Assembly (NCBI GenBank): GCA_031257835.1
Contig: JAIRNY010000001.1
Coordinates: forward strand, 1-46,291
Length of the DNA: 46,291 bases
Reading direction: 5' to 3'
Source of the DNA: Candidatus Endomicrobiellum cryptotermitis
GTDB lineage: Bacteria; Elusimicrobiota; Endomicrobiia; Endomicrobiales; Endomicrobiaceae
Part shown: positions 1 to 46,291 of the stretch, piece by piece
Position numbering within the stretch: position 1 is the first letter of the stretch
How the letters are laid out: each line of letters begins with the position of its first letter
Program-made: the position numbers and the translations under genes
Notes under the pieces: model-generated
The model's database searches: none
Told to the model about the DNA's origin: nothing
What the model saw: the letters and a program-made list of their open reading frames with translations, nothing else

Positions 1-242
1 AACTAGCAAAATGATAAGACAAGCAAGAGTTAACTGTATTTAGCTTCAAACAATGAATAAGGTCTGTCTAAAAACCTTAGCGCATATCCTTGCAATTATA
101 GGCATTAGGGTTTTTTAGAGAGTCCTCTTTTGCAATATTAAATGTTTATTGCTTATAAGCCGCTCTTTTAAGTCAAGTTTATAAAATTTACTGTATAAAT
201 ATGCTATAAGCTTGTTTTAGTGTTATCTTTGGAGATACTAAA
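1..242. other. Left-edge region without a recognisable gene
   Basis: I see no gene here that I can support. The stretch is AT-rich and broken by stops in all frames. It probably holds the promoter for the sugar/recA gene run that starts at 325, but I could not pick a single convincing -35/-10 pair. Confidence 0.4.
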
Positions 243-323
243 ATGTCTAAGTCTATATTATATATGTTTGATAAATATATTAAAAATTATATAATCAAAG
301 TCAGAATGTTTTTAATGAGGTGA
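243..323 (+). CDS. Possible 26-codon leader ORF
   Basis: A short ORF starts with ATG at 243 behind a good ribosome site (GGAG at 231-234, 8 nt spacing) and ends in TGA at 321-323, one base before the dehydrogenase start at 325. The peptide is hydrophobic and basic (MSKSILYMFDKYIKN...) and I do not recognise it. It could be a coupled leader peptide, the front end of a lost gene, or chance. Its position against the next start is the only reason to list it. Confidence 0.22.
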   Translation: MSKSILYMFDKYIKNYIIKVRMFLMR

Positions 324-324
324 C

Positions 325-1626
325 ATGTATAAAAAGTTGCTTGAAAAAATTAATTCTAAAGCTGCAGAAATTGGTGTTATAGGTCAAGGGTATGTAGGTC
401 TTCCTTTATCTTGTCAGCTTGCAAAACAAGGGTTTAGTGTTACAGGTTTTGAAGTGGACGAGTCTAAAGTTAAGATGATAAATAGTGGGAAATCGTATAT
501 TGGTGATGTAAGTTCTAAAGATTTAAAAGAGTTGGTCGATACTAAAAAGATTTTTGCTGACACAAATTTTAAAAACCTTTCACATATGGATGTTTTAATT
601 ATTTGTGTACCAACACCTCTTAGGAAGTCTAAAGATCCAGATGTCTCTTATATACTTGAGGCAGCAGAGAATGTTAGAAAAACTTTAAAAAAGGGCCAAC
701 TTATTATATTAGAGTCTACAACTTATCCTGGCACTACAGAAGAGTTGGTGCTTCCCATATTAGAAGAAACAGATTTGGCTGTGGGAAAAGATTTCTTTTT
801 AGCTTTTAGTCCAGAAAGAATAGATCCATCAAATAAAAAGTTTGATATAAAAAGTACACCAAAAGTTGTTGGTGGTATGTGTGCAAAGTGTACTGGTCTT
901 GCTTTGGCAGTGTATTCTTCTTTTACGGAAGTTTATAAAGTTTCGTCAACTCAAGCTGCAGAAATGGTAAAACTTTTAGAAAACACTTTTAGAGCAGTAA
1001 ATATTGCTTTGGTTAATGAAGTTGCTTTAATGTGTAATAAATTGAACCTTAATGTTTGGGAAATTATAGATGCAGCGTCAACAAAACCGTTTGGATTTAT
1101 GCCTTTTTATCCTGGTCCTGGAATAGGTGGTCATTGTATACCTTTAGATCCACATTATTTGTCCTGGAAACTTAAGACAGTAAACTTTTATTCAAAGTTT
1201 ATAGATTTGGCTGGAGATTTAAATGCTAAAATGCCAGGCTATGTTGTCTCAAAATTGCAAGATGCGTTAAATGCAAGGTCTAGAGCTTTAAAAAATGCAA
1301 AGATTTTAATTTTGGGTGTAGCTTATAAAAAAGACGTGTCTGATGGCAGAGAATCACCAGCAATAGATGTTATAAATATATTGATTGAAAAAATGGCAAA
1401 CGTTTTTTATTATGATGCACATGTGCCTATTGTAAGAAATTGTGGGAGTGGTAAAATTTTGAGTTCCTTAAATAATCTTAACAATTTAAATAAATTTGAT
1501 GCTGTCGTGGTTGTTACAGACCATTCAGATGTAGATTATAAAAAAGTTTTAAAAGATGCTAAAGTTATTGTAGATACAAGAAATGTTTTTAAAAATGTTA
1601 AGTCGAGTAAAATTGTAAGAATATAA
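325..1626 (+). CDS. UDP-N-acetylhexosamine 6-dehydrogenase (UDP-sugar dehydrogenase family)
   Basis: Cytoplasmic NAD-dependent enzyme that oxidises C6 of a UDP-sugar to the uronic acid for surface glycan synthesis. The N-terminal Rossmann motif GQGYVG is at residues 20-25, and the active-site segment GPGIGGHCIP places the catalytic cysteine at residue 271. The HCIPLDPHYL wording fits the WbpA/WecC (UDP-GlcNAc/UDP-ManNAc) branch better than UDP-glucose dehydrogenase, but the exact substrate is inferred. At 433 aa the length is normal. The start at 325 has GAGG four bases upstream. It heads a run of sugar genes into which recA is inserted. Confidence 0.88.
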   Translation: MYKKLLEKINSKAAEIGVIGQGYVGLPLSCQLAKQGFSVTGFEVDESKVKMINSGKSYIGDVSSKDLKELVDTKKIFADTNFKNLSHMDVLIICVPTPLRKSKDPDVSYILEAAENVRKTLKKGQLIILESTTYPGTTEELVLPILEETDLAVGKDFFLAFSPERIDPSNKKFDIKSTPKVVGGMCAKCTGLALAVYSSFTEVYKVSSTQAAEMVKLLENTFRAVNIALVNEVALMCNKLNLNVWEIIDAASTKPFGFMPFYPGPGIGGHCIPLDPHYLSWKLKTVNFYSKFIDLAGDLNAKMPGYVVSKLQDALNARSRALKNAKILILGVAYKKDVSDGRESPAIDVINILIEKMANVFYYDAHVPIVRNCGSGKILSSLNNLNNLNKFDAVVVVTDHSDVDYKKVLKDAKVIVDTRNVFKNVKSSKIVRI

Positions 1627-1646
1627 TCAATTTGTATAATTGATTA
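1624..1646 (+). terminator. Hairpin overlapping the dehydrogenase stop codon
   Basis: A perfect 9-bp inverted repeat (TAATCAATT / AATTGATTA, 5-nt loop) begins on the stop codon itself. No T-run follows, so it is at best a weak terminator or an mRNA 3'-end stabiliser. It separates the dehydrogenase from recA, which has its own strong ribosome site. Confidence 0.35.
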
Positions 1647-1727
1647 CTATAAAACAAATCTGAAAATAAATAGTTTCAATGTCTAAAATTTTTAAAGGGT
1701 AGAGTTTTTAATAACTCCGGAGGAAGT

Positions 1728-2801
1728 ATGGTAAAAGATGAAAAACTTAAAGCTTTGGATTTAGCGTTATCTCAAATTGAAAAAGATTTTGGCAAAGAAG
1801 CAATTATGAGGCTTGGTGAAAAACACACAAAAGAAAATGTAGATTCTATATCTACTGGCGCACTTCCGTTAGATATTGCTATAGGGATTGGCGGTATTCC
1901 TAGAGGTAGGATCATTGAAATTTATGGGCCAGAATCTTCTGGTAAAACTACTCTTGCTTTATGTATGGTAGCGCAAACTCAAAAGCTTGGTGGAATAGCA
2001 GCATACATAGACGCTGAACATGCAATGGACCCAGAATACGCAAAAAAGATAGGTGTGGATATAGAAAATTTGTTAATATCTCAACCAGATTCAGGTGAGC
2101 AAGGTCTTGAAATTGCAGATAAACTTGTACGTTCTGGAGCTGTGGATATAATAGTTGTAGACTCAGTAGCGGCACTTGTCCCCAAAGCTGAAATTGAAGG
2201 TGAAATGGGAGATTCTTTTGTAGGGCTTCAAGCTAGACTTATGAGTCAAGCTTTAAGGAAACTTACTTCTAATATTTCAAGATCAAAAACTTCTATTGTA
2301 TTTATAAATCAATTAAGGCAGAAGATAGGAGTCATGTGGGGAAGTCCAGAGACAACTCCTGGTGGTCTTGCTTTGAAGTTCTATTCTTCTGTAAGGCTTG
2401 ATATTAGAAGAATTGAGTCTGTCAAAAAAGGGGACGAAGTTTTGGGTAACAGGGTGAGAGTAAAAGTTGTTAAAAATAAAGTAGCAGCTCCATTTAAACA
2501 AGCAGAATTTGAAATAATTTTTGGGCAGGGTGTAGACAAGTTTGGCTATTTAATAGATATGGGTGTAAATGATGGCATAATAGAAAAAGCAGGTGCTTTT
2601 TTTAGTTATAAAGGTGAGAAACTTGGACAGGGTAGAGAAAATGTAAAAGCCTTTTTAGTTGAAAATCATGCCATAGCAGAAGAAATAGAAACAAAAATAA
2701 GAGAGAAAGCTTTTGGTTTAGAAAAAAGTGAAGAAAACAAATCAGAATCTTCTGTTTCAAAAGAAAAAAGTTCTAAAAACTCAAAAAAAGAGAATAAGTA
2801 A
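1728..2801 (+). CDS. recA: Recombinase RecA
   Basis: DNA strand-exchange ATPase of homologous recombination and the SOS response. The Walker A motif GPESSGKTT is near residues 67-75, followed by the [29 protein letters not shown] core, shown here only in part. The DNA-binding loop residues ([22 protein letters not shown] region) are intact, and the C-terminal tail is Lys/Ser/Glu-rich as in many RecAs. Length (357 aa) is typical. The start is fixed by a strong CCGGAGGAA ribosome site at about 1717-1725. I see no LexA-type box upstream. Its stop overlaps the next start (TAATG), so recA is translationally coupled to a glycosyltransferase gene, an unusual neighbour. Confidence 0.98.
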
Positions 2802-4000
2802 TGATTGTAAGTTGTGGTCCAGACAATAAACAACTGCTAAAAGAGTCTGACTTATATATATCTAATTTAAGTAGAAAGCTTTTAAGGAAGCAGATACGTA
2901 TTTCTTTTAGACGAACTTTAAAAGATTTTTTTAAAAGTTGGCCTGAATCTTTAAAGTTTGTCTTTAAAAAGAATAATAAGACAAAGATATATATTGCGCT
3001 TGTGCTTGCAGGTGGTATGGGCGATGTTTTAAGACAGAAAGACGCTTTTTGTGCTATTTTAGAATTGTTCCCTTCCTCTGTGGTTGATGTTTATGGTAAA
3101 ACTTATAAGTTATTTTTTAAAGATATAAAAAATGTAAGATTTTTTTTCAATAGATATTTTATAGGTTTTTCTACAAAAAGATATGACATAGTTTTAGACT
3201 ATTTTTCTAGTGACAATATTACAAGTGGTATTTGTAATTTAACTATTAATTCCTTAAGAACTGATAGTTTAAAAAGCTTTAAAGCAGACTTTGAATATTT
3301 GAAAACTCAGTACCCTTATTGTTTTAAATTTGAAAATCAATATTTTTTTCAAAAGAAAGCTGTAGAAAACAAATTAAAATTTAACAATATAGTTAAACTA
3401 ACTGCAGGGATTAAAGATTTTACAAAAATTGCGTTGCCATTAAATTTTAGAGAACAAGATATTTTAAAGTTTGGGGTAAATAAACAATATGAATATATAA
3501 CCTTTCAACATGGGTGGGGAAACAAAGGTTATATTCCAAATAAAATGTATATGTCCATACATCTTTGGGAGACAAAAAATTGGGAAGAATTACTTAAAGA
3601 GATAAAAAAGATGTTACCTGAATATAAAATAGTTCAAGTAGGGCTGGCAAGTCCGCCTGTTACATGTGTAGACATAAACTTAGTAGGCAAAACTTCTTTT
3701 GACGAGCTTTGCTCTGTTATTAAGTACTCATCATTGCATATAGATACTGATTGTGGTTGTGTTCATATTGCTCAAGCTGTTAATACTAGATCTGTAGTGC
3801 TTTTTGGTCCTTCAAATGCAGAGTATGTTGGATATGAAGATAATATAAATATTGTTGCTAATTCGTGTCGTAACTGTTTTGTGATAGAAAAGTGGTATGA
3901 AAAGTGTGTTAGAGGTTTTAAGAATCCAATATGTATGAAATCGATATTGCCAAATTTTGTTGCAAACACCATAAAAGAAAATTTAAGAGATATCATATGA
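2801..4000 (+). CDS. Glycosyltransferase family 9 (heptosyltransferase-like)
   Basis: Likely transfers a sugar to a lipopolysaccharide-core or related acceptor at the inner face of the cytoplasmic membrane. The GT9 signature is visible in both halves: AGGMGDVLRQ near residues 69-78, and the C-terminal nucleotide-sugar site DTDCGCVHIAQAV...VVLFGPS, which corresponds to the conserved D-[ST]-G-x2-H-x-A-x-A motif with small changes. At 399 aa it is slightly long, with a basic N-terminal extension of about 60 residues. The ATG overlaps the recA stop by one base. The downstream epimerase start overlaps its own stop (ATGA). Donor and acceptor cannot be told from sequence. Confidence 0.82.
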   Translation: MIVSCGPDNKQLLKESDLYISNLSRKLLRKQIRISFRRTLKDFFKSWPESLKFVFKKNNKTKIYIALVLAGGMGDVLRQKDAFCAILELFPSSVVDVYGKTYKLFFKDIKNVRFFFNRYFIGFSTKRYDIVLDYFSSDNITSGICNLTINSLRTDSLKSFKADFEYLKTQYPYCFKFENQYFFQKKAVENKLKFNNIVKLTAGIKDFTKIALPLNFREQDILKFGVNKQYEYITFQHGWGNKGYIPNKMYMSIHLWETKNWEELLKEIKKMLPEYKIVQVGLASPPVTCVDINLVGKTSFDELCSVIKYSSLHIDTDCGCVHIAQAVNTRSVVLFGPSNAEYVGYEDNINIVANSCRNCFVIEKWYEKCVRGFKNPICMKSILPNFVANTIKENLRDII

Positions 4001-4926
4001 AAGTTCTTGTTACAGGGGGTGCAGGTTTTATAGGTTCTAATATTGTGGACGCTTTACTTGAAAAGAAACATTCAATTGTTGTTATTGACAATTTATCTTC
4101 AGGGAAAAAAGAAAATGTCAATAAACAATCTAAATTTTACAAAGTTGATATTTGTGATCAGAAAAAAGTGTTAGAGATATTTAAACAAGAAAAACCGCAA
4201 ATTGTAATACATCATGCCGCTCAAATTGATGTAAGGAAATCTGTTGCCGACCCTGTTTTTGATGTAAATGTAAATATTATAGGATCAATTAATATTCTCG
4301 GTGCATGTGTGCAAACAAAAGTTAAAAAGATAATTTTTGCTTCTTCAGGCGGTACAATTTATGGGGAATGTAAAGCTGTTGCTCCAAAAGAAGATTCAAT
4401 GCCAGCTGCTTTGTCTCCATATGGTATTTCCAAGAATTCTGTGGAGAACTATATAAAATTTTATTCTGATATTTATGGTTTAGAATATACAATTTTAAGA
4501 TATGGGAATGTTTTTGGGCCAAGACAAGACCCTTATGGCGAGGCAGGTGTAGTTGCTATATTTGCTCAAAGAATGCTTAAAAATGAAGGTATTAGGGTTT
4601 TTGGAGACGGTAAACAGATGAGAGATTATGTTTATGTCTCTGATGTTGTATATGCAAATGTTAAATCTTTAACAAAAGGGAAAAATGAAGTTATAAATAT
4701 AGGTACATCTAAAACAACTTCTGTTAATAAACTTGTAGAAGTTATGAGCAAGGTTAGTGGGTATAAGAAAAAAGCTATACGTAAACCTAAAAGAGTAGGA
4801 GAACTATTTAAAAGTTTTTTAAACATAAACAGAGCAAAAAAAGTTTTAGGGTGGACACCTAAAGTAAGTTTAGATAATGGCATAAAAGTTACTGTAGAAT
4901 ATTTTAAAGAAAGGCTAAATAAATGA
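3997..4926 (+). CDS. NAD-dependent sugar epimerase/dehydratase (GalE-like)
   Basis: Extended short-chain dehydrogenase that interconverts or modifies NDP-sugars. The start at 3997 gives MKVLVTGGAGFIGSN, the expected N-terminal Rossmann motif, and makes an ATGA overlap with the preceding gene. A longer reading from 3931 adds 22 unrelated residues and is unlikely. The active-site pair appears as YGISK (Tyr-x3-Lys), with the SSGGTIYG strand before it. RYGNVFGPRQDP and RDYVYVSDVV are standard substrate-binding motifs. At 309 aa it resembles the shorter GalE-type UDP-glucose 4-epimerases. The substrate could equally be UDP-GlcNAc or the product of a neighbouring enzyme. Confidence 0.87.
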   Translation: MKVLVTGGAGFIGSNIVDALLEKKHSIVVIDNLSSGKKENVNKQSKFYKVDICDQKKVLEIFKQEKPQIVIHHAAQIDVRKSVADPVFDVNVNIIGSINILGACVQTKVKKIIFASSGGTIYGECKAVAPKEDSMPAALSPYGISKNSVENYIKFYSDIYGLEYTILRYGNVFGPRQDPYGEAGVVAIFAQRMLKNEGIRVFGDGKQMRDYVYVSDVVYANVKSLTKGKNEVINIGTSKTTSVNKLVEVMSKVSGYKKKAIRKPKRVGELFKSFLNINRAKKVLGWTPKVSLDNGIKVTVEYFKERLNK

Positions 4927-5957
4927 AAGCGTTTGTTTTAGCTGCTGGAATTGGCACAAGACTTAAACCTCTTACTACAGATATACCTAAGCCAATGGTC
5001 CCTATTTTAGGCAGACCAGCTTTATATTATACATTTGCTAATCTTTTAAAGTATGGTTTTGACAGTGTTTGTGTAAATACACATTACCGGAGCGAAGTTA
5101 TAACAGACTATTTTAAAGATAATAAATTTGGCATAAATTTAAAATTTTCTTGTGAGCACAAACTTTTAGGTACAGCAGGAGCAATAAAAAAGAATGAATC
5201 TTTTTTTGATGATACATTTGTTGTTATGTCTGGTGACGGTTTAACTGATATTAACCTTAAAAAAGCTCTAGAATTTCATAAACAAAAAAAGTCTATTGCA
5301 ACTGTTGTTTTAAAAAGAATAAAGTTAAGATTTGAATATGGTATAGCAATAACGGACAGAACAGGGCAAATTAACTCTTTTGTGGAAAAGCCGTTATGGG
5401 GAGATGTTTTTAATGATGAAGTAAATACTGGTATATATATATTTGAGCCCAAAATTTTTGATTTTATCCCCAAGGACAAATTTTTTGATTTTGGCAAGGA
5501 CTTATTTCCTCTTTTAATGCAGAAAAAAGAGAAGATGTACGGATATTTAATGGATGAATATTGGACAGATATCGGAAATATTAGTGAGTATAAAAAGGGT
5601 CTTTTTGATATTTTAGATGACAAAGTGAAAATAGATTTAAATGCTGTAAAAAGTTCAAGTAATAAGTATATATCTTCTAGCGCTAAAATAGATAAAACTG
5701 TAAAAATACAAGGCCCTTGTTATATTGGTGACAACGTTGTAATAAAAGGAGGGGCAAAGATAAAACCTTATAGTGTTGTATCAAAAAATGTCATAATAGA
5801 CAAAAACAGTGTAATAGAGAAGTCTATACTTTGGGAAAATACTAAAATTGGTAAAAGAGTGAAATTAAGAAACACAATAGTTGGTAGTAATATCCTGGTT
5901 ACTAACCAAATAACATTGTTTGATTCTATACTAATGGAAGAAAAAACATCTTTTTAA
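4923..5957 (+). CDS. Sugar-1-phosphate nucleotidyltransferase with hexapeptide-repeat tail
   Basis: Makes an NDP-sugar from a sugar 1-phosphate. The N-terminal pyrophosphorylase signature is complete (LAAGIGTRLKPLTTDIPKPMVPI, with the catalytic G-x-G-T-R-L and PKP). GTAGAIK, VMSGDGL and FVEKP mark the nucleotide and sugar sites. After about residue 245 the protein turns into I/V-rich hexapeptide repeats of a left-handed beta-helix (SAKIDKTVKIQGPCYIGDN...). This layout fits mannose-1-phosphate guanylyltransferase-like enzymes, or Glc-1-P thymidylyl/uridylyltransferase relatives. ATG overlaps the epimerase stop (ATGA), so the two are coupled. Confidence 0.85.
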   Translation: MKAFVLAAGIGTRLKPLTTDIPKPMVPILGRPALYYTFANLLKYGFDSVCVNTHYRSEVITDYFKDNKFGINLKFSCEHKLLGTAGAIKKNESFFDDTFVVMSGDGLTDINLKKALEFHKQKKSIATVVLKRIKLRFEYGIAITDRTGQINSFVEKPLWGDVFNDEVNTGIYIFEPKIFDFIPKDKFFDFGKDLFPLLMQKKEKMYGYLMDEYWTDIGNISEYKKGLFDILDDKVKIDLNAVKSSSNKYISSSAKIDKTVKIQGPCYIGDNVVIKGGAKIKPYSVVSKNVIIDKNSVIEKSILWENTKIGKRVKLRNTIVGSNILVTNQITLFDSILMEEKTSF

Positions 5958-5978
5958 ATATTATAGGAGAATTATTTT

Positions 5979-7142
5979 ATGTCAAATAAAAACAGGTACT
6001 TTTTTACATCTGAATCTGTTACAGAAGGGCATCCAGATAAAGTATGCGATATAGTTTCAGATACCATTTTAGATGCTATTTTAGAACAGGATACAAAAGC
6101 TAGAGTAGCATGTGAAACTTTTATATCTAAAGGGCTTCTTATTGTTGGTGGGGAAATTACAACTACGGCAAAAATAAATACAAGGGGAATTATAAAGAAT
6201 GCAATAAAAAAAATAGGATATGATAGACCTTCTTTTGGTTTTGATTATAATACTTGCGCAATAATAGATACAATAAATACGCAATCTCCTGATATTGCTA
6301 TGGGTGTTGACGATGGTGGAGCTGGTGATCAAGGTTTAATGATGGGGTTTGCTTGTAAAGAAACTCCAGAGCTTATGCCTCTTTCTATAACTTTAGCTCA
6401 TAAGCTTTCTATGAGACTTACTCAAGTAAGAAAAGAAAATATTTTACCTTATTTAGGACCAGATGGTAAAACTCAAGTTACTGTAGAATATGTTGATTGG
6501 AAACCTAAAAGAATAAGCGCTGTTGTTTTATCTACACAGCATACGGAAACAATTTTAGATAAAACGGGTAACCATATAACAGAAAAAGCAAAAAATGAAA
6601 TTTTTGATGCTGTAATAAGCCCAATTTTAGAAAAATTGATAGATAAAGACACAAAGATTTATATAAATCCAACGGGTAAATTTATTGTTGGCGGTCCTGC
6701 AGCAGATACTGGGCTTACTGGTAGAAAAATAATAGTTGATACGTACGGTGCAATGGCGGCACATGGTGGCGGCGCTTTTTCTGGTAAAGATTCTACAAAG
6801 GTTGATAGAAGTGCTTGTTATATGGCAAGACATATAGCAAAGAATATAGTTGCAGCAGGCTTTGCGCAAAAGTGTACAGTTCAGCTTGCTTATGCTATAG
6901 GAGTTAAAGATCCTGTGTCAGTTATGGTAGATACTCATAGTAGCAGTAAAATTTCAGGTTTTAAATTAGAACCAATTGTAAGAAAAATTTTTCCTCTTAC
7001 TCCTAAAGGTATAGCAGATTATTTGCAACTTTATAAACCTATTTTTGCTAAGACAGCTTCTTATGGACATTTTGGTAGAAAAGAGTTTACTTGGGAAAAT
7101 TTAAATAAAGTTGAAGAGCTTCATAAATGTTTGAGACAATAA
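5979..7142 (+). CDS. metK: S-adenosylmethionine synthetase
   Basis: Makes S-adenosylmethionine from methionine and ATP in the cytoplasm. All signatures are present: the N-terminal GHPDKVCD motif, the central GAGDQGLMMG nucleotide loop, and GGGAFSGKD with its K+/ATP-binding residues. At 387 aa the length is normal. The start at 5979 follows AGGAG (5963-5969 area). It lies 21 nt after the nucleotidyltransferase and closes this co-directional block. I looked for a SAM riboswitch in the short spacer and there is no room for one. Confidence 0.98.
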   Translation: MSNKNRYFFTSESVTEGHPDKVCDIVSDTILDAILEQDTKARVACETFISKGLLIVGGEITTTAKINTRGIIKNAIKKIGYDRPSFGFDYNTCAIIDTINTQSPDIAMGVDDGGAGDQGLMMGFACKETPELMPLSITLAHKLSMRLTQVRKENILPYLGPDGKTQVTVEYVDWKPKRISAVVLSTQHTETILDKTGNHITEKAKNEIFDAVISPILEKLIDKDTKIYINPTGKFIVGGPAADTGLTGRKIIVDTYGAMAAHGGGAFSGKDSTKVDRSACYMARHIAKNIVAAGFAQKCTVQLAYAIGVKDPVSVMVDTHSSSKISGFKLEPIVRKIFPLTPKGIADYLQLYKPIFAKTASYGHFGRKEFTWENLNKVEELHKCLRQ

Positions 7143-7255
7143 AGTAAGCTAAGTATATAAAAAAGCAACTTTAAGTTTGTTTTACAAATGTAAAATAAAT
7201 ACTTTAATTATAGTAAAGAGGGTTTAAATATTAAAAAGTTAAGGTCATAAAGTTA

Positions 7256-8323
7256 ATGAGTTGGTATATAAAAAAAAAATTAAAATCATTACGTAAAAAT
7301 ATTGCAAAAAAATTTTTAGATAAAAAAAATAGAAAATTTAATATTTTTGACGTTAATAACATTAAATCAATTCTGTTTTTTAGAAATGACGATAAAATTG
7401 GTGATATGGTAGTTTCTACATTAATTTTTAGAGAGATCAAAAAACATTATCCTGATGTTAAAATTATAGTTTTATGTGGTAAAAATAGCGCTAAAATTTT
7501 AAAATATAATAAAAATGTTGACTCAGTTTATGTAACAAGTGGTAACTTTTTTAAAGATTTACCAATTTATATTAGTTTAAGAAAACAGCACATTTCTTTA
7601 GGTGTAGATTTTTATACGTTTGGGCTTTGCTTTATACCGTTACTTATTTTACGTATTATTGCTGTTAATACCTTAATAGGTTTTTATAAAAGTTTATATA
7701 ATATTTACGATATATCAATAGATAAAGATTTTTTAAATGAGCATATTTCAAAACGTTATAAATATGTTTTAAATATATTAAAGATTAATAAACCAAATTT
7801 AAGTTATGATGTTTTTACTAGTAATAAAGAAGATAGTATAGCTGTTAAGTTGTTAGAAAAATCTAATTCAAAGTACAACATAGTTTTAAATCCTTTTGCT
7901 GCAAGTAAGCATAGAAGTTTTCCATTTAGTAAATTGCAATCTTTAATCTCTCTTTTAGAAAAACAAATTGATTGTAGTATTTTTGTAATAGGTCATAAAA
8001 ATAATAAGTTATATTCTTTAGAAAATGATAGGACTTTTATTTGTTTATTTGATGACATTTTAGAGAGTGCAAGTTTAGTAAAATATTCTGATATTATTAT
8101 TACTCCAGACACATCTATAGTACATATAGCGTCTGCTTTTAATAAAAAAACAGTAGCTTTGTATTTAGACTATTCAAAAGTATCTGAAAAAATAAATATA
8201 ATTTGGGCACCTAATAACAAAAATGCTATTAGGGTATCTTTAGATACTAGAAATGGTTTAAAAGATAATGTAAAAAATATACCTGATGTCGATATTATAA
8301 GTGCAGTAGAAAAACTTTTATAG
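7256..8323 (+). CDS. Glycosyltransferase family 9 (second copy)
   Basis: Second GT9 enzyme, not closely similar to the one at 2801. It shows FFRNDDKIGDMVVSTLIFREIKKHYP (first half quoted as NDDKIGDMVV), the standard GT9 N-terminal motif, and near the C-terminus ITPDTSIVHIASAF, the canonical donor-site D-T-S-x2-H-x-A-x-A. At 355 aa the length is normal. The N-terminus is strongly basic, which suggests membrane association. The gene is even richer in A+T than its neighbours. The 113-nt gap before it suggests that a new transcript starts here. From here to comF at 20603 all genes are on one strand, with gaps of at most about 21 nt. Confidence 0.83.
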   Translation: MSWYIKKKLKSLRKNIAKKFLDKKNRKFNIFDVNNIKSILFFRNDDKIGDMVVSTLIFREIKKHYPDVKIIVLCGKNSAKILKYNKNVDSVYVTSGNFFKDLPIYISLRKQHISLGVDFYTFGLCFIPLLILRIIAVNTLIGFYKSLYNIYDISIDKDFLNEHISKRYKYVLNILKINKPNLSYDVFTSNKEDSIAVKLLEKSNSKYNIVLNPFAASKHRSFPFSKLQSLISLLEKQIDCSIFVIGHKNNKLYSLENDRTFICLFDDILESASLVKYSDIIITPDTSIVHIASAFNKKTVALYLDYSKVSEKINIIWAPNNKNAIRVSLDTRNGLKDNVKNIPDVDIISAVEKLL

Positions 8324-8331
8324 AGGTTTTT

Positions 8332-9171
8332 ATGAAGTTAATGATTGCAATTCCTGTTTATAATAGAAAAAAGTATCTTAATATAATGCTTAAATCTCTA
8401 AAAAAGTGTGGTCATATTAACAAGACTTTTGTTAAAGTATTTAATGATTGTAGTACGGAATTTGATGAGGCTTATTTAGGACAGATATTCAAAGTGTTAA
8501 ATGTAAACATTATTACAAGACGTGAAAATTTAAGAGCAGATAGAAATAATTATCAAATAATGCTTGACTTTTTAAATACAGATAATGATGTCCTTTTTAT
8601 TTGCGATTCGGATCTTTTGCTAAGGCCAGATACTATTGAGTATATATATTCTAACTTTAAAAAGACTGATGGTTTTTTAAGTGTATATAATTCAGATCTT
8701 CATAGAGATATTTATTTTGACGGTAAATTTGTATATAAGCAAGATGTTGGTTTTGCTGGTATGTGTATATCAAAAGATTTGCTTAAAAGTTTTATTTTAA
8801 AGCAAAAAGAAGCTCCGCGCTCTATGGACTTTAAGCTGTCCTCTTTTTTGCTCAAAATGGGTATTAGGCTTATAGTTCCAAAAAACAGTTATGTTCAACA
8901 TATAGGTTTTGATGGACAAAATTGTAGTAGTGAATCTGTAGACTTTTCTTCAAGTTTTGTTCCTTTGTCTGACTTTAATAAGAAGATAATTGATGAAGTT
9001 GCTCCTATTGTTTTAAAACGTCAAGCAGAAATGATAAAGTATCTTTTATTTAAAGATAAATATAAAAGATGTGGTTTTATGTTCCACCAACCTACGAAAC
9101 ATTTTGCCCAGAATCTGCTTTTTAAAAAACTAAGAAAACTTTATTTTAAGCTTTACCCAGCTGGTAATTAA
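8332..9171 (+). CDS. Glycosyltransferase family 2
   Basis: GT-A fold enzyme that transfers a sugar from an NDP-donor. MIAIPVYNRKKYL is the family's first strand, VKVFNDCS and ENLRADRN form the nucleotide site, and ICDSDLLL carries the metal-binding D-x-D. No strong membrane segment is seen, so it is probably a soluble or peripheral enzyme. At 279 aa it consists of the catalytic domain plus a short basic tail. It starts 8 nt after the GT9 stop behind AGAGG, so the two are probably one transcript. Substrate unknown. Confidence 0.82.
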   Translation: MKLMIAIPVYNRKKYLNIMLKSLKKCGHINKTFVKVFNDCSTEFDEAYLGQIFKVLNVNIITRRENLRADRNNYQIMLDFLNTDNDVLFICDSDLLLRPDTIEYIYSNFKKTDGFLSVYNSDLHRDIYFDGKFVYKQDVGFAGMCISKDLLKSFILKQKEAPRSMDFKLSSFLLKMGIRLIVPKNSYVQHIGFDGQNCSSESVDFSSSFVPLSDFNKKIIDEVAPIVLKRQAEMIKYLLFKDKYKRCGFMFHQPTKHFAQNLLFKKLRKLYFKLYPAGN

Positions 9172-9189
9172 AAAAGGGAGTTATGTGGA

Positions 9190-9888
9190 ATGAAGAAGAA
9201 ACTTATAGTCAATGCAGACGATTTTGGAAAAAGTGTAGATATTACTCGAGCTATTATATTTGCTCATAGATATGGTGTGCTTTCATCTACTACAGTTATG
9301 ACAAGAGGGATAGCTTTTGAATTTGCCAGTAAACTTATTAAAGAAACCCCTAATTTAAAGACAGGTCTTCATATAGACTTAGATTCTATATTTTTAATGA
9401 GAGAACCTAACAGGTTTTACAAAAAACTTATAAAAATTACTCACCCTATGAAAATAAAAATAAAAGATGAAATAAACAAACAATTGGATGAATTTTTAAA
9501 AGCAGGTTTTGTTTTAACGCATTTAGATAGTCATCATCATTCTCATATGCATCCTGAAGTTTTACCTATTGTAGCTTCTAAAGCAAAAGAGTTAGGTGTA
9601 CTTATAAGGTTTTATAATGGGTACTATGACAGTAGTAAGTTTTTTTATAAAAATCTTGAAAAAGAAGTTTTAATTCCAATTTTAAAACATTTTGATTTAA
9701 AGTGCCCATACTTTTTTATAGATAATTTTGATTTAGATTCAAACTATGAAGCTGGAGAAGTTATGATACATCCTGGATTTTTAGAAAGATGGAGAGCTTG
9801 GGACTTTGTTAAATGTTTAAATCCAGAACTTAAAAAGAATATTGAAGAAAAAAATATAGAAATAGTTTCTTTTAGTGACTTAAAATAA
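9190..9888 (+). CDS. ChbG/HpnK-family (YdjC-like) carbohydrate deacetylase
   Basis: Metal-dependent deacetylase fold that removes acetyl groups from N-acetylated sugars. Both metal motifs are intact: VNADDFGKS at residues 6-14, and HLDSHHHSHMHPEV, which supplies the His ligands. HIDLD and VMIHPGF are further family motifs. At 232 aa it is slightly shorter than average. It has no signal peptide, so it probably acts on a cytoplasmic nucleotide or lipid-linked sugar. Placed between a GT2 and a phosphotransferase-type gene, it may trim an acetamido sugar made in this pathway. Confidence 0.82.
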   Translation: MKKKLIVNADDFGKSVDITRAIIFAHRYGVLSSTTVMTRGIAFEFASKLIKETPNLKTGLHIDLDSIFLMREPNRFYKKLIKITHPMKIKIKDEINKQLDEFLKAGFVLTHLDSHHHSHMHPEVLPIVASKAKELGVLIRFYNGYYDSSKFFYKNLEKEVLIPILKHFDLKCPYFFIDNFDLDSNYEAGEVMIHPGFLERWRAWDFVKCLNPELKKNIEEKNIEIVSFSDLK

Positions 9889-9900
9889 TCGGGCATTAAT

Positions 9901-11633
9901 TTGTTCAGATTAAAATTAACTTCAGTATACTTTTTTATCTTAATTACTGTTTTTTTTGTATTTAGGGTTGTGTTATTGTGTACTAATTACAGATTTTTAA
10001 ATCAATTGTCTTGTCTTGAACTTTTATACTCTTTTTTACTGGGGTTTCGTTTTGATCTTTTTGCAATTTCTGTAATTTGTGGAATCTTTTGTTTTTAATA
10101 AATATACCTAAATTTTTTAATAAACACTTAACTACAGAAATATTATTAGCTAAAAATCATGCCAGCTACTTTTTAAGTTTAGCGTTTAAAGATTATTTTT
10201 TTATCACTTTTTTAAATTTATTTGTAACTTTTATAGTAGGTTTTATTTTGGTTGTTTTTGCTAGGGGGTGGGGTGCAAGAGAAGATTCTTTCTATTACAG
10301 ATGCATATTCTAGAAATAAAATTTCTGGAGAATTACAGCTGAACGGTGTTTTTACTTCTTTAAAAAGTATAAGCGCTCAAACTTTGCCAAATGATATAAA
10401 TATTTCTTATAAAAGTGTGCTTTCTATTTGTAAGAGATAACCTTTTAGATAAAAGTGAAGAGGTTTTTGTAGATGAGAAATATACTTTAATGAGGCAAAG
10501 AATTAAGTTTAATGTGAATGCGCAAGGATATAATGTTATAATTATCTTGCTTGAAAGTTGGCAAAAAGATTATATAGATTCGTTGGCTGGAACAAACTAT
10601 GGTGTTAGTCCAAATTTTGACAACATTTCTAAGGATTCAATAATGTTTGACAACTTTTATGCTAATGGGCAAAGAAGTATAATGGGGTTGATGTCCCTTT
10701 TTTTTTTTGAGTATTCCTTATGTAAAAGGTATGCTCTATTTTGGACAAGGTCTTGAAAATTGTGGTCAAACAAGACTGCCTGCGATACTAGGAAAAAGTG
10801 GGTATGGCAATGTATTTGTTCAGGGTGATAAAAGAGAATCTGATAATGCGATAGCAATAGCAAACTATTTAGATTTTAACAATTCTTATGGTAAGCAAGA
10901 TATTCCACTGCATCATAACTATTTGCAGATAAATAAAGGTTATGACATAGAGGGGCTGGAATTTTTCTTTAATAAAGTTCAAAAATTAAAAAGTCCTTTT
11001 TTTGGATTTTACTTTACTTCAACTACCCACATCCCTTACACAAAAACAGTTTTAAAATTTCTTGAAAAATATCCTGAAGATGGTACAGAGAGAACTGGAT
11101 ATTTAAACAGACTCTATTATTCTGACTATGCGTTGGGTGAATTTTTTAAAAAAGTAAAAGAGTCTAAGTGGTTTGATAAAACAATTTTTATATTACTTTA
11201 TGATCATCAAGCTTATGGGGTTGGTGGGATAAACGGACTTTTTGAAAAGACAAAAGTAGACAAAACATTTAAAATTCCAGCAATAATATACTGCCCAAAA
11301 TTGTTTAAGTTTCAAAGGAATACTGCTCTTGCAAGTCAAATTGACATTGTGTCTACAATAATTGATTTGTTGAACATAAAAACTCCTTACTCTTCTTTAG
11401 GAAAAAGTTTGTTTTCTAAAACAAAAAATAGATTTGTTTTTCTTTCTTATGAAGGAGAACAGGTTTATCTGATAAATAGTGAAGGGGTTTTAAGTTGCGA
11501 TTGGAAAGATGTTTATAATAAACAAAAAAAGTTGTTGTTTGAAAAGAATGAAAAGTTATTGTTTTCAATAGAGAAAGTGGTCTATTATTTAACTGCAAAA
11601 GATAAGTGGTACGATACTAAAATTTTAAATTAA
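9901..11633 (+). pseudogene. LTA synthase / sulfatase-family membrane phosphotransferase, four frameshifts
   Basis: The pieces 9901-10098, 10077-10313, 10252-10440, 10415-10756 and 10707-11633 read in consecutive frames as one protein of about 577 aa. It has an N-terminal multi-pass membrane region, then an alkaline-phosphatase/sulfatase-like domain: VIIILLESW, YANGQRSIMGLMS (nucleophile region, Ser where many relatives have Thr), LPAILGKSGY, STTHIPYT and LLYDHQAYG. This is the architecture of LtaS/OpgB-type enzymes that move phosphoglycerol or phosphoethanolamine onto envelope glycans. Breaks lie at or near homopolymers (T5 near 10093, G5 at 10263-10267, T-run near 10699). The start is TTG at 9901 with no clear ribosome site. 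Sequencing error or slippage rescue cannot be excluded. Confidence 0.78.
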
Positions 11634-11654
11634 ATTTATAGAGAGTTTAATTTT

Positions 11655-12830
11655 ATGAAAAATTTTATCTGTTTGTTTTTCATTCTTTTATTAGTTACTA
11701 TGCCCAAAACCTTAGAAGCTTTTTTTAGTAATTCAGGTTATCAAATTTTTAATTATAATAATTTCTTCATGTCGTGTGACTTTTTGTATGAGGATAGTAT
11801 TATTTGTCCTTTTTGTACTAAGATGTCTGCAGGCAGTAATAAAAGTTATGTAGAGGTTACGAATTTATATTTTGAAGAGTTTGATTATGAACCTAGTTTA
11901 GAATTTAAACTTTTAACCCCACAACATCAAAGTGATTCTATTTCTATATATGATGAAGAAGACGTTATTTTTAATGTAGTGCATAATGATGTAGTAAATA
12001 ATGCCCCTCAAGAAGGCTATCCAAAAATTCTATTAAAGTTTCCTGACGCTTCAACTAAAACTTACTCAATGGATAAAGGTGGGTCTGTAGATAAATATAA
12101 AGCTTCATATACGTACACTTTAAAATTGGATAAAGGTAGTTATGAATATAAGTATATAACTACAAACAAATATGACAGTACTAATTTGTGCGAAGTAAAA
12201 GGAAATTGGCATGTTACTAGTAGACCTTACAATTTTATTAAAAAATCACCACATTCTACATTTGAAGAAATACCACCAGACAATATATTCTTTTCTTGGA
12301 ACGTAAATACTGATGAAAATGACGATAAACTATCTTATGAGTTATACTTAGGTCTTGAATCAAAGAAGTCTGATATTAAAAAAATAGAAAAATGTCCAGA
12401 TATTAATTCTTTATCTCATAACATATCAAAATTAAAACATAAGAAAAAATATTATTGGTATATGATTATAAAAAATAAGTTTGGAGTATTTCTTGAAACT
12501 GAAATGTTTTCTTTTTTTACAGGAGGGTTAGTAGAAAAGTTTTATAATGTACCTAATCCATTTAATCCTGATATAGGTACAGTAACTGACTTTGTTTTTC
12601 CTATGTATTATGACGGCAGTGCTGAAATAAAAATTTATTCTGAATATGGTGACCTTGTTTGGGAATCAGATAAATCTTTTTTTGATGGGAGTACTACTGG
12701 CAACATAAAGTATGATGGAAAAGATAATTTAGGAAGAACTCTTTATAATGGTAGTTACATTGCAATTTTAACTAAAAAGTACGAAGATAAAATGGAAACT
12801 GAACGGTGCAGAATACTTATAATAAAATAA
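11655..12830 (+). CDS. Secreted protein with FN3-like region and C-terminal FlgD/T9SS-type sorting domain
   Basis: Function unknown, but the domain order is readable. A signal peptide (KNFICLFFILLLVTMPKTLEAF) covers residues 1-23. An all-beta region of about 170 aa with a CPFC motif follows. An FN3-like segment (residues about 192-290: FFSWNVNTDEND...YELYLG...KKKYYWYMI) comes next. From residue 297 there is a FlgD-type Ig fold that begins VPNPFNPDIGTVTDFVF and ends YDGKDNLGRTLYNGSYIAIL. This PNPFNP...D-G-x-D-x-x-G-x-x-x-x-x-G-x-Y pattern is typical of C-terminal domains of secreted, surface-bound proteins in T9SS-bearing phyla. It sits directly before the PorV-like and SprA-like genes, with a 25-nt overlap into the former. 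It could be a cargo or an accessory protein. Confidence 0.68.
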   Translation: MKNFICLFFILLLVTMPKTLEAFFSNSGYQIFNYNNFFMSCDFLYEDSIICPFCTKMSAGSNKSYVEVTNLYFEEFDYEPSLEFKLLTPQHQSDSISIYDEEDVIFNVVHNDVVNNAPQEGYPKILLKFPDASTKTYSMDKGGSVDKYKASYTYTLKLDKGSYEYKYITTNKYDSTNLCEVKGNWHVTSRPYNFIKKSPHSTFEEIPPDNIFFSWNVNTDENDDKLSYELYLGLESKKSDIKKIEKCPDINSLSHNISKLKHKKKYYWYMIIKNKFGVFLETEMFSFFTGGLVEKFYNVPNPFNPDIGTVTDFVFPMYYDGSAEIKIYSEYGDLVWESDKSFFDGSTTGNIKYDGKDNLGRTLYNGSYIAILTKKYEDKMETERCRILIIK

Positions 12831-14557
12831 TATTAGCTATTCTATTATTGTTATTGATATGTCAAGCTAAAGAAATATATGGATATTCCGGTAGAAGAAA
12901 ACATTTTCTATCGCATGGGGCAAGCGTTGCTGCTTTTGGTGCTGGAGAAACTGTTTTTTCTGCTTACAGAGATCCGTCAGTTTTGCAATATAATCCAGCT
13001 TTAATGTTTTTTGCTGCAAATGCGATATCTGTATCTCATTTTAATTTGTTTGAAGGCTCTTCTTATAATTCTGCAACACTTGCTTTTAGGCTAAGTAAAA
13101 AAATTCATCTTGGACTTTCTGCATCTAATTTAGCTAGTGGAAATATTGAAATAAGAGAAAATATTTATACTTTAGAGAAAATTGTTTCTGTAAATAGTTG
13201 GAACTATGTTTTTTCTTTTTCAGATTTTTTAGAAAATTTGGCAGTTGTGTATGGATTAAATGTAAAATATGTATATTTTGATATGTACTTTAAAAAAGGA
13301 CCAATGTATTGTTGTGATTTTGGTTTAGCAAAAGAGGTGTTTTTGGCAGATGCAATAAAAATAAAAACTGCTTTTTCTGTGCAAAATTTTATTGCAAATA
13401 AACCTAGGATTGATTACACCTTTGACGAGATCCCTTTAATTTATAGATTTAGCTCTGCTTTTGTTTTACCAACGTATTATAGGTTTACGTCAAAGGATAC
13501 TTTTAATATTTATGTAGATTTAAAGTATGAAGATTCTTTTAGTGAGGTTTGTGCAGGGTTGTCTTATATTTTTGCAGAAAAATATGCTTTACGTGCAGGC
13601 TATTATACTAAACACATTACATTTGGTGCCGGAGCTGATTTTTATATGTTTACAGTAGACTATGCTGCAGATTTTAGTGAAATAGATTTGATAAACAGAT
13701 TTATGTTGACATATAGGTGGATAAAAAAGTGTGATGTTTTACTAAAAGAAGCAAAAATTGCCTTACATGAAGAGATATCTTATATGAAGATAGCTCAAGA
13801 AGAGTTTAAAAAAGCAAAGGAGTTATATAATAAAAAAGAGTATTTAAAAGCTACAGATAAATTGTCAAAAGTCATTGTTTCTTATCCAAATTTTGAATCG
13901 TCGAGCCATTTTTATAACGATATTATTACATTGATGAATAATAATGCTAATGATAAAAATCTTAATTTTGCTGATAAATATTATGCTAAAGCTTATATTG
14001 AATATTATAATGCAAATTATAAGGAAGCTTTAAATGAATGGATAAAATATATAGCGTTTACTGGAGGAAAAGCAGAAATTTTTGAGTACAAAGATAAGAT
14101 AGATAACATCTTAAAATTAAAGGAAATGGAAGATAAAGAAAAAGAGGTTACCCTTAAAGTTCAAAAACTTTTTCAAGAAGGAATTGAACTTTATAGTTTA
14201 AAAAAATGGATACATTGTATTAAAAAGATGGAATCTATGGAGAAATTTATAAGTAATAATAATTTTTCAAAGTCAGTAGAATTTTATAATAAAGCTAAAG
14301 AATATATAAATAAATGCGTTATTGAATTGTCGAATAGTATGTTAGTAGTAGACTCAAAAGATAAAGATTCTTTAAGAGAAGAAGTCAAGTATGATGAAGT
14401 TGCTGCAGATGAAAAATACAGAGAAGGGCTTGTCTTATATGCTCAAGGTAAGTACTATCAAGCAAGTAGGATGTGGGAGCTAGCTTTAAGACTAAACCAT
14501 AATCATAAAAAAGCAAAAATTGCTTTACATAGAATAAAAAAAATTAAGCTTGAGTAA
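12806..14557 (+). CDS. PorV/PorQ-like outer-membrane beta-barrel with C-terminal TPR region
   Basis: A GTG start at 12806 (inside the previous gene, GGAAA upstream) is followed by a signal peptide (ILAILLLLLICQAKEIYG). The N-terminal half (to about residue 303) is a FadL-like barrel of the PorV/PorQ type: GAGETVFSAYRDPSVLQYNPA matches the family's start (G-x-G-[DE]-x6-D-x4-x-W/Y-NPA), followed by alternating aromatic strands. Residues about 305-583 are helical with TPR-like repeats (for example YNKKEYLKATDKLSKVI, YYNANYKEALNEW, YAQGKYYQASRMWELAL). In T9SS, PorV binds SprA and carries cargo. Here the gene precedes the SprA-like gene by 6 nt. The TPR addition is not part of classical PorV. Confidence 0.66.
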   Translation: MQNTYNKIILAILLLLLICQAKEIYGYSGRRKHFLSHGASVAAFGAGETVFSAYRDPSVLQYNPALMFFAANAISVSHFNLFEGSSYNSATLAFRLSKKIHLGLSASNLASGNIEIRENIYTLEKIVSVNSWNYVFSFSDFLENLAVVYGLNVKYVYFDMYFKKGPMYCCDFGLAKEVFLADAIKIKTAFSVQNFIANKPRIDYTFDEIPLIYRFSSAFVLPTYYRFTSKDTFNIYVDLKYEDSFSEVCAGLSYIFAEKYALRAGYYTKHITFGAGADFYMFTVDYAADFSEIDLINRFMLTYRWIKKCDVLLKEAKIALHEEISYMKIAQEEFKKAKELYNKKEYLKATDKLSKVIVSYPNFESSSHFYNDIITLMNNNANDKNLNFADKYYAKAYIEYYNANYKEALNEWIKYIAFTGGKAEIFEYKDKIDNILKLKEMEDKEKEVTLKVQKLFQEGIELYSLKKWIHCIKKMESMEKFISNNNFSKSVEFYNKAKEYINKCVIELSNSMLVVDSKDKDSLREEVKYDEVAADEKYREGLVLYAQGKYYQASRMWELALRLNHNHKKAKIALHRIKKIKLE

Positions 14558-14563
14558 TTGTAA

Positions 14564-17500
14564 ATGGACCCTTTTGAAAAAGTTAAAATTTTTATTTTAA
14601 TATTTCTTATATTAATTACTCTAACATATAAAGTAAATTCTAAAGATGTTGAAAGGGAATATTCCGTGCTTGGACCTTACAGGGATGAAGTTTATAGAGA
14701 ATTTGATAAGTATAATATGTTTAAAAATGTTGATGCTGTTGAACCATCTGGAACAACAATATCCCAAGAATATTTTTCACAACATAATGAGTTTAAATTG
14801 CCAGAATCTGCTCAAGAAATTGCAGGTCAGGAAATTTTAAAATATTTAGAAAATAAAGAAGATGATAATATAAAGTATTCACAAAATAGTTGGCTACTAA
14901 AAGATCTCATCATCTCTGACACAAATACTGTTTTAGTTTCGTCTACTTCTTTGTCTAAAATAAGATTACCGCTTCAGTCGAGCTTATCAATTACTGGAAG
15001 AAAATTGATAGGCTTTAATTATTCTCAAAGAGTTTATGATAATCAAGAAGATGGTAAACGTCAAAACTCGTCATCATTTAAAATGGAACAAGAAATGCAG
15101 ATGAAGGTTTTAGGAGGTGTTGGTGATAGGTTTAATGTCAATATTGATTATGATGATAAAGCAGAAAAAAAGGATATATCGTTAATATATAATGGAAAAC
15201 CTGGAGAATTTATACAACAGGCTTCATTTGGTGATATAGAAGTATCATTACCCACTACAGAATTTACAGGGTATAAAAAAGAACTGTTTGGCTTAAAAGT
15301 GGATACTCATTATAAAAATTTAGGAGTTAACGCTTTTTTTAGTAAAACTAAAGGACTTTCTGAAGTTAAACGTTTTGTAGGAAATACTCAGTTAGAAAGA
15401 AAAGTTATACCAGATACTGCTTATATAAAATTAAAATATTATTCTCTTTTACGAAATGGAGATAATCGTAAAATAAAAAGTGGAACAGTTAAGGTATATG
15501 TGGCTTATCAAAAGTTAGACCCAAAATATAATTTTACTATTACTTCAGATGTAACTCTTTATAATTTAAATGCTACTGATGGTTTTTCTTATAAGGGAAA
15601 CTTTGTTCTTCTTGTTGCAGGACAAGATTTTAGTGTTGATTATAATACTGGTGTGCTTGTTTTTAAAAATCCCATATCTAAAGGTGATGTTGTAGCTGTA
15701 AATTATGATTTTGAAGATGGCACACCTCTTTCAGTTAACCCTTTAATTATTAAGGATATTAATGATACTCAAAATATCACGACACAAATTAAAACTTTTT
15801 ATAATTTAGGTAATTTAAAAATAATAAGAGATAATGGAAGAGGAAATTTTTTACTTGTAATTAAAGATCTCAATGGCAATACTCCTACAGTTATTGATGG
15901 AAGTAAAAATGTACCATTATATCCTCAAAAACCAGGATATAATGCAAATATTGACGTTGATTTTGAAAATGGTATTTTTAAATTGTCTGAAACTTTGCAC
16001 GATTCTTTGTATTTAACTAATGACCATAAATATAATTTTGAGACAGAGTACCAGTATAATGTCAAAATAATAATGTTAAGGCCAAACATCGTTCCAAAGT
16101 CGGAGAAAGTTGTTGTTGATGGTGTCACTTTAAGTCCTGAGATAGATTATATTTTAGATTATGATTTAGGTATTTTAACAATAAAGAATGAAAATATAAT
16201 AAAAGAAAAGTCTGTGATAGATGTGTCTTATGATTACTCTTTATTAGGTGCTCAGGCAGAGACTGTTCTTCTTGGAGCTAGTAGTAAGTTTAACTTAACT
16301 GAAAATATTTCTATTGGCGCGAGTATGTTGCACAATTTTATGTCTAAAAGTACAGCTTTGCCAGATATAAGGAATGCGCCTATAAGTCTTACTGTAGGAG
16401 AAGGTGATTTTAAAATTGATAATTTAAATATAGATGCATTAAATATACAACTTAATGCAAATGCAGAGTACGCTTTAAGTGCTTATAATGAAAATACTGT
16501 AAATAAAGCTTTAATAGATTCTATGGACAGTTCTGTTAGAGAAGATTCAATTATTCTTTTAGAAGATAATTGGTTTCATAGCGCAGATAAATACCCTACA
16601 ACAAGAAGAATGTTAAACGATTTATCTTGGAATAGTTATGAGATTAATATAAAAGATATTGATCCAAGTTTGGAGCTAGTTGATGGTCAAAAACAACTAG
16701 TTTTAGAGTTAAATTACGATGTTAGGTATAGAAGTCAAATAGCTTTTGCTCAAAAAATTTGTCCAAATTGGAACGGTTTAGATTTTTCTAAAAAACTTTA
16801 TCTTGAAGTGTGGATAAAAGATAATAGCTCTAATTTTCATGAAATGGTGATAGATTGTGCTTCATGTATTAATGAGGATTCAGATGGATGTGGTGTGTTA
16901 GATACTGAAGATGTCGATGGTACAGGAATTTTAAGTCCTTGGAAAGATACTGGCAGAAAATTTCATAATGTTGACGGTACAGTGTCTTTAATAGGTGCTC
17001 ATAATAGTAAGCTTGAGACGGAAGACATAAATGGTAATGGAGTACTAGATACTTTAGAAGACATAGCTGGTAGCTATAGTCTTTCAAGCTCAAGTGTTGC
17101 TGTAATTAAACAGAATATTAATGGGTGGAAACAAGTTAGGATACCTTTAGGTATAAATGATGCCAATAGGACAAATTGGAAAAACATAAGAATTTTGCGT
17201 ATTAGAATGAAGCAGATGGATTCCGGAGGTGATTTAGGTAAGATTATTATAGGCAAAATTTCTATAGTTGGAAACAAATGGGGAAAGACAGGTCTTAATT
17301 CAGATAATTTTAGTATTTCTTCTATAGGAAGATATGACCCCGAATATAGGTCAGTTTTAACTAGTAAATACTATTTAGATTTATATGGAATAAGTGGTCA
17401 AATTAAAAAAGATGAAAGTGCTTTAAAGTTTTCTTATGATACGTTTATTACCAATGCTCCTTTACTTGCAAAAGCGGTTTATACTGGAGATGTTTTAGAT

Positions 17501-19873
17501 ATATCTAAATATGACAGTATATGTTTTATGGTTTATGCAAAACCCAGTGATGGCTTTGCACAAGTAGGAGATGAAATAATATTTAGAGCTTGTGGAAATG
17601 ATGATAATTATTTTGAGTATAAAACTATAGTTAGTAATGATGTATCGTGGCAAGATTGGAAAGTTATTAAAATTAATCAATCAGGTTTTGGGAAAAATGC
17701 TTCCTGGACAAGCTTTGACTCTAGTGGACAAATAACAATAACTGGAAACCCGTCATTAAATAGGATTTCTCAATTTGTGTTAGGTGTTAAGTCAAACTCT
17801 GTGGGAAATAAACATCAAATTTGGTTTAAAGAATTGCATGTAATTGGTAGTAAACAGACCATAGGTAAAGCTTATAAAACAGCAGGTGACATCAAGTGGA
17901 ATGGAACATCTAGCTTAGGTGCAGTTTCTATTGGAGGATCTAAAAAATCTATAAATAGAGATTTTCAAAATCTTGCAGCGGGAGTGTATAATAGAGATTT
18001 ACGTGAAGAAGACGCTTATATTAGTTTGGGAGGATTTACTCCTAAAGAACATATAAGTATTCTCCCTATCAAAACTGGAATTTCAAGAAGTTGTACAGTA
18101 ACCCCTGAAGTTATAGAAAATAAATCTAATTTAATTTCTTTAAACGAGAAAGGGCGAGTAATAACATATACAGGTTATACTCAAACTGATTTAAGTTTAG
18201 GCACAAATTTACCGCAAATATCTGCAAAATATGCTAGGTCTATTATAGATACTTCTAAAATCAGTCGTTTAGAAGATAGGGAAACTTTGTCAGGCACTAT
18301 GGTTTATAATAACCCTATTAGGATTTTTCTGTTGCCTACAAATATTAACGCTGATGTAAAAACGATAAAGTCTTATTATAAAGTTTATCCTTCAACTCCC
18401 ATACTAGAGTCCGATTCTTTTTTAGGTTTAGACAAAATAAACAAATACTTGGATGTTAATCAATACCATACGTTAGAAGAGTCTAAAATGTTTATTTTTA
18501 AACTTCCTTTTAAATTTTTTGATGGTGTTACATTTTTACCAGCTTATTCATTAAATATGGTAAAAGAAAAAAATAACGATTTTACTACTGAAATTGAGTA
18601 CGACAAAACTTTAAACCAAACTGTAGGTGCAAGTGTAATTTTAGGGTTTGTAAATTGGTTTAGTCCGTCTTGTATATATAGTATTAACACAAAAGAAAAT
18701 TATGATATAAATTTAAGTACATCTCAGACAACTTTAAAAATACCCGGTCAAAAAAAGTATATAGAAAGAAATGGTGTTGGTGAAATTGCATGGAACTTAA
18801 ACGCTTGTGATATTACAAAGTTAGCTTTGTTTAAAAGTTTAACTTTTTCAACATATTATCGATTACAGGATTCTGATTCTTATGATAGGGTAAATAAAGA
18901 TTTTAGGTCTATAGGTTTTGCTATGGACAGACTTTGGGTCAGAGATAATATTTTAATGGATTTGGAACCTTTTTATTCTACTAATTCTTATATTGTTAAA
19001 ACAATTTTAAATAAAGATGATATTCGTTTTTCTGGTAAATATATGCCTTTTGAAATATTTTCTTTTCAAGGATACCTTTTACCATTAAACACGTTTACTA
19101 CTAATTGTACTTACACACAGGGAAATGAAAATTCATATATAACTGGAACAAGACGAACTATATGTACTTTGACTTGGCCAGATATTCTTATAGGCATATC
19201 TAAAACAGAGAGATTTTTATTTAGTACAAATTTTTTAAGTGACACTCAATTGAATGCTAAATATAAAAATAAGCATATGACAACTTATGGAATTGCATAT
19301 TCTGATAGTCTTTTATATGGTTTAGAGTATAGGTTCAAATTTATAAAACTTTTTGATTTGTATTTAGGTTTAGATAATACAGACTCTCAAGAACATGATT
19401 ATATCACTTCCGATGTTATTTATAATGGTAATGGTCAAAAATATGCGTGTCAGAGCACTTTTGATGTGGGTAAATGGAGATTTTCTATAAGATATGAAAA
19501 TGAACATAATTGGCAAAAAAATGCTTCTGGAAGATATGTGTCTAATGTTAAAAAAAATACTTATTTAGGACAAGTAAATTTAGACACTTTGTTCCCTTCG
19601 GGTTTGAGTATACCAATTATAAAAATATTTGTTCCACTTAGAAACAGAATTATTTTTACGTCTACTCTTAAATATATAGACCAACAGTCTCAAGTAACTA
19701 TAGAAAAAGACAATAATACAAACTTTGGTGTTTCGCTAAATACTGATTACGAAATATCTAAATATTTTAGATTTATTTTTGGACTTAGTTGGGATAGGTT
19801 TGAGTTTCGATATAACAGAAATTTAAATTATCACGATATTACTGCTTTAAGTAAATTAACTTTTCAGTTTTAA
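14564..19873 (+). CDS. SprA-like giant outer-membrane protein (type IX secretion translocon family)
   Basis: 1769 aa with an N-terminal membrane/signal segment (residues 8-26) and, at the extreme end, an amphipathic strand finishing in Phe (ALSKLTFQF), the usual barrel-terminal signal. Residues about 141-245 hold the SprA-type block: ITGRKLIGFNYS, then VGDRFNVNIDYDD, ISLIYNGKPGEFIQ, SFGDIEVSLP and ELFGLKVD. Further typical pieces are YKVYP and EDINGNGVLDTLED. Two acidic D-x-[DN]-G repeats (residues about 770-790 and 817-838) look like calcium-binding loops inserted in a periplasmic domain. Bacteroidota SprA is about 2300-2500 aa, so this is shortened but uninterrupted. It follows the PorV-like gene by 6 nt. 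Identification is from remembered family motifs; a generic large OM protein is the alternative. Confidence 0.7.
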   Translation: MDPFEKVKIFILIFLILITLTYKVNSKDVEREYSVLGPYRDEVYREFDKYNMFKNVDAVEPSGTTISQEYFSQHNEFKLPESAQEIAGQEILKYLENKEDDNIKYSQNSWLLKDLIISDTNTVLVSSTSLSKIRLPLQSSLSITGRKLIGFNYSQRVYDNQEDGKRQNSSSFKMEQEMQMKVLGGVGDRFNVNIDYDDKAEKKDISLIYNGKPGEFIQQASFGDIEVSLPTTEFTGYKKELFGLKVDTHYKNLGVNAFFSKTKGLSEVKRFVGNTQLERKVIPDTAYIKLKYYSLLRNGDNRKIKSGTVKVYVAYQKLDPKYNFTITSDVTLYNLNATDGFSYKGNFVLLVAGQDFSVDYNTGVLVFKNPISKGDVVAVNYDFEDGTPLSVNPLIIKDINDTQNITTQIKTFYNLGNLKIIRDNGRGNFLLVIKDLNGNTPTVIDGSKNVPLYPQKPGYNANIDVDFENGIFKLSETLHDSLYLTNDHKYNFETEYQYNVKIIMLRPNIVPKSEKVVVDGVTLSPEIDYILDYDLGILTIKNENIIKEKSVIDVSYDYSLLGAQAETVLLGASSKFNLTENISIGASMLHNFMSKSTALPDIRNAPISLTVGEGDFKIDNLNIDALNIQLNANAEYALSAYNENTVNKALIDSMDSSVREDSIILLEDNWFHSADKYPTTRRMLNDLSWNSYEINIKDIDPSLELVDGQKQLVLELNYDVRYRSQIAFAQKICPNWNGLDFSKKLYLEVWIKDNSSNFHEMVIDCASCINEDSDGCGVLDTEDVDGTGILSPWKDTGRKFHNVDGTVSLIGAHNSKLETEDINGNGVLDTLEDIAGSYSLSSSSVAVIKQNINGWKQVRIPLGINDANRTNWKNIRILRIRMKQMDSGGDLGKIIIGKISIVGNKWGKTGLNSDNFSISSIGRYDPEYRSVLTSKYYLDLYGISGQIKKDESALKFSYDTFITNAPLLAKAVYTGDVLDISKYDSICFMVYAKPSDGFAQVGDEIIFRACGNDDNYFEYKTIVSNDVSWQDWKVIKINQSGFGKNASWTSFDSSGQITITGNPSLNRISQFVLGVKSNSVGNKHQIWFKELHVIGSKQTIGKAYKTAGDIKWNGTSSLGAVSIGGSKKSINRDFQNLAAGVYNRDLREEDAYISLGGFTPKEHISILPIKTGISRSCTVTPEVIENKSNLISLNEKGRVITYTGYTQTDLSLGTNLPQISAKYARSIIDTSKISRLEDRETLSGTMVYNNPIRIFLLPTNINADVKTIKSYYKVYPSTPILESDSFLGLDKINKYLDVNQYHTLEESKMFIFKLPFKFFDGVTFLPAYSLNMVKEKNNDFTTEIEYDKTLNQTVGASVILGFVNWFSPSCIYSINTKENYDINLSTSQTTLKIPGQKKYIERNGVGEIAWNLNACDITKLALFKSLTFSTYYRLQDSDSYDRVNKDFRSIGFAMDRLWVRDNILMDLEPFYSTNSYIVKTILNKDDIRFSGKYMPFEIFSFQGYLLPLNTFTTNCTYTQGNENSYITGTRRTICTLTWPDILIGISKTERFLFSTNFLSDTQLNAKYKNKHMTTYGIAYSDSLLYGLEYRFKFIKLFDLYLGLDNTDSQEHDYITSDVIYNGNGQKYACQSTFDVGKWRFSIRYENEHNWQKNASGRYVSNVKKNTYLGQVNLDTLFPSGLSIPIIKIFVPLRNRIIFTSTLKYIDQQSQVTIEKDNNTNFGVSLNTDYEISKYFRFIFGLSWDRFEFRYNRNLNYHDITALSKLTFQF

Positions 19874-19883
19874 AATTTTTAAA

Positions 19884-20603
19884 ATGATAAAAAAAATATT
19901 TTTAAAAACAATTAATTTGTTATATCCTGTTACCTGTTCTTTATGTGGTAAAGATTTGACTGCTATATCTAAATATAAAATTTGTGATGAATGTAAAAAA
20001 TCTTTTAATAAAATAAAAGATGATATATGCCAAAAGTGTGGTATTAATTTAGGTGATGGGGGAAAGTTGTGTTGTACATGTAGGAAAAATTTACAAACAT
20101 ATGGCTTTGACAAATTAAGATCAGTTTATTTATATAAAGGGAACTTGAGAAAATTAATTTTAAAATTTAAGTACTCAAACAGACCTTTTTTATATAAAGA
20201 CTTTGCTTTTGAAATGAGTAAATTAATACAAGAATATGATTTTTTTAGCAGTTCAGATTTCATTATATCTGTGCCCCTAAATATTTTAAGGAAAATAAAA
20301 AGAGGTTATAATCAAGCAGAACTTTTGGCAAAAGGAGTGTCTATTAAAACAGAAATTCCTATATTAAGAAATATTTTGTTTAGAAAAAAAATTACAAAAC
20401 CTCAATTTAAATTGTCTAAATCTGAAAGAGTGAAAAATATTGACAATTCTTTTGTTGTGAAAAATAAAAATGTGATAAAAGGTAAAACGATTTTGTTAGT
20501 AGATGATATAGCTACTACTTGTTCAACTGTGTCTTCTTGTGCTAATGTACTTAAATGTAATGGAGCACAAAAAGTTTACGTTTTAACGCTTGCCAGAGAC
20601 TAA
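19884..20603 (+). CDS. ComF-family phosphoribosyltransferase-like protein
   Basis: Double-zinc-finger plus phosphoribosyltransferase protein, related to ComFC of DNA uptake and to GntX. The N-terminus has the Cys pairs CSLCGKD, CDECKK, CQKCG and CCTCRK. The PRPP-binding loop ILLVDDIATTCSTV is near residues 208-221 and complete. YKGNLRKLILKFKYSNRP and RGYNQAELLAK are family hallmarks. At 239 aa the length is normal. It lies 10 nt after the SprA-like gene, at the end of the long gene run. No other competence gene is in the window, so its role here (nucleotide salvage, DNA uptake) is open. Confidence 0.88.
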   Translation: MIKKIFLKTINLLYPVTCSLCGKDLTAISKYKICDECKKSFNKIKDDICQKCGINLGDGGKLCCTCRKNLQTYGFDKLRSVYLYKGNLRKLILKFKYSNRPFLYKDFAFEMSKLIQEYDFFSSSDFIISVPLNILRKIKRGYNQAELLAKGVSIKTEIPILRNILFRKKITKPQFKLSKSERVKNIDNSFVVKNKNVIKGKTILLVDDIATTCSTVSSCANVLKCNGAQKVYVLTLARD

Positions 20604-20622
20604 TATGTTATAGAGCTAGAAT

Positions 20623-20651
20623 TTGACAATATAGAATTTTTTTATTATACT
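20623..20651 (+). promoter_or_regulatory. Sigma-70 promoter of the initiator tRNA
   Basis: TTGACA at 20623-20628 (perfect -35), 17-bp spacer, TATACT at 20646-20651 (-10, 5/6). The predicted start is about 20658, 23 nt ahead of the tRNA. It is the best-looking promoter in the window, as expected for a stable-RNA gene. Confidence 0.85.
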
Positions 20652-20680
20652 AATAAAATTACATATATTATACATAACGT

Positions 20681-20754
20681 CGCGGGGTGGAGCAGCTCGG
20701 TAGCTCGTCAGGCTCATAACCTGAAGGCCGCAGGTTCAAATCCTGCCCCCGCAA
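20681..20754 (+). tRNA. tRNA-fMet (CAT), initiator
   Basis: Cloverleaf is complete: acceptor CGCGGGG / CCCCGCA with the C1-A72 mismatch that marks initiator tRNA, anticodon loop CTCATAA (CAT), T arm GCAGG-TTCAAAT-CCTGC, discriminator A at 20754. The body is very close to the E. coli initiator, as I remember it. CCA is not encoded. A strong promoter lies upstream and a hairpin terminator downstream, so it forms a monocistronic unit. Confidence 0.97.
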
Positions 20755-20760
20755 TGATAT

Positions 20761-20788
20761 AAAACGACAGTAGTTAAGTCGTTTTTTT
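20761..20788 (+). terminator. Rho-independent terminator after tRNA-fMet
   Basis: Stem AAAACGAC (20761-20768) pairs with GTCGTTTT (20778-20785) around a 9-nt loop and runs into T7. It starts 7 nt after the tRNA. Confidence 0.85.
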
Positions 20789-20825
20789 ATTTATTAAAGG
20801 TTTCTTATTTGTTATAATTATTAAC

Positions 20826-21278
20826 ATGATAATAGATGATTTAAAAAATATTAATTTTTATTCTAAGTTTAGTCCTATAATCAAGGAATCTTTAAGTTTT
20901 ATAAAAACAAATCTTTCTACTTTTGAGGAAAGGCGTTATAATATAAACGAGTATATGTTTGCAGTTGTAGAGACATCTTTCCCAAAACCTATTGTTGAAC
21001 AAAAACTTGAGATTCATAAAAAATATATTGATGTTCAGTACATTATTGAAGGTTGTGATATTATAGGTTGGAAAAATCTTCTAAATTGTAAGCAAATTCA
21101 TCAAGACTACCAATTGTCAAAAGATATTGCTTTTTATAACGATAAACCTGATGTTAATATTGTTTTAAATCAAGGAACTTTTGCAGTATTTTTCCATCAT
21201 GATGCACATGCTCCATTATGTTCAACATTGCCAGTAAAAAAGTGTGTAGTAAAAATTGCAATTGAAAATTTGTCTTAA
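20826..21278 (+). CDS. YhcH/YjgK/YiaL family protein
   Basis: Cupin-fold family associated with sugar-acid and sialic-acid use; the exact enzymatic role is unsettled. EIHKKYIDVQYIIEG (residues about 59-73) is the diagnostic motif, with the His and Asp thought to bind metal, followed by the FHHDAHAPL metal-site segment near residue 123. At 150 aa the length is normal. Weak upstream Shine-Dalgarno signal. It lies between the tRNA-fMet terminator and a kinase gene. No NanA/NanE-like gene is nearby. Confidence 0.85.
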   Translation: MIIDDLKNINFYSKFSPIIKESLSFIKTNLSTFEERRYNINEYMFAVVETSFPKPIVEQKLEIHKKYIDVQYIIEGCDIIGWKNLLNCKQIHQDYQLSKDIAFYNDKPDVNIVLNQGTFAVFFHHDAHAPLCSTLPVKKCVVKIAIENLS

Positions 21279-21294
21279 TTTTAGAGGACAAAAA

Positions 21295-21858
21295 ATGATA
21301 ATTGGGTTAACGGGTTCTTATTGTTCTGGTAAAGATACAGTAGCTGAATATATTTCGCAAAAGCACGGTTATATTCATTTTTCTTTGTCAGATATTATAA
21401 GAGAACTAATGCAAAAAGATGCTATAGAACCAACTAGAGAAAATTTAATAGTTTTTGGGACAAATTTAAGGGGGAAAAATGGAAATGCAATGCTTGCAAG
21501 GAAAGTTTTAGATAAGATTGATTTGCATGGTAAATATTGTGTAACTTCTATAAGGCATCCAGATGAAGTTAATGAATTTAAAAAAAGAAAAGATTTTGTG
21601 CTTGTAAATGTAGATGCGCCTGAAGATGTACGTTTTAAAAGAATGAAAAAAAGACAAAGGCCTGGAGATCCTCAAACTTTAGAGGAGTTTATTGAGTTTG
21701 AAAAAAAAGAATCTCAAAGTGAAGGTTCTGGTCAACAGATTGTAAAAACAGCAAGAATGGCAGATGTCACATTTATTAACGATTCAAATGATATATATAC
21801 GCTTAAAGTTACAATAGATGGATTATTGAAGAATATTGAAGATGAAAGAAATTTATGA
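21295..21858 (+). CDS. P-loop nucleoside/dephospho-CoA-kinase-like protein
   Basis: Small cytoplasmic kinase of the dNMP-kinase/dephospho-CoA kinase type. The N-terminus MIIGLTGSYCSGKDTVAEY contains the Walker A loop (GSYCSGKDT). HFSLSDIIRE and TSIRHPDEVNEF are the substrate and Walker B regions, and KRMKKRQRPGDPQTLEEF is a lid-like Arg-rich region. I chose ATG 21295 because AGAGG lies 9 nt upstream and it begins at the motif; an upstream in-frame codon at 21256 lies inside the previous gene. At 188 aa it is near the usual size. Substrate unknown: it lacks some CoaE features, and the protein could be an archaeal-type dNMP kinase relative. Confidence 0.72.
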   Translation: MIIGLTGSYCSGKDTVAEYISQKHGYIHFSLSDIIRELMQKDAIEPTRENLIVFGTNLRGKNGNAMLARKVLDKIDLHGKYCVTSIRHPDEVNEFKKRKDFVLVNVDAPEDVRFKRMKKRQRPGDPQTLEEFIEFEKKESQSEGSGQQIVKTARMADVTFINDSNDIYTLKVTIDGLLKNIEDERNL

Positions 21859-22011
21859 TGTTTGCATTATGGGAGCGGGCCCGTCAGGCATGATGGCAGC
21901 AATTCAAGCAGGCCAAAAAGGTCTAGAGGTTTTAATTTACAGGCTGCATTTTCAACAAGGTTTGTTGCTGGGGCAAGTGTAAATGCCTTAAACGCAGATG
22001 CTGTAATTTAG
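21842..22011 (+). pseudogene. HI0933-type FAD flavoprotein reduced to its two ends
   Basis: The first 27 codons (MKEIYDVCIMGAGPSGMMAAIQAGQKG) are the dinucleotide-binding N-terminus of an NAD(P)/FAD-dependent oxidoreductase, starting inside the end of the kinase gene. They are followed directly, in another frame, by GGFNLQAAFST-like C-terminal residues (from 21928: GFNLQAAFSTRFVAGASVN), ending in TAG at 22009-22011. The middle, roughly 350 residues in intact relatives, is gone. The segment 21928-21939 can be read as both the N-terminal EVLI and the C-terminal GFNL motif, which marks the deletion point. Confidence 0.82.
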
Positions 22012-22083
22012 TTTAGCTCAAAATTATGGTTGTTCAAATAGTTTATTGTTCTCTATGTATAGTGAGCTGACGATTTAGTGATA

Positions 22084-22112
22084 TTGACTGACAGGTTTAA
22101 TTTTTATATATT
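22084..22112 (+). promoter_or_regulatory. Promoter of tRNA-Cys
   Basis: TTGACT (22084-22089), 17-bp spacer, TATATT (22107-22112). The start would fall near 22119, 12 nt before the tRNA. Confidence 0.65.
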
Positions 22113-22130
22113 CAACCCCTACTTAATTAT

Positions 22131-22202
22131 GGTGCGGTACCCAAGCGGCAAGGGAGCAGTCTGCAAAACTGTTATTCGCCGGTTCGATTCCGGCCCGCAC
22201 CT
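22131..22202 (+). tRNA. tRNA-Cys (GCA)
   Basis: Acceptor GGTGCGG / CCGCACC, anticodon loop CTGCAAA (GCA), T arm GCCGG-TTCGATT-CCGGC, discriminator T at 22202 as is usual for Cys. A T7 run follows at once (22202-22208) and may end the transcript. CCA is not encoded. Confidence 0.95.
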
Positions 22203-22260
22203 TTTTTTAGTGATGTGGTCCCACAAGTACTAAGAAAATTATTTGTAAAGCTGTTGTTTA

Positions 22261-22289
22261 TTGTCAATTGCGCTGGTACTCTTTAAATA
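22261..22289 (+). promoter_or_regulatory. Promoter of tRNA-Val
   Basis: TTGTCA (22261-22266), 17-bp spacer, TAAATA (22284-22289), placing transcription start about 14 nt before tRNA-Val. It may also drive the decarboxylase just downstream. Confidence 0.6.
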
Positions 22290-22309
22290 AATAGTAAATC
22301 AAATATGTC

Positions 22310-22383
22310 GCCCGGTTAGCTCAGTTGGTTAGAGTACTTCCTTGACATGGAAGGGGTCAGGAGTTCGAGTCTTCTACCGGGCA
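22310..22383 (+). tRNA. tRNA-Val (GAC)
   Basis: Acceptor GCCCGGT / ACCGGGC, anticodon loop TTGACAT (GAC), T arm AGGAG-TTCGAGT-CTTCT, discriminator A at 22383. No CCA encoded. The decarboxylase gene starts 22 nt later with no terminator between, so the two are probably co-transcribed. Confidence 0.95.
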
Positions 22384-22404
22384 TGTTTGAAGGTAGACAC
22401 CATA

Positions 22405-23886
22405 ATGAAAAAAGCATTAAACTCTAACATAGCAAAACAGTCTAAGGCTCCTCTATTTGACATTTTATTAGATCATGCTAAAAGAAATGTTACGTCTTTT
22501 CATTGTCCAGGTCACAAAAATGGAAGGAGTATAGACGAAAACTTAAAAAATTATGTTGGAGAAGAAGTTTTTAAGTTTGATGTTACCGTTTTTAACGAAG
22601 TGGACTCTTTACATGATCCTGTTGGTCCTATAAAAAAAGCTCAAGAACTTATGTCTGAAGCTTATGGAGTAAAACACTCTCTATTTTTAGTAAATGGAAC
22701 TTCTGTTGGCAATATGGCGATGTTTCTTTCTGCCTGCGATTCTGGAGATTCGATAATAGTTTCAAGGAGTTCTCATAAGTCTATAATGGCAGGTATTGTA
22801 ATGTCTGGGGTATGGCCTATTTGGATACAGCCTAAGGTAGACCAAAATTTGGATTTAATTTTTAGTGTAACTTATGATCAAATAAAAGAAGCTTTAGATA
22901 AATATCCTGAATCAAAAGCAGTTTTTGTTACAAGCCCGACATATAATGGTGTAGTTACTAATTTAAGAAAGATTGTAGATTTATGCCATAAAAGAGGTAA
23001 AATTGTTCTTGTAGATGAAGCCCATGGTGCGCATTTACACTTTAATGACAATTTACCTGAGTCTGCTGTTGATGTTGGTGCAGATTTGTGTGTACAGTCT
23101 ACTCATAAAATTTTATCTGCTATGTCCCAAGGATCTGTACTTCACTTTAATTCTAAACTTATTGATATAAATAGAGTAAAAAAGATAGTTTCGATGCTAC
23201 AAACTACAAGTCCAAACTATTTGACACTTGCAAGCCTTGACTTAGCAAGAAGGCAAGTGTTTTTGCATGGAAAGGAAAGTTTTGATAAAGTTATAAAAGC
23301 CGCAAGATGGGGGAGAATGTATGTAAATAACAATATTCCTTCTATGAGATGTTTCACTCGCAAAGAAATGCAAAATTTAGGTTTTAACTTGGATGAAACA
23401 AAGCTTACAGTGAATGTAACTAAAACTGGGCTTTCAGGGAATGAAATAGAAGAAATACTTGCTAAGGAGTATAATGTTCAGCTTGATTATGCAGATCTGT
23501 TTAATTTGGTAGCTATTATGGGAGAAGGATCAACTAAGGAGGATGTAGAAATTTTTGTAAGAGCTCTTGAAAGTATAAATAAAAATTATCACGGTAAACA
23601 AAAAAATTGGGTACTAAAAATTCCATCTCTTGCTACAGAAATGGTTATGAGACCTAGAGAAGTGTTTCTTTCAAATAACACAAAGAAAGTTAGTTTAAAA
23701 AAAGCTGTTGGTCATGTTGCTGCGCAGACGCTTACCCCGTATCCCCCGGGGATACCAGTACTAATACCTGGAGAGCGAATTACAAAGGAAATATGTGATT
23801 ATCTTATAGAGATGTCTTCGAAAGATATAAGAATTAGCGGGCAAGAGACTGAAAAGTTAAGAATGGTTAAAGTTTTTACAAATTAA
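22405..23886 (+). CDS. PLP-dependent Orn/Lys/Arg decarboxylase
   Basis: Decarboxylates a basic amino acid to a polyamine precursor (agmatine, cadaverine or putrescine). FHCPGHKNG near residue 33, DEAHGAHLHF (the Asp that contacts the pyridine N, plus the conserved His), and STHKILSAMSQGS with the PLP-binding Lys are the class III fold-type I motifs. At 493 aa it matches the short SpeA/YaaO type of Firmicutes rather than the 700-aa E. coli enzymes. I chose ATG 22405 because a reading from 22342 would run through the tRNA-Val gene. GAAGG lies upstream. Arginine is the most common substrate of this short type, by inference only. Confidence 0.88.
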   Translation: MKKALNSNIAKQSKAPLFDILLDHAKRNVTSFHCPGHKNGRSIDENLKNYVGEEVFKFDVTVFNEVDSLHDPVGPIKKAQELMSEAYGVKHSLFLVNGTSVGNMAMFLSACDSGDSIIVSRSSHKSIMAGIVMSGVWPIWIQPKVDQNLDLIFSVTYDQIKEALDKYPESKAVFVTSPTYNGVVTNLRKIVDLCHKRGKIVLVDEAHGAHLHFNDNLPESAVDVGADLCVQSTHKILSAMSQGSVLHFNSKLIDINRVKKIVSMLQTTSPNYLTLASLDLARRQVFLHGKESFDKVIKAARWGRMYVNNNIPSMRCFTRKEMQNLGFNLDETKLTVNVTKTGLSGNEIEEILAKEYNVQLDYADLFNLVAIMGEGSTKEDVEIFVRALESINKNYHGKQKNWVLKIPSLATEMVMRPREVFLSNNTKKVSLKKAVGHVAAQTLTPYPPGIPVLIPGERITKEICDYLIEMSSKDIRISGQETEKLRMVKVFTN

Positions 23887-23897
23887 TGGAGAAAATT

Positions 23898-24251
23898 ATG
23901 AACAAAAAAGATTTAACAAATTTAAAAAAATTTTTAATACAAAAAAAAACAGAGTTTTTAAATAAGACAAATAATGGTCAAAGAGAACTTAAGAATGACT
24001 TAGACGTGACCATTGGCGATGAAATAGACACTGCTACTCAAAATAGTGAAAAAGAGATGTTTTTTGAGCTTGCTGCAAATGACAGAATAACTTTAAATGC
24101 TATCAACGACGCTTTAGTAAAAATAGAAAAAGGTGGTTATGGTCTTTGTGAGTCTTGTAATAGAGCTATAATTTTACAAAGATTAAATGCTATACCTTGG
24201 ACAAGATATTGTATTAAATGCCAAGAAGAAGTTGAAAATTTTAAGGAGTAA
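23898..24251 (+). CDS. DksA/TraR-family zinc-finger transcription regulator
   Basis: Binds the RNA polymerase secondary channel and alters initiation, typically in stringent-type responses. An N-terminal coiled coil is followed by a C4 zinc finger with cysteines at residues 84, 87, 105 and 108 (C-x2-C-x17-C-x2-C: GLCESCNRA...RYCIKCQ). At 117 aa it is shorter than E. coli DksA and near the usual size of this branch. ATG 23898 follows GGAG at 23888-23891 with ideal spacing; the ATG at 23886 overlaps the decarboxylase stop and lacks one. It is coupled to the decarboxylase. Confidence 0.9.
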   Translation: MNKKDLTNLKKFLIQKKTEFLNKTNNGQRELKNDLDVTIGDEIDTATQNSEKEMFFELAANDRITLNAINDALVKIEKGGYGLCESCNRAIILQRLNAIPWTRYCIKCQEEVENFKE

Positions 24252-24253
24252 AA

Positions 24254-24717
24254 ATGGTATTGGACTTTTTAAGCAAGTTTGTTTCAAAAGATTTTGCCTT
24301 ATGGATAGAAAGTATATTTTTATTTATTGTTATTTTTTCTCTAGGTATTTTGCTTAATAAGTATGTTATTAGTTTTATCAGAAAGATTTTAGAGAAGTAT
24401 AGTTATTTATGAAGAAGTGTTTATTATTTCAAAAAAGTATATATATTTTTGGTTTTTGCTTGCAGCTTTGTACTTTGGATTTATAAGTTCTCCAGTAAAT
24501 ACTAAAAACACAATTTTTTTTAAAACATTTTACTTATTGTTTGCATTTTCGTTAGTTCTTTTAATTGCATCACTTATTTCGAGTTTCTTTTAGAGTAAAA
24601 GATGTGTATTCTAAAGTGTCACTTCAAAGTGAAGTTGTGAAAAATATTTATAAAAAGTTTAATGAAGAAAATATAGAAATTCCATTTCCTCAAAGAGTTG
24701 TAACAATTAATAAATAA
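24254..24717 (+). pseudogene. MscS-family mechanosensitive channel remnant
   Basis: Three frames in sequence read as an MscS-like protein without its middle. First come hydrophobic helices (VLDFLSKFVSKDFALWIES, FLFIVIFSLGILLNKYVISF), then after a frameshift near 24410 further helices (FWFLLAALYFGFISSPV, LLFAFSLVLLIASLISSFF). After a second shift near 24593 the C-terminal cap follows (VYSKVSLQSEVVKNIYKKF, NIEIPFPQRVV). The pore helix and beta domain (over 100 residues) are missing. It has a good start context (AAGGAG) 2 nt after the DksA-type gene. Loss would affect osmotic-shock tolerance unless another channel exists. Confidence 0.72.
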
Positions 24718-24741
24718 CATAATAGTTTTAAGGAGTTTGCA

Positions 24742-25089
24742 ATGAAGTTTGTTTTAAGTTCAAAAATATTTAAGGCTACTGTAACAGAAACCAATTTAAA
24801 CTATAAAGGAAGTATAACAATAGACACAGACCTTTGTGATAAAGCTGGTTTTTGGATAGGTGAAAAAGTTTTAGTGGTTTCTAATACTTCTGGGGCTAGA
24901 CTTGAAACTTATGTAATACCGGGCAAGCCAGGTTCTGGGGTTATATGTTTAAATGGTGCGGCAGCTCACTTAATAAAAAAAGGGGAGGAAGTAATAATTA
25001 TGGGTTTTGCTCTTTCAGATAAGCCTATTGAACCTAAAATTGTTTTTGTAGATCAGAACAATAAGATTATAGAGAAAAGTAATATTTAA
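24742..25089 (+). CDS. panD: Aspartate 1-decarboxylase (pyruvoyl-type)
   Basis: Converts aspartate to beta-alanine for pantothenate/CoA synthesis. The self-cleavage site NYKGSIT gives Gly23-Ser24, from which the pyruvoyl group forms. [28 protein letters not shown] and [14 protein letters not shown] are diagnostic. At 115 aa it is full-length. It starts after AAGGAG. No panB or panC is nearby, so the pathway's other genes must lie elsewhere if they exist. The adjacent gene is tRNA-Pro. Confidence 0.95.
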
Positions 25090-25135
25090 GTGAAGGTAAG
25101 GTAATAAGAATTTAAATTTTATGTTTTTTATTTAT

Positions 25136-25209
25136 CGGGGCGTGGCTCAGGTGGCTAGAGCACACGGTTCGGGACCGTGAGGTCGCTGGTTCAAGTCCAG
25201 TCGCCCCGA
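25136..25209 (+). tRNA. tRNA-Pro (CGG)
   Basis: Acceptor CGGGGCG / CGCCCCG, anticodon stem CACGG/CCGTG with loop TTCGGGA (CGG), T arm GCTGG-TTCAAGT-CCAGT, discriminator A at 25209. A CGG isoacceptor kept in an AT-rich genome reads only CCG codons. CCA is not encoded. The sigma-factor gene begins 17 nt downstream. Confidence 0.95.
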
Positions 25210-25225
25210 ATTGAAGAGGACAAAA

Positions 25226-26179
25226 ATGAATACAAAATTTGATTCACTTGGTCTTTACTTTGATGCGATAAGAACTATAGAATCTGTTTCTCCTGAAGCT
25301 ATGAAAGAACTTTGGCATTTGTCGAAAACAGACAAAAGAGCTTTTGATAAAATAGTAGAGCAAAACTATAAACTTGTTATACCTATAGCTAAAAGGTTTA
25401 CAAAAAAAGGTATGGACATTATGGACCTTATAGAAGAAGGTAATATTGGGCTTATGAAGGCTGTAGAAAAGTTTGATGTTTCAAAAGGAGTGGCTTTTTC
25501 TACATATGCAGTTTATTGGATAGAACAGTATGTAAGAAAAGCTGTAGAAAATCAACTAAAAACAATAAGAATCCCTTCACATGTTTGGGATGCTTTGAAT
25601 CGCTGGACAAAAACAAAAGTGATATTAAAAACACAGTTAAACAGAGAAGTAACAGATGAGGAAGTGGCAAAAAAATTGAAGTTAAATAAGAAACAAGTTG
25701 ATGATTTAAGAAGATTTTCATCTGTGTTTAACGGAACTTGTTCATTAGAAACGCCTATGTCTGAAGATTCTAATATACAGCTTAAGGATACAATTTCTGA
25801 TGTTTTAGATAATTCGCCAGAATCTGTTACAGAAATTGTAAGAACTAGAGAGGACATTAGTATAGCTTTAAATGACTTACTTGATAGAGAAAGAGAAACT
25901 ATTCGCATGAGGTTTGGAATTGGTGGGATAGATGTGGTATCTTTAGATGGCATAGGGAAAATTTTTAATATTTCAAGGGAACGTGTTAGACAATTGGAAC
26001 TTAAAGCTTTTAAAAAATTAAAAGATATTCTTGCAAAATATAATTTTATTAGTCCAGAAGAGGCTAAAAATCTTAAGCTTGATAGTAGAAGTGGCAAAGA
26101 TAGGCGTAAAAAAGAAACTATACTTTCTCCTCTTACAGATAAGAGGTTTAATGTAGAAAGAAGATCTCGGTGGATATAG
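25226..26179 (+). CDS. RNA polymerase sigma-70 family factor (RpoD/RpoS type) with basic C-terminal tail
   Basis: Directs RNA polymerase to promoters. Regions 1.2, 2, 3 and 4 are present: DLIEEGNIGLMKAVEKFD and FSTYAVYWIEQYVRKAV (2.2-2.4), RIPSHVWDALNRW (3), and DGIGKIFNISRERVRQLELKAFKKL (4.2 helix-turn-helix). There is no region 1.1. At 317 aa it is nearer RpoS/group 2 than a primary factor. After region 4 comes an unusual tail of about 35 residues rich in Arg/Lys (SGKDRRKK...NVERRSRWI). ATG 25226 is preceded by AGAGGA; an in-frame TTG at 25211 is less likely. A third-strand overlap of 214 codons on the minus strand is a shadow. Confidence 0.88.
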   Translation: MNTKFDSLGLYFDAIRTIESVSPEAMKELWHLSKTDKRAFDKIVEQNYKLVIPIAKRFTKKGMDIMDLIEEGNIGLMKAVEKFDVSKGVAFSTYAVYWIEQYVRKAVENQLKTIRIPSHVWDALNRWTKTKVILKTQLNREVTDEEVAKKLKLNKKQVDDLRRFSSVFNGTCSLETPMSEDSNIQLKDTISDVLDNSPESVTEIVRTREDISIALNDLLDRERETIRMRFGIGGIDVVSLDGIGKIFNISRERVRQLELKAFKKLKDILAKYNFISPEEAKNLKLDSRSGKDRRKKETILSPLTDKRFNVERRSRWI

Positions 26180-26277
26180 GAGGGGTGGAAAAACAATTTA
26201 TTTTATAAACACATTGGGATTTTTTTGTAATTTTTACTGTAAATTTTATATAGTTGTGATATAACCATTAATGTTGT

Positions 26278-26351
26278 GCCCTGATAGCTCAATTGGATAG
26301 AGCAGATCCGTCCTAAGGATAAGGTTGGAGGTTCAACTCCTCTTCAGGGCG
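26278..26351 (+). tRNA. tRNA-Arg (CCT)
   Basis: Acceptor GCCCTGA / TCAGGGC, anticodon loop GTCCTAA (CCT, reads AGG), T arm GGAGG-TTCAACT-CCTCT, discriminator G at 26351. The anticodon stem has a G27-A43 mismatch at its base; the other four pairs hold. A short T-run follows. CCA is not encoded. Confidence 0.9.
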
Positions 26352-26415
26352 TTTTATAGTTTAATTAAAACATTATGTTGCCTACATTTCACTTCGCAAC
26401 TTCACATCTAGTCTA

Positions 26416-26428
26416 GGGGGGGGGGGGG
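26416..26428 (+). repeat. Poly-G tract, 13 nt
   Basis: A run of 13 G in an otherwise AT-rich intergenic region, 46 bp upstream of the likely -35 of the transporter gene. Long G tracts change length easily by slippage. Confidence 0.9.
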
Positions 26429-26457
26429 CTTGCCTTTTTTAGAAAACTAATTTAAGG

Positions 26458-26503
26458 AAAATTTCACAAAAATTTCACAAGTTATTGTCTTTTTTAATAT
26501 AAA
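26458..26503 (+). promoter_or_regulatory. 11-bp tandem repeat (Pho-box-like) and promoter of the transporter gene
   Basis: AAAATTTCACA occurs twice in perfect tandem (26458-26468, 26469-26479). The second TTCACA (26474-26479) serves as a -35, followed after 18 bp by TATAAA (26498-26503). TTCACA-N5-TTCACA with an 11-bp period is the layout bound by PhoB/PhoP-type regulators. Regulator identity is inferred. Predicted start is about 26510, giving a leader of roughly 60 nt. Confidence 0.5.
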
Positions 26504-26572
26504 TTATCAGATTAAAATGATATTATTAATATGTTATGGATGCATAATTATATAAATTGTGGGAGAAAGTTC

Positions 26573-27862
26573 ATGGTTTCAATATCAATTGAAGGAGCAA
26601 ATAAATTTAAGTATTGGCAAATCCGTACTATGGTATCAACTTGGGTTGCTTATGCTGTATTTTTTATTATGCGTAAAAGTCTCGCCATGGCTATGCCTGG
26701 AATGCAGGCAGATTTAGGTATATCTAAAGCTCAACTTGGCATATTTTTAACTTTGTCCGGAATAGTATATGGTATATCAAGATTTACAAATGGTTTTATT
26801 GTTCACAAATTTATGGCCCGTAATTTTATTACTTGTGGTCTTATTATTTGTGCAGTGTGTAATTTTATCTTTGGTTTTAGTTCTACAATTTTTGTTATGG
26901 GTATAATATGGATTATTCATGGTTGGGCTCAAGGAATGGGTTGGCCTCCAAATGCTAGACTTTTGCCTCATTGGATTGTTCCTGAAGAGCTTGCAACGAA
27001 AATGTCTTGGTGGAACACGTCACATTGTGTTGGAGCTGTAGCTATCCTACTATCTGGTGGGTATTTAGCTACTTTAGGGTGGAGGTATGTGTTTTTTGTT
27101 CCTTCCTTTCTTGCTATTGCTATTGCGATAGTGTTATGGTTTCTTATTTATGATACTCCGAGTTCTGTAGGACTTCCTGAAATTACATTTGGTGAAAATT
27201 ATAAAAGATCTCAAGATAAAAAAGAACAGTCTGCTGAATATAAAAAATTTATAAAAAAGCAAGTGTTTAGAAATCCATACGTTTGGATTATTGCTGTATC
27301 AAATTTGTTTGTTTATGCTTTAAGATTTGCAATATTAGATTGGGGTCCGACACTATTGAAAGAGTGGAAAGGTATGCATCTAGCACATGCAGGGTGGATG
27401 GTTGCAGCTTTTGAAATATCAGGTGCTATAGGTATTATTTTTTGTGGATGGATTACGGACAAATATTTTAATGGTAAAGGTCCTCGTGTTTGTGCAATTG
27501 CTATGGCTCTTGCATCTTCTTTTATATTTTTATTTTGGAACACAATTGATGCGTCAGTATTAGTTTCTCTACTATTTTTGGTAGCGTCTGGTTTTTGTAT
27601 TTATGGAACGCAGTCTTTACTACTTGTTTCTGTATCTAACATAGCTACAAAACGTGCTGCGGCAGTAGCAAATGGTTTTGTTGGTATTTTTGGGTATACT
27701 TCTACTATTCTAACTGGTGTTTTACTTGGTTTAGTTACAGATAAGTTTGGTTGGAAGACTTCTTTTGGTTTATTGATTTTCTTGGGAGTGATTGGTACTA
27801 TACTGCTCTCTTTTGCATGGAAAGCAAAAGCTACAGGTTATGATAGTCTTGAAACTGAATAA
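26573..27862 (+). CDS. MFS transporter of the organophosphate:phosphate antiporter family (UhpC/UhpT/GlpT type)
   Basis: Inner-membrane 12-helix transporter that would import a phosphorylated sugar (hexose-phosphate or glycerol-phosphate) in exchange for phosphate. FIMRKSLAMAMPGMQ, GIVYGISRFTNGF, GWAQGMGWPPNARLLPHW and MSWWNTSHCVGA match the OPA signature (R-K-S/N-...; QGxGWPxxxR; WNTxHNxG). His replaces the usual Asn-rich context in places. The start at 26573 follows GGGAGA; an ATG at 26531 has no ribosome site. The length is 429 aa. It stands alone between tRNA-Arg and a strong terminator. Such carriers let intracellular symbionts take host sugar phosphates. Substrate is inferred. Confidence 0.85.
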   Translation: MVSISIEGANKFKYWQIRTMVSTWVAYAVFFIMRKSLAMAMPGMQADLGISKAQLGIFLTLSGIVYGISRFTNGFIVHKFMARNFITCGLIICAVCNFIFGFSSTIFVMGIIWIIHGWAQGMGWPPNARLLPHWIVPEELATKMSWWNTSHCVGAVAILLSGGYLATLGWRYVFFVPSFLAIAIAIVLWFLIYDTPSSVGLPEITFGENYKRSQDKKEQSAEYKKFIKKQVFRNPYVWIIAVSNLFVYALRFAILDWGPTLLKEWKGMHLAHAGWMVAAFEISGAIGIIFCGWITDKYFNGKGPRVCAIAMALASSFIFLFWNTIDASVLVSLLFLVASGFCIYGTQSLLLVSVSNIATKRAAAVANGFVGIFGYTSTILTGVLLGLVTDKFGWKTSFGLLIFLGVIGTILLSFAWKAKATGYDSLETE

Positions 27863-27873
27863 ATTTTGTAAAA

Positions 27874-27909
27874 AATACGCCAACATAATTAATGTTGGCA
27901 TATTTTTTT
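27874..27909 (+). terminator. Rho-independent terminator after the transporter
   Basis: GCCAACAT (27879-27886), 5-nt loop, ATGTTGGC (27892-27899), then ATAT and T7. The stem is perfect, 8 bp, 12 nt after the stop codon at 27862. Confidence 0.9.
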
Positions 27910-27934
27910 GTATAAATTTATACAAAAGTATAAA
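27906..27934 (+). promoter_or_regulatory. queF promoter with perfect 18-bp palindrome
   Basis: TTGTATAAATTTATACAA (27908-27925) is a perfect inverted repeat. A TATAAA -10 lies at 27929-27934, with a poor -35 (TTTGTA or TTTTGT) at about 27906-27912. The palindrome therefore fills the spacer, a classic repressor position. It also overlaps the T-run of the preceding terminator. Confidence 0.45.
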
Positions 27935-27965
27935 ATATTGATAAAGATAAAGTTAAGGAGTTTAT

Positions 27966-28343
27966 ATGGAAAATAAACTACCGGTCTTTGACAAAGTTAC
28001 GCCATCTTTACTTGAAGTTATGCCGTATGAATTTGTCGAGAAAAATATCAATGTTTGTATAGAATCTGAAGAATTTACTTGTCTTTGCCCTTGGACTGGT
28101 CTTCCTGATTTTGCATATATAGTTATAAATTATGTTCCCAATGAGACTGTTATAGAACTTAAGTCGTTAAAAATGTATTTACAGTCCTATAGAATGGTAG
28201 GGATGGTACATGAGAGCGCAGTAAACAATATTTTAGGGGACTTGATAAGTATATTAAACCCTAAAGAAATGTCTATAGATATGGAGTTTGGAATAAGAGG
28301 TGGGTTTACTACGACTGTTAGTGCAGAGTATATAAAAAAATAA
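27966..28343 (+). CDS. queF: NADPH-dependent 7-cyano-7-deazaguanine reductase (preQ0 reductase)
   Basis: Reduces the nitrile of preQ0 to preQ1 in queuosine tRNA modification. The catalytic Cys41 is in CLCPWTGLPDF, and the QueF motif ELKSLKMYLQSYR supplies the NADPH site (E-x-K-S-x-K-x-Y). VHESAVNNI carries the conserved His-Glu. At 125 aa it is the short (YkvM-like) form. It starts after AAGGAG. I searched the 5' leader for a preQ1 riboswitch and see no clear one. No other que gene is in the window. Confidence 0.95.
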   Translation: MENKLPVFDKVTPSLLEVMPYEFVEKNINVCIESEEFTCLCPWTGLPDFAYIVINYVPNETVIELKSLKMYLQSYRMVGMVHESAVNNILGDLISILNPKEMSIDMEFGIRGGFTTTVSAEYIKK

Positions 28344-28404
28344 TTTTATTTTTTTTGTAGATGGGGTAGTTCCAATATTTATCATTGAGTTTAAGGGAAA
28401 ATAG

Positions 28405-29757
28405 ATGTTAAAAGATTGCTATAAATTACATTTTGTTGGTATTGGTGGTTCTGGCATGTCTGGTATTGCTGAGGTTCTTATAAATTTGGGACACATTGTT
28501 TCTGGTTCAGATTTAAAAAAGACAAAAATTACAGATCATCTTGAAGAAATTGGAGCAAAAATTTACATAGGCCATAATGCAGAAAATGTAACTAATGTTG
28601 ACGTTGTGGTGACATCTACTGCAATAGATATAGATAATCCAGAAGTTGATGTAGCATTAAAAAATAAAATTCCAATTATACCTCGTGTAGAAATGCTTGC
28701 AGAACTTGCAAGGCTAAAACATGCAGTAACTATAGCTGGGACTCATGGAAAAACAACAACAACATCACTTGCGTCTCTTGTGCTTTCTGAAGGTGGTTTA
28801 GACCCGACAATAGTTATAGGAGGGAGACTTAAAAATCTTAATACTAGTGCAAGGCTAGGGAAAGGATTTTATATTGTCGTAGAAGCAGATGAATCTGACG
28901 GTTCTTTTTTAAAACTTTTTCCTGTGGTTACGGTGGTAACAAACATAGATAATGACCATTTAGATTATTATGGTAGTATGGACGCTCTTAAAGAAGCTTT
29001 TATTAATCATATTAATTCTATTCCTTTTTATGGTGCAGCAATTATATGTTCTGATGATAATAGTATAAAGGAGATAATGTGTAAGATTAAAAGAAAGTAC
29101 ATGACTTACGGACTTAGAGGATCTCCTGACATTAAGGCAACAAATATAAAAATTTTAGAAACGTGTACAAGTTTTGATGTTTTTTATATGAATAAAAAGC
29201 TTGGTAATGTGTGTATAAAAGTTCCCGGGGAGCACAATGTGTTAAATTCTTTAGCTGCAATAGGTGTAGGTGTTTGGTTAGGTATTCCTTTTGCTTTAAT
29301 TGCCAAAGCTATAGGTAGTTTTGGTGGGGTGGGCAGACGTTTAGAAATTAAAGGTGAAAAAAATGGCATTATGGTTATTGATGATTATGGGCATCATCCG
29401 ACTGAAGTGGAAGTTACATTAAAAGCTATTAAACATTTTTGGCCAAAAAGGAAAGTGATAGTTTTATTTCAACCTCATAGATACACAAGAACAAAAAATC
29501 TTTTTGATGAGTTTGGTAAAAGTTTTAAGTATGCAGATGTTGTTAAAGTTTTAGACATTTATTCTGCTGGAGAGAAAGCTATAGATGGCGTAAATGCGGA
29601 ACTTGTTTTAAATAGTCTTTTAAAAAATAAGTCTATAGCGGACAAATTTATCGATATAAAAACATTATCAAAAAGTCTTTCTTTTGGAGATATAGTACTT
29701 ACTTTAGGCGCTGGTGATGTTTGGAAAAAAGGAGAAGAGTTATTAACGTTAATTTAA
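28405..29757 (+). CDS. murC: UDP-N-acetylmuramate--L-alanine ligase
   Basis: Adds the first residue, L-Ala, to UDP-MurNAc in peptidoglycan synthesis. The N-terminal HFVGIGGSGMSGIAE motif, the ATP loop AGTHGKTTTTSL, VVTNIDNDHLDYYG and the C-terminal DDYGHHPTEV are all in place, and 450 aa is normal. It opens a co-directional cluster murC-murB-ddl-ftsQ-ftsA-ftsZ-pgeF. Only about 60 nt separate it from queF, with an AT-rich inverted repeat and T-run that may be a weak terminator. Confidence 0.97.
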   Translation: MLKDCYKLHFVGIGGSGMSGIAEVLINLGHIVSGSDLKKTKITDHLEEIGAKIYIGHNAENVTNVDVVVTSTAIDIDNPEVDVALKNKIPIIPRVEMLAELARLKHAVTIAGTHGKTTTTSLASLVLSEGGLDPTIVIGGRLKNLNTSARLGKGFYIVVEADESDGSFLKLFPVVTVVTNIDNDHLDYYGSMDALKEAFINHINSIPFYGAAIICSDDNSIKEIMCKIKRKYMTYGLRGSPDIKATNIKILETCTSFDVFYMNKKLGNVCIKVPGEHNVLNSLAAIGVGVWLGIPFALIAKAIGSFGGVGRRLEIKGEKNGIMVIDDYGHHPTEVEVTLKAIKHFWPKRKVIVLFQPHRYTRTKNLFDEFGKSFKYADVVKVLDIYSAGEKAIDGVNAELVLNSLLKNKSIADKFIDIKTLSKSLSFGDIVLTLGAGDVWKKGEELLTLI

Positions 29758-30632
29758 TACAAGAGTTATCTTTATTAGGATGTAAAATTTTAAAAGATGA
29801 ACCTTTATGCAAACACTCATCTTTTAAAATAGGAGGTAATGCAGATTTTTTTATTGAAATACCAAATGAAAAAGCTCTTTTTTGTTGTTTAGAAAATATC
29901 TTTAGTTATAGGTATATGATTTTAGGTGGAGGGAGTAATGTTTTATTTTCCGATAATGGGTATAGAGGTATTATAATTACTTTAACAGGCGAGTTTAAAA
30001 ACATTGAGGTTTGCCAAAAAGAAATATTAGCAGGTGCGGGAGCTTCAGTCCAGCAAGTTTTGAATGTTGCTTTAAAAAATGGTTTAGTAGGTTTAGAATG
30101 TGTTGCTGGTGTTCCTGGTACTGTAGGTGCTGCAGTTTATGGGAATGCAGGAAGCAAAAATATGTGGATAGGGTCTTTTGTAGAAAGTGTTGAGGTGTAC
30201 AAAGATGCAAAAAAAAGATGTTTAAATAAGGACCAAATAAATTTTAATTATAGAAAAAGTAGTTTGGAAAGTTGTGTTATTACTAGAGTTAAGTTTTTAT
30301 TGAAAAAAGATACAAAAAATGATAGTTTAAGCCTGATTTATACCAACACTCACAACCGATTACTGAGCCAACCTTTGGATATGTCTAATGCGGGTAGTAT
30401 ATTCAAGAATCCTATTGGCTATAGCGCTGGAAAACTTATAGAAGAAGCTAATTTAAAAGGGTTTCAAATAGGTGGAGCAAAAATTTCTGATAAACATGGA
30501 AATTTTATAGTAAATACTGGGCAAGCAACTTCAAAAGATGTTTTAACTTTAATAAATTTAATGAAAGAAACAATAAAGTTAAAATTTGATATAGCTTTTG
30601 AAACAGAGGTCAAAATAGTAAATGATAAATAA
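29721..30632 (+). CDS. murB: UDP-N-acetylenolpyruvoylglucosamine reductase
   Basis: FAD enzyme that makes UDP-MurNAc. LGGGSNVLFSDNGYRGI and GVPGTVGAAVYGNAG are FAD-binding motifs. NAGSIFKNP carries the catalytic Ser region and ends near GGAKISDKHGNFIVN. At 303 aa it is the short type lacking the extra loop of E. coli MurB. The start is uncertain: the TTG at 29721 lies 37 nt inside murC. The good GGAG at 29731-29734 instead points to an ATT at 29742, since no ATG, GTG or TTG follows in frame before the conserved region. Either way it is coupled to murC. Confidence 0.93.
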   Translation: MEKRRRVINVNLIQELSLLGCKILKDEPLCKHSSFKIGGNADFFIEIPNEKALFCCLENIFSYRYMILGGGSNVLFSDNGYRGIIITLTGEFKNIEVCQKEILAGAGASVQQVLNVALKNGLVGLECVAGVPGTVGAAVYGNAGSKNMWIGSFVESVEVYKDAKKRCLNKDQINFNYRKSSLESCVITRVKFLLKKDTKNDSLSLIYTNTHNRLLSQPLDMSNAGSIFKNPIGYSAGKLIEEANLKGFQIGGAKISDKHGNFIVNTGQATSKDVLTLINLMKETIKLKFDIAFETEVKIVNDK

Positions 30633-31554
30633 TGATGAAATTATTAAAGAATTAAAAAATAAAAAAATAGGGGTTTTATATGGGGGGATATCTAGTGAAA
30701 GGGAAATATCTATTTTATCTGGTAAGGCAATTTTAAAAGCTTTGAAGAAGTTGAAATTAAATGTCTGTGGTATAGATGTAAATAAAAATATTGAAGAAAA
30801 AGTTAAAAAAGAAAAAATTGATATTGCTTACATTGCTTTGCATGGCCCAATTGGAGAGGATGGAACAGTACAAGGCATGCTTGAAATATTAGGTGTACCG
30901 TATACTGGTTGTGGTGTTTTTGCTTCGTCTGTTTCAATGGACAAAAATATATCAAAAAACCTTTTTAATTGTATAAATATATTAACCCCTCAGTGGATTG
31001 TATTAAAGAAGTTTGAAAGTTTGCCTGATATAAAACATTATCCTGTTGTTGTAAAGCCTGTGTCTTGTGGTTCTGCTTTAGGGGTTACAATAGTGAAGAA
31101 TTTTAAAGAGTTTAGTAAAGCTGCAAAAAAAGCTTTTGAATATGACAATGAAATTATTATAGAAAATTTTATAAAAGGTAAAGAAATAACGGTTGGGGTT
31201 TTAGATGGAAAATCTTTGCCGATTATAGAAATAGTACCTAAAGGACAATTTTATGATTTTAAGTCAAAATATCAAAAAGGTGGGTCGAAACATATAATAC
31301 CTGCTAATATAAACGAAAGAGTTTATGATACAGCTCAAAGTTATTCTGAACAAATTTACAAATTTTTTAGGTGTAAGGCTGTTTGTAGGGTTGACATGAT
31401 TGTAGATGAAAACGATAAAATATGGGTGCTAGAAAATAATACTATTCCAGGCATGACAGAAACATCTCTGCTTCCGGATGCAAGCCGTTTTGCAGGATAT
31501 AATTTTGAAAGTTTAGTTTTAAAAATTATAGAGAGCTCTATAAGAAATGTCTAA
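30622..31554 (+). CDS. ddl: D-alanine--D-alanine ligase
   Basis: ATP-grasp ligase that makes the D-Ala-D-Ala end of the peptidoglycan stem. VLYGGISSEREISILSG is the N-terminal signature, HGPIGEDGTVQG and PVVVKPVSCGSALGV are nucleotide-site motifs, and VLENNTIPGMTETSLLP is the metal and substrate loop. At 310 aa it is the DdlB type. ATG 30622 overlaps murB by 11 nt, and its end overlaps ftsQ by 8 nt, so translation of all three is probably linked. Confidence 0.96.
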   Translation: MINNDEIIKELKNKKIGVLYGGISSEREISILSGKAILKALKKLKLNVCGIDVNKNIEEKVKKEKIDIAYIALHGPIGEDGTVQGMLEILGVPYTGCGVFASSVSMDKNISKNLFNCINILTPQWIVLKKFESLPDIKHYPVVVKPVSCGSALGVTIVKNFKEFSKAAKKAFEYDNEIIIENFIKGKEITVGVLDGKSLPIIEIVPKGQFYDFKSKYQKGGSKHIIPANINERVYDTAQSYSEQIYKFFRCKAVCRVDMIVDENDKIWVLENNTIPGMTETSLLPDASRFAGYNFESLVLKIIESSIRNV

Positions 31555-32347
31555 AAAAAGACGTTATGCTTATAAAGCGGTTTATAGTAATAGACGTATT
31601 TCTAACTCTAGCAAGAAAGGAAGAAAGTTTTTAAAAATTTTTCTGTTTATAGTATTTTGTATAGCGATTCTGTTTGCAATTTATATTGCTTGTAAAAAAT
31701 TATTTGATATTGCATATAATTCTAATAAGATGATTATAAAAGACATAAAAATAGTAGGTACTAAAAACGTAACGAAAACAGAAATACGAGAACTTTTACC
31801 TTTTAATGTTGGAGATAATCTTTTAAAAATTAATCTTTCTGAAGCAGAAAGTGAAATAAAAAAATTAAAACCAGAATTAAAAAATATTGTTATGCGTAGA
31901 TATTGGCAAAAAGTACAAGTTAGACTTTATGAAAGAACACCAGAAGCGTTTATAATCACTAATGATGAATTATTAGGTTTAGATTTTGATGATACCCCAT
32001 TTCCGTTACGTGGTTTTATGAGCGCAATGAAAGTGCCTAAGTTGCTTTATAGTACAGATAAAGAAAGAAAACAATTGTTGGATTTTATTAAAAGGTTTAA
32101 GAGTGTTGCAGGAGATTTCTTAAGTAATATTTTAGAGATTAAAATGAGTAGTACAGGGGATATTGTTTTTGTCATTAATTCAAACACTATAGTTTTCTGG
32201 GGTGATGAAATGCCGGAACAATCGTTTTATAAGTTTAAAAAATTTCAAAAAATTTATGTTGATGCAATGTCTAGATATAAAAATATAGAGTATATTGATA
32301 TGACTTTGTATTTATTAGGGAGAGCAATTGTAAAACCAGTTAAGTAG
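31547..32347 (+). CDS. ftsQ: Cell division protein FtsQ/DivIB family
   Basis: Single-pass inner-membrane divisome protein. The cytoplasmic N-terminus is very basic (SKKRRYAYKAVYSNRR), a membrane helix lies at about residues 28-49 (FLKIFLFIVFCIAILFAIYI), and a POTRA domain follows (IKDIKIVGTKNVTKTEIREL...GDNLLKINL). The C-terminal FtsQ domain is shorter and divergent. At 266 aa the length is normal. Identification rests on the POTRA domain and its place between ddl and ftsA. Confidence 0.88.
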   Translation: MSKKRRYAYKAVYSNRRISNSSKKGRKFLKIFLFIVFCIAILFAIYIACKKLFDIAYNSNKMIIKDIKIVGTKNVTKTEIRELLPFNVGDNLLKINLSEAESEIKKLKPELKNIVMRRYWQKVQVRLYERTPEAFIITNDELLGLDFDDTPFPLRGFMSAMKVPKLLYSTDKERKQLLDFIKRFKSVAGDFLSNILEIKMSSTGDIVFVINSNTIVFWGDEMPEQSFYKFKKFQKIYVDAMSRYKNIEYIDMTLYLLGRAIVKPVK

Positions 32348-32356
32348 AGGATAAAA

Positions 32357-33595
32357 ATGTCAAAAAAATCTCTTGTAGCGGGTCTTGATATTGGGAGTAA
32401 CAAGGTATGTTGCGTAGCTGGAATGCGTGACCAAGACACAAGGATAGTAAAAATATTAGGTGCTGTTTGTGTGCCTTGTGATGGTATAAAAGCGGGTGCT
32501 GTTATAAATATACAAGAAACGGCTTTAGCTATTAGCAAAGTTTTTGAAGAGACAGAAAAAGTAGTGGGTGGCCAAATAGGCAATGTAGTTACTGCTATGA
32601 GAGGAAGTTTTATTAAGTCTAAAGATTCTAAAGGTGTTGCAAATATAAGTTATTCAAATAGAGAAATTTCTCAAGAGACAGTTGATAATGCTTTAGAAAG
32701 TGCAAAGAAACAGATACGACTAGAACCTGATCAAGAAATACTTCAAATAATACCTAGAGAATATATATTGAACCAACAAAGAGGTATACAAAATCCTATT
32801 GGAATGGAAGGCACATATATAGAAGTTGATGTTTGTGCTTTTATTGCTTGTAGTAGTAATATAGGAAATATTGCTAAATCTATGAACTCTATTGGTGTAA
32901 ATTGTGATGATAGAGTTTATGGTTATTTGTCTGCAAGTGACATATTAGTTACAAAAGAAGAGAAAGAGTTAAGTTGTCTTGTTGTTGATTTTGGAGGTCT
33001 TACAACAGGACTTGTGCATTATTTAGATGGCATTATTAGACACACTGATGAACTTTCTGATGGGTCAGATTATATTACAAGAGATATAGGCCATAAATTG
33101 AGAGCAACTTATTCTGTTTCAAGAGATGTTAAAGAAAAATATGGTGCGGCATTTATGTATAGTGATTTTAAGAATGAAGAGTTTGAATATAAATCTGCAG
33201 ATGGTAGAAGTATAAAGAAATGTGATAGATTAGAACTTGTAAATGGCATAATTACTCTACGAATAGATAGAATTTTGTACGAGATTAAAGAAATTATAAA
33301 TAGAAATAATTATGGGGAAGAGTTTTTGTCAGGAGGCATAATTCTTACAGGCGGAGGTAGTAATCTTGCTGGACTTACTGAAGCGTTTGAAAAAGCTTTT
33401 AATTGTTCAGCTAGAACAGGCGTACCAAACTCAGAAAAAGTTGTTGGTCCAAGTGAGATATTAATGAATCCGTCTTATACTACAGCTATAGGAGCTATAG
33501 TTTCGAGTTTTTCGAATGGTAAATATGTTAAAAGAAAAAGTTCTGGTAGTGGTATGATGTCGAGAATATCAAAATGGTTTGAGGAAGTTTTTTAA
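32357..33595 (+). CDS. ftsA: Cell division protein FtsA
   Basis: Actin-like ATPase that tethers FtsZ to the inner membrane. VAGLDIGSNKVCCVAG is the phosphate-1 loop, VVDFGGLTTGLVHYLDG the phosphate-2 loop, and GGIILTGGGSNLAGL the adenosine loop. The C-terminal tail SRISKWFEEVF is an amphipathic membrane-targeting helix. At 412 aa the length is normal. It starts 10 nt after ftsQ behind GAGGA and abuts ftsZ directly. Confidence 0.96.
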   Translation: MSKKSLVAGLDIGSNKVCCVAGMRDQDTRIVKILGAVCVPCDGIKAGAVINIQETALAISKVFEETEKVVGGQIGNVVTAMRGSFIKSKDSKGVANISYSNREISQETVDNALESAKKQIRLEPDQEILQIIPREYILNQQRGIQNPIGMEGTYIEVDVCAFIACSSNIGNIAKSMNSIGVNCDDRVYGYLSASDILVTKEEKELSCLVVDFGGLTTGLVHYLDGIIRHTDELSDGSDYITRDIGHKLRATYSVSRDVKEKYGAAFMYSDFKNEEFEYKSADGRSIKKCDRLELVNGIITLRIDRILYEIKEIINRNNYGEEFLSGGIILTGGGSNLAGLTEAFEKAFNCSARTGVPNSEKVVGPSEILMNPSYTTAIGAIVSSFSNGKYVKRKSSGSGMMSRISKWFEEVF

Positions 33596-34693
33596 ATGAG
33601 TATGAAAATAGTTTTGCCTCAAGAAGAGGTAAATTCAGGGCAGTTTGCTACAATTAAAATTTTAGGTGTTGGCGGTGGTGGTTGTAATGCTGTAAATAGA
33701 ATGATTGCTGCAAATGTGGGGAATGTGGAATTTGTAGCAATCAATACAGATGCACAAGCCTTGCTTAAGTCTGCAGCTCCTGACGTTTTGCAAATAGGTG
33801 AGAAGATAACTAAAGGGCTTGGAGTTGGTGGTAATCCAGAAATGGGCAGGCAATCTGCAGAGGAAAGTTTAGAGGACATAAGAGGACGGTTAATTGGTGC
33901 AGATATGGTATTTATTACTGCTGGTATGGGTGGAGGGACTGGTACAGGCGCAGCGCCTATTGTAGCTAAACTTGCAAAAGAATCAGGTATTTTAACTATC
34001 GGTGTTGTTACAAAGCCTTTTGAACATGAAGGTAAAGTTAGAATGGCACAAGCAGAAGAAGGGATTAAAAACCTTGAAGAGTTTACAGATGCTTTAATTG
34101 TTATTCCAAATGAAAGAGTTTTTAATGTTATAAATGAGAGAATAGCTTTAGACACTTTTTACCAGATTATAGATGATGTTTTAAGACAAAGTATTCAAGC
34201 CATTACAGATGTTATAACAGTGACTGGTGAAATTAATAGAGATTTTGCAGATGTTAGAAATATTTTGTCTAATGCAGGTACTGCTTTAATAGGTATTGGA
34301 GAAAGTACAAGTGACATTCCTAAAGAAGCTGTAAAAAAAGCTTTAACAAGTCCACTTCTTGATAATTATGATATTTCTAAATCAAAAAAAGCTTTAGTTA
34401 ATATAACTACAAATTCTAGTGTAACAGCTTTTACTTTACAAGAAATATTTAGTGATATAAAAAATTATGGTATTAATGGTCATGTATTTTTTGGACATAC
34501 AATAGATAATAGACTTGATGATAAAATTAAAGTTACTATTATCGCTACAGGTTTTGCTAGTGACGATTTGCCTGATAATTTTTCTGTAGCAAATGTTCAA
34601 CAAGATCTATTTTTAGAACAGAAATCTAAAATAAAAGATATAGAACCTTCCAAGCCTGCCTATACGTACTGGAAACCTAAATTTTTAAAATGA
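33596..34693 (+). CDS. ftsZ: Cell division GTPase FtsZ
   Basis: Tubulin homologue that forms the division ring. The GTP-binding signature GGGTGTGAAP is present (in MGGGTGTGAAPIVAKLAKE), with the N-terminal GVGGGGCNAVNRM and the T7-loop region NRDFADVRNILSNAGTALIG. It ends in YWKPKFLK, a plausible version of the C-terminal conserved peptide that binds FtsA. The linker is very short, giving 365 aa. The ATG directly follows the ftsA stop; a second ATG six bases on is possible. A 178-codon minus-strand reading is a shadow. Confidence 0.98.
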   Translation: MSMKIVLPQEEVNSGQFATIKILGVGGGGCNAVNRMIAANVGNVEFVAINTDAQALLKSAAPDVLQIGEKITKGLGVGGNPEMGRQSAEESLEDIRGRLIGADMVFITAGMGGGTGTGAAPIVAKLAKESGILTIGVVTKPFEHEGKVRMAQAEEGIKNLEEFTDALIVIPNERVFNVINERIALDTFYQIIDDVLRQSIQAITDVITVTGEINRDFADVRNILSNAGTALIGIGESTSDIPKEAVKKALTSPLLDNYDISKSKKALVNITTNSSVTAFTLQEIFSDIKNYGINGHVFFGHTIDNRLDDKIKVTIIATGFASDDLPDNFSVANVQQDLFLEQKSKIKDIEPSKPAYTYWKPKFLK

Positions 34694-35343
34694 AAATAAT
34701 GGAAGAATTTATATTTCATAAAAATTTTAATTACAAGCATTTTACGAGCACTATTTTATCTGGTAATTTGAAAGACAAAACAACACGTGATAATTTTTTA
34801 AATTCGCAAGGTTTAAGACCAAATGATTTAGTGCTTGCAAATCAGGGCCATAGTGCTAATATCAAAATTGTTGGAAACACTGATAGTGGTAATTTTATTG
34901 ATAATTGTGATGGCTTAATTAGTAACGATAAGTCTATAATGCTAGGTGTTTTTACGGCAGACTGTGTGCCTTTACTTATAACAAATGGGACAATTAAAGC
35001 TGCAATTCATGCTGGTTGGAAAGGTATTTATTTGGGGATAGTAGAAAATACAATTGAGATTTTTAAGAATAAATTCTCTGTACATGTTAAAGATATTGAG
35101 GTTTACATTGGTCCTCATATTCGTTCTTGTTGTTATGAAGTTGGTAAAAATTTTGAAGATCTTTTTAATTTAAAGTTACAAGATAATAAATTAGATTTAT
35201 CAAGAATTGTTTTTAATAAGTTAAAAAACTTAGGAGTTGTTAATATTTTTGATGTAAATAAGTGTACTTTTTGCAAAGGTAGTCACTTTTTTTCTTATAG
35301 GCAAAATAAAACATCCGAAAGGATGTTGTCTTTGATTGTTTAA
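34690..35343 (+). CDS. pgeF: Peptidoglycan editing factor / polyphenol-oxidase-fold protein (PgeF/YlmD/YfiH)
   Basis: Zn-dependent, laccase-fold protein often found after ftsZ. The metal-site residues are visible: TADCVPLLI (Cys), IHAGWKGIYLG (His), and YIGPHIRSCCYEVG (His). At 217 aa it is near the usual 240. The ATGA overlap with ftsZ shows coupling. Family members act as purine nucleoside phosphorylases or help remove mis-incorporated serine from peptidoglycan precursors. The GAAA-loop hairpin near its end (35312-35327) lacks a T-run. Confidence 0.88.
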   Translation: MKIMEEFIFHKNFNYKHFTSTILSGNLKDKTTRDNFLNSQGLRPNDLVLANQGHSANIKIVGNTDSGNFIDNCDGLISNDKSIMLGVFTADCVPLLITNGTIKAAIHAGWKGIYLGIVENTIEIFKNKFSVHVKDIEVYIGPHIRSCCYEVGKNFEDLFNLKLQDNKLDLSRIVFNKLKNLGVVNIFDVNKCTFCKGSHFFSYRQNKTSERMLSLIV

Positions 35344-35557
35344 TTATTAAATTGTTAAAAAATTGGCATAGTCTGAATCTGAGTCTGATTGTAATTTTAA
35401 AATCTTATACAAAATAGTCCAGTTTTAATTTTTAAATGACATAACCAACAATACACTCTTTTATCTTTTTATATATTGATTAATACAAAATCTTAAAAGC
35501 CGGTCAACTCAGCGAATATAGTTTCTATTGCCGAATTAATTTATAAAGGAGTAAATA

Positions 35558-35695
35558 ATGGAATGTTTAACATGTCAAATACTACAAGGAGATGTAATCC
35601 CGCCCGCCTCAATTCAAACTTCCAATTGTCCCTATTTCACCTCCACCGCGTTCTATGCTATATTACCGCCACCATGGGCGCCTAAACTTTTTTAA
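35558..35695 (+). pseudogene. Possible HIT-family N-terminal fragment fused to a C-rich stretch
   Basis: An ORF of 45 codons starts at ATG 35558 with a strong AAAGGAG site. Its first 12 residues (MECLTCQILQGD) resemble the start of histidine-triad proteins (C-x2-C-x-I-x2-G-[DE]). The rest (from about 35594 to 35690) is pyrimidine-rich, unlike flanking DNA, and encodes many Pro and no HIT motif. I read it as a truncated gene joined to foreign or rearranged DNA. It could also be chance. Confidence 0.3.
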
Positions 35696-35814
35696 GTTTG
35701 TTTATAAAATTAAATTATCCCAGGAGATTTATAGCATTAAACGATTTGTTAAGAATTTAGAGATATTTTAGAACTAAAAAACAGTATTTTATAAAAAAGA
35801 GGTACAGTTGAATT

Positions 35815-36426
35815 GTGGACAATGGTTACGACACAAACTTATTAATCGACACCAGAAATGCAAATAAAGAAATATATCCGTATAATATTTTTACTTTAAA
35901 AAATTGCCAAAACATCGAATTAGATAACAAAGTAACATTTTTTATCGGTGAAAATTGAAAAGATCGTTAAAAAGACCAAAAACTGGATATTTTTTTAGAG
36001 CAGAAAGTTTTTATAACGTTGCTACAAATATTGAAAGTTTAGATGATTGCCTGCTGCGTGTGAGAAAATAATTAAGGCTTATGGCGGAAAGTCTTTGCAT
36101 GAACAATCGCGAGGAGAATTTCTTTAATCTTAAATAGATTTTGCAAAAATGGATTTTACATACTTGATGAACCGGAATCTGGACTCTCTTTAGAAAGACA
36201 GTTTGCATTTATTTCTAGACTTAATGAACTTGTTGGCGAGCAATCTCAGTTTATTATTGCTACGCATTCACCAATAATATTGTCTTACCCACCTTCTACC
36301 ATATATCAAATAACGGAAAGTGGTATGCACGAAGTTGAATATGAACAAACAAACGCTTTTAAATTTATGAAAATGTTTGCTGAAAATCATTCTAATTTTT
36401 TAAATGAATTACTAAAAGTAAAGTAG
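35815..36426 (+). pseudogene. AAA-family ATPase (COG3910-like), internal deletion and frameshifts
   Basis: A GTG at 35815 (AGAGG upstream) opens a frame reading NIFTLKNCQNIELDNKVTFFIGEN, which stops where the Walker A Gly-Lys-Ser should be. About 60-70 residues appear lost. Then LKRPKTGYFFRAESFYNVAT follows, and after frame changes GGKSLHEQS (signature-like), GFYILDEPESGLS (Walker B), QFIIATHSPIILSYPPSTIYQI (switch His) and a normal C-terminus. This order fits a small predicted ABC-type ATPase. With no Walker A it cannot be active. Confidence 0.75.
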
Positions 36427-36436
36427 TAGGTTAATT

Positions 36437-36883
36437 ATTAATATAACAGTTTTGGATGAACATCATGAAGTTATGCTGTTTTGGGAAGAAATAAGAATAA
36501 TTTAGCTGCAACATTGTTGCATGTGGATTTTCATTCAGACATGTGGGCGCCAGGTAACCCAATTTATTATCAATTTTCTAAGATGCTCGGTTTCTTTGTC
36601 AATCTACACTGAAAGTATTTACGATCTAGTTGAAAATGGTGTTTGCATTACTAGCTTTTTGTTACCTTCTGTTTTTTTTAAGGTATGGGTTTGATAATAT
36701 TATATTTTTAAAAGCAATTGGTAATGAAGAACGATATCTGCACAGCATCAAATAGGCACAGTAAATGGAGAAGGAAAATTTATAAGAAATCCAAATAATA
36801 AAAATACTTTATTTTTCCCAGATAAAAAATCGTTTAAGTACACTGAAACAACATCTTTAGAAAATGTAAATTGCGATGATTAG
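36437..36883 (+). pseudogene. UPF0489-family protein, decayed
   Basis: Pieces in several frames give VLDEHHEVMLFWEE, then LLHVDFHSDMWAP (the family's L-x-H-x-D-x-HSDM-x-P motif), IYDLVENGVCITSFLLPSVFF, and an ending GTVNGEGKFIRNPNNKNTL...SLENVNCDD before TAG at 36881-36883. The start is not clear; readable sequence begins near 36443. It looks like a formerly intact UPF0489 (hypothetical hydrolase-like) gene broken by at least three indels. Confidence 0.66.
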
Positions 36884-37030
36884 GTTTGATACGAACGTCT
36901 TCTGAGCTGTCAGTATAGGCAGTGGAAGCCTCGAGGAAATTGACAGTCCCATTATGCCATTACCAGCTATTGTGTAATAGTGCTAGTGTCTTTAAATATT
37001 AGCTTCTTGTTTGCTGTTTTTAACATTTAT
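36884..37030. other. Non-coding tail of the 35-37 kb graveyard
   Basis: No recognisable coding sequence. A short open stretch (SIGSGSLEEIDSPIMPLPAIV in one plus frame) might be a leftover of the preceding pseudogene's neighbour. The DUF4015 gene on the minus strand ends at 37031. Confidence 0.3.
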
Positions 37031-38212
37031 TTATGGAGTTGGCGGGTCACTTTCTATGTAAAAGTTTCCTTCATTTTTGTCTTTTAATGCATCTTTTGTA
37101 TATACACAACGAGGATTCCATAATAGCCAGTTTCCAACTTTGTTATCATAACAAGCCTGCATTTGAGCTCTTACTTCATTTTTACTGTATTTATATCCTA
37201 AACTAAAATCTTGTAACCATGGACGAAGTTTTTCTGGCGGTATTCTTTTTAATGCTCCTTCGATGGAATAATAAACTACTTTGTACGGTTCTTTGTTTGG
37301 TTCTTCTATACCATAATTCCATTTCCCGTAATGAGAAGGGTATACCATAGGGCTTACATAATCCACGCATTCTGTCATTTCAATTATTTTCTGGCCTATG
37401 CCTAAATCGTCATCTGCTGTAGTGGTTAATCCAAAAACATCTATAGAAATTTTTGTTCCTTTAGATTTTAACTGACTGCTAGCTTCTTTTAAAAAGCCAA
37501 CTAAAGCTTTTGATGCTTGTGACGGAGAATGGGGTTTGGAATATCTGCAATTTCTTGTGTTTCCATCAGATGGAAAACGTATATAGTCAAATTGAATTTC
37601 ATCAAATCCTATCTCAGCGGCTTTTTTAGCTATTTGCAAATTATATTGCCATGCTTCTTTATTATAAGGGTCAAGCCAGGCTACATTTCGTCTGTCTGTC
37701 CAAATTGTTCCATCTGGATTTTTAACTGCAAGTTCTGGTTTTTTTCTAGAAATTGCATTATCTCTAAAAACAACTATTCTTGCTATAGTGTAAATTCCTT
37801 TTTCTTTTAATTGTTTTAAGTATTGTTCTATATCTGGTATAGCTGGGTCATATAAATTGTATGAATTTACTATTTTTATCCCATCAATATAAACGCGCCC
37901 CTCATACTCTTTTATATCTATGACTGCTGCATTTAGCTCTGTATTGTCAAAAAGGTCTGCTGCAGCTTCTCTATATTTTTTTGAACCGCTTACCCACGCA
38001 GAAAGATGTATTCCTCTTATAAAATTACCAAAGATTTGTTTGTTGTTAGTGATGCTTAGTATAGTTGTTTTAGCTATTTGGTATGATAAAGTTTCTTCTT
38101 TTTGAGGTTTTTCTAAAACAACAGCTCTATTGTTAGAGTTTTTTGGGTGAGTAATGCAACCTTGTAAAATAAAAAATAGTAATAGGACAAATTTAATATT
38201 TCGTTTTAGCAT
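37031..38212 (-). CDS. DUF4015 glycoside-hydrolase-like lipoprotein
   Basis: A lipoprotein signal with lipobox FILQGC puts the lipidated Cys at residue 19. The mature part is a TIM-barrel family (DUF4015) related to GH13-type glycoside hydrolases: IRGIHLSAWVSGSKKYREA, AAVIDIKEYEGRVYI, IARIVVFRDNA, RRNVAWLDPYNKEAW, GFDEIQFDYIRFPSDG (Asp/Glu candidates for catalysis), DVFGLTT and YVSPMVYPSHYG. At 393 aa the length is normal. It is one of three minus-strand genes. It is divergent from the gene at 38355, with 142 nt between. Substrate unknown, probably a wall or surface glycan. Confidence 0.85.
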   Translation of the reverse strand: MLKRNIKFVLLLFFILQGCITHPKNSNNRAVVLEKPQKEETLSYQIAKTTILSITNNKQIFGNFIRGIHLSAWVSGSKKYREAAADLFDNTELNAAVIDIKEYEGRVYIDGIKIVNSYNLYDPAIPDIEQYLKQLKEKGIYTIARIVVFRDNAISRKKPELAVKNPDGTIWTDRRNVAWLDPYNKEAWQYNLQIAKKAAEIGFDEIQFDYIRFPSDGNTRNCRYSKPHSPSQASKALVGFLKEASSQLKSKGTKISIDVFGLTTTADDDLGIGQKIIEMTECVDYVSPMVYPSHYGKWNYGIEEPNKEPYKVVYYSIEGALKRIPPEKLRPWLQDFSLGYKYSKNEVRAQMQACYDNKVGNWLLWNPRCVYTKDALKDKNEGNFYIESDPPTP

Positions 38213-38339
38213 GACTTTAATTTTACTTGAAATTAATATTTTTTGTCAATTTAAATTTGGTAAAGTTAAATGTTTATTGCTCATGTGCTGTTTGGTGTTT
38301 TTTTTAACTGAATGAATTTTAACTTATACATAATAATGC

Positions 38340-38345
38340 TATAAT
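38340..38345 (+). promoter_or_regulatory. Consensus -10 (TATAAT) next to the 38355 start
   Basis: A perfect TATAAT lies only 9 nt before ATG 38355. A start near 38352 would leave a leader of about 3 nt, and no Shine-Dalgarno sequence is visible. The -35 (TTTTAA, about 38317) is poor. Confidence 0.4.
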
Positions 38346-38354
38346 ACTTAAATT

Positions 38355-39908
38355 ATGAATAAGATTGCTTATAACCTGTTGCGAGTCTTTTTAATAATTA
38401 TATCGTTTTGTTGCATGTCTTTTTGTGATGATTGTAAGTATATAGTTTTTTTTTCAGATAATTCTGATATTACAGATTCAGTAATTAACAAAATAATTCT
38501 TTCAAATCGTTTTTGTATGACAGTACCAATTTTAGCCAAGGAAGAAATACCGGATAATTTGCAAGAAGTTGTTGCTTCAGGAAAGATAGAAGTTTCTCTT
38601 TCTTTAAATCCGGAACCTATTCTTCCTGTTTTTACAGAGCTTGCAAATGTTTTAGAACACTCAAAGAAATTAAATTCTAGCATGATGTTTGAAAAGTATA
38701 TTGCAAGCAATTTTATTGCTTTTGAGCGAAATATAAATAACAATTTTGGGTTGTTTTTAAACTTTGCTGAGCTTTCTAATGATTTGCTTTACTATTTTAC
38801 AAATTTAGGTTTTGTGTGGGTTAATGTAGATAATCTTAAAGAGAATATCTTTGGAGCATATAAAATAAACGATATTACAACATTTTCATTATATAAAGAT
38901 TTTCCGACCAACCAAAAAAATGTGATGGGGTGGCTTTCTGCTAAAAAAGATCAAAATATTATACCGGTCCTTCTTACAAAAAAGCATTTGCAAAATTCAA
39001 AATTTATGGACTATTTAATTTATATCTTTGATAATAGCAAATACATAAAACCTGCTGTTCCTACATATGTTTGTAAATTTTGTGAGATTTCAAAATTAGA
39101 GAAACCTCAACTATTTCAATATTTTCAAGTAGAATCTAATATAAAAGCAAAACTTCTTTCTGCTGTTAACTTGCTTAATGCTTATATTAATAATGCAAGT
39201 GATTTTAGTGAATATGCGTATATTAATGCTCAAAATGAATTTATTTATTTGCTTAGCTATGATATTTTAAAAAATTATCTTTATTCAAGTAGTAGCGCAA
39301 GAAAATTTGATGCGGCATATAATAATATTTGCCGTCTTGTAGGAGCAGCTGTTGATAAAGCAAATGTTGAGCAAAAAAGTAAAGTTTTTTTTAGAGGGCA
39401 AACTCAAGTAGAACCAGTAGCAAATGGTGTTTTTATTAAAAATGAAGGAACCCTAAAAAATATTAAAGTTTTATCTAGAAACGAAAATACTGAAATAAGT
39501 TTTATTTTTGATTCTTTGACATGGAAAGAGATTTCTTTTTTGGACTTTTATATAGACTTGAACAATATTGAAGGAGCAGGGTCGAGTTCATTTATTTCTG
39601 GTGTTTTGGGTTTTTTTAGTAATAATTCAGGTTGGGAGTATGCTTTAAGAATACATAAGGATAAGGCTGTTTTATATAAATATTCGCCAAGTGGAGCATC
39701 TGCAGTTATAAATTTAGATGTAAAGGATAATGTGGTCTATATCCCTCATAAATATATAAGAGGAAATCCATCTAATTGGGGATATCAAGCTATTGTTGTT
39801 GCAGAAAAAGAAAACAAAAAACATATTATTGATTTTTTAAATCAATCTAGTAGGTCTAAAGAAAGTATTATTTCTGCAAATCCTTTTGAGGTTTCTATGG
39901 TAAGATAG
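38355..39908 (+). CDS. Secreted protein with glucodextranase-C-like carbohydrate module
   Basis: Not a gene I can name. A signal peptide covers residues 1 to about 24 (LLRVFLIIISFCCMSFCDD). Residues about 28-330 have alternating strands and helices with IEVSLSLNPEPILPVF and NLGFVWVNVD, which faintly recall GH57 or polysaccharide-deacetylase barrels. Residues about 345-517 match the glucodextranase C-terminal / DOMON-like module (WEYALRIHKDKAVLYKYSPSGA, NVVYIPHKYIRGNPSNWGYQAIVVA). No catalytic residues are evident. A glycan-active or glycan-binding envelope protein is a fair guess. It converges on the M23 gene with 5 nt between stops. Confidence 0.6.
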   Translation: MNKIAYNLLRVFLIIISFCCMSFCDDCKYIVFFSDNSDITDSVINKIILSNRFCMTVPILAKEEIPDNLQEVVASGKIEVSLSLNPEPILPVFTELANVLEHSKKLNSSMMFEKYIASNFIAFERNINNNFGLFLNFAELSNDLLYYFTNLGFVWVNVDNLKENIFGAYKINDITTFSLYKDFPTNQKNVMGWLSAKKDQNIIPVLLTKKHLQNSKFMDYLIYIFDNSKYIKPAVPTYVCKFCEISKLEKPQLFQYFQVESNIKAKLLSAVNLLNAYINNASDFSEYAYINAQNEFIYLLSYDILKNYLYSSSSARKFDAAYNNICRLVGAAVDKANVEQKSKVFFRGQTQVEPVANGVFIKNEGTLKNIKVLSRNENTEISFIFDSLTWKEISFLDFYIDLNNIEGAGSSSFISGVLGFFSNNSGWEYALRIHKDKAVLYKYSPSGASAVINLDVKDNVVYIPHKYIRGNPSNWGYQAIVVAEKENKKHIIDFLNQSSRSKESIISANPFEVSMVR

Positions 39909-39913
39909 GAATG

Positions 39914-41137
39914 TTAAGTTGAAAGTTGAGTTATTAAATTTTGTATATAATTGTTAAAATTTGTTTTATCCTCTCCTTTTAATGTAGTAGTTGGTGGTTG
40001 TTTCATTGTTAGAAAGTTAAAAAATTTACCATTGAGTTTGATTCTAAAATCAAGATGTGGCCCTGTTGCAAGTCCTGTCATGCCAACGTAACCGATAACT
40101 TGCCCTTGTTTTACTTTAGAACCTTTTTTAATTCCTTTAGCGTATTTTGATAGATGTCCATAATAAGTTTCATATCCATTATTATGCTTTATGATTATCA
40201 AATTGCCAAAACCGCCGTTATTATATTGGGCTTTTAATACGGTCCCATCACCAATAGAAGAAACGGGTGTTCCTTGTGGAGCAGCGTAGTCTATGCCTAA
40301 ATGTGGTCTAGCATACTTTAGTATTGGGTGTACCCTGCTAGCTGAAAAGTATGAACTTATCCTCCTAAACTGTAAAGGGGCTTTTAAAAAAGTACTTTTT
40401 AAAGATTTTCCATCTTGATCAAAGTACCCATAATTACCTTCGCTTGTTTTAAAGTAAAAAGCATTATATGTTTTTGATGAGGTTTTATATTGTGCGGCAA
40501 GAATTTTTGAAGATAAGTTTTTGTTTTTCTTTTCTATATGCTCAACTTCATATATTATTTTGAAAATGTCTCCTTGCTTTGTATCTGTAAGAAAGTCTAT
40601 CTGCCAGGCGAAAATATCTGCAAAGTATAAAATTACATCTGCAGGTATATTTTTGTAAGTCATTGCAGCCCATAAAGAAGAGTCTATAGTTCCTTCATAT
40701 TTATATTCAGTTTTAGACACTTCTAGCTCTTTTTTTTGTGTTTGTATTTGTTTATCCGAAGATTGAATTATTGAATAGTAAAAAGGTCCTTGAGGGTAAT
40801 AATAAAATTCTGCCCAGTCATCTGTGTTTTTATTGTAAAATATTTCGTAAAAATCACCAGGTATACAAAGATTTATATTTGTTAATTTTTGCAATTCTCT
40901 AATTATCGTGTTAGAGCTTTCCATTGAAAGTTTTGTTTTGTTTTTTAATGTTAACTGTAAAACATCCCCTTTTTGTATTATCCCCTTTTCAATTTCAATG
41001 TTTGATTCAAGTTTTTCTTCTGGTTTTTGCTTGTTTAATTGATTTAAAAAAACGTTTTTTGTTATAAAACTAATGAAAAATATAAATATTATGCTAATTA
41101 TTATAATACACACAGTTTTACTTGATATACTTTTCAT
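39914..41137 (-). CDS. M23-family metallopeptidase (murein endopeptidase-like)
   Basis: Cleaves peptidoglycan cross-links in the periplasm, or regulates amidases if inactive. An N-terminal membrane anchor lies at residues about 8-26. A LysM/OapA-like linker region follows (KGDVLQLTLKNKTK, GDFYEIFYNK). The C-terminal peptidase domain has the zinc motif HLGIDYAAPQGTPV (H-x3-D) and GYETYYGHLSKYAKGI (His pair). Both metal motifs look intact, so catalysis is likely. At 407 aa the MepM/YebA-type length fits. It is read opposite to the next gene run and shares a 174-nt divergent region with the CvpA-like gene. Confidence 0.92.
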   Translation of the reverse strand: MKSISSKTVCIIIISIIFIFFISFITKNVFLNQLNKQKPEEKLESNIEIEKGIIQKGDVLQLTLKNKTKLSMESSNTIIRELQKLTNINLCIPGDFYEIFYNKNTDDWAEFYYYPQGPFYYSIIQSSDKQIQTQKKELEVSKTEYKYEGTIDSSLWAAMTYKNIPADVILYFADIFAWQIDFLTDTKQGDIFKIIYEVEHIEKKNKNLSSKILAAQYKTSSKTYNAFYFKTSEGNYGYFDQDGKSLKSTFLKAPLQFRRISSYFSASRVHPILKYARPHLGIDYAAPQGTPVSSIGDGTVLKAQYNNGGFGNLIIIKHNNGYETYYGHLSKYAKGIKKGSKVKQGQVIGYVGMTGLATGPHLDFRIKLNGKFFNFLTMKQPPTTTLKGEDKTNFNNYIQNLITQLST

Positions 41138-41311
41138 AATAATGCTGATTCTACTAGATTTTTATTATTTTGACAATGTGAAAGTAATTTTTGTAAAATC
41201 AGACGCGAGGGGTCTAAATTTTAATAGTGTTAGTTAAGCACATAAAACTATGTGTTTTTATCTAAACCTTGCAAGTAGAATTGTAATAGCAAGTGTAAAA
41301 TAGAGTTAAAA

Positions 41312-41770
41312 TTGATAGTAGATATTTTTTTATTAATCAGTCTGACTTTAATAGGATGGCTTGGCTGGCAGGCTGGGCTTGGGAGGGTATGTTTTGCAAT
41401 TCTTGCAGGTTTTTGCGCTATTTTAGCTGCTTCGAAATATCCTTATCAAGAGGGATTTAACTTTTACTATGTTTTTGCAATTGTAGCGCTTTTTATTGTT
41501 GTGATTGGAGGAATAGTTCTTAGGATAATTAAATTTTTTTATCTTAATATTTTAGATAGGTTTGGAGGATTAATAGTAAGCGTGTTGGTTTGGCTTGTAG
41601 TTTCAGTAAAGATTGTTATACCAACTATGATTAGTGGAACTTATGGTTTAGAAGAACAAAAACATGTATTATACACATATATCTCAAATACAATTAAAGC
41701 TAAATTTTCTATATTTGATGACTACGTGCCAGGTTTTTTAGAGAAAAAATTTATTGAACATAAAGAATAA
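41312..41770 (+). CDS. CvpA-like small membrane protein
   Basis: 152 aa with about four membrane helices ([76 protein letters not shown]). The order and short loops resemble the CvpA family, named after colicin V production but mainly found near cell-envelope genes. The start is TTG at 41312, with only a weak AGAG upstream. The end overlaps the gltX leader by 17 nt. Identity is moderate; a generic inner-membrane protein is the alternative. Confidence 0.55.
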
Positions 41771-41786
41771 TGTTAAACGGAAGGAA

Positions 41787-43271
41787 ATGGATAGTATAAG
41801 AGTGAGATTTGCGCCATCTCCAACAGGAGATCTGCATATTGGCGGTGTGCGTACAGCTTTATTTAATTACCTTTATAGCAAAAATAAAAATGGCAAATTT
41901 ATTTTAAGAATAGAAGATACAGATGAATTGCGTTCCACAAAAGAGTCTGTTGAAGTTATTTTAAGCGCTATGAAATGGTTAAAATTAACTTGGGATGAAG
42001 GGCCTGGTAATGAAATTGCAGAATATGCTCCATATTCTCAGATGGAACGTAAAGAAAAACATATATACAAAAAGTATATAGATGAACTTTTAAATAAAGG
42101 GTTAGCTTATCCATGTTATTGTACTAGTGAAGAAGTTGACGCTATGCGCAAGGAAGCTCAAAAGAATAAACTTCCTCCAAAATATGATGGAAGATGTAGG
42201 CATTTAACTGTAGAACAAAGAAAACAAAAAGAAGCAGAAGGAAAAACTTCTGTTATAAGGTTTAAAATACCTCAAGATGGGAGTACTATTTTAGATGATT
42301 TGATAAGAGGTAGGGTGGAATTTGATAATTCTTTGCTTGACGACTTTGTAATTATGAAAGCAAGCGGTGTACCAACATATAATTTTGCATGTGTTGTTGA
42401 TGACTATCTTATGAAAATGACTCACGTGTTAAGAGGTGACGATCACATTTCTAATACACCTAAACAGATACAAATATATACTGCATTGAGTTGGAATATG
42501 CCTCGTTTTGCTCATTTATCTATGATTTTAGGTCCAGATGGAGCAAGACTTTCTAAAAGACATGGACACACTTCTGTGCTAGAATACAGAAAGGAAGGTT
42601 ATTTGCAAGAAGCGTTAATAAATTACCTTGTACTTTTAGGCTGGTCCATGCAAGACAGCCAGCAAATTTTTACAATAGAAGAACTTATAGAAAAATTTTC
42701 TTTGGAAAGATGTGGTGTAAGTCCATCTACTTTTGACCCAGCAAAATTATTATGGCTTAATGGAGAAAAAATTCGCTCAAAAACTCCTCAAGAAGTGTAC
42801 GATTTGTTTGTTGATTGGCTAAAATACACAAATAATGAAAGTTTAATATCAGGTTGGAACAAGGATTTATTAAAACGAGCTATAGCTTTAGAACACGACA
42901 AAGTAAAATTGTTAAAAGAAATTCCGTCTCTTGTAGATTTCTTTTTTGTGAAAGATGTGGATTATAAAGAAGATGCTGTTATGAAAACGCTTCTTAGTGA
43001 AAAGTCTAAAGTTTTTGCAGAAATGGTTTTGGTTGAAAGTGTAAGTAGCCTTTTAGAAAAAGAAGATTTCTCTGCCAGCTCTTTAGAGCAGTATGCTAGA
43101 GATTTTGCAGAAGAGAAGAAAATAAAGACAGGGCAAGTGTTTCACCCTTTAAGAGTTGCTATTTCTGGGAGAACTCAAGGTCCTAGTTTGTTTAATATGA
43201 TGGAGCTTATGGGTAAAGATGAAGTGATTAGAAGAATTAATGTTGCTATAAATAAATTTTTTAGAAAATAG
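41787..43271 (+). CDS. gltX: Glutamyl-tRNA synthetase
   Basis: Charges tRNA-Glu (and possibly tRNA-Gln in organisms without GlnRS). Class I motifs are in place: [18 protein letters not shown] (HIGH-like) and [10 protein letters not shown] (KMSKS-like). Zinc-type cysteines occur in [14 protein letters not shown] 41787 follows GGAAGGAA and starts one stretch before the motif; an in-frame ATG at 41754 lies inside the previous gene. At 494 aa it is full-length. It is the head of a small run with the DUF1844 gene. Confidence 0.96.
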
Positions 43272-43296
43272 TAATTTTTGATTTAGGGAGTACAAA

Positions 43297-43617
43297 ATGT
43301 TAGAACAAAGTAATCAGGAAGTAAACCCATACTTTTTTAATGTCATAACTATGTTTGCTTCTTCTGCATGGTGCCAACTTGGAAAAATACAGAACCCTGC
43401 AAATGGCAAAATTGAAAAAGACTTAAAGGGTGCTCAAATTACGATAGATATGTTGCTAATGTTACGTGATAAAACAAAAAACAATTTAACAAAAAAAGAA
43501 GAAGAAATGTTAACCTCTATGATTTCTAACCTTCAAGTAAATTATGCAGATGAAATATCTAAAGCAAATTCAAAAATGGGCAATAGTGTAGAAAAGACTA
43601 TAGAAAAGCCAAATTAA
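43297..43617 (+). CDS. DUF1844 protein
   Basis: A small protein of unknown function, common next to housekeeping genes. NPYFFNVITMFASSAWCQLGKI and GAQITIDMLLMLRDKTKNNLTKKEEEML are the family pattern, mostly helical with an amphipathic start. At 106 aa the length is normal. RBS AGGGAG. It follows gltX by 25 nt, so probably the same transcript. Confidence 0.85.
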   Translation: MLEQSNQEVNPYFFNVITMFASSAWCQLGKIQNPANGKIEKDLKGAQITIDMLLMLRDKTKNNLTKKEEEMLTSMISNLQVNYADEISKANSKMGNSVEKTIEKPN

Positions 43618-43694
43618 AGAATGGTTATTCAATTATCTTTATGAGCTTATATGAAAAATAATTGCTAGTTATCTTGTATAGCAGGGGTTAGTGT

Positions 43695-44246
43695 ATGAAA
43701 ATACTTGTTATTATTGGTGGTATTTCTAAAACATCATTAAATAAGAAATTTTTTGAACTTATTAAACCTCTTGCTCCTAAAGATTTTGAATTTGATACAT
43801 TTGACATTTCTCAGTTGCCATTTTTTTCTCAGGACTTAGAAAGTAGTGTGCCTCAAAGTGTTATAGATTTTAAACAAAAAGTAACTGATTGCTATGCTGT
43901 AATGTTTATAACACCGGAATACAATAGAACAATTCCAGGAGTTTTAAAAAATGCTATAGATTGGGGTTCTAGACCGATGTCTAAAAGCGTGTGGAAAGAT
44001 AAACCTGCTTGTGTACTAGGAGCAAGTTTAGGTCCTATAGGGACATTCGGTGCGCAGATGCATTTAAAAGAAACTATTTCATTTTTGGAAATGCACGTAA
44101 TGTACCGTCCAGAGGTTTGCTTTAGTTTTTCGTCTTATGTTGGCAAAAATGGAGAATTATTAGATTTGTCAAAAAAATTTTTAATAGACTTCTTAAATAG
44201 TTTTAAAGATGGGGTTTTAAAAAACAATAAATTGCTGTTGGTGTAG
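43695..44246 (+). CDS. NADPH-dependent FMN reductase
   Basis: Flavodoxin-fold flavin reductase. MKILVIIGGISKTSLNKKFFEL gives the phosphate loop, MFITPEYNRTIPGVLKNAIDW is the diagnostic FMN-binding motif, and GASLGPIGTFGAQMHL is a conserved turn. At 183 aa the length is typical. RBS is weak (GGGGTTAG). It is the last intact gene before the 44.2-46.0 kb degraded stretch. Its cellular role (quinone, chromate or flavin reduction) is not readable. Confidence 0.9.
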   Translation: MKILVIIGGISKTSLNKKFFELIKPLAPKDFEFDTFDISQLPFFSQDLESSVPQSVIDFKQKVTDCYAVMFITPEYNRTIPGVLKNAIDWGSRPMSKSVWKDKPACVLGASLGPIGTFGAQMHLKETISFLEMHVMYRPEVCFSFSSYVGKNGELLDLSKKFLIDFLNSFKDGVLKNNKLLLV

Positions 44247-44459
44247 TAAAATGTTTTTGCATAGATCTACAAAAAAGGCAGTTGTTTACTAGTTTTAAGT
44301 GGACTGTAGATGAAGATATTATAAATAATCTAACTATACTCAAACTTACATTTAATTCCTTTGTTCTCACCCAAGATTGACAAAAAGTCAAAAAAAACAT
44401 ATATACAATATCTAATTTCTACATCAAAATATTAATAATCAAAACTTAAAACTAAAAAT

Positions 44460-45300
44460 ACTAGCAAATTGCACGTGGGTAAATTTTTATTTTTGAAACC
44501 AACTTAGAAAGTTTTGCTTTTAATGCTAATATTTCTTTGAGTCCTTTTATCAAACAACTTTTCTGAGCTAATAGAAAAAATGCAAATATCAACAAGGAAT
44601 AGAGTTGTAATATTGGTAGACGAATATGATAAACCAATGATAGACAGTTTAAATAAAGCAAAAGAAGTACATGAAGAGATAAAAGAGACGTCACACAACT
44701 TTTACCAAGTAATCAAATCAGGAGATGAACACATAAAGTTTGTGTTGTTGACAGGCGTATCACAGTTTTCAGGACTATCGATATTTTCGGGGTTGAACAA
44801 TCTACACGATGTACAATGAACTCTAAATACTCCAACTATATGCGGATACATAGAAACAGATTGTCCTATGAACGGAGTGTATAGTATGTCTTAAAAAGCA
44901 ACCAATTGCATAAAAGCTGCCAACAAAGAAGAATTGCAAAACAGTTTGACGTCATTATTAATTAGCACACATCTCATACCAAATAAAACAAGAAAGCGAA
45001 GCTTATTATCATTCAATATTTTGTGATATGGCTTAAAACACTTGTGTTTGACATGTAGGTTAGAATAAGCACACACAAAGGCAGAACTATAGATGCTGTA
45101 TTAAAACAAGACGACTTTGTTGTAATAGCTGAAATAAAGTATAGTGTTAGCAATTAGACAAGATGTTGGAGGCTGCTCTTAATTAAAGAGAGGACAGAAA
45201 ATATTATGAGGCATATGTCAAAAAAATAATTCTGCCTAATGTTGCTTTCAAGAGTAAAGAAGTAAAATGCAAGTTTAGAAACTATAGGGCTTGTCAATAG
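44460..45300 (+). pseudogene. AAA-ATPase-like / PD-(D/E)XK nuclease protein (PF09820 + PF08011 type), decayed
   Basis: Fragments in several frames give FSELIEKMQ, RNRVVILVDEYDKPMID (Walker B), FYQVIKSGDEHIKFVLLTGVSQFS (sensor 1), SIFSGLNNLHDV and TICGYIETDCPM. Later pieces are RTIDAVLKQDDFVVIAEIKYSV (the D...E-x-K nuclease core, still readable), LEAAL-like sequence, and NVAFKSKEVKCKF near the end. The P-loop part and roughly half of the middle are missing or scrambled. These genes are often multicopy and defence- or phage-related in function, by inference. Exact ends are estimates. Confidence 0.8.
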
Positions 45301-45733
45301 CTACTTCGTAATCTGACTTAATTTAACCATTGGTTCCCCAGATATTGTCTTACCATTTTGCTAGCTTGGATAATTTGTTTAAATGCGATGCTTACCTTAG
45401 TGAGTCACTCTTGTAATTTAGGTAAGACACTAAACTAGAGTAAAATCACTTATAATAAATTCCTTTATTCCCTGACTTGATCAGTTTGTGTTCCCCCAAC
45501 CTAATATTTATGTATAAATTTCTCATTTTTCCTTAAAACCAGCAAGTTAGGAGGATAGAGTTTGTTGTATATATAAGTTTTCTTACTTCACGTGAATGTT
45601 TTTAAATGTTATGCCTTGTCCGATTCCTTTCATAACTATACCCCATTTAGCATTTTATATAAACGCTGCTCAGCGATTTGTATACAATCTACTTCTATGA
45701 TTTGCATAATTTTTGCATTTATGCGCAATGTGG
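45301..45733. other. Degraded region without a named gene
   Basis: No protein I can recognise. On the minus strand, 45594-45724 gives an open reading KIMQIIEVDCIQIAEQRLYK and, after a frame change, NAKWGIVMKGIGQGITFKN, which could be a small gene remnant. The rest is AT-rich with stops in all frames. Confidence 0.3.
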
Positions 45734-45966
45734 GTTGGGCAGATTTTAAATTATACAGAATTATCCAAAGATACTGGGGTAGATGTTGGGACACTAAAAT
45801 AAATATTGGTTGAGTATTTTAGAAGCAAGTTATATAATATACACACTTCAACCATATTATGCTAATAAAGGTTAAACGTCTCATAAAATCACCAAAACTA
45901 TATTTTTATGAAGCGGGATTAGTATGTTATTTACTTGGGATTAAAAGTGCAGAAAATGTTTGGTGA
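45734..45966 (+). pseudogene. DUF4143 (ATPase) C-terminal fragment, decayed
   Basis: Three frames in order read VGQILNYTELSKDTGVDVGTLK, WLSILEASYIIYTLQPYYANKG and KRLIKSPKLYFYEAGLVCYLLGI. They match the DUF4143 half of AAA ATPases (winged-helix then LEASY-x-I, K-SPKLYF-x-D/E-x-GL-x-CYLLGI). The ATPase half is not found upstream, so this is a 3' remnant, with the last in-frame stop near 45964-45966. Sequence from 45967 to 46020 may still belong to it. Confidence 0.78.
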
Positions 45967-46020
45967 TGTTTGGGTTGTTCTTTCCAAGTGGTTACTCAAT
46001 CAAGCAGGAATTAAAAGTTG

Positions 46021-46291
46021 TTATTTTCCTATTATATATCTGTTACATATATTTATTTCTTCTAAAAATGCGCTATCATGAGAAACTATTATTATAGCGC
46101 CAGGATACTCTTTTAGCACTTGTATTACGTGTTCTTTTGTTTCTAAGTCTATGTTGTTTGTAATTTCATCTAACAGTAATAGTTTTGGCGTTTTAATAGC
46201 TATTTTTGCAAGTAATAGTCTTGCCCTTTCTCCACCGGATAAAACAGACACATGTCTGTTTACTTCTTCATTCTTTCTAAATAAAAAGTCG
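46021..46291 (-). CDS. ABC-F family ATPase, 3' part (runs off the window)
   Basis: Frame stays open to the right edge (DFLFRKNEEVNRHVS before the visible motifs). VSVLSGGERARLLLAKI is the ABC signature, KLLLLDEITNNIDL Walker B, and IIIVSHDSAFLEEI the switch His. ABC-F proteins act on ribosomes (translation factors or antibiotic resistance). The second ATPase domain's last 90 codons are all that is seen. It has the DEITNN variant, not DEPTNN. The stop is TAA at 46021-46023. Confidence 0.88.
   Translation of the reverse strand, partial: DFLFRKNEEVNRHVSVLSGGERARLLLAKIAIKTPKLLLLDEITNNIDLETKEHVIQVLKEYPGAIIIVSHDSAFLEEINICNRYIIGK

What the first reader, a model, noticed from the sequence alone, without database searches (positions are those of the whole stretch)
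11655..19873. Compact SprA/PorV-like type IX secretion module with a sorting-domain protein
Seen: a secreted protein ending in a PNPFNP/FlgD-type domain, a PorV-like barrel, and a 1769-aa SprA-like protein lie head-to-tail with a 25-nt overlap and a 6-nt gap. Known: SprA is the T9SS outer-membrane translocon, and PorV is its partner that shuttles cargo. Inference: this is a reduced or divergent T9SS outer-membrane module in a likely Elusimicrobiota genome, embedded in envelope-glycan genes. No PorK/L/M/N/P/U or T9SS regulator lies here. This is the best candidate for a system of its own.
Basis: partly seen in the sequence, partly recalled or inferred. Interest (0 to 1): 0.85.

Follow-up and report, generated by a model that had tools for sequence, protein, structure and literature searches.

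The report
SprA-type protein exporter in Elusimicrobiota
A termite-gut symbiont of the phylum Elusimicrobiota carries, side by side, the outer-membrane gate (SprA), a carrier (PorV) and a tagged cargo of the type IX protein export system, which is described as confined to the Bacteroidota and their FCB allies; the same parts run through the whole phylum, but the motor known to drive the system was not found.

Summary
The window is a contig of a Ca. Endomicrobiellum MAG (Elusimicrobiota). The 1769-aa protein is SprA: its family profile hits only Flavobacterium SprA in the PDB (E 4.6e-38), and the predicted fold of its last 1199 residues matches SprA at E 3e-37 (next best 3.5e-6). The 583-aa protein is a PorV-type barrel with a periplasmic TPR tail; the 391-aa protein ends in a type-A-like sorting domain (CTD) related to that of PorU. 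SprA occurs in 105/120 Elusimicrobiota genomes, never above the curated cut-off, so annotation pipelines would miss it. PorV-type proteins reach dozens per genome and CTD proteins up to 88, often as adjacent cargo-carrier gene pairs. In one SprA-less Endomicrobiellum genome the SprA gene, this CTD gene and its PorV gene are all decayed while flanking lptFG and comF stay intact. GldL, GldM, GldN, GldK proper and catalytic PorU were not detected, though no positive control could be run. The cargo-carrier-SprA operon is local to six Endomicrobiellum genomes; the ancestral setting is lptFG-sprA-comF. Most likely: a divergent T9SS-type export pathway, ancient in Elusimicrobiota, with an unknown energy source.

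The parts
11655..12830 (+). Probable cargo: secreted 391-aa protein, N-terminal signal peptide (by eye), Ig/fibronectin-like middle, C-terminal T9SS type-A-like (PorU/FlgD-type) sorting domain in about the last 100 residues
12513..12827 (+). the sorting domain (CTD) used in alignment A2
   Evidence: 20 of 21 A2 members match TIGR04183, 21 of 21 match the PorU C-terminus; PDB best hit PorU 6za2 E 1.3e-14, also CTDs bound in the SprA translocon (8glk_D)
12806..14557 (+). PorV-family carrier (14-strand FadL-type barrel, residues ~33-305) with C-terminal TPR domain (~309-582); overlaps the cargo gene by 25 nt
   Evidence: NF033709 E 5.8e-16; profile A4 to PorV 6h3i_F E 2.6e-41; AlphaFold2 pLDDT 79.8; Foldseek best hits PorV 8gl6_F 3.4e-13 and 6h3i_F 5.3e-13, FadL next at 3e-7
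14564..19873 (+). SprA-type outer-membrane translocon, 1769 aa, ends in an OMP-type terminal Phe
19884..20603 (+). comF-family phosphoribosyltransferase gene, a conserved downstream neighbour of sprA across the phylum (73 of 107 loci); not thought to be part of the machine

Best explanation
This is the outer-membrane half of a divergent type-IX-like protein export pathway, ancient in Elusimicrobiota. Cargo crosses the inner membrane by Sec (inferred from signal peptides), its C-terminal sorting domain enters the SprA barrel from the periplasm, passes to the outside, and is collected by a PorV-family carrier barrel that docks at SprA's lateral opening and then takes the cargo away on the cell surface (by analogy with F. 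johnsoniae SprA-PorV-CTD structures). Unlike Bacteroidota type A cargo, which all share one PorV, Elusimicrobiota cargo genes often come with their own PorV gene next door, so carriers look dedicated, as PorP/SprF carriers are for type B cargo. Because PorU, GldL, GldM and GldN were not detected, cargo is probably left bound to its carrier rather than cleaved, and carrier ejection must be powered differently; the periplasmic TPR (or OmpA) tails on many carriers are the likeliest handle. Shown here: homology, fold, gene pairing, phylum-wide conservation, purifying selection, joint decay. Inferred: transport itself, carrier dedication, lack of a Bacteroidota-type motor, role of the TPR tail.
For: SprA: only PDB hits are F. 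johnsoniae SprA, three collinear stretches; fold of residues 571-1769, pLDDT 86.6, best four hits all SprA, E 3e-37 to 5e-28, next 3.5e-6. Phylum-wide: 105/120 genomes, 44/48 genera; the SprA tree follows the taxonomy (family, order and class groups each together). PorV. CTD. Pairing: a CTD gene ends <=400 nt upstream on the same strand of 14 of 23 PorV genes examined in two genomes (7/7 in G037, 7/16 in G012), chance about 0.3-0.5% each. Cargo domains are extracellular types: subtilases, GH81, beta-helix, TIG repeats. Joint loss in the genus: PorV-family match in 12/12 SprA+ versus 2/10 (weak) SprA- genomes, CTD match 8/12 versus 0/10, while LptF is kept in 10/10 SprA- genomes. In G017 the SprA remnant lies between intact comF and intact lptFG, and the orthologous CTD-PorV pair elsewhere is also a multi-frame, stop-ridden remnant.
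Against: All scores are below curated cut-offs for SprA and for the window's PorV. Motor and ring components, without which T9SS transport stops in Bacteroidota, were not found. In the Elusimicrobiaceae-like family f12 SprA is kept although few CTD or PorV genes are (G034: 1 CTD protein; 2-6 PorV matches per genome), so SprA may have another or additional job there. Several Endomicrobiaceae MAGs have PorV and CTD genes but no SprA in the assembly (G048, G116), perhaps from fragmentation. The genus co-loss counts are not corrected for shared ancestry. No expression or biochemical data.
Confidence: 0.85

Rival explanations
1. A complete T9SS with GldK/L/M/N homologues too diverged for the Bacteroidota models; nothing mechanistically new, only a new host phylum. 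(This is a rival about the motor only; it is compatible with the best explanation's SprA-PorV-CTD core.)
For: The models are trained on Bacteroidota and gave no positive control (say so); SprA itself scores far below its cut-off in every genome; PorP/SprF-like proteins also occur weakly in 50/120 genomes; generic FGE-fold (GldK-like) hits exist in 28/120.
Against: GldM 0/120, GldN 0/120, GldL only two partial 21-25 bit matches, GldK hits none over cut-off, none in the own genome, and matched also in B. subtilis and Methanosarcina; SprA and PorV models from the same source do reach the phylum. No T9SS gene cluster was seen beside sprA in the loci read: neighbours are lptFG and comF.
Confidence: 0.35
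2. SprA here has been recruited to lipopolysaccharide or other envelope assembly, as the lptFG-sprA-comF linkage and the reported lack of LptD in Endomicrobiaceae suggest; the CTD and PorV proteins are unrelated FlgD-like and FadL-like proteins.
For: LptF/LptG genes adjoin sprA in 65 of 92 loci; LptD reported absent from all Endomicrobiaceae (PMC11257099); SprA is kept in family f12 with few CTD proteins.
Against: LptF stays intact in ten genomes that lost SprA, so LPS export does not need it there; the fold is SprA, not LptD (E 3e-37 versus 2e-4); CTD and PorV genes are paired with each other and are lost with SprA.
Confidence: 0.08
3. The PorV-like protein is an ordinary FadL/UPF0164 uptake channel and its place beside the CTD gene is coincidental.
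For: PF03687 (UPF0164) and FadL-type matches among relatives; PorV itself has a FadL fold.
Against: PorV beats FadL by six orders of magnitude in fold search and is the only barrel among the listed hits of the family profile; CTD-PorV adjacency is far above chance and the same pair recurs away from sprA in G001 with the same 25-nt overlap (L224).
Confidence: 0.04

Closest known systems
Type IX secretion system (T9SS/PorSS), F. johnsoniae SprA-PorV translocon (PDB 6H3I, 8GL6-8GLN; PMC10994853)
   Same: SprA homologue by sequence and fold, PorV-family carrier, type-A-like C-terminal sorting domains, extracellular enzyme cargo
   Different: Outside the FCB group; no detectable GldK/L/M/N or catalytic PorU; SprA shorter (1769 versus 2403 aa); many PorV-family carriers, often next to a cargo gene; carriers often fused to TPR or OmpA domains; sprA linked to lptFG and comF
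Type B cargo with dedicated PorP/SprF carriers in F. johnsoniae (PMC12618676)
   Same: Cargo gene and cognate carrier gene adjacent, carrier probably stays with cargo
   Different: Here the CTDs are type-A-like and the carriers PorV-family; in Bacteroidota type A cargo share one PorV
Poribacteria proteins with TIGR04183 domains but no Por genes found (PMC3909097)
   Same: T9SS-type CTD proteins in a phylum outside Bacteroidota without the known machinery
   Different: Here the SprA and PorV partners are present; whether Poribacteria also have a sub-threshold SprA was not tested

Membership tests
T9SS | SprA/Sov translocon | tested here: met
   below the curated cut-off of 200 bits
T9SS | PorV-type carrier barrel | tested here: met
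   112/120 genomes have the family; the window protein is below its cut-off
T9SS | Cargo with conserved C-terminal sorting domain, more than one per genome | tested here: met
   own genome 3 loci (645-aa subtilase, the window protein, one frameshifted), up to 88 in G012
T9SS | Proton-driven motor GldL/GldM (PorL/M) | tested here: inconclusive
   not detected: 0/120 GldM, two sub-threshold partial GldL; no positive control available, so absence is not proven
T9SS | GldK/GldN (PorK/N) ring or track | tested here: inconclusive
   GldN 0/120; GldK only generic FGE-type hits, none in the own genome
T9SS | PorU sortase with catalytic domain | tested here: inconclusive
   all listed PorU-model matches lie in its C-terminal part (positions 836-1095), i.e. 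other proteins' CTDs; no positive control. PorU is not universal in Bacteroidota T9SS (PMC7323717)
T9SS | Demonstrated export of CTD proteins | not testable with these tools
   needs experiment
LptD-type LPS translocon | LptD fold | tested here: not met
   SprA E 3e-37, LptD 2e-4 with TM 0.17

The most novel reading that the evidence does not exclude
Elusimicrobiota hold a motor-less (or differently powered) form of type IX export: a bare SprA gate with many dedicated PorV-family carriers, whose periplasmic TPR/OmpA tails supply the pull or the trap that the GldLM-GldKN machinery supplies in Bacteroidota; this could be an ancestral stage of the T9SS.
Probability: 0.35. Interest if true: 0.88.

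Novelty: new variant of a known kind. Interest (0 to 1): 0.74.

Why it matters
Recent papers state that T9SS genes are absent outside the FCB phyla (PMC11285876) or restricted to Bacteroidetes (PMC4793230); only three papers in the searched library hold both 'Elusimicrob' and 'T9SS', and none reports the system there. If this is export, it gives Elusimicrobiota, a phylum known mostly from MAGs, a route for putting subtilases, glycoside hydrolases and giant proteins on the surface, and it makes an open question testable: how much of T9SS is gate and carrier and how much is motor. It also offers a lead on the puzzle of CTD proteins in phyla without known Por genes (PMC3909097).

Tried and rejected
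Single-sequence PDB search with the SprA protein gave only chance hits; the family profile was needed. A search of viral structures gave nothing relevant. MotA/ExbB motors were considered as a substitute power source: one copy is present in most Endomicrobiellum genomes with or without SprA and none was found in two with SprA, so presence does not track SprA. Loss of SprA through general outer-membrane loss was considered and rejected, because LptF is retained in all ten SprA-less genomes. No Bacteroidota genome handle could be obtained for a positive control of the GldL/M/N models.

Full report
Observation. The window is contig C25 of a 1.05-Mb MAG (87% complete). The nearest named genomes are Endomicrobium sp. 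Gx481_bin217 and Ca. Endomicrobiellum roisinitermitis, incisitermitis, cubanum and siamense, i.e. family Endomicrobiaceae, phylum Elusimicrobiota.

The 1769-aa protein is SprA. NCBIfam TIGR04189 gives E 1.4e-37, below the curated cut-off. A profile from 32 relatives (A1) finds in the whole PDB only F. johnsoniae SprA (E 4.6e-38) in three collinear stretches between profile positions 144 and 1156. The last third of the protein has no sequence match; an AlphaFold2 model of residues 571-1769 from 73 relatives (pLDDT 86.6, pTM 0.53, about 30 long strands) matches four SprA structures at E 3e-37 to 5e-28, with the next hit at 3.5e-6. Full length could not be folded (1200-aa limit), so a closed single barrel is inferred, not shown.

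The 583-aa protein is a PorV-family carrier with a TPR tail. NF033709 E 5.8e-16; profile A4 to PorV of the solved translocon E 2.6e-41; all 28 relatives match NF033709. The model has an N-terminal helical region, 14 strands and a C-terminal TPR-like helical array; best fold matches are PorV 8gl6_F and 6h3i_F, ahead of FadL. PorV-TPR fusions, and one PorV-OmpA fusion, recur across the phylum.

The 391-aa protein carries a sorting domain. On its own the evidence is modest (PorU C-terminus E 4.6e-6, CHU_C 2e-4), but it aligns with a family (A2) in which 20 of 21 members match TIGR04183 and whose best PDB hits are the CTDs of PorU (1.3e-14) and PorZ, followed by FlgD and, more weakly, by CTD chains trapped in the SprA translocon. 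Cargo bodies in relatives are subtilases, GH81, beta-helix and TIG-repeat proteins.

Distribution. SprA is in 105 of 120 Elusimicrobiota genomes and 44 of 48 genera, never above the curated cut-off, which would hide it from annotation pipelines. Its tree follows the taxonomy, which points to vertical descent within the phylum. PorV-family proteins are in 112 of 120 genomes, with up to about 60 candidates in one; CTD matches number 88 in G012, 35 in G037, 7 in G023 and 3 in the own genome. PorP/SprF-like proteins match weakly in 50 genomes, none over cut-off, not the own.

Pairing. In two genomes 14 of 23 PorV genes start within 400 nt downstream of a CTD gene on the same strand, against about 0.3-0.5% by chance; only the best-scoring PorV genes were listed, so this sample is not random. 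In Endomicrobiaceae the order is often reversed (PorV first, then the CTD subtilase, e.g. L174). The window's own CTD-PorV pair also exists away from sprA in G001 (L224), with the same 25-nt overlap; in six genomes it stands directly before sprA, all three genes under purifying selection. Elsewhere sprA lies beside lptF-lptG (65 of 92 loci in either orientation, 60 divergent) and before comF (73 of 107) (some loci are duplicates of one genome, so these are rough counts).

Joint loss. Ten Endomicrobiellum genomes lack SprA. PorV-family matches are present in 12/12 SprA+ and 2/10 SprA- genomes, both of the latter weak; CTD matches in 8/12 and 0/10 (shared ancestry not corrected). LptF is intact in all ten. 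In G017 the space between intact comF and lptFG holds a SprA remnant with stops and frame changes, and the orthologue of the window's CTD-PorV pair is a remnant too. Decay of all three while neighbours survive argues that they work together.

What is missing. GldM 0/120, GldN 0/120, GldL two partial weak matches, GldK only generic FGE-type matches, PorU only its C-terminal part. In F. johnsoniae the energy-requiring step is ejection of carrier-cargo complexes from the translocon (PMC12635249), so the power source is the open question. MotA/ExbB presence does not track SprA.

Judgement. By parts and fold this is type IX export; by defining machinery it is incomplete. I file it as a new variant: it works like the gate-and-carrier half of the T9SS, while membership of the full system is not established.

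Noticed in passing
window 10415-11633: LtaS-like sulfatase gene is split into 113-aa and 308-aa ORFs here but is a single 643-aa ORF in the sister genome (L021:9893-11824): frameshifted gene or assembly error.
   Followed up: partly
L228 (own genome G000:C28), 4144-5801: A second secreted CTD protein related to a subtilase-like protein in L156 is frameshifted so that its sorting domain is cut off from the body: possible early decay of cargo genes in this genome, or an assembly error.
   Followed up: partly
G012:C3:141248, G037:C6:90176, G089:C26:39698, G030:C6:189653: CTD-type domains in giant open frames of about 13,000-18,000 aa in free-living Elusimicrobiota.
   Followed up: no
L021-L139, between lptFG and comF: Phylum-wide linkage of sprA with lptF/lptG and comF; the reason for the link with LPS export genes is unknown.
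   Followed up: partly
L075:4184-7798: A second ORF of 1788 aa ending in ...LLGVKYSF (OMP-like C-terminus) just upstream of sprA, not aligned or identified.
   Followed up: no
family f12 of the phylum sample, e.g. G034: SprA is kept although CTD and PorV genes are few; its job there is unclear.
   Followed up: no

Follow-up and report, generated by a model that had tools for sequence, protein, structure and literature searches.

A thirteen-guanine tract upstream of a sugar-phosphate transporter gene in Candidatus Endomicrobiellum cryptotermitis: a probable slippage expansion in a weakly constrained spacer

Introduction

Why does an uninterrupted run of thirteen guanines stand upstream of a transporter gene in Candidatus Endomicrobiellum cryptotermitis? 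A preliminary description of this locus regarded the run as a homopolymer of the kind that mutates by slippage, and proposed that changes in its length shift an upstream activator relative to the promoter of the transporter gene. We followed up these proposals in the window, i.e. the whole stretch of 46,291 nucleotides that was analysed (assembly GCA_031257835.1, contig JAIRNY010000001.1, positions 1 to 46,291 of the forward strand), in the remainder of its genome, and in related genomes of the same genus and family. The closest named relatives of the window are metagenome-assembled genomes (MAGs) of Endomicrobiellum and Endomicrobium.

Results

The tract in the window and in its own genome

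Direct reading of the window sequence places the thirteen-G homopolymer (hereafter G13) exactly at 26416..26428 (+), as had been described. The tract lies in an otherwise AT-rich spacer and is the sole G/C run longer than 6 in the window, which has a GC content of 30%; the other G runs reach at most 6 bases and the C runs at most 5. With its thirteen bases, G13 has the length of a slippage-prone mononucleotide tract, for which at least eight uninterrupted G were required here. We fitted a geometric run-length model to the window, which gave an expectation of 0.094 G runs of at least 8 and 0.0038 of at least 10 per window. For runs of at least 13, extrapolation by the same ratio gave ~3 × 10⁻⁵ per window and ~1 × 10⁻³ per genome. 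Hence, G13 is a genuine feature of the assembly that chance is very unlikely to have produced, and the earlier remark that it is very unusual in such AT-rich DNA was borne out.

The own genome (1,051,938 bases in 28 contigs, 87% complete) contains just one further G/C run of at least 8, at C6:82890. The two runs seen compare with ~2.3 expected under the same model and therefore indicate no enrichment; what is anomalous in this genome is the length of 13, not the number of runs of at least 8. The run at C6:82890 sits in a broken, repeated piece beside an ORF whose product appears to be a subtilase-like protease, a label taken from its sequence rather than from a family search.

A tract of contingency-gene type was considered and rejected, since no ORF of at least 80 aa crossing G13 was found.

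The tract or its length might also have been produced by poly-G read errors or by the assembler. Two-colour sequencing chemistry yields poly-G read errors. Some genomes of the family carry poly-G at contig ends, where in one family member it looks like a read or assembly artefact: one contig (L150) ends in G28, and 11 of the 26 listed places of G042 lie at most 150 bases from a contig start. Moreover, one Endomicrobium study discarded reads with G stretches of at least 23; in the excerpts of that study that bear on Endomicrobium and homopolymers, this read filtering is the one mention (PMC8809381). In contrast, G13 is internal, with 26.4 kb of contig to its left and 19.9 kb to its right, and both of its flanks are syntenic and alignable in relatives. 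Furthermore, poly-G is not spread evenly over the family: five genus groups (g10–g14) are nearly free of such tracts, with four runs of at least 9 in 17 genomes, counted regardless of assembly method. An artefact is thus an unlikely source of G13, although its exact assembled length may be in error.

Neighbouring genes

G13 is preceded, at a distance of 63 bp, by a tRNA-Arg gene with anticodon CCT (26277..26352, +). Further upstream lies an ORF for a sigma-70-family factor (25211-26179), of which the best NCBIfam models are RpoD/RpoS-like and below cut-off. Downstream, alignment with relatives and NCBIfam matches identify an OPA/UhpC-like sugar-phosphate transporter of 429 aa (26573..27862, +), which is followed by genes for QueF (TIGR03139) and MurC (TIGR01082). 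The best NCBIfam matches of the transporter span about 375-410 residues and are to the models PgtP, UhpC and GlpT. This full-length match to OPA-type models is our criterion for the OPA family and agrees with the preliminary description of the gene as an organophosphate/sugar-phosphate type transporter; all of the matches fall under the curated cut-offs, so that no substrate was assigned.

The listed ORF of the transporter opens at ATG 26531. This start is probably too early, and ATG 26573 the true one, because the protein of three relatives aligns from the codon that matches ATG 26573; a G-rich ribosome site of the GGGAG type precedes it. With this start, G13 ends 144 bp before the gene.

Outside Endomicrobia, the nearest matches of the transporter are proteins of Sphingobacteriaceae, of Pedobacter and of termite-gut Bacteroidales type (44-54%). 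According to passages of PMC11257099, Endomicrobiellum acquired such transporters independently, in a clade named OPA2, to which the transporter of the window presumably belongs. The tRNA-Arg(CCT) gene followed by the acquired transporter occurs in 11 genomes (26277-27862 in the window and 10 relatives); this shared order may point to the tRNA end as the site of an ancient insertion.

The spacer in relatives

A search of the genus gave a transporter match in 38 of 41 genomes. We scanned 20 loci (L213-L232) for tRNA-Arg upstream of the transporter, and found it directly upstream, either by ARAGORN or from the tRNA 3' end, in 11 loci including our own. The search for the conserved motif missed 9 of the 20 loci, of which G034 was recovered later. 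In three genomes (G007, G017 and G018) the gene was present and tRNA-Arg was absent from the fetched piece; for G017 and G018 the scan covered tRNAs alone. Six others (G008, G009, G013, G039, G033 and G006) were left out, because their matches for the transporter and for tRNA-Arg fall on separate contigs or at a great distance from each other.

Measured from the tRNA end to the conserved motif, the spacer varies from 152 to 810 bp across the 11 loci. The window spacer contains the 13-base run, and in the remaining ten spacers the longest G/C runs have between 3 and 5 bases. G13 was thus present in one of the 11 syntenic spacers, in a comparison between species, and was kept at the same place in none of the ten other genomes with the tRNA-Arg-transporter order.

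We aligned the window with Em. incisitermitis (L008), Em. roisinitermitis (L009) and Gx481_bin217 (L010). These are the three closest relatives, and opposite the 13 columns of the tract they show TAGG, GAGA or a gap. Just before the tract (26375-26415), 5, 6 and 26 of the 41 columns are gapped in the three relatives, whereas nearer to the gene (26451-26530) the numbers are 0, 1 and 0 of 80. These counts take in window columns, such that insertions in the relatives fall outside them, and L008 has an insertion of 48 bases just before 26451. In one close relative, the stretch around G13 is largely deleted, while the transporter frame is still open. Since all checked relatives of the same gene order are without G13, the tract looks like a slippage expansion and not like a proven gene switch.

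Promoter candidates and transcript

We scanned the region 26180-26620 for promoters and terminators. The consensus scan gave two sites versus 2.2 in shuffles, and none of the sigma-70-like consensus sites was located between G13 and the gene. By eye, a weak candidate promoter can be picked out at 26474..26503 (+), consisting of TTCACA, an 18-nt spacer and TATAAA, although it fails the scan rule. Its -35 candidate, TTCACA at 26474-26479, is the likely -35 of the preliminary description: the distance of 46 bp given there is arithmetically right, but the promoter itself is weak and unsupported by the consensus scan. An alternative candidate, also found by eye, is the extended -10 TGATATTAT at 26518..26526 (+). 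The aligned place reads TGGTATTAT in L009, TGATATTAT in L010 and TGATACGAT in L008, which fits the candidate in two of the three relatives (L009 and L010) and more poorly in L008.

The first of these candidates overlaps a tandem TTTCACA repeat with 11-bp spacing (26462..26479, +), 33 bp downstream of G13. The own genome holds one further exact copy of this 18-bp tandem, at C6:113472-113489, before a putative start that we read as alaS-like. A reversed control pattern gave four genome matches versus two for the tandem, and therefore the repeat was not shown to be above chance genome-wide.

These positions bear on the proposal that G13 is a phase-variable promoter element, in which the number of G would shift an upstream activator site or the shape of the DNA, and so tune transcription of the transporter. 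The proposal draws on the short distances from the tract to the candidate -35 and to the repeat, on the recurrence of the repeat ahead of the transporter gene in G010 and G034, and on the tpr genes of Treponema pallidum, where promoter poly-G length alters transcription according to passages of PMC7864442. Against it, G13 is missing from all ten relatives of the same gene order, and a close relative without most of the surrounding spacer retains an open transporter frame. Moreover, the consensus promoters are not above chance, and G13 lies upstream of every candidate core promoter and inside none, with the TTTCACA repeat between the tract and the gene. A phase-variable promoter element is quite improbable on this evidence; the argument for phase variation of the transporter is the position of the tract, and from position we regard it as a doubtful proposition. 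The promoter-spacing role proposed earlier thus found no support in the comparison with relatives, in which the surrounding stretch proved to be rich in indels.

The absence of terminator-like sites from 26180-26620 means that read-through from tRNA-Arg into the gene is possible. In such a transcript, G13 could form a G-quadruplex or pair with other bases, and affect the stability of the leader. However, the predicted fold of the 231-nt leader is not superior to those of shuffled sequences (z 0.70, in a model without quadruplexes), the Rfam matches nearby are the tRNA and one sub-threshold match on its other strand, and G13 is not conserved. We consider an RNA element extremely unlikely, and this candidate was rejected for lack of a fold signal and of any Rfam family besides the tRNA.

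Long G/C tracts across genus and family

Long G/C tracts are widespread in the genus. Runs of at least 8 occur in 36 of the 41 genus genomes, with a total of 590 in 37.25 Mb. The genus median is 11.5 per Mb and the own genome has 1.9 per Mb, as raw densities that are not composition-matched per genome; run models for loci that had been picked without regard to tracts predict about 2-3 per Mb. Runs of at least 9 were found in 55 of 76 family genomes. Outside genus group g1, tract density ranged from 2 to 18 per Mb among groups g2-g9 and from 0 to 1 per Mb among g10-g14, which are presumably the rumen-type genera. A/T runs of at least 10 are rarer than expected, e.g. 0 versus 7.9 in 73 kb. A tract load peculiar to Endomicrobiellum was rejected, because all seven termite-gut Bacteroidales-type genomes carry G runs of at least 8 (4 to 30 each, 134 in total; raw and not composition-matched).

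The placement of the tracts was studied in a sample of 60, composed of the first listed tract from each of 30 genomes (with the C6 run of our own genome included and G13 excluded) and 30 of the 44 tracts of G040. Ten of these 60 tracts lie within ORFs of at least 150 aa, versus 32.5 expected: 8 of 30 in the genomes sample (18.0 expected) and 2 of 30 in G040 (14.5 expected). To allow for frameshifts, we also counted the tracts flanked on each side by 100 open codons. There were 5 of 60 versus 12.6 expected, i.e. 4 of 30 in the genomes sample (7.0 expected) and 1 of 30 in G040 (5.6 expected). Since open frames on both sides are scarcer than expected, frameshifted genes do not explain why the tracts avoid long ORFs. 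A few tracts stand in a ribosome-binding position, such as a G8 before a NusA-like start in G004 (L091, near 1502) and a G9 before a chorismate-mutase-like start in G040 (L211, near 1502), both gene names being our own. Translation-level variation at these two places is possible.

A pattern at the 5' side of tRNA-Ala(TGC) was matched in 6 of the 41 genus genomes (L243-L248). Four of them have GGGG as the orthologous G run at this site, while G030 has G8 and G040 has G11. This is the clearest sign of short G runs growing in the genus, and it upholds the earlier view that tracts of this kind change in length.

We also considered the mismatch repair genes. Median tract density was 5.4 per Mb in the 27 genomes with MutS and MutL models over cut-off versus 18.6 per Mb in the 13 with neither, a difference that is not significant (p 0.21) and is confounded by genome incompleteness; G019, with only MutL over cut-off, was excluded. 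The genomes of the genus mostly retain MutS and MutL. Loss of repair as the cause of G13 was rejected, because MutS and MutL are both full length in the own genome; together with the lack of enrichment in runs of at least 8, this means that a general repair defect offers no explanation.

Discussion

Our results favour slippage as the probable origin of G13, which would have expanded from a short G seed in this lineage alone, within a weakly constrained spacer. Support for this reading comes from the absence of the tract in relatives, from its indel-rich surroundings and from a genus in which long G tracts are frequent and mostly outside long ORFs. The seed, between the tRNA-Arg and transporter genes, may have resembled the GG found at about the same place in one relative. 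Replication slippage would then have lengthened it to G13 in the own lineage, and its length would still vary between cells, without a regulatory role kept by selection. G13 is probably length-variable.

A bolder proposal holds that G13 is a length-variable switch, by which endosymbiont cells in one flagellate would differ in their uptake of host sugar phosphate. We judge this very unlikely; if true, the switch would be one visible example of a broader accumulation of poly-G in the non-coding sequences of Endomicrobiaceae from termite guts. G13 alone is an ordinary hypermutable tract, and its main interest is that it points to an excess, across the genus, of long G tracts that lie outside long ORFs. 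These tracts could serve as a natural length marker of symbiont lineages in single hosts. They also raise the question of what makes G runs, but not A/T runs, become long.

Several known systems resemble G13 in part. In Neisseria nadA and Helicobacter sabA, a repeat upstream of the -35 alters the spacing to upstream contacts. G13 shares with them the place of the repeat upstream of a -35, here a weak candidate, whereas its activator, promoter and length variation are putative. Campylobacter genomes are AT-rich. Like those of Endomicrobiellum, they are rich in long G tracts and poor in long A/T tracts, as described in parts of PMC6321876. In the large set reported there, however, 82% of the poly-G tracts were within ORFs, while the sampled tracts of Endomicrobiellum avoid long ORFs.

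In Treponema pallidum, the tpr genes and tp0126 have promoter poly-G tracts whose length is reported to vary (excerpts of PMC7864442), and G13 is similar to these in having at least 8 G and in preceding a gene for a membrane protein. The Treponema tracts are inside the promoter and their length effects have been measured, whereas G13 is upstream of its candidate promoters, unconserved, and known from sequence alone. Finally, Buchnera has a reduced symbiont genome with run-length mutations, and its homopolymer indels are attributed to biased base composition in the relevant passages of PMC3164680. Endomicrobiellum is alike in its reduced symbiont genome and in such mutations but, unlike in Buchnera, A/T runs of at least 10 are below expectation and the G/C runs are the long ones.
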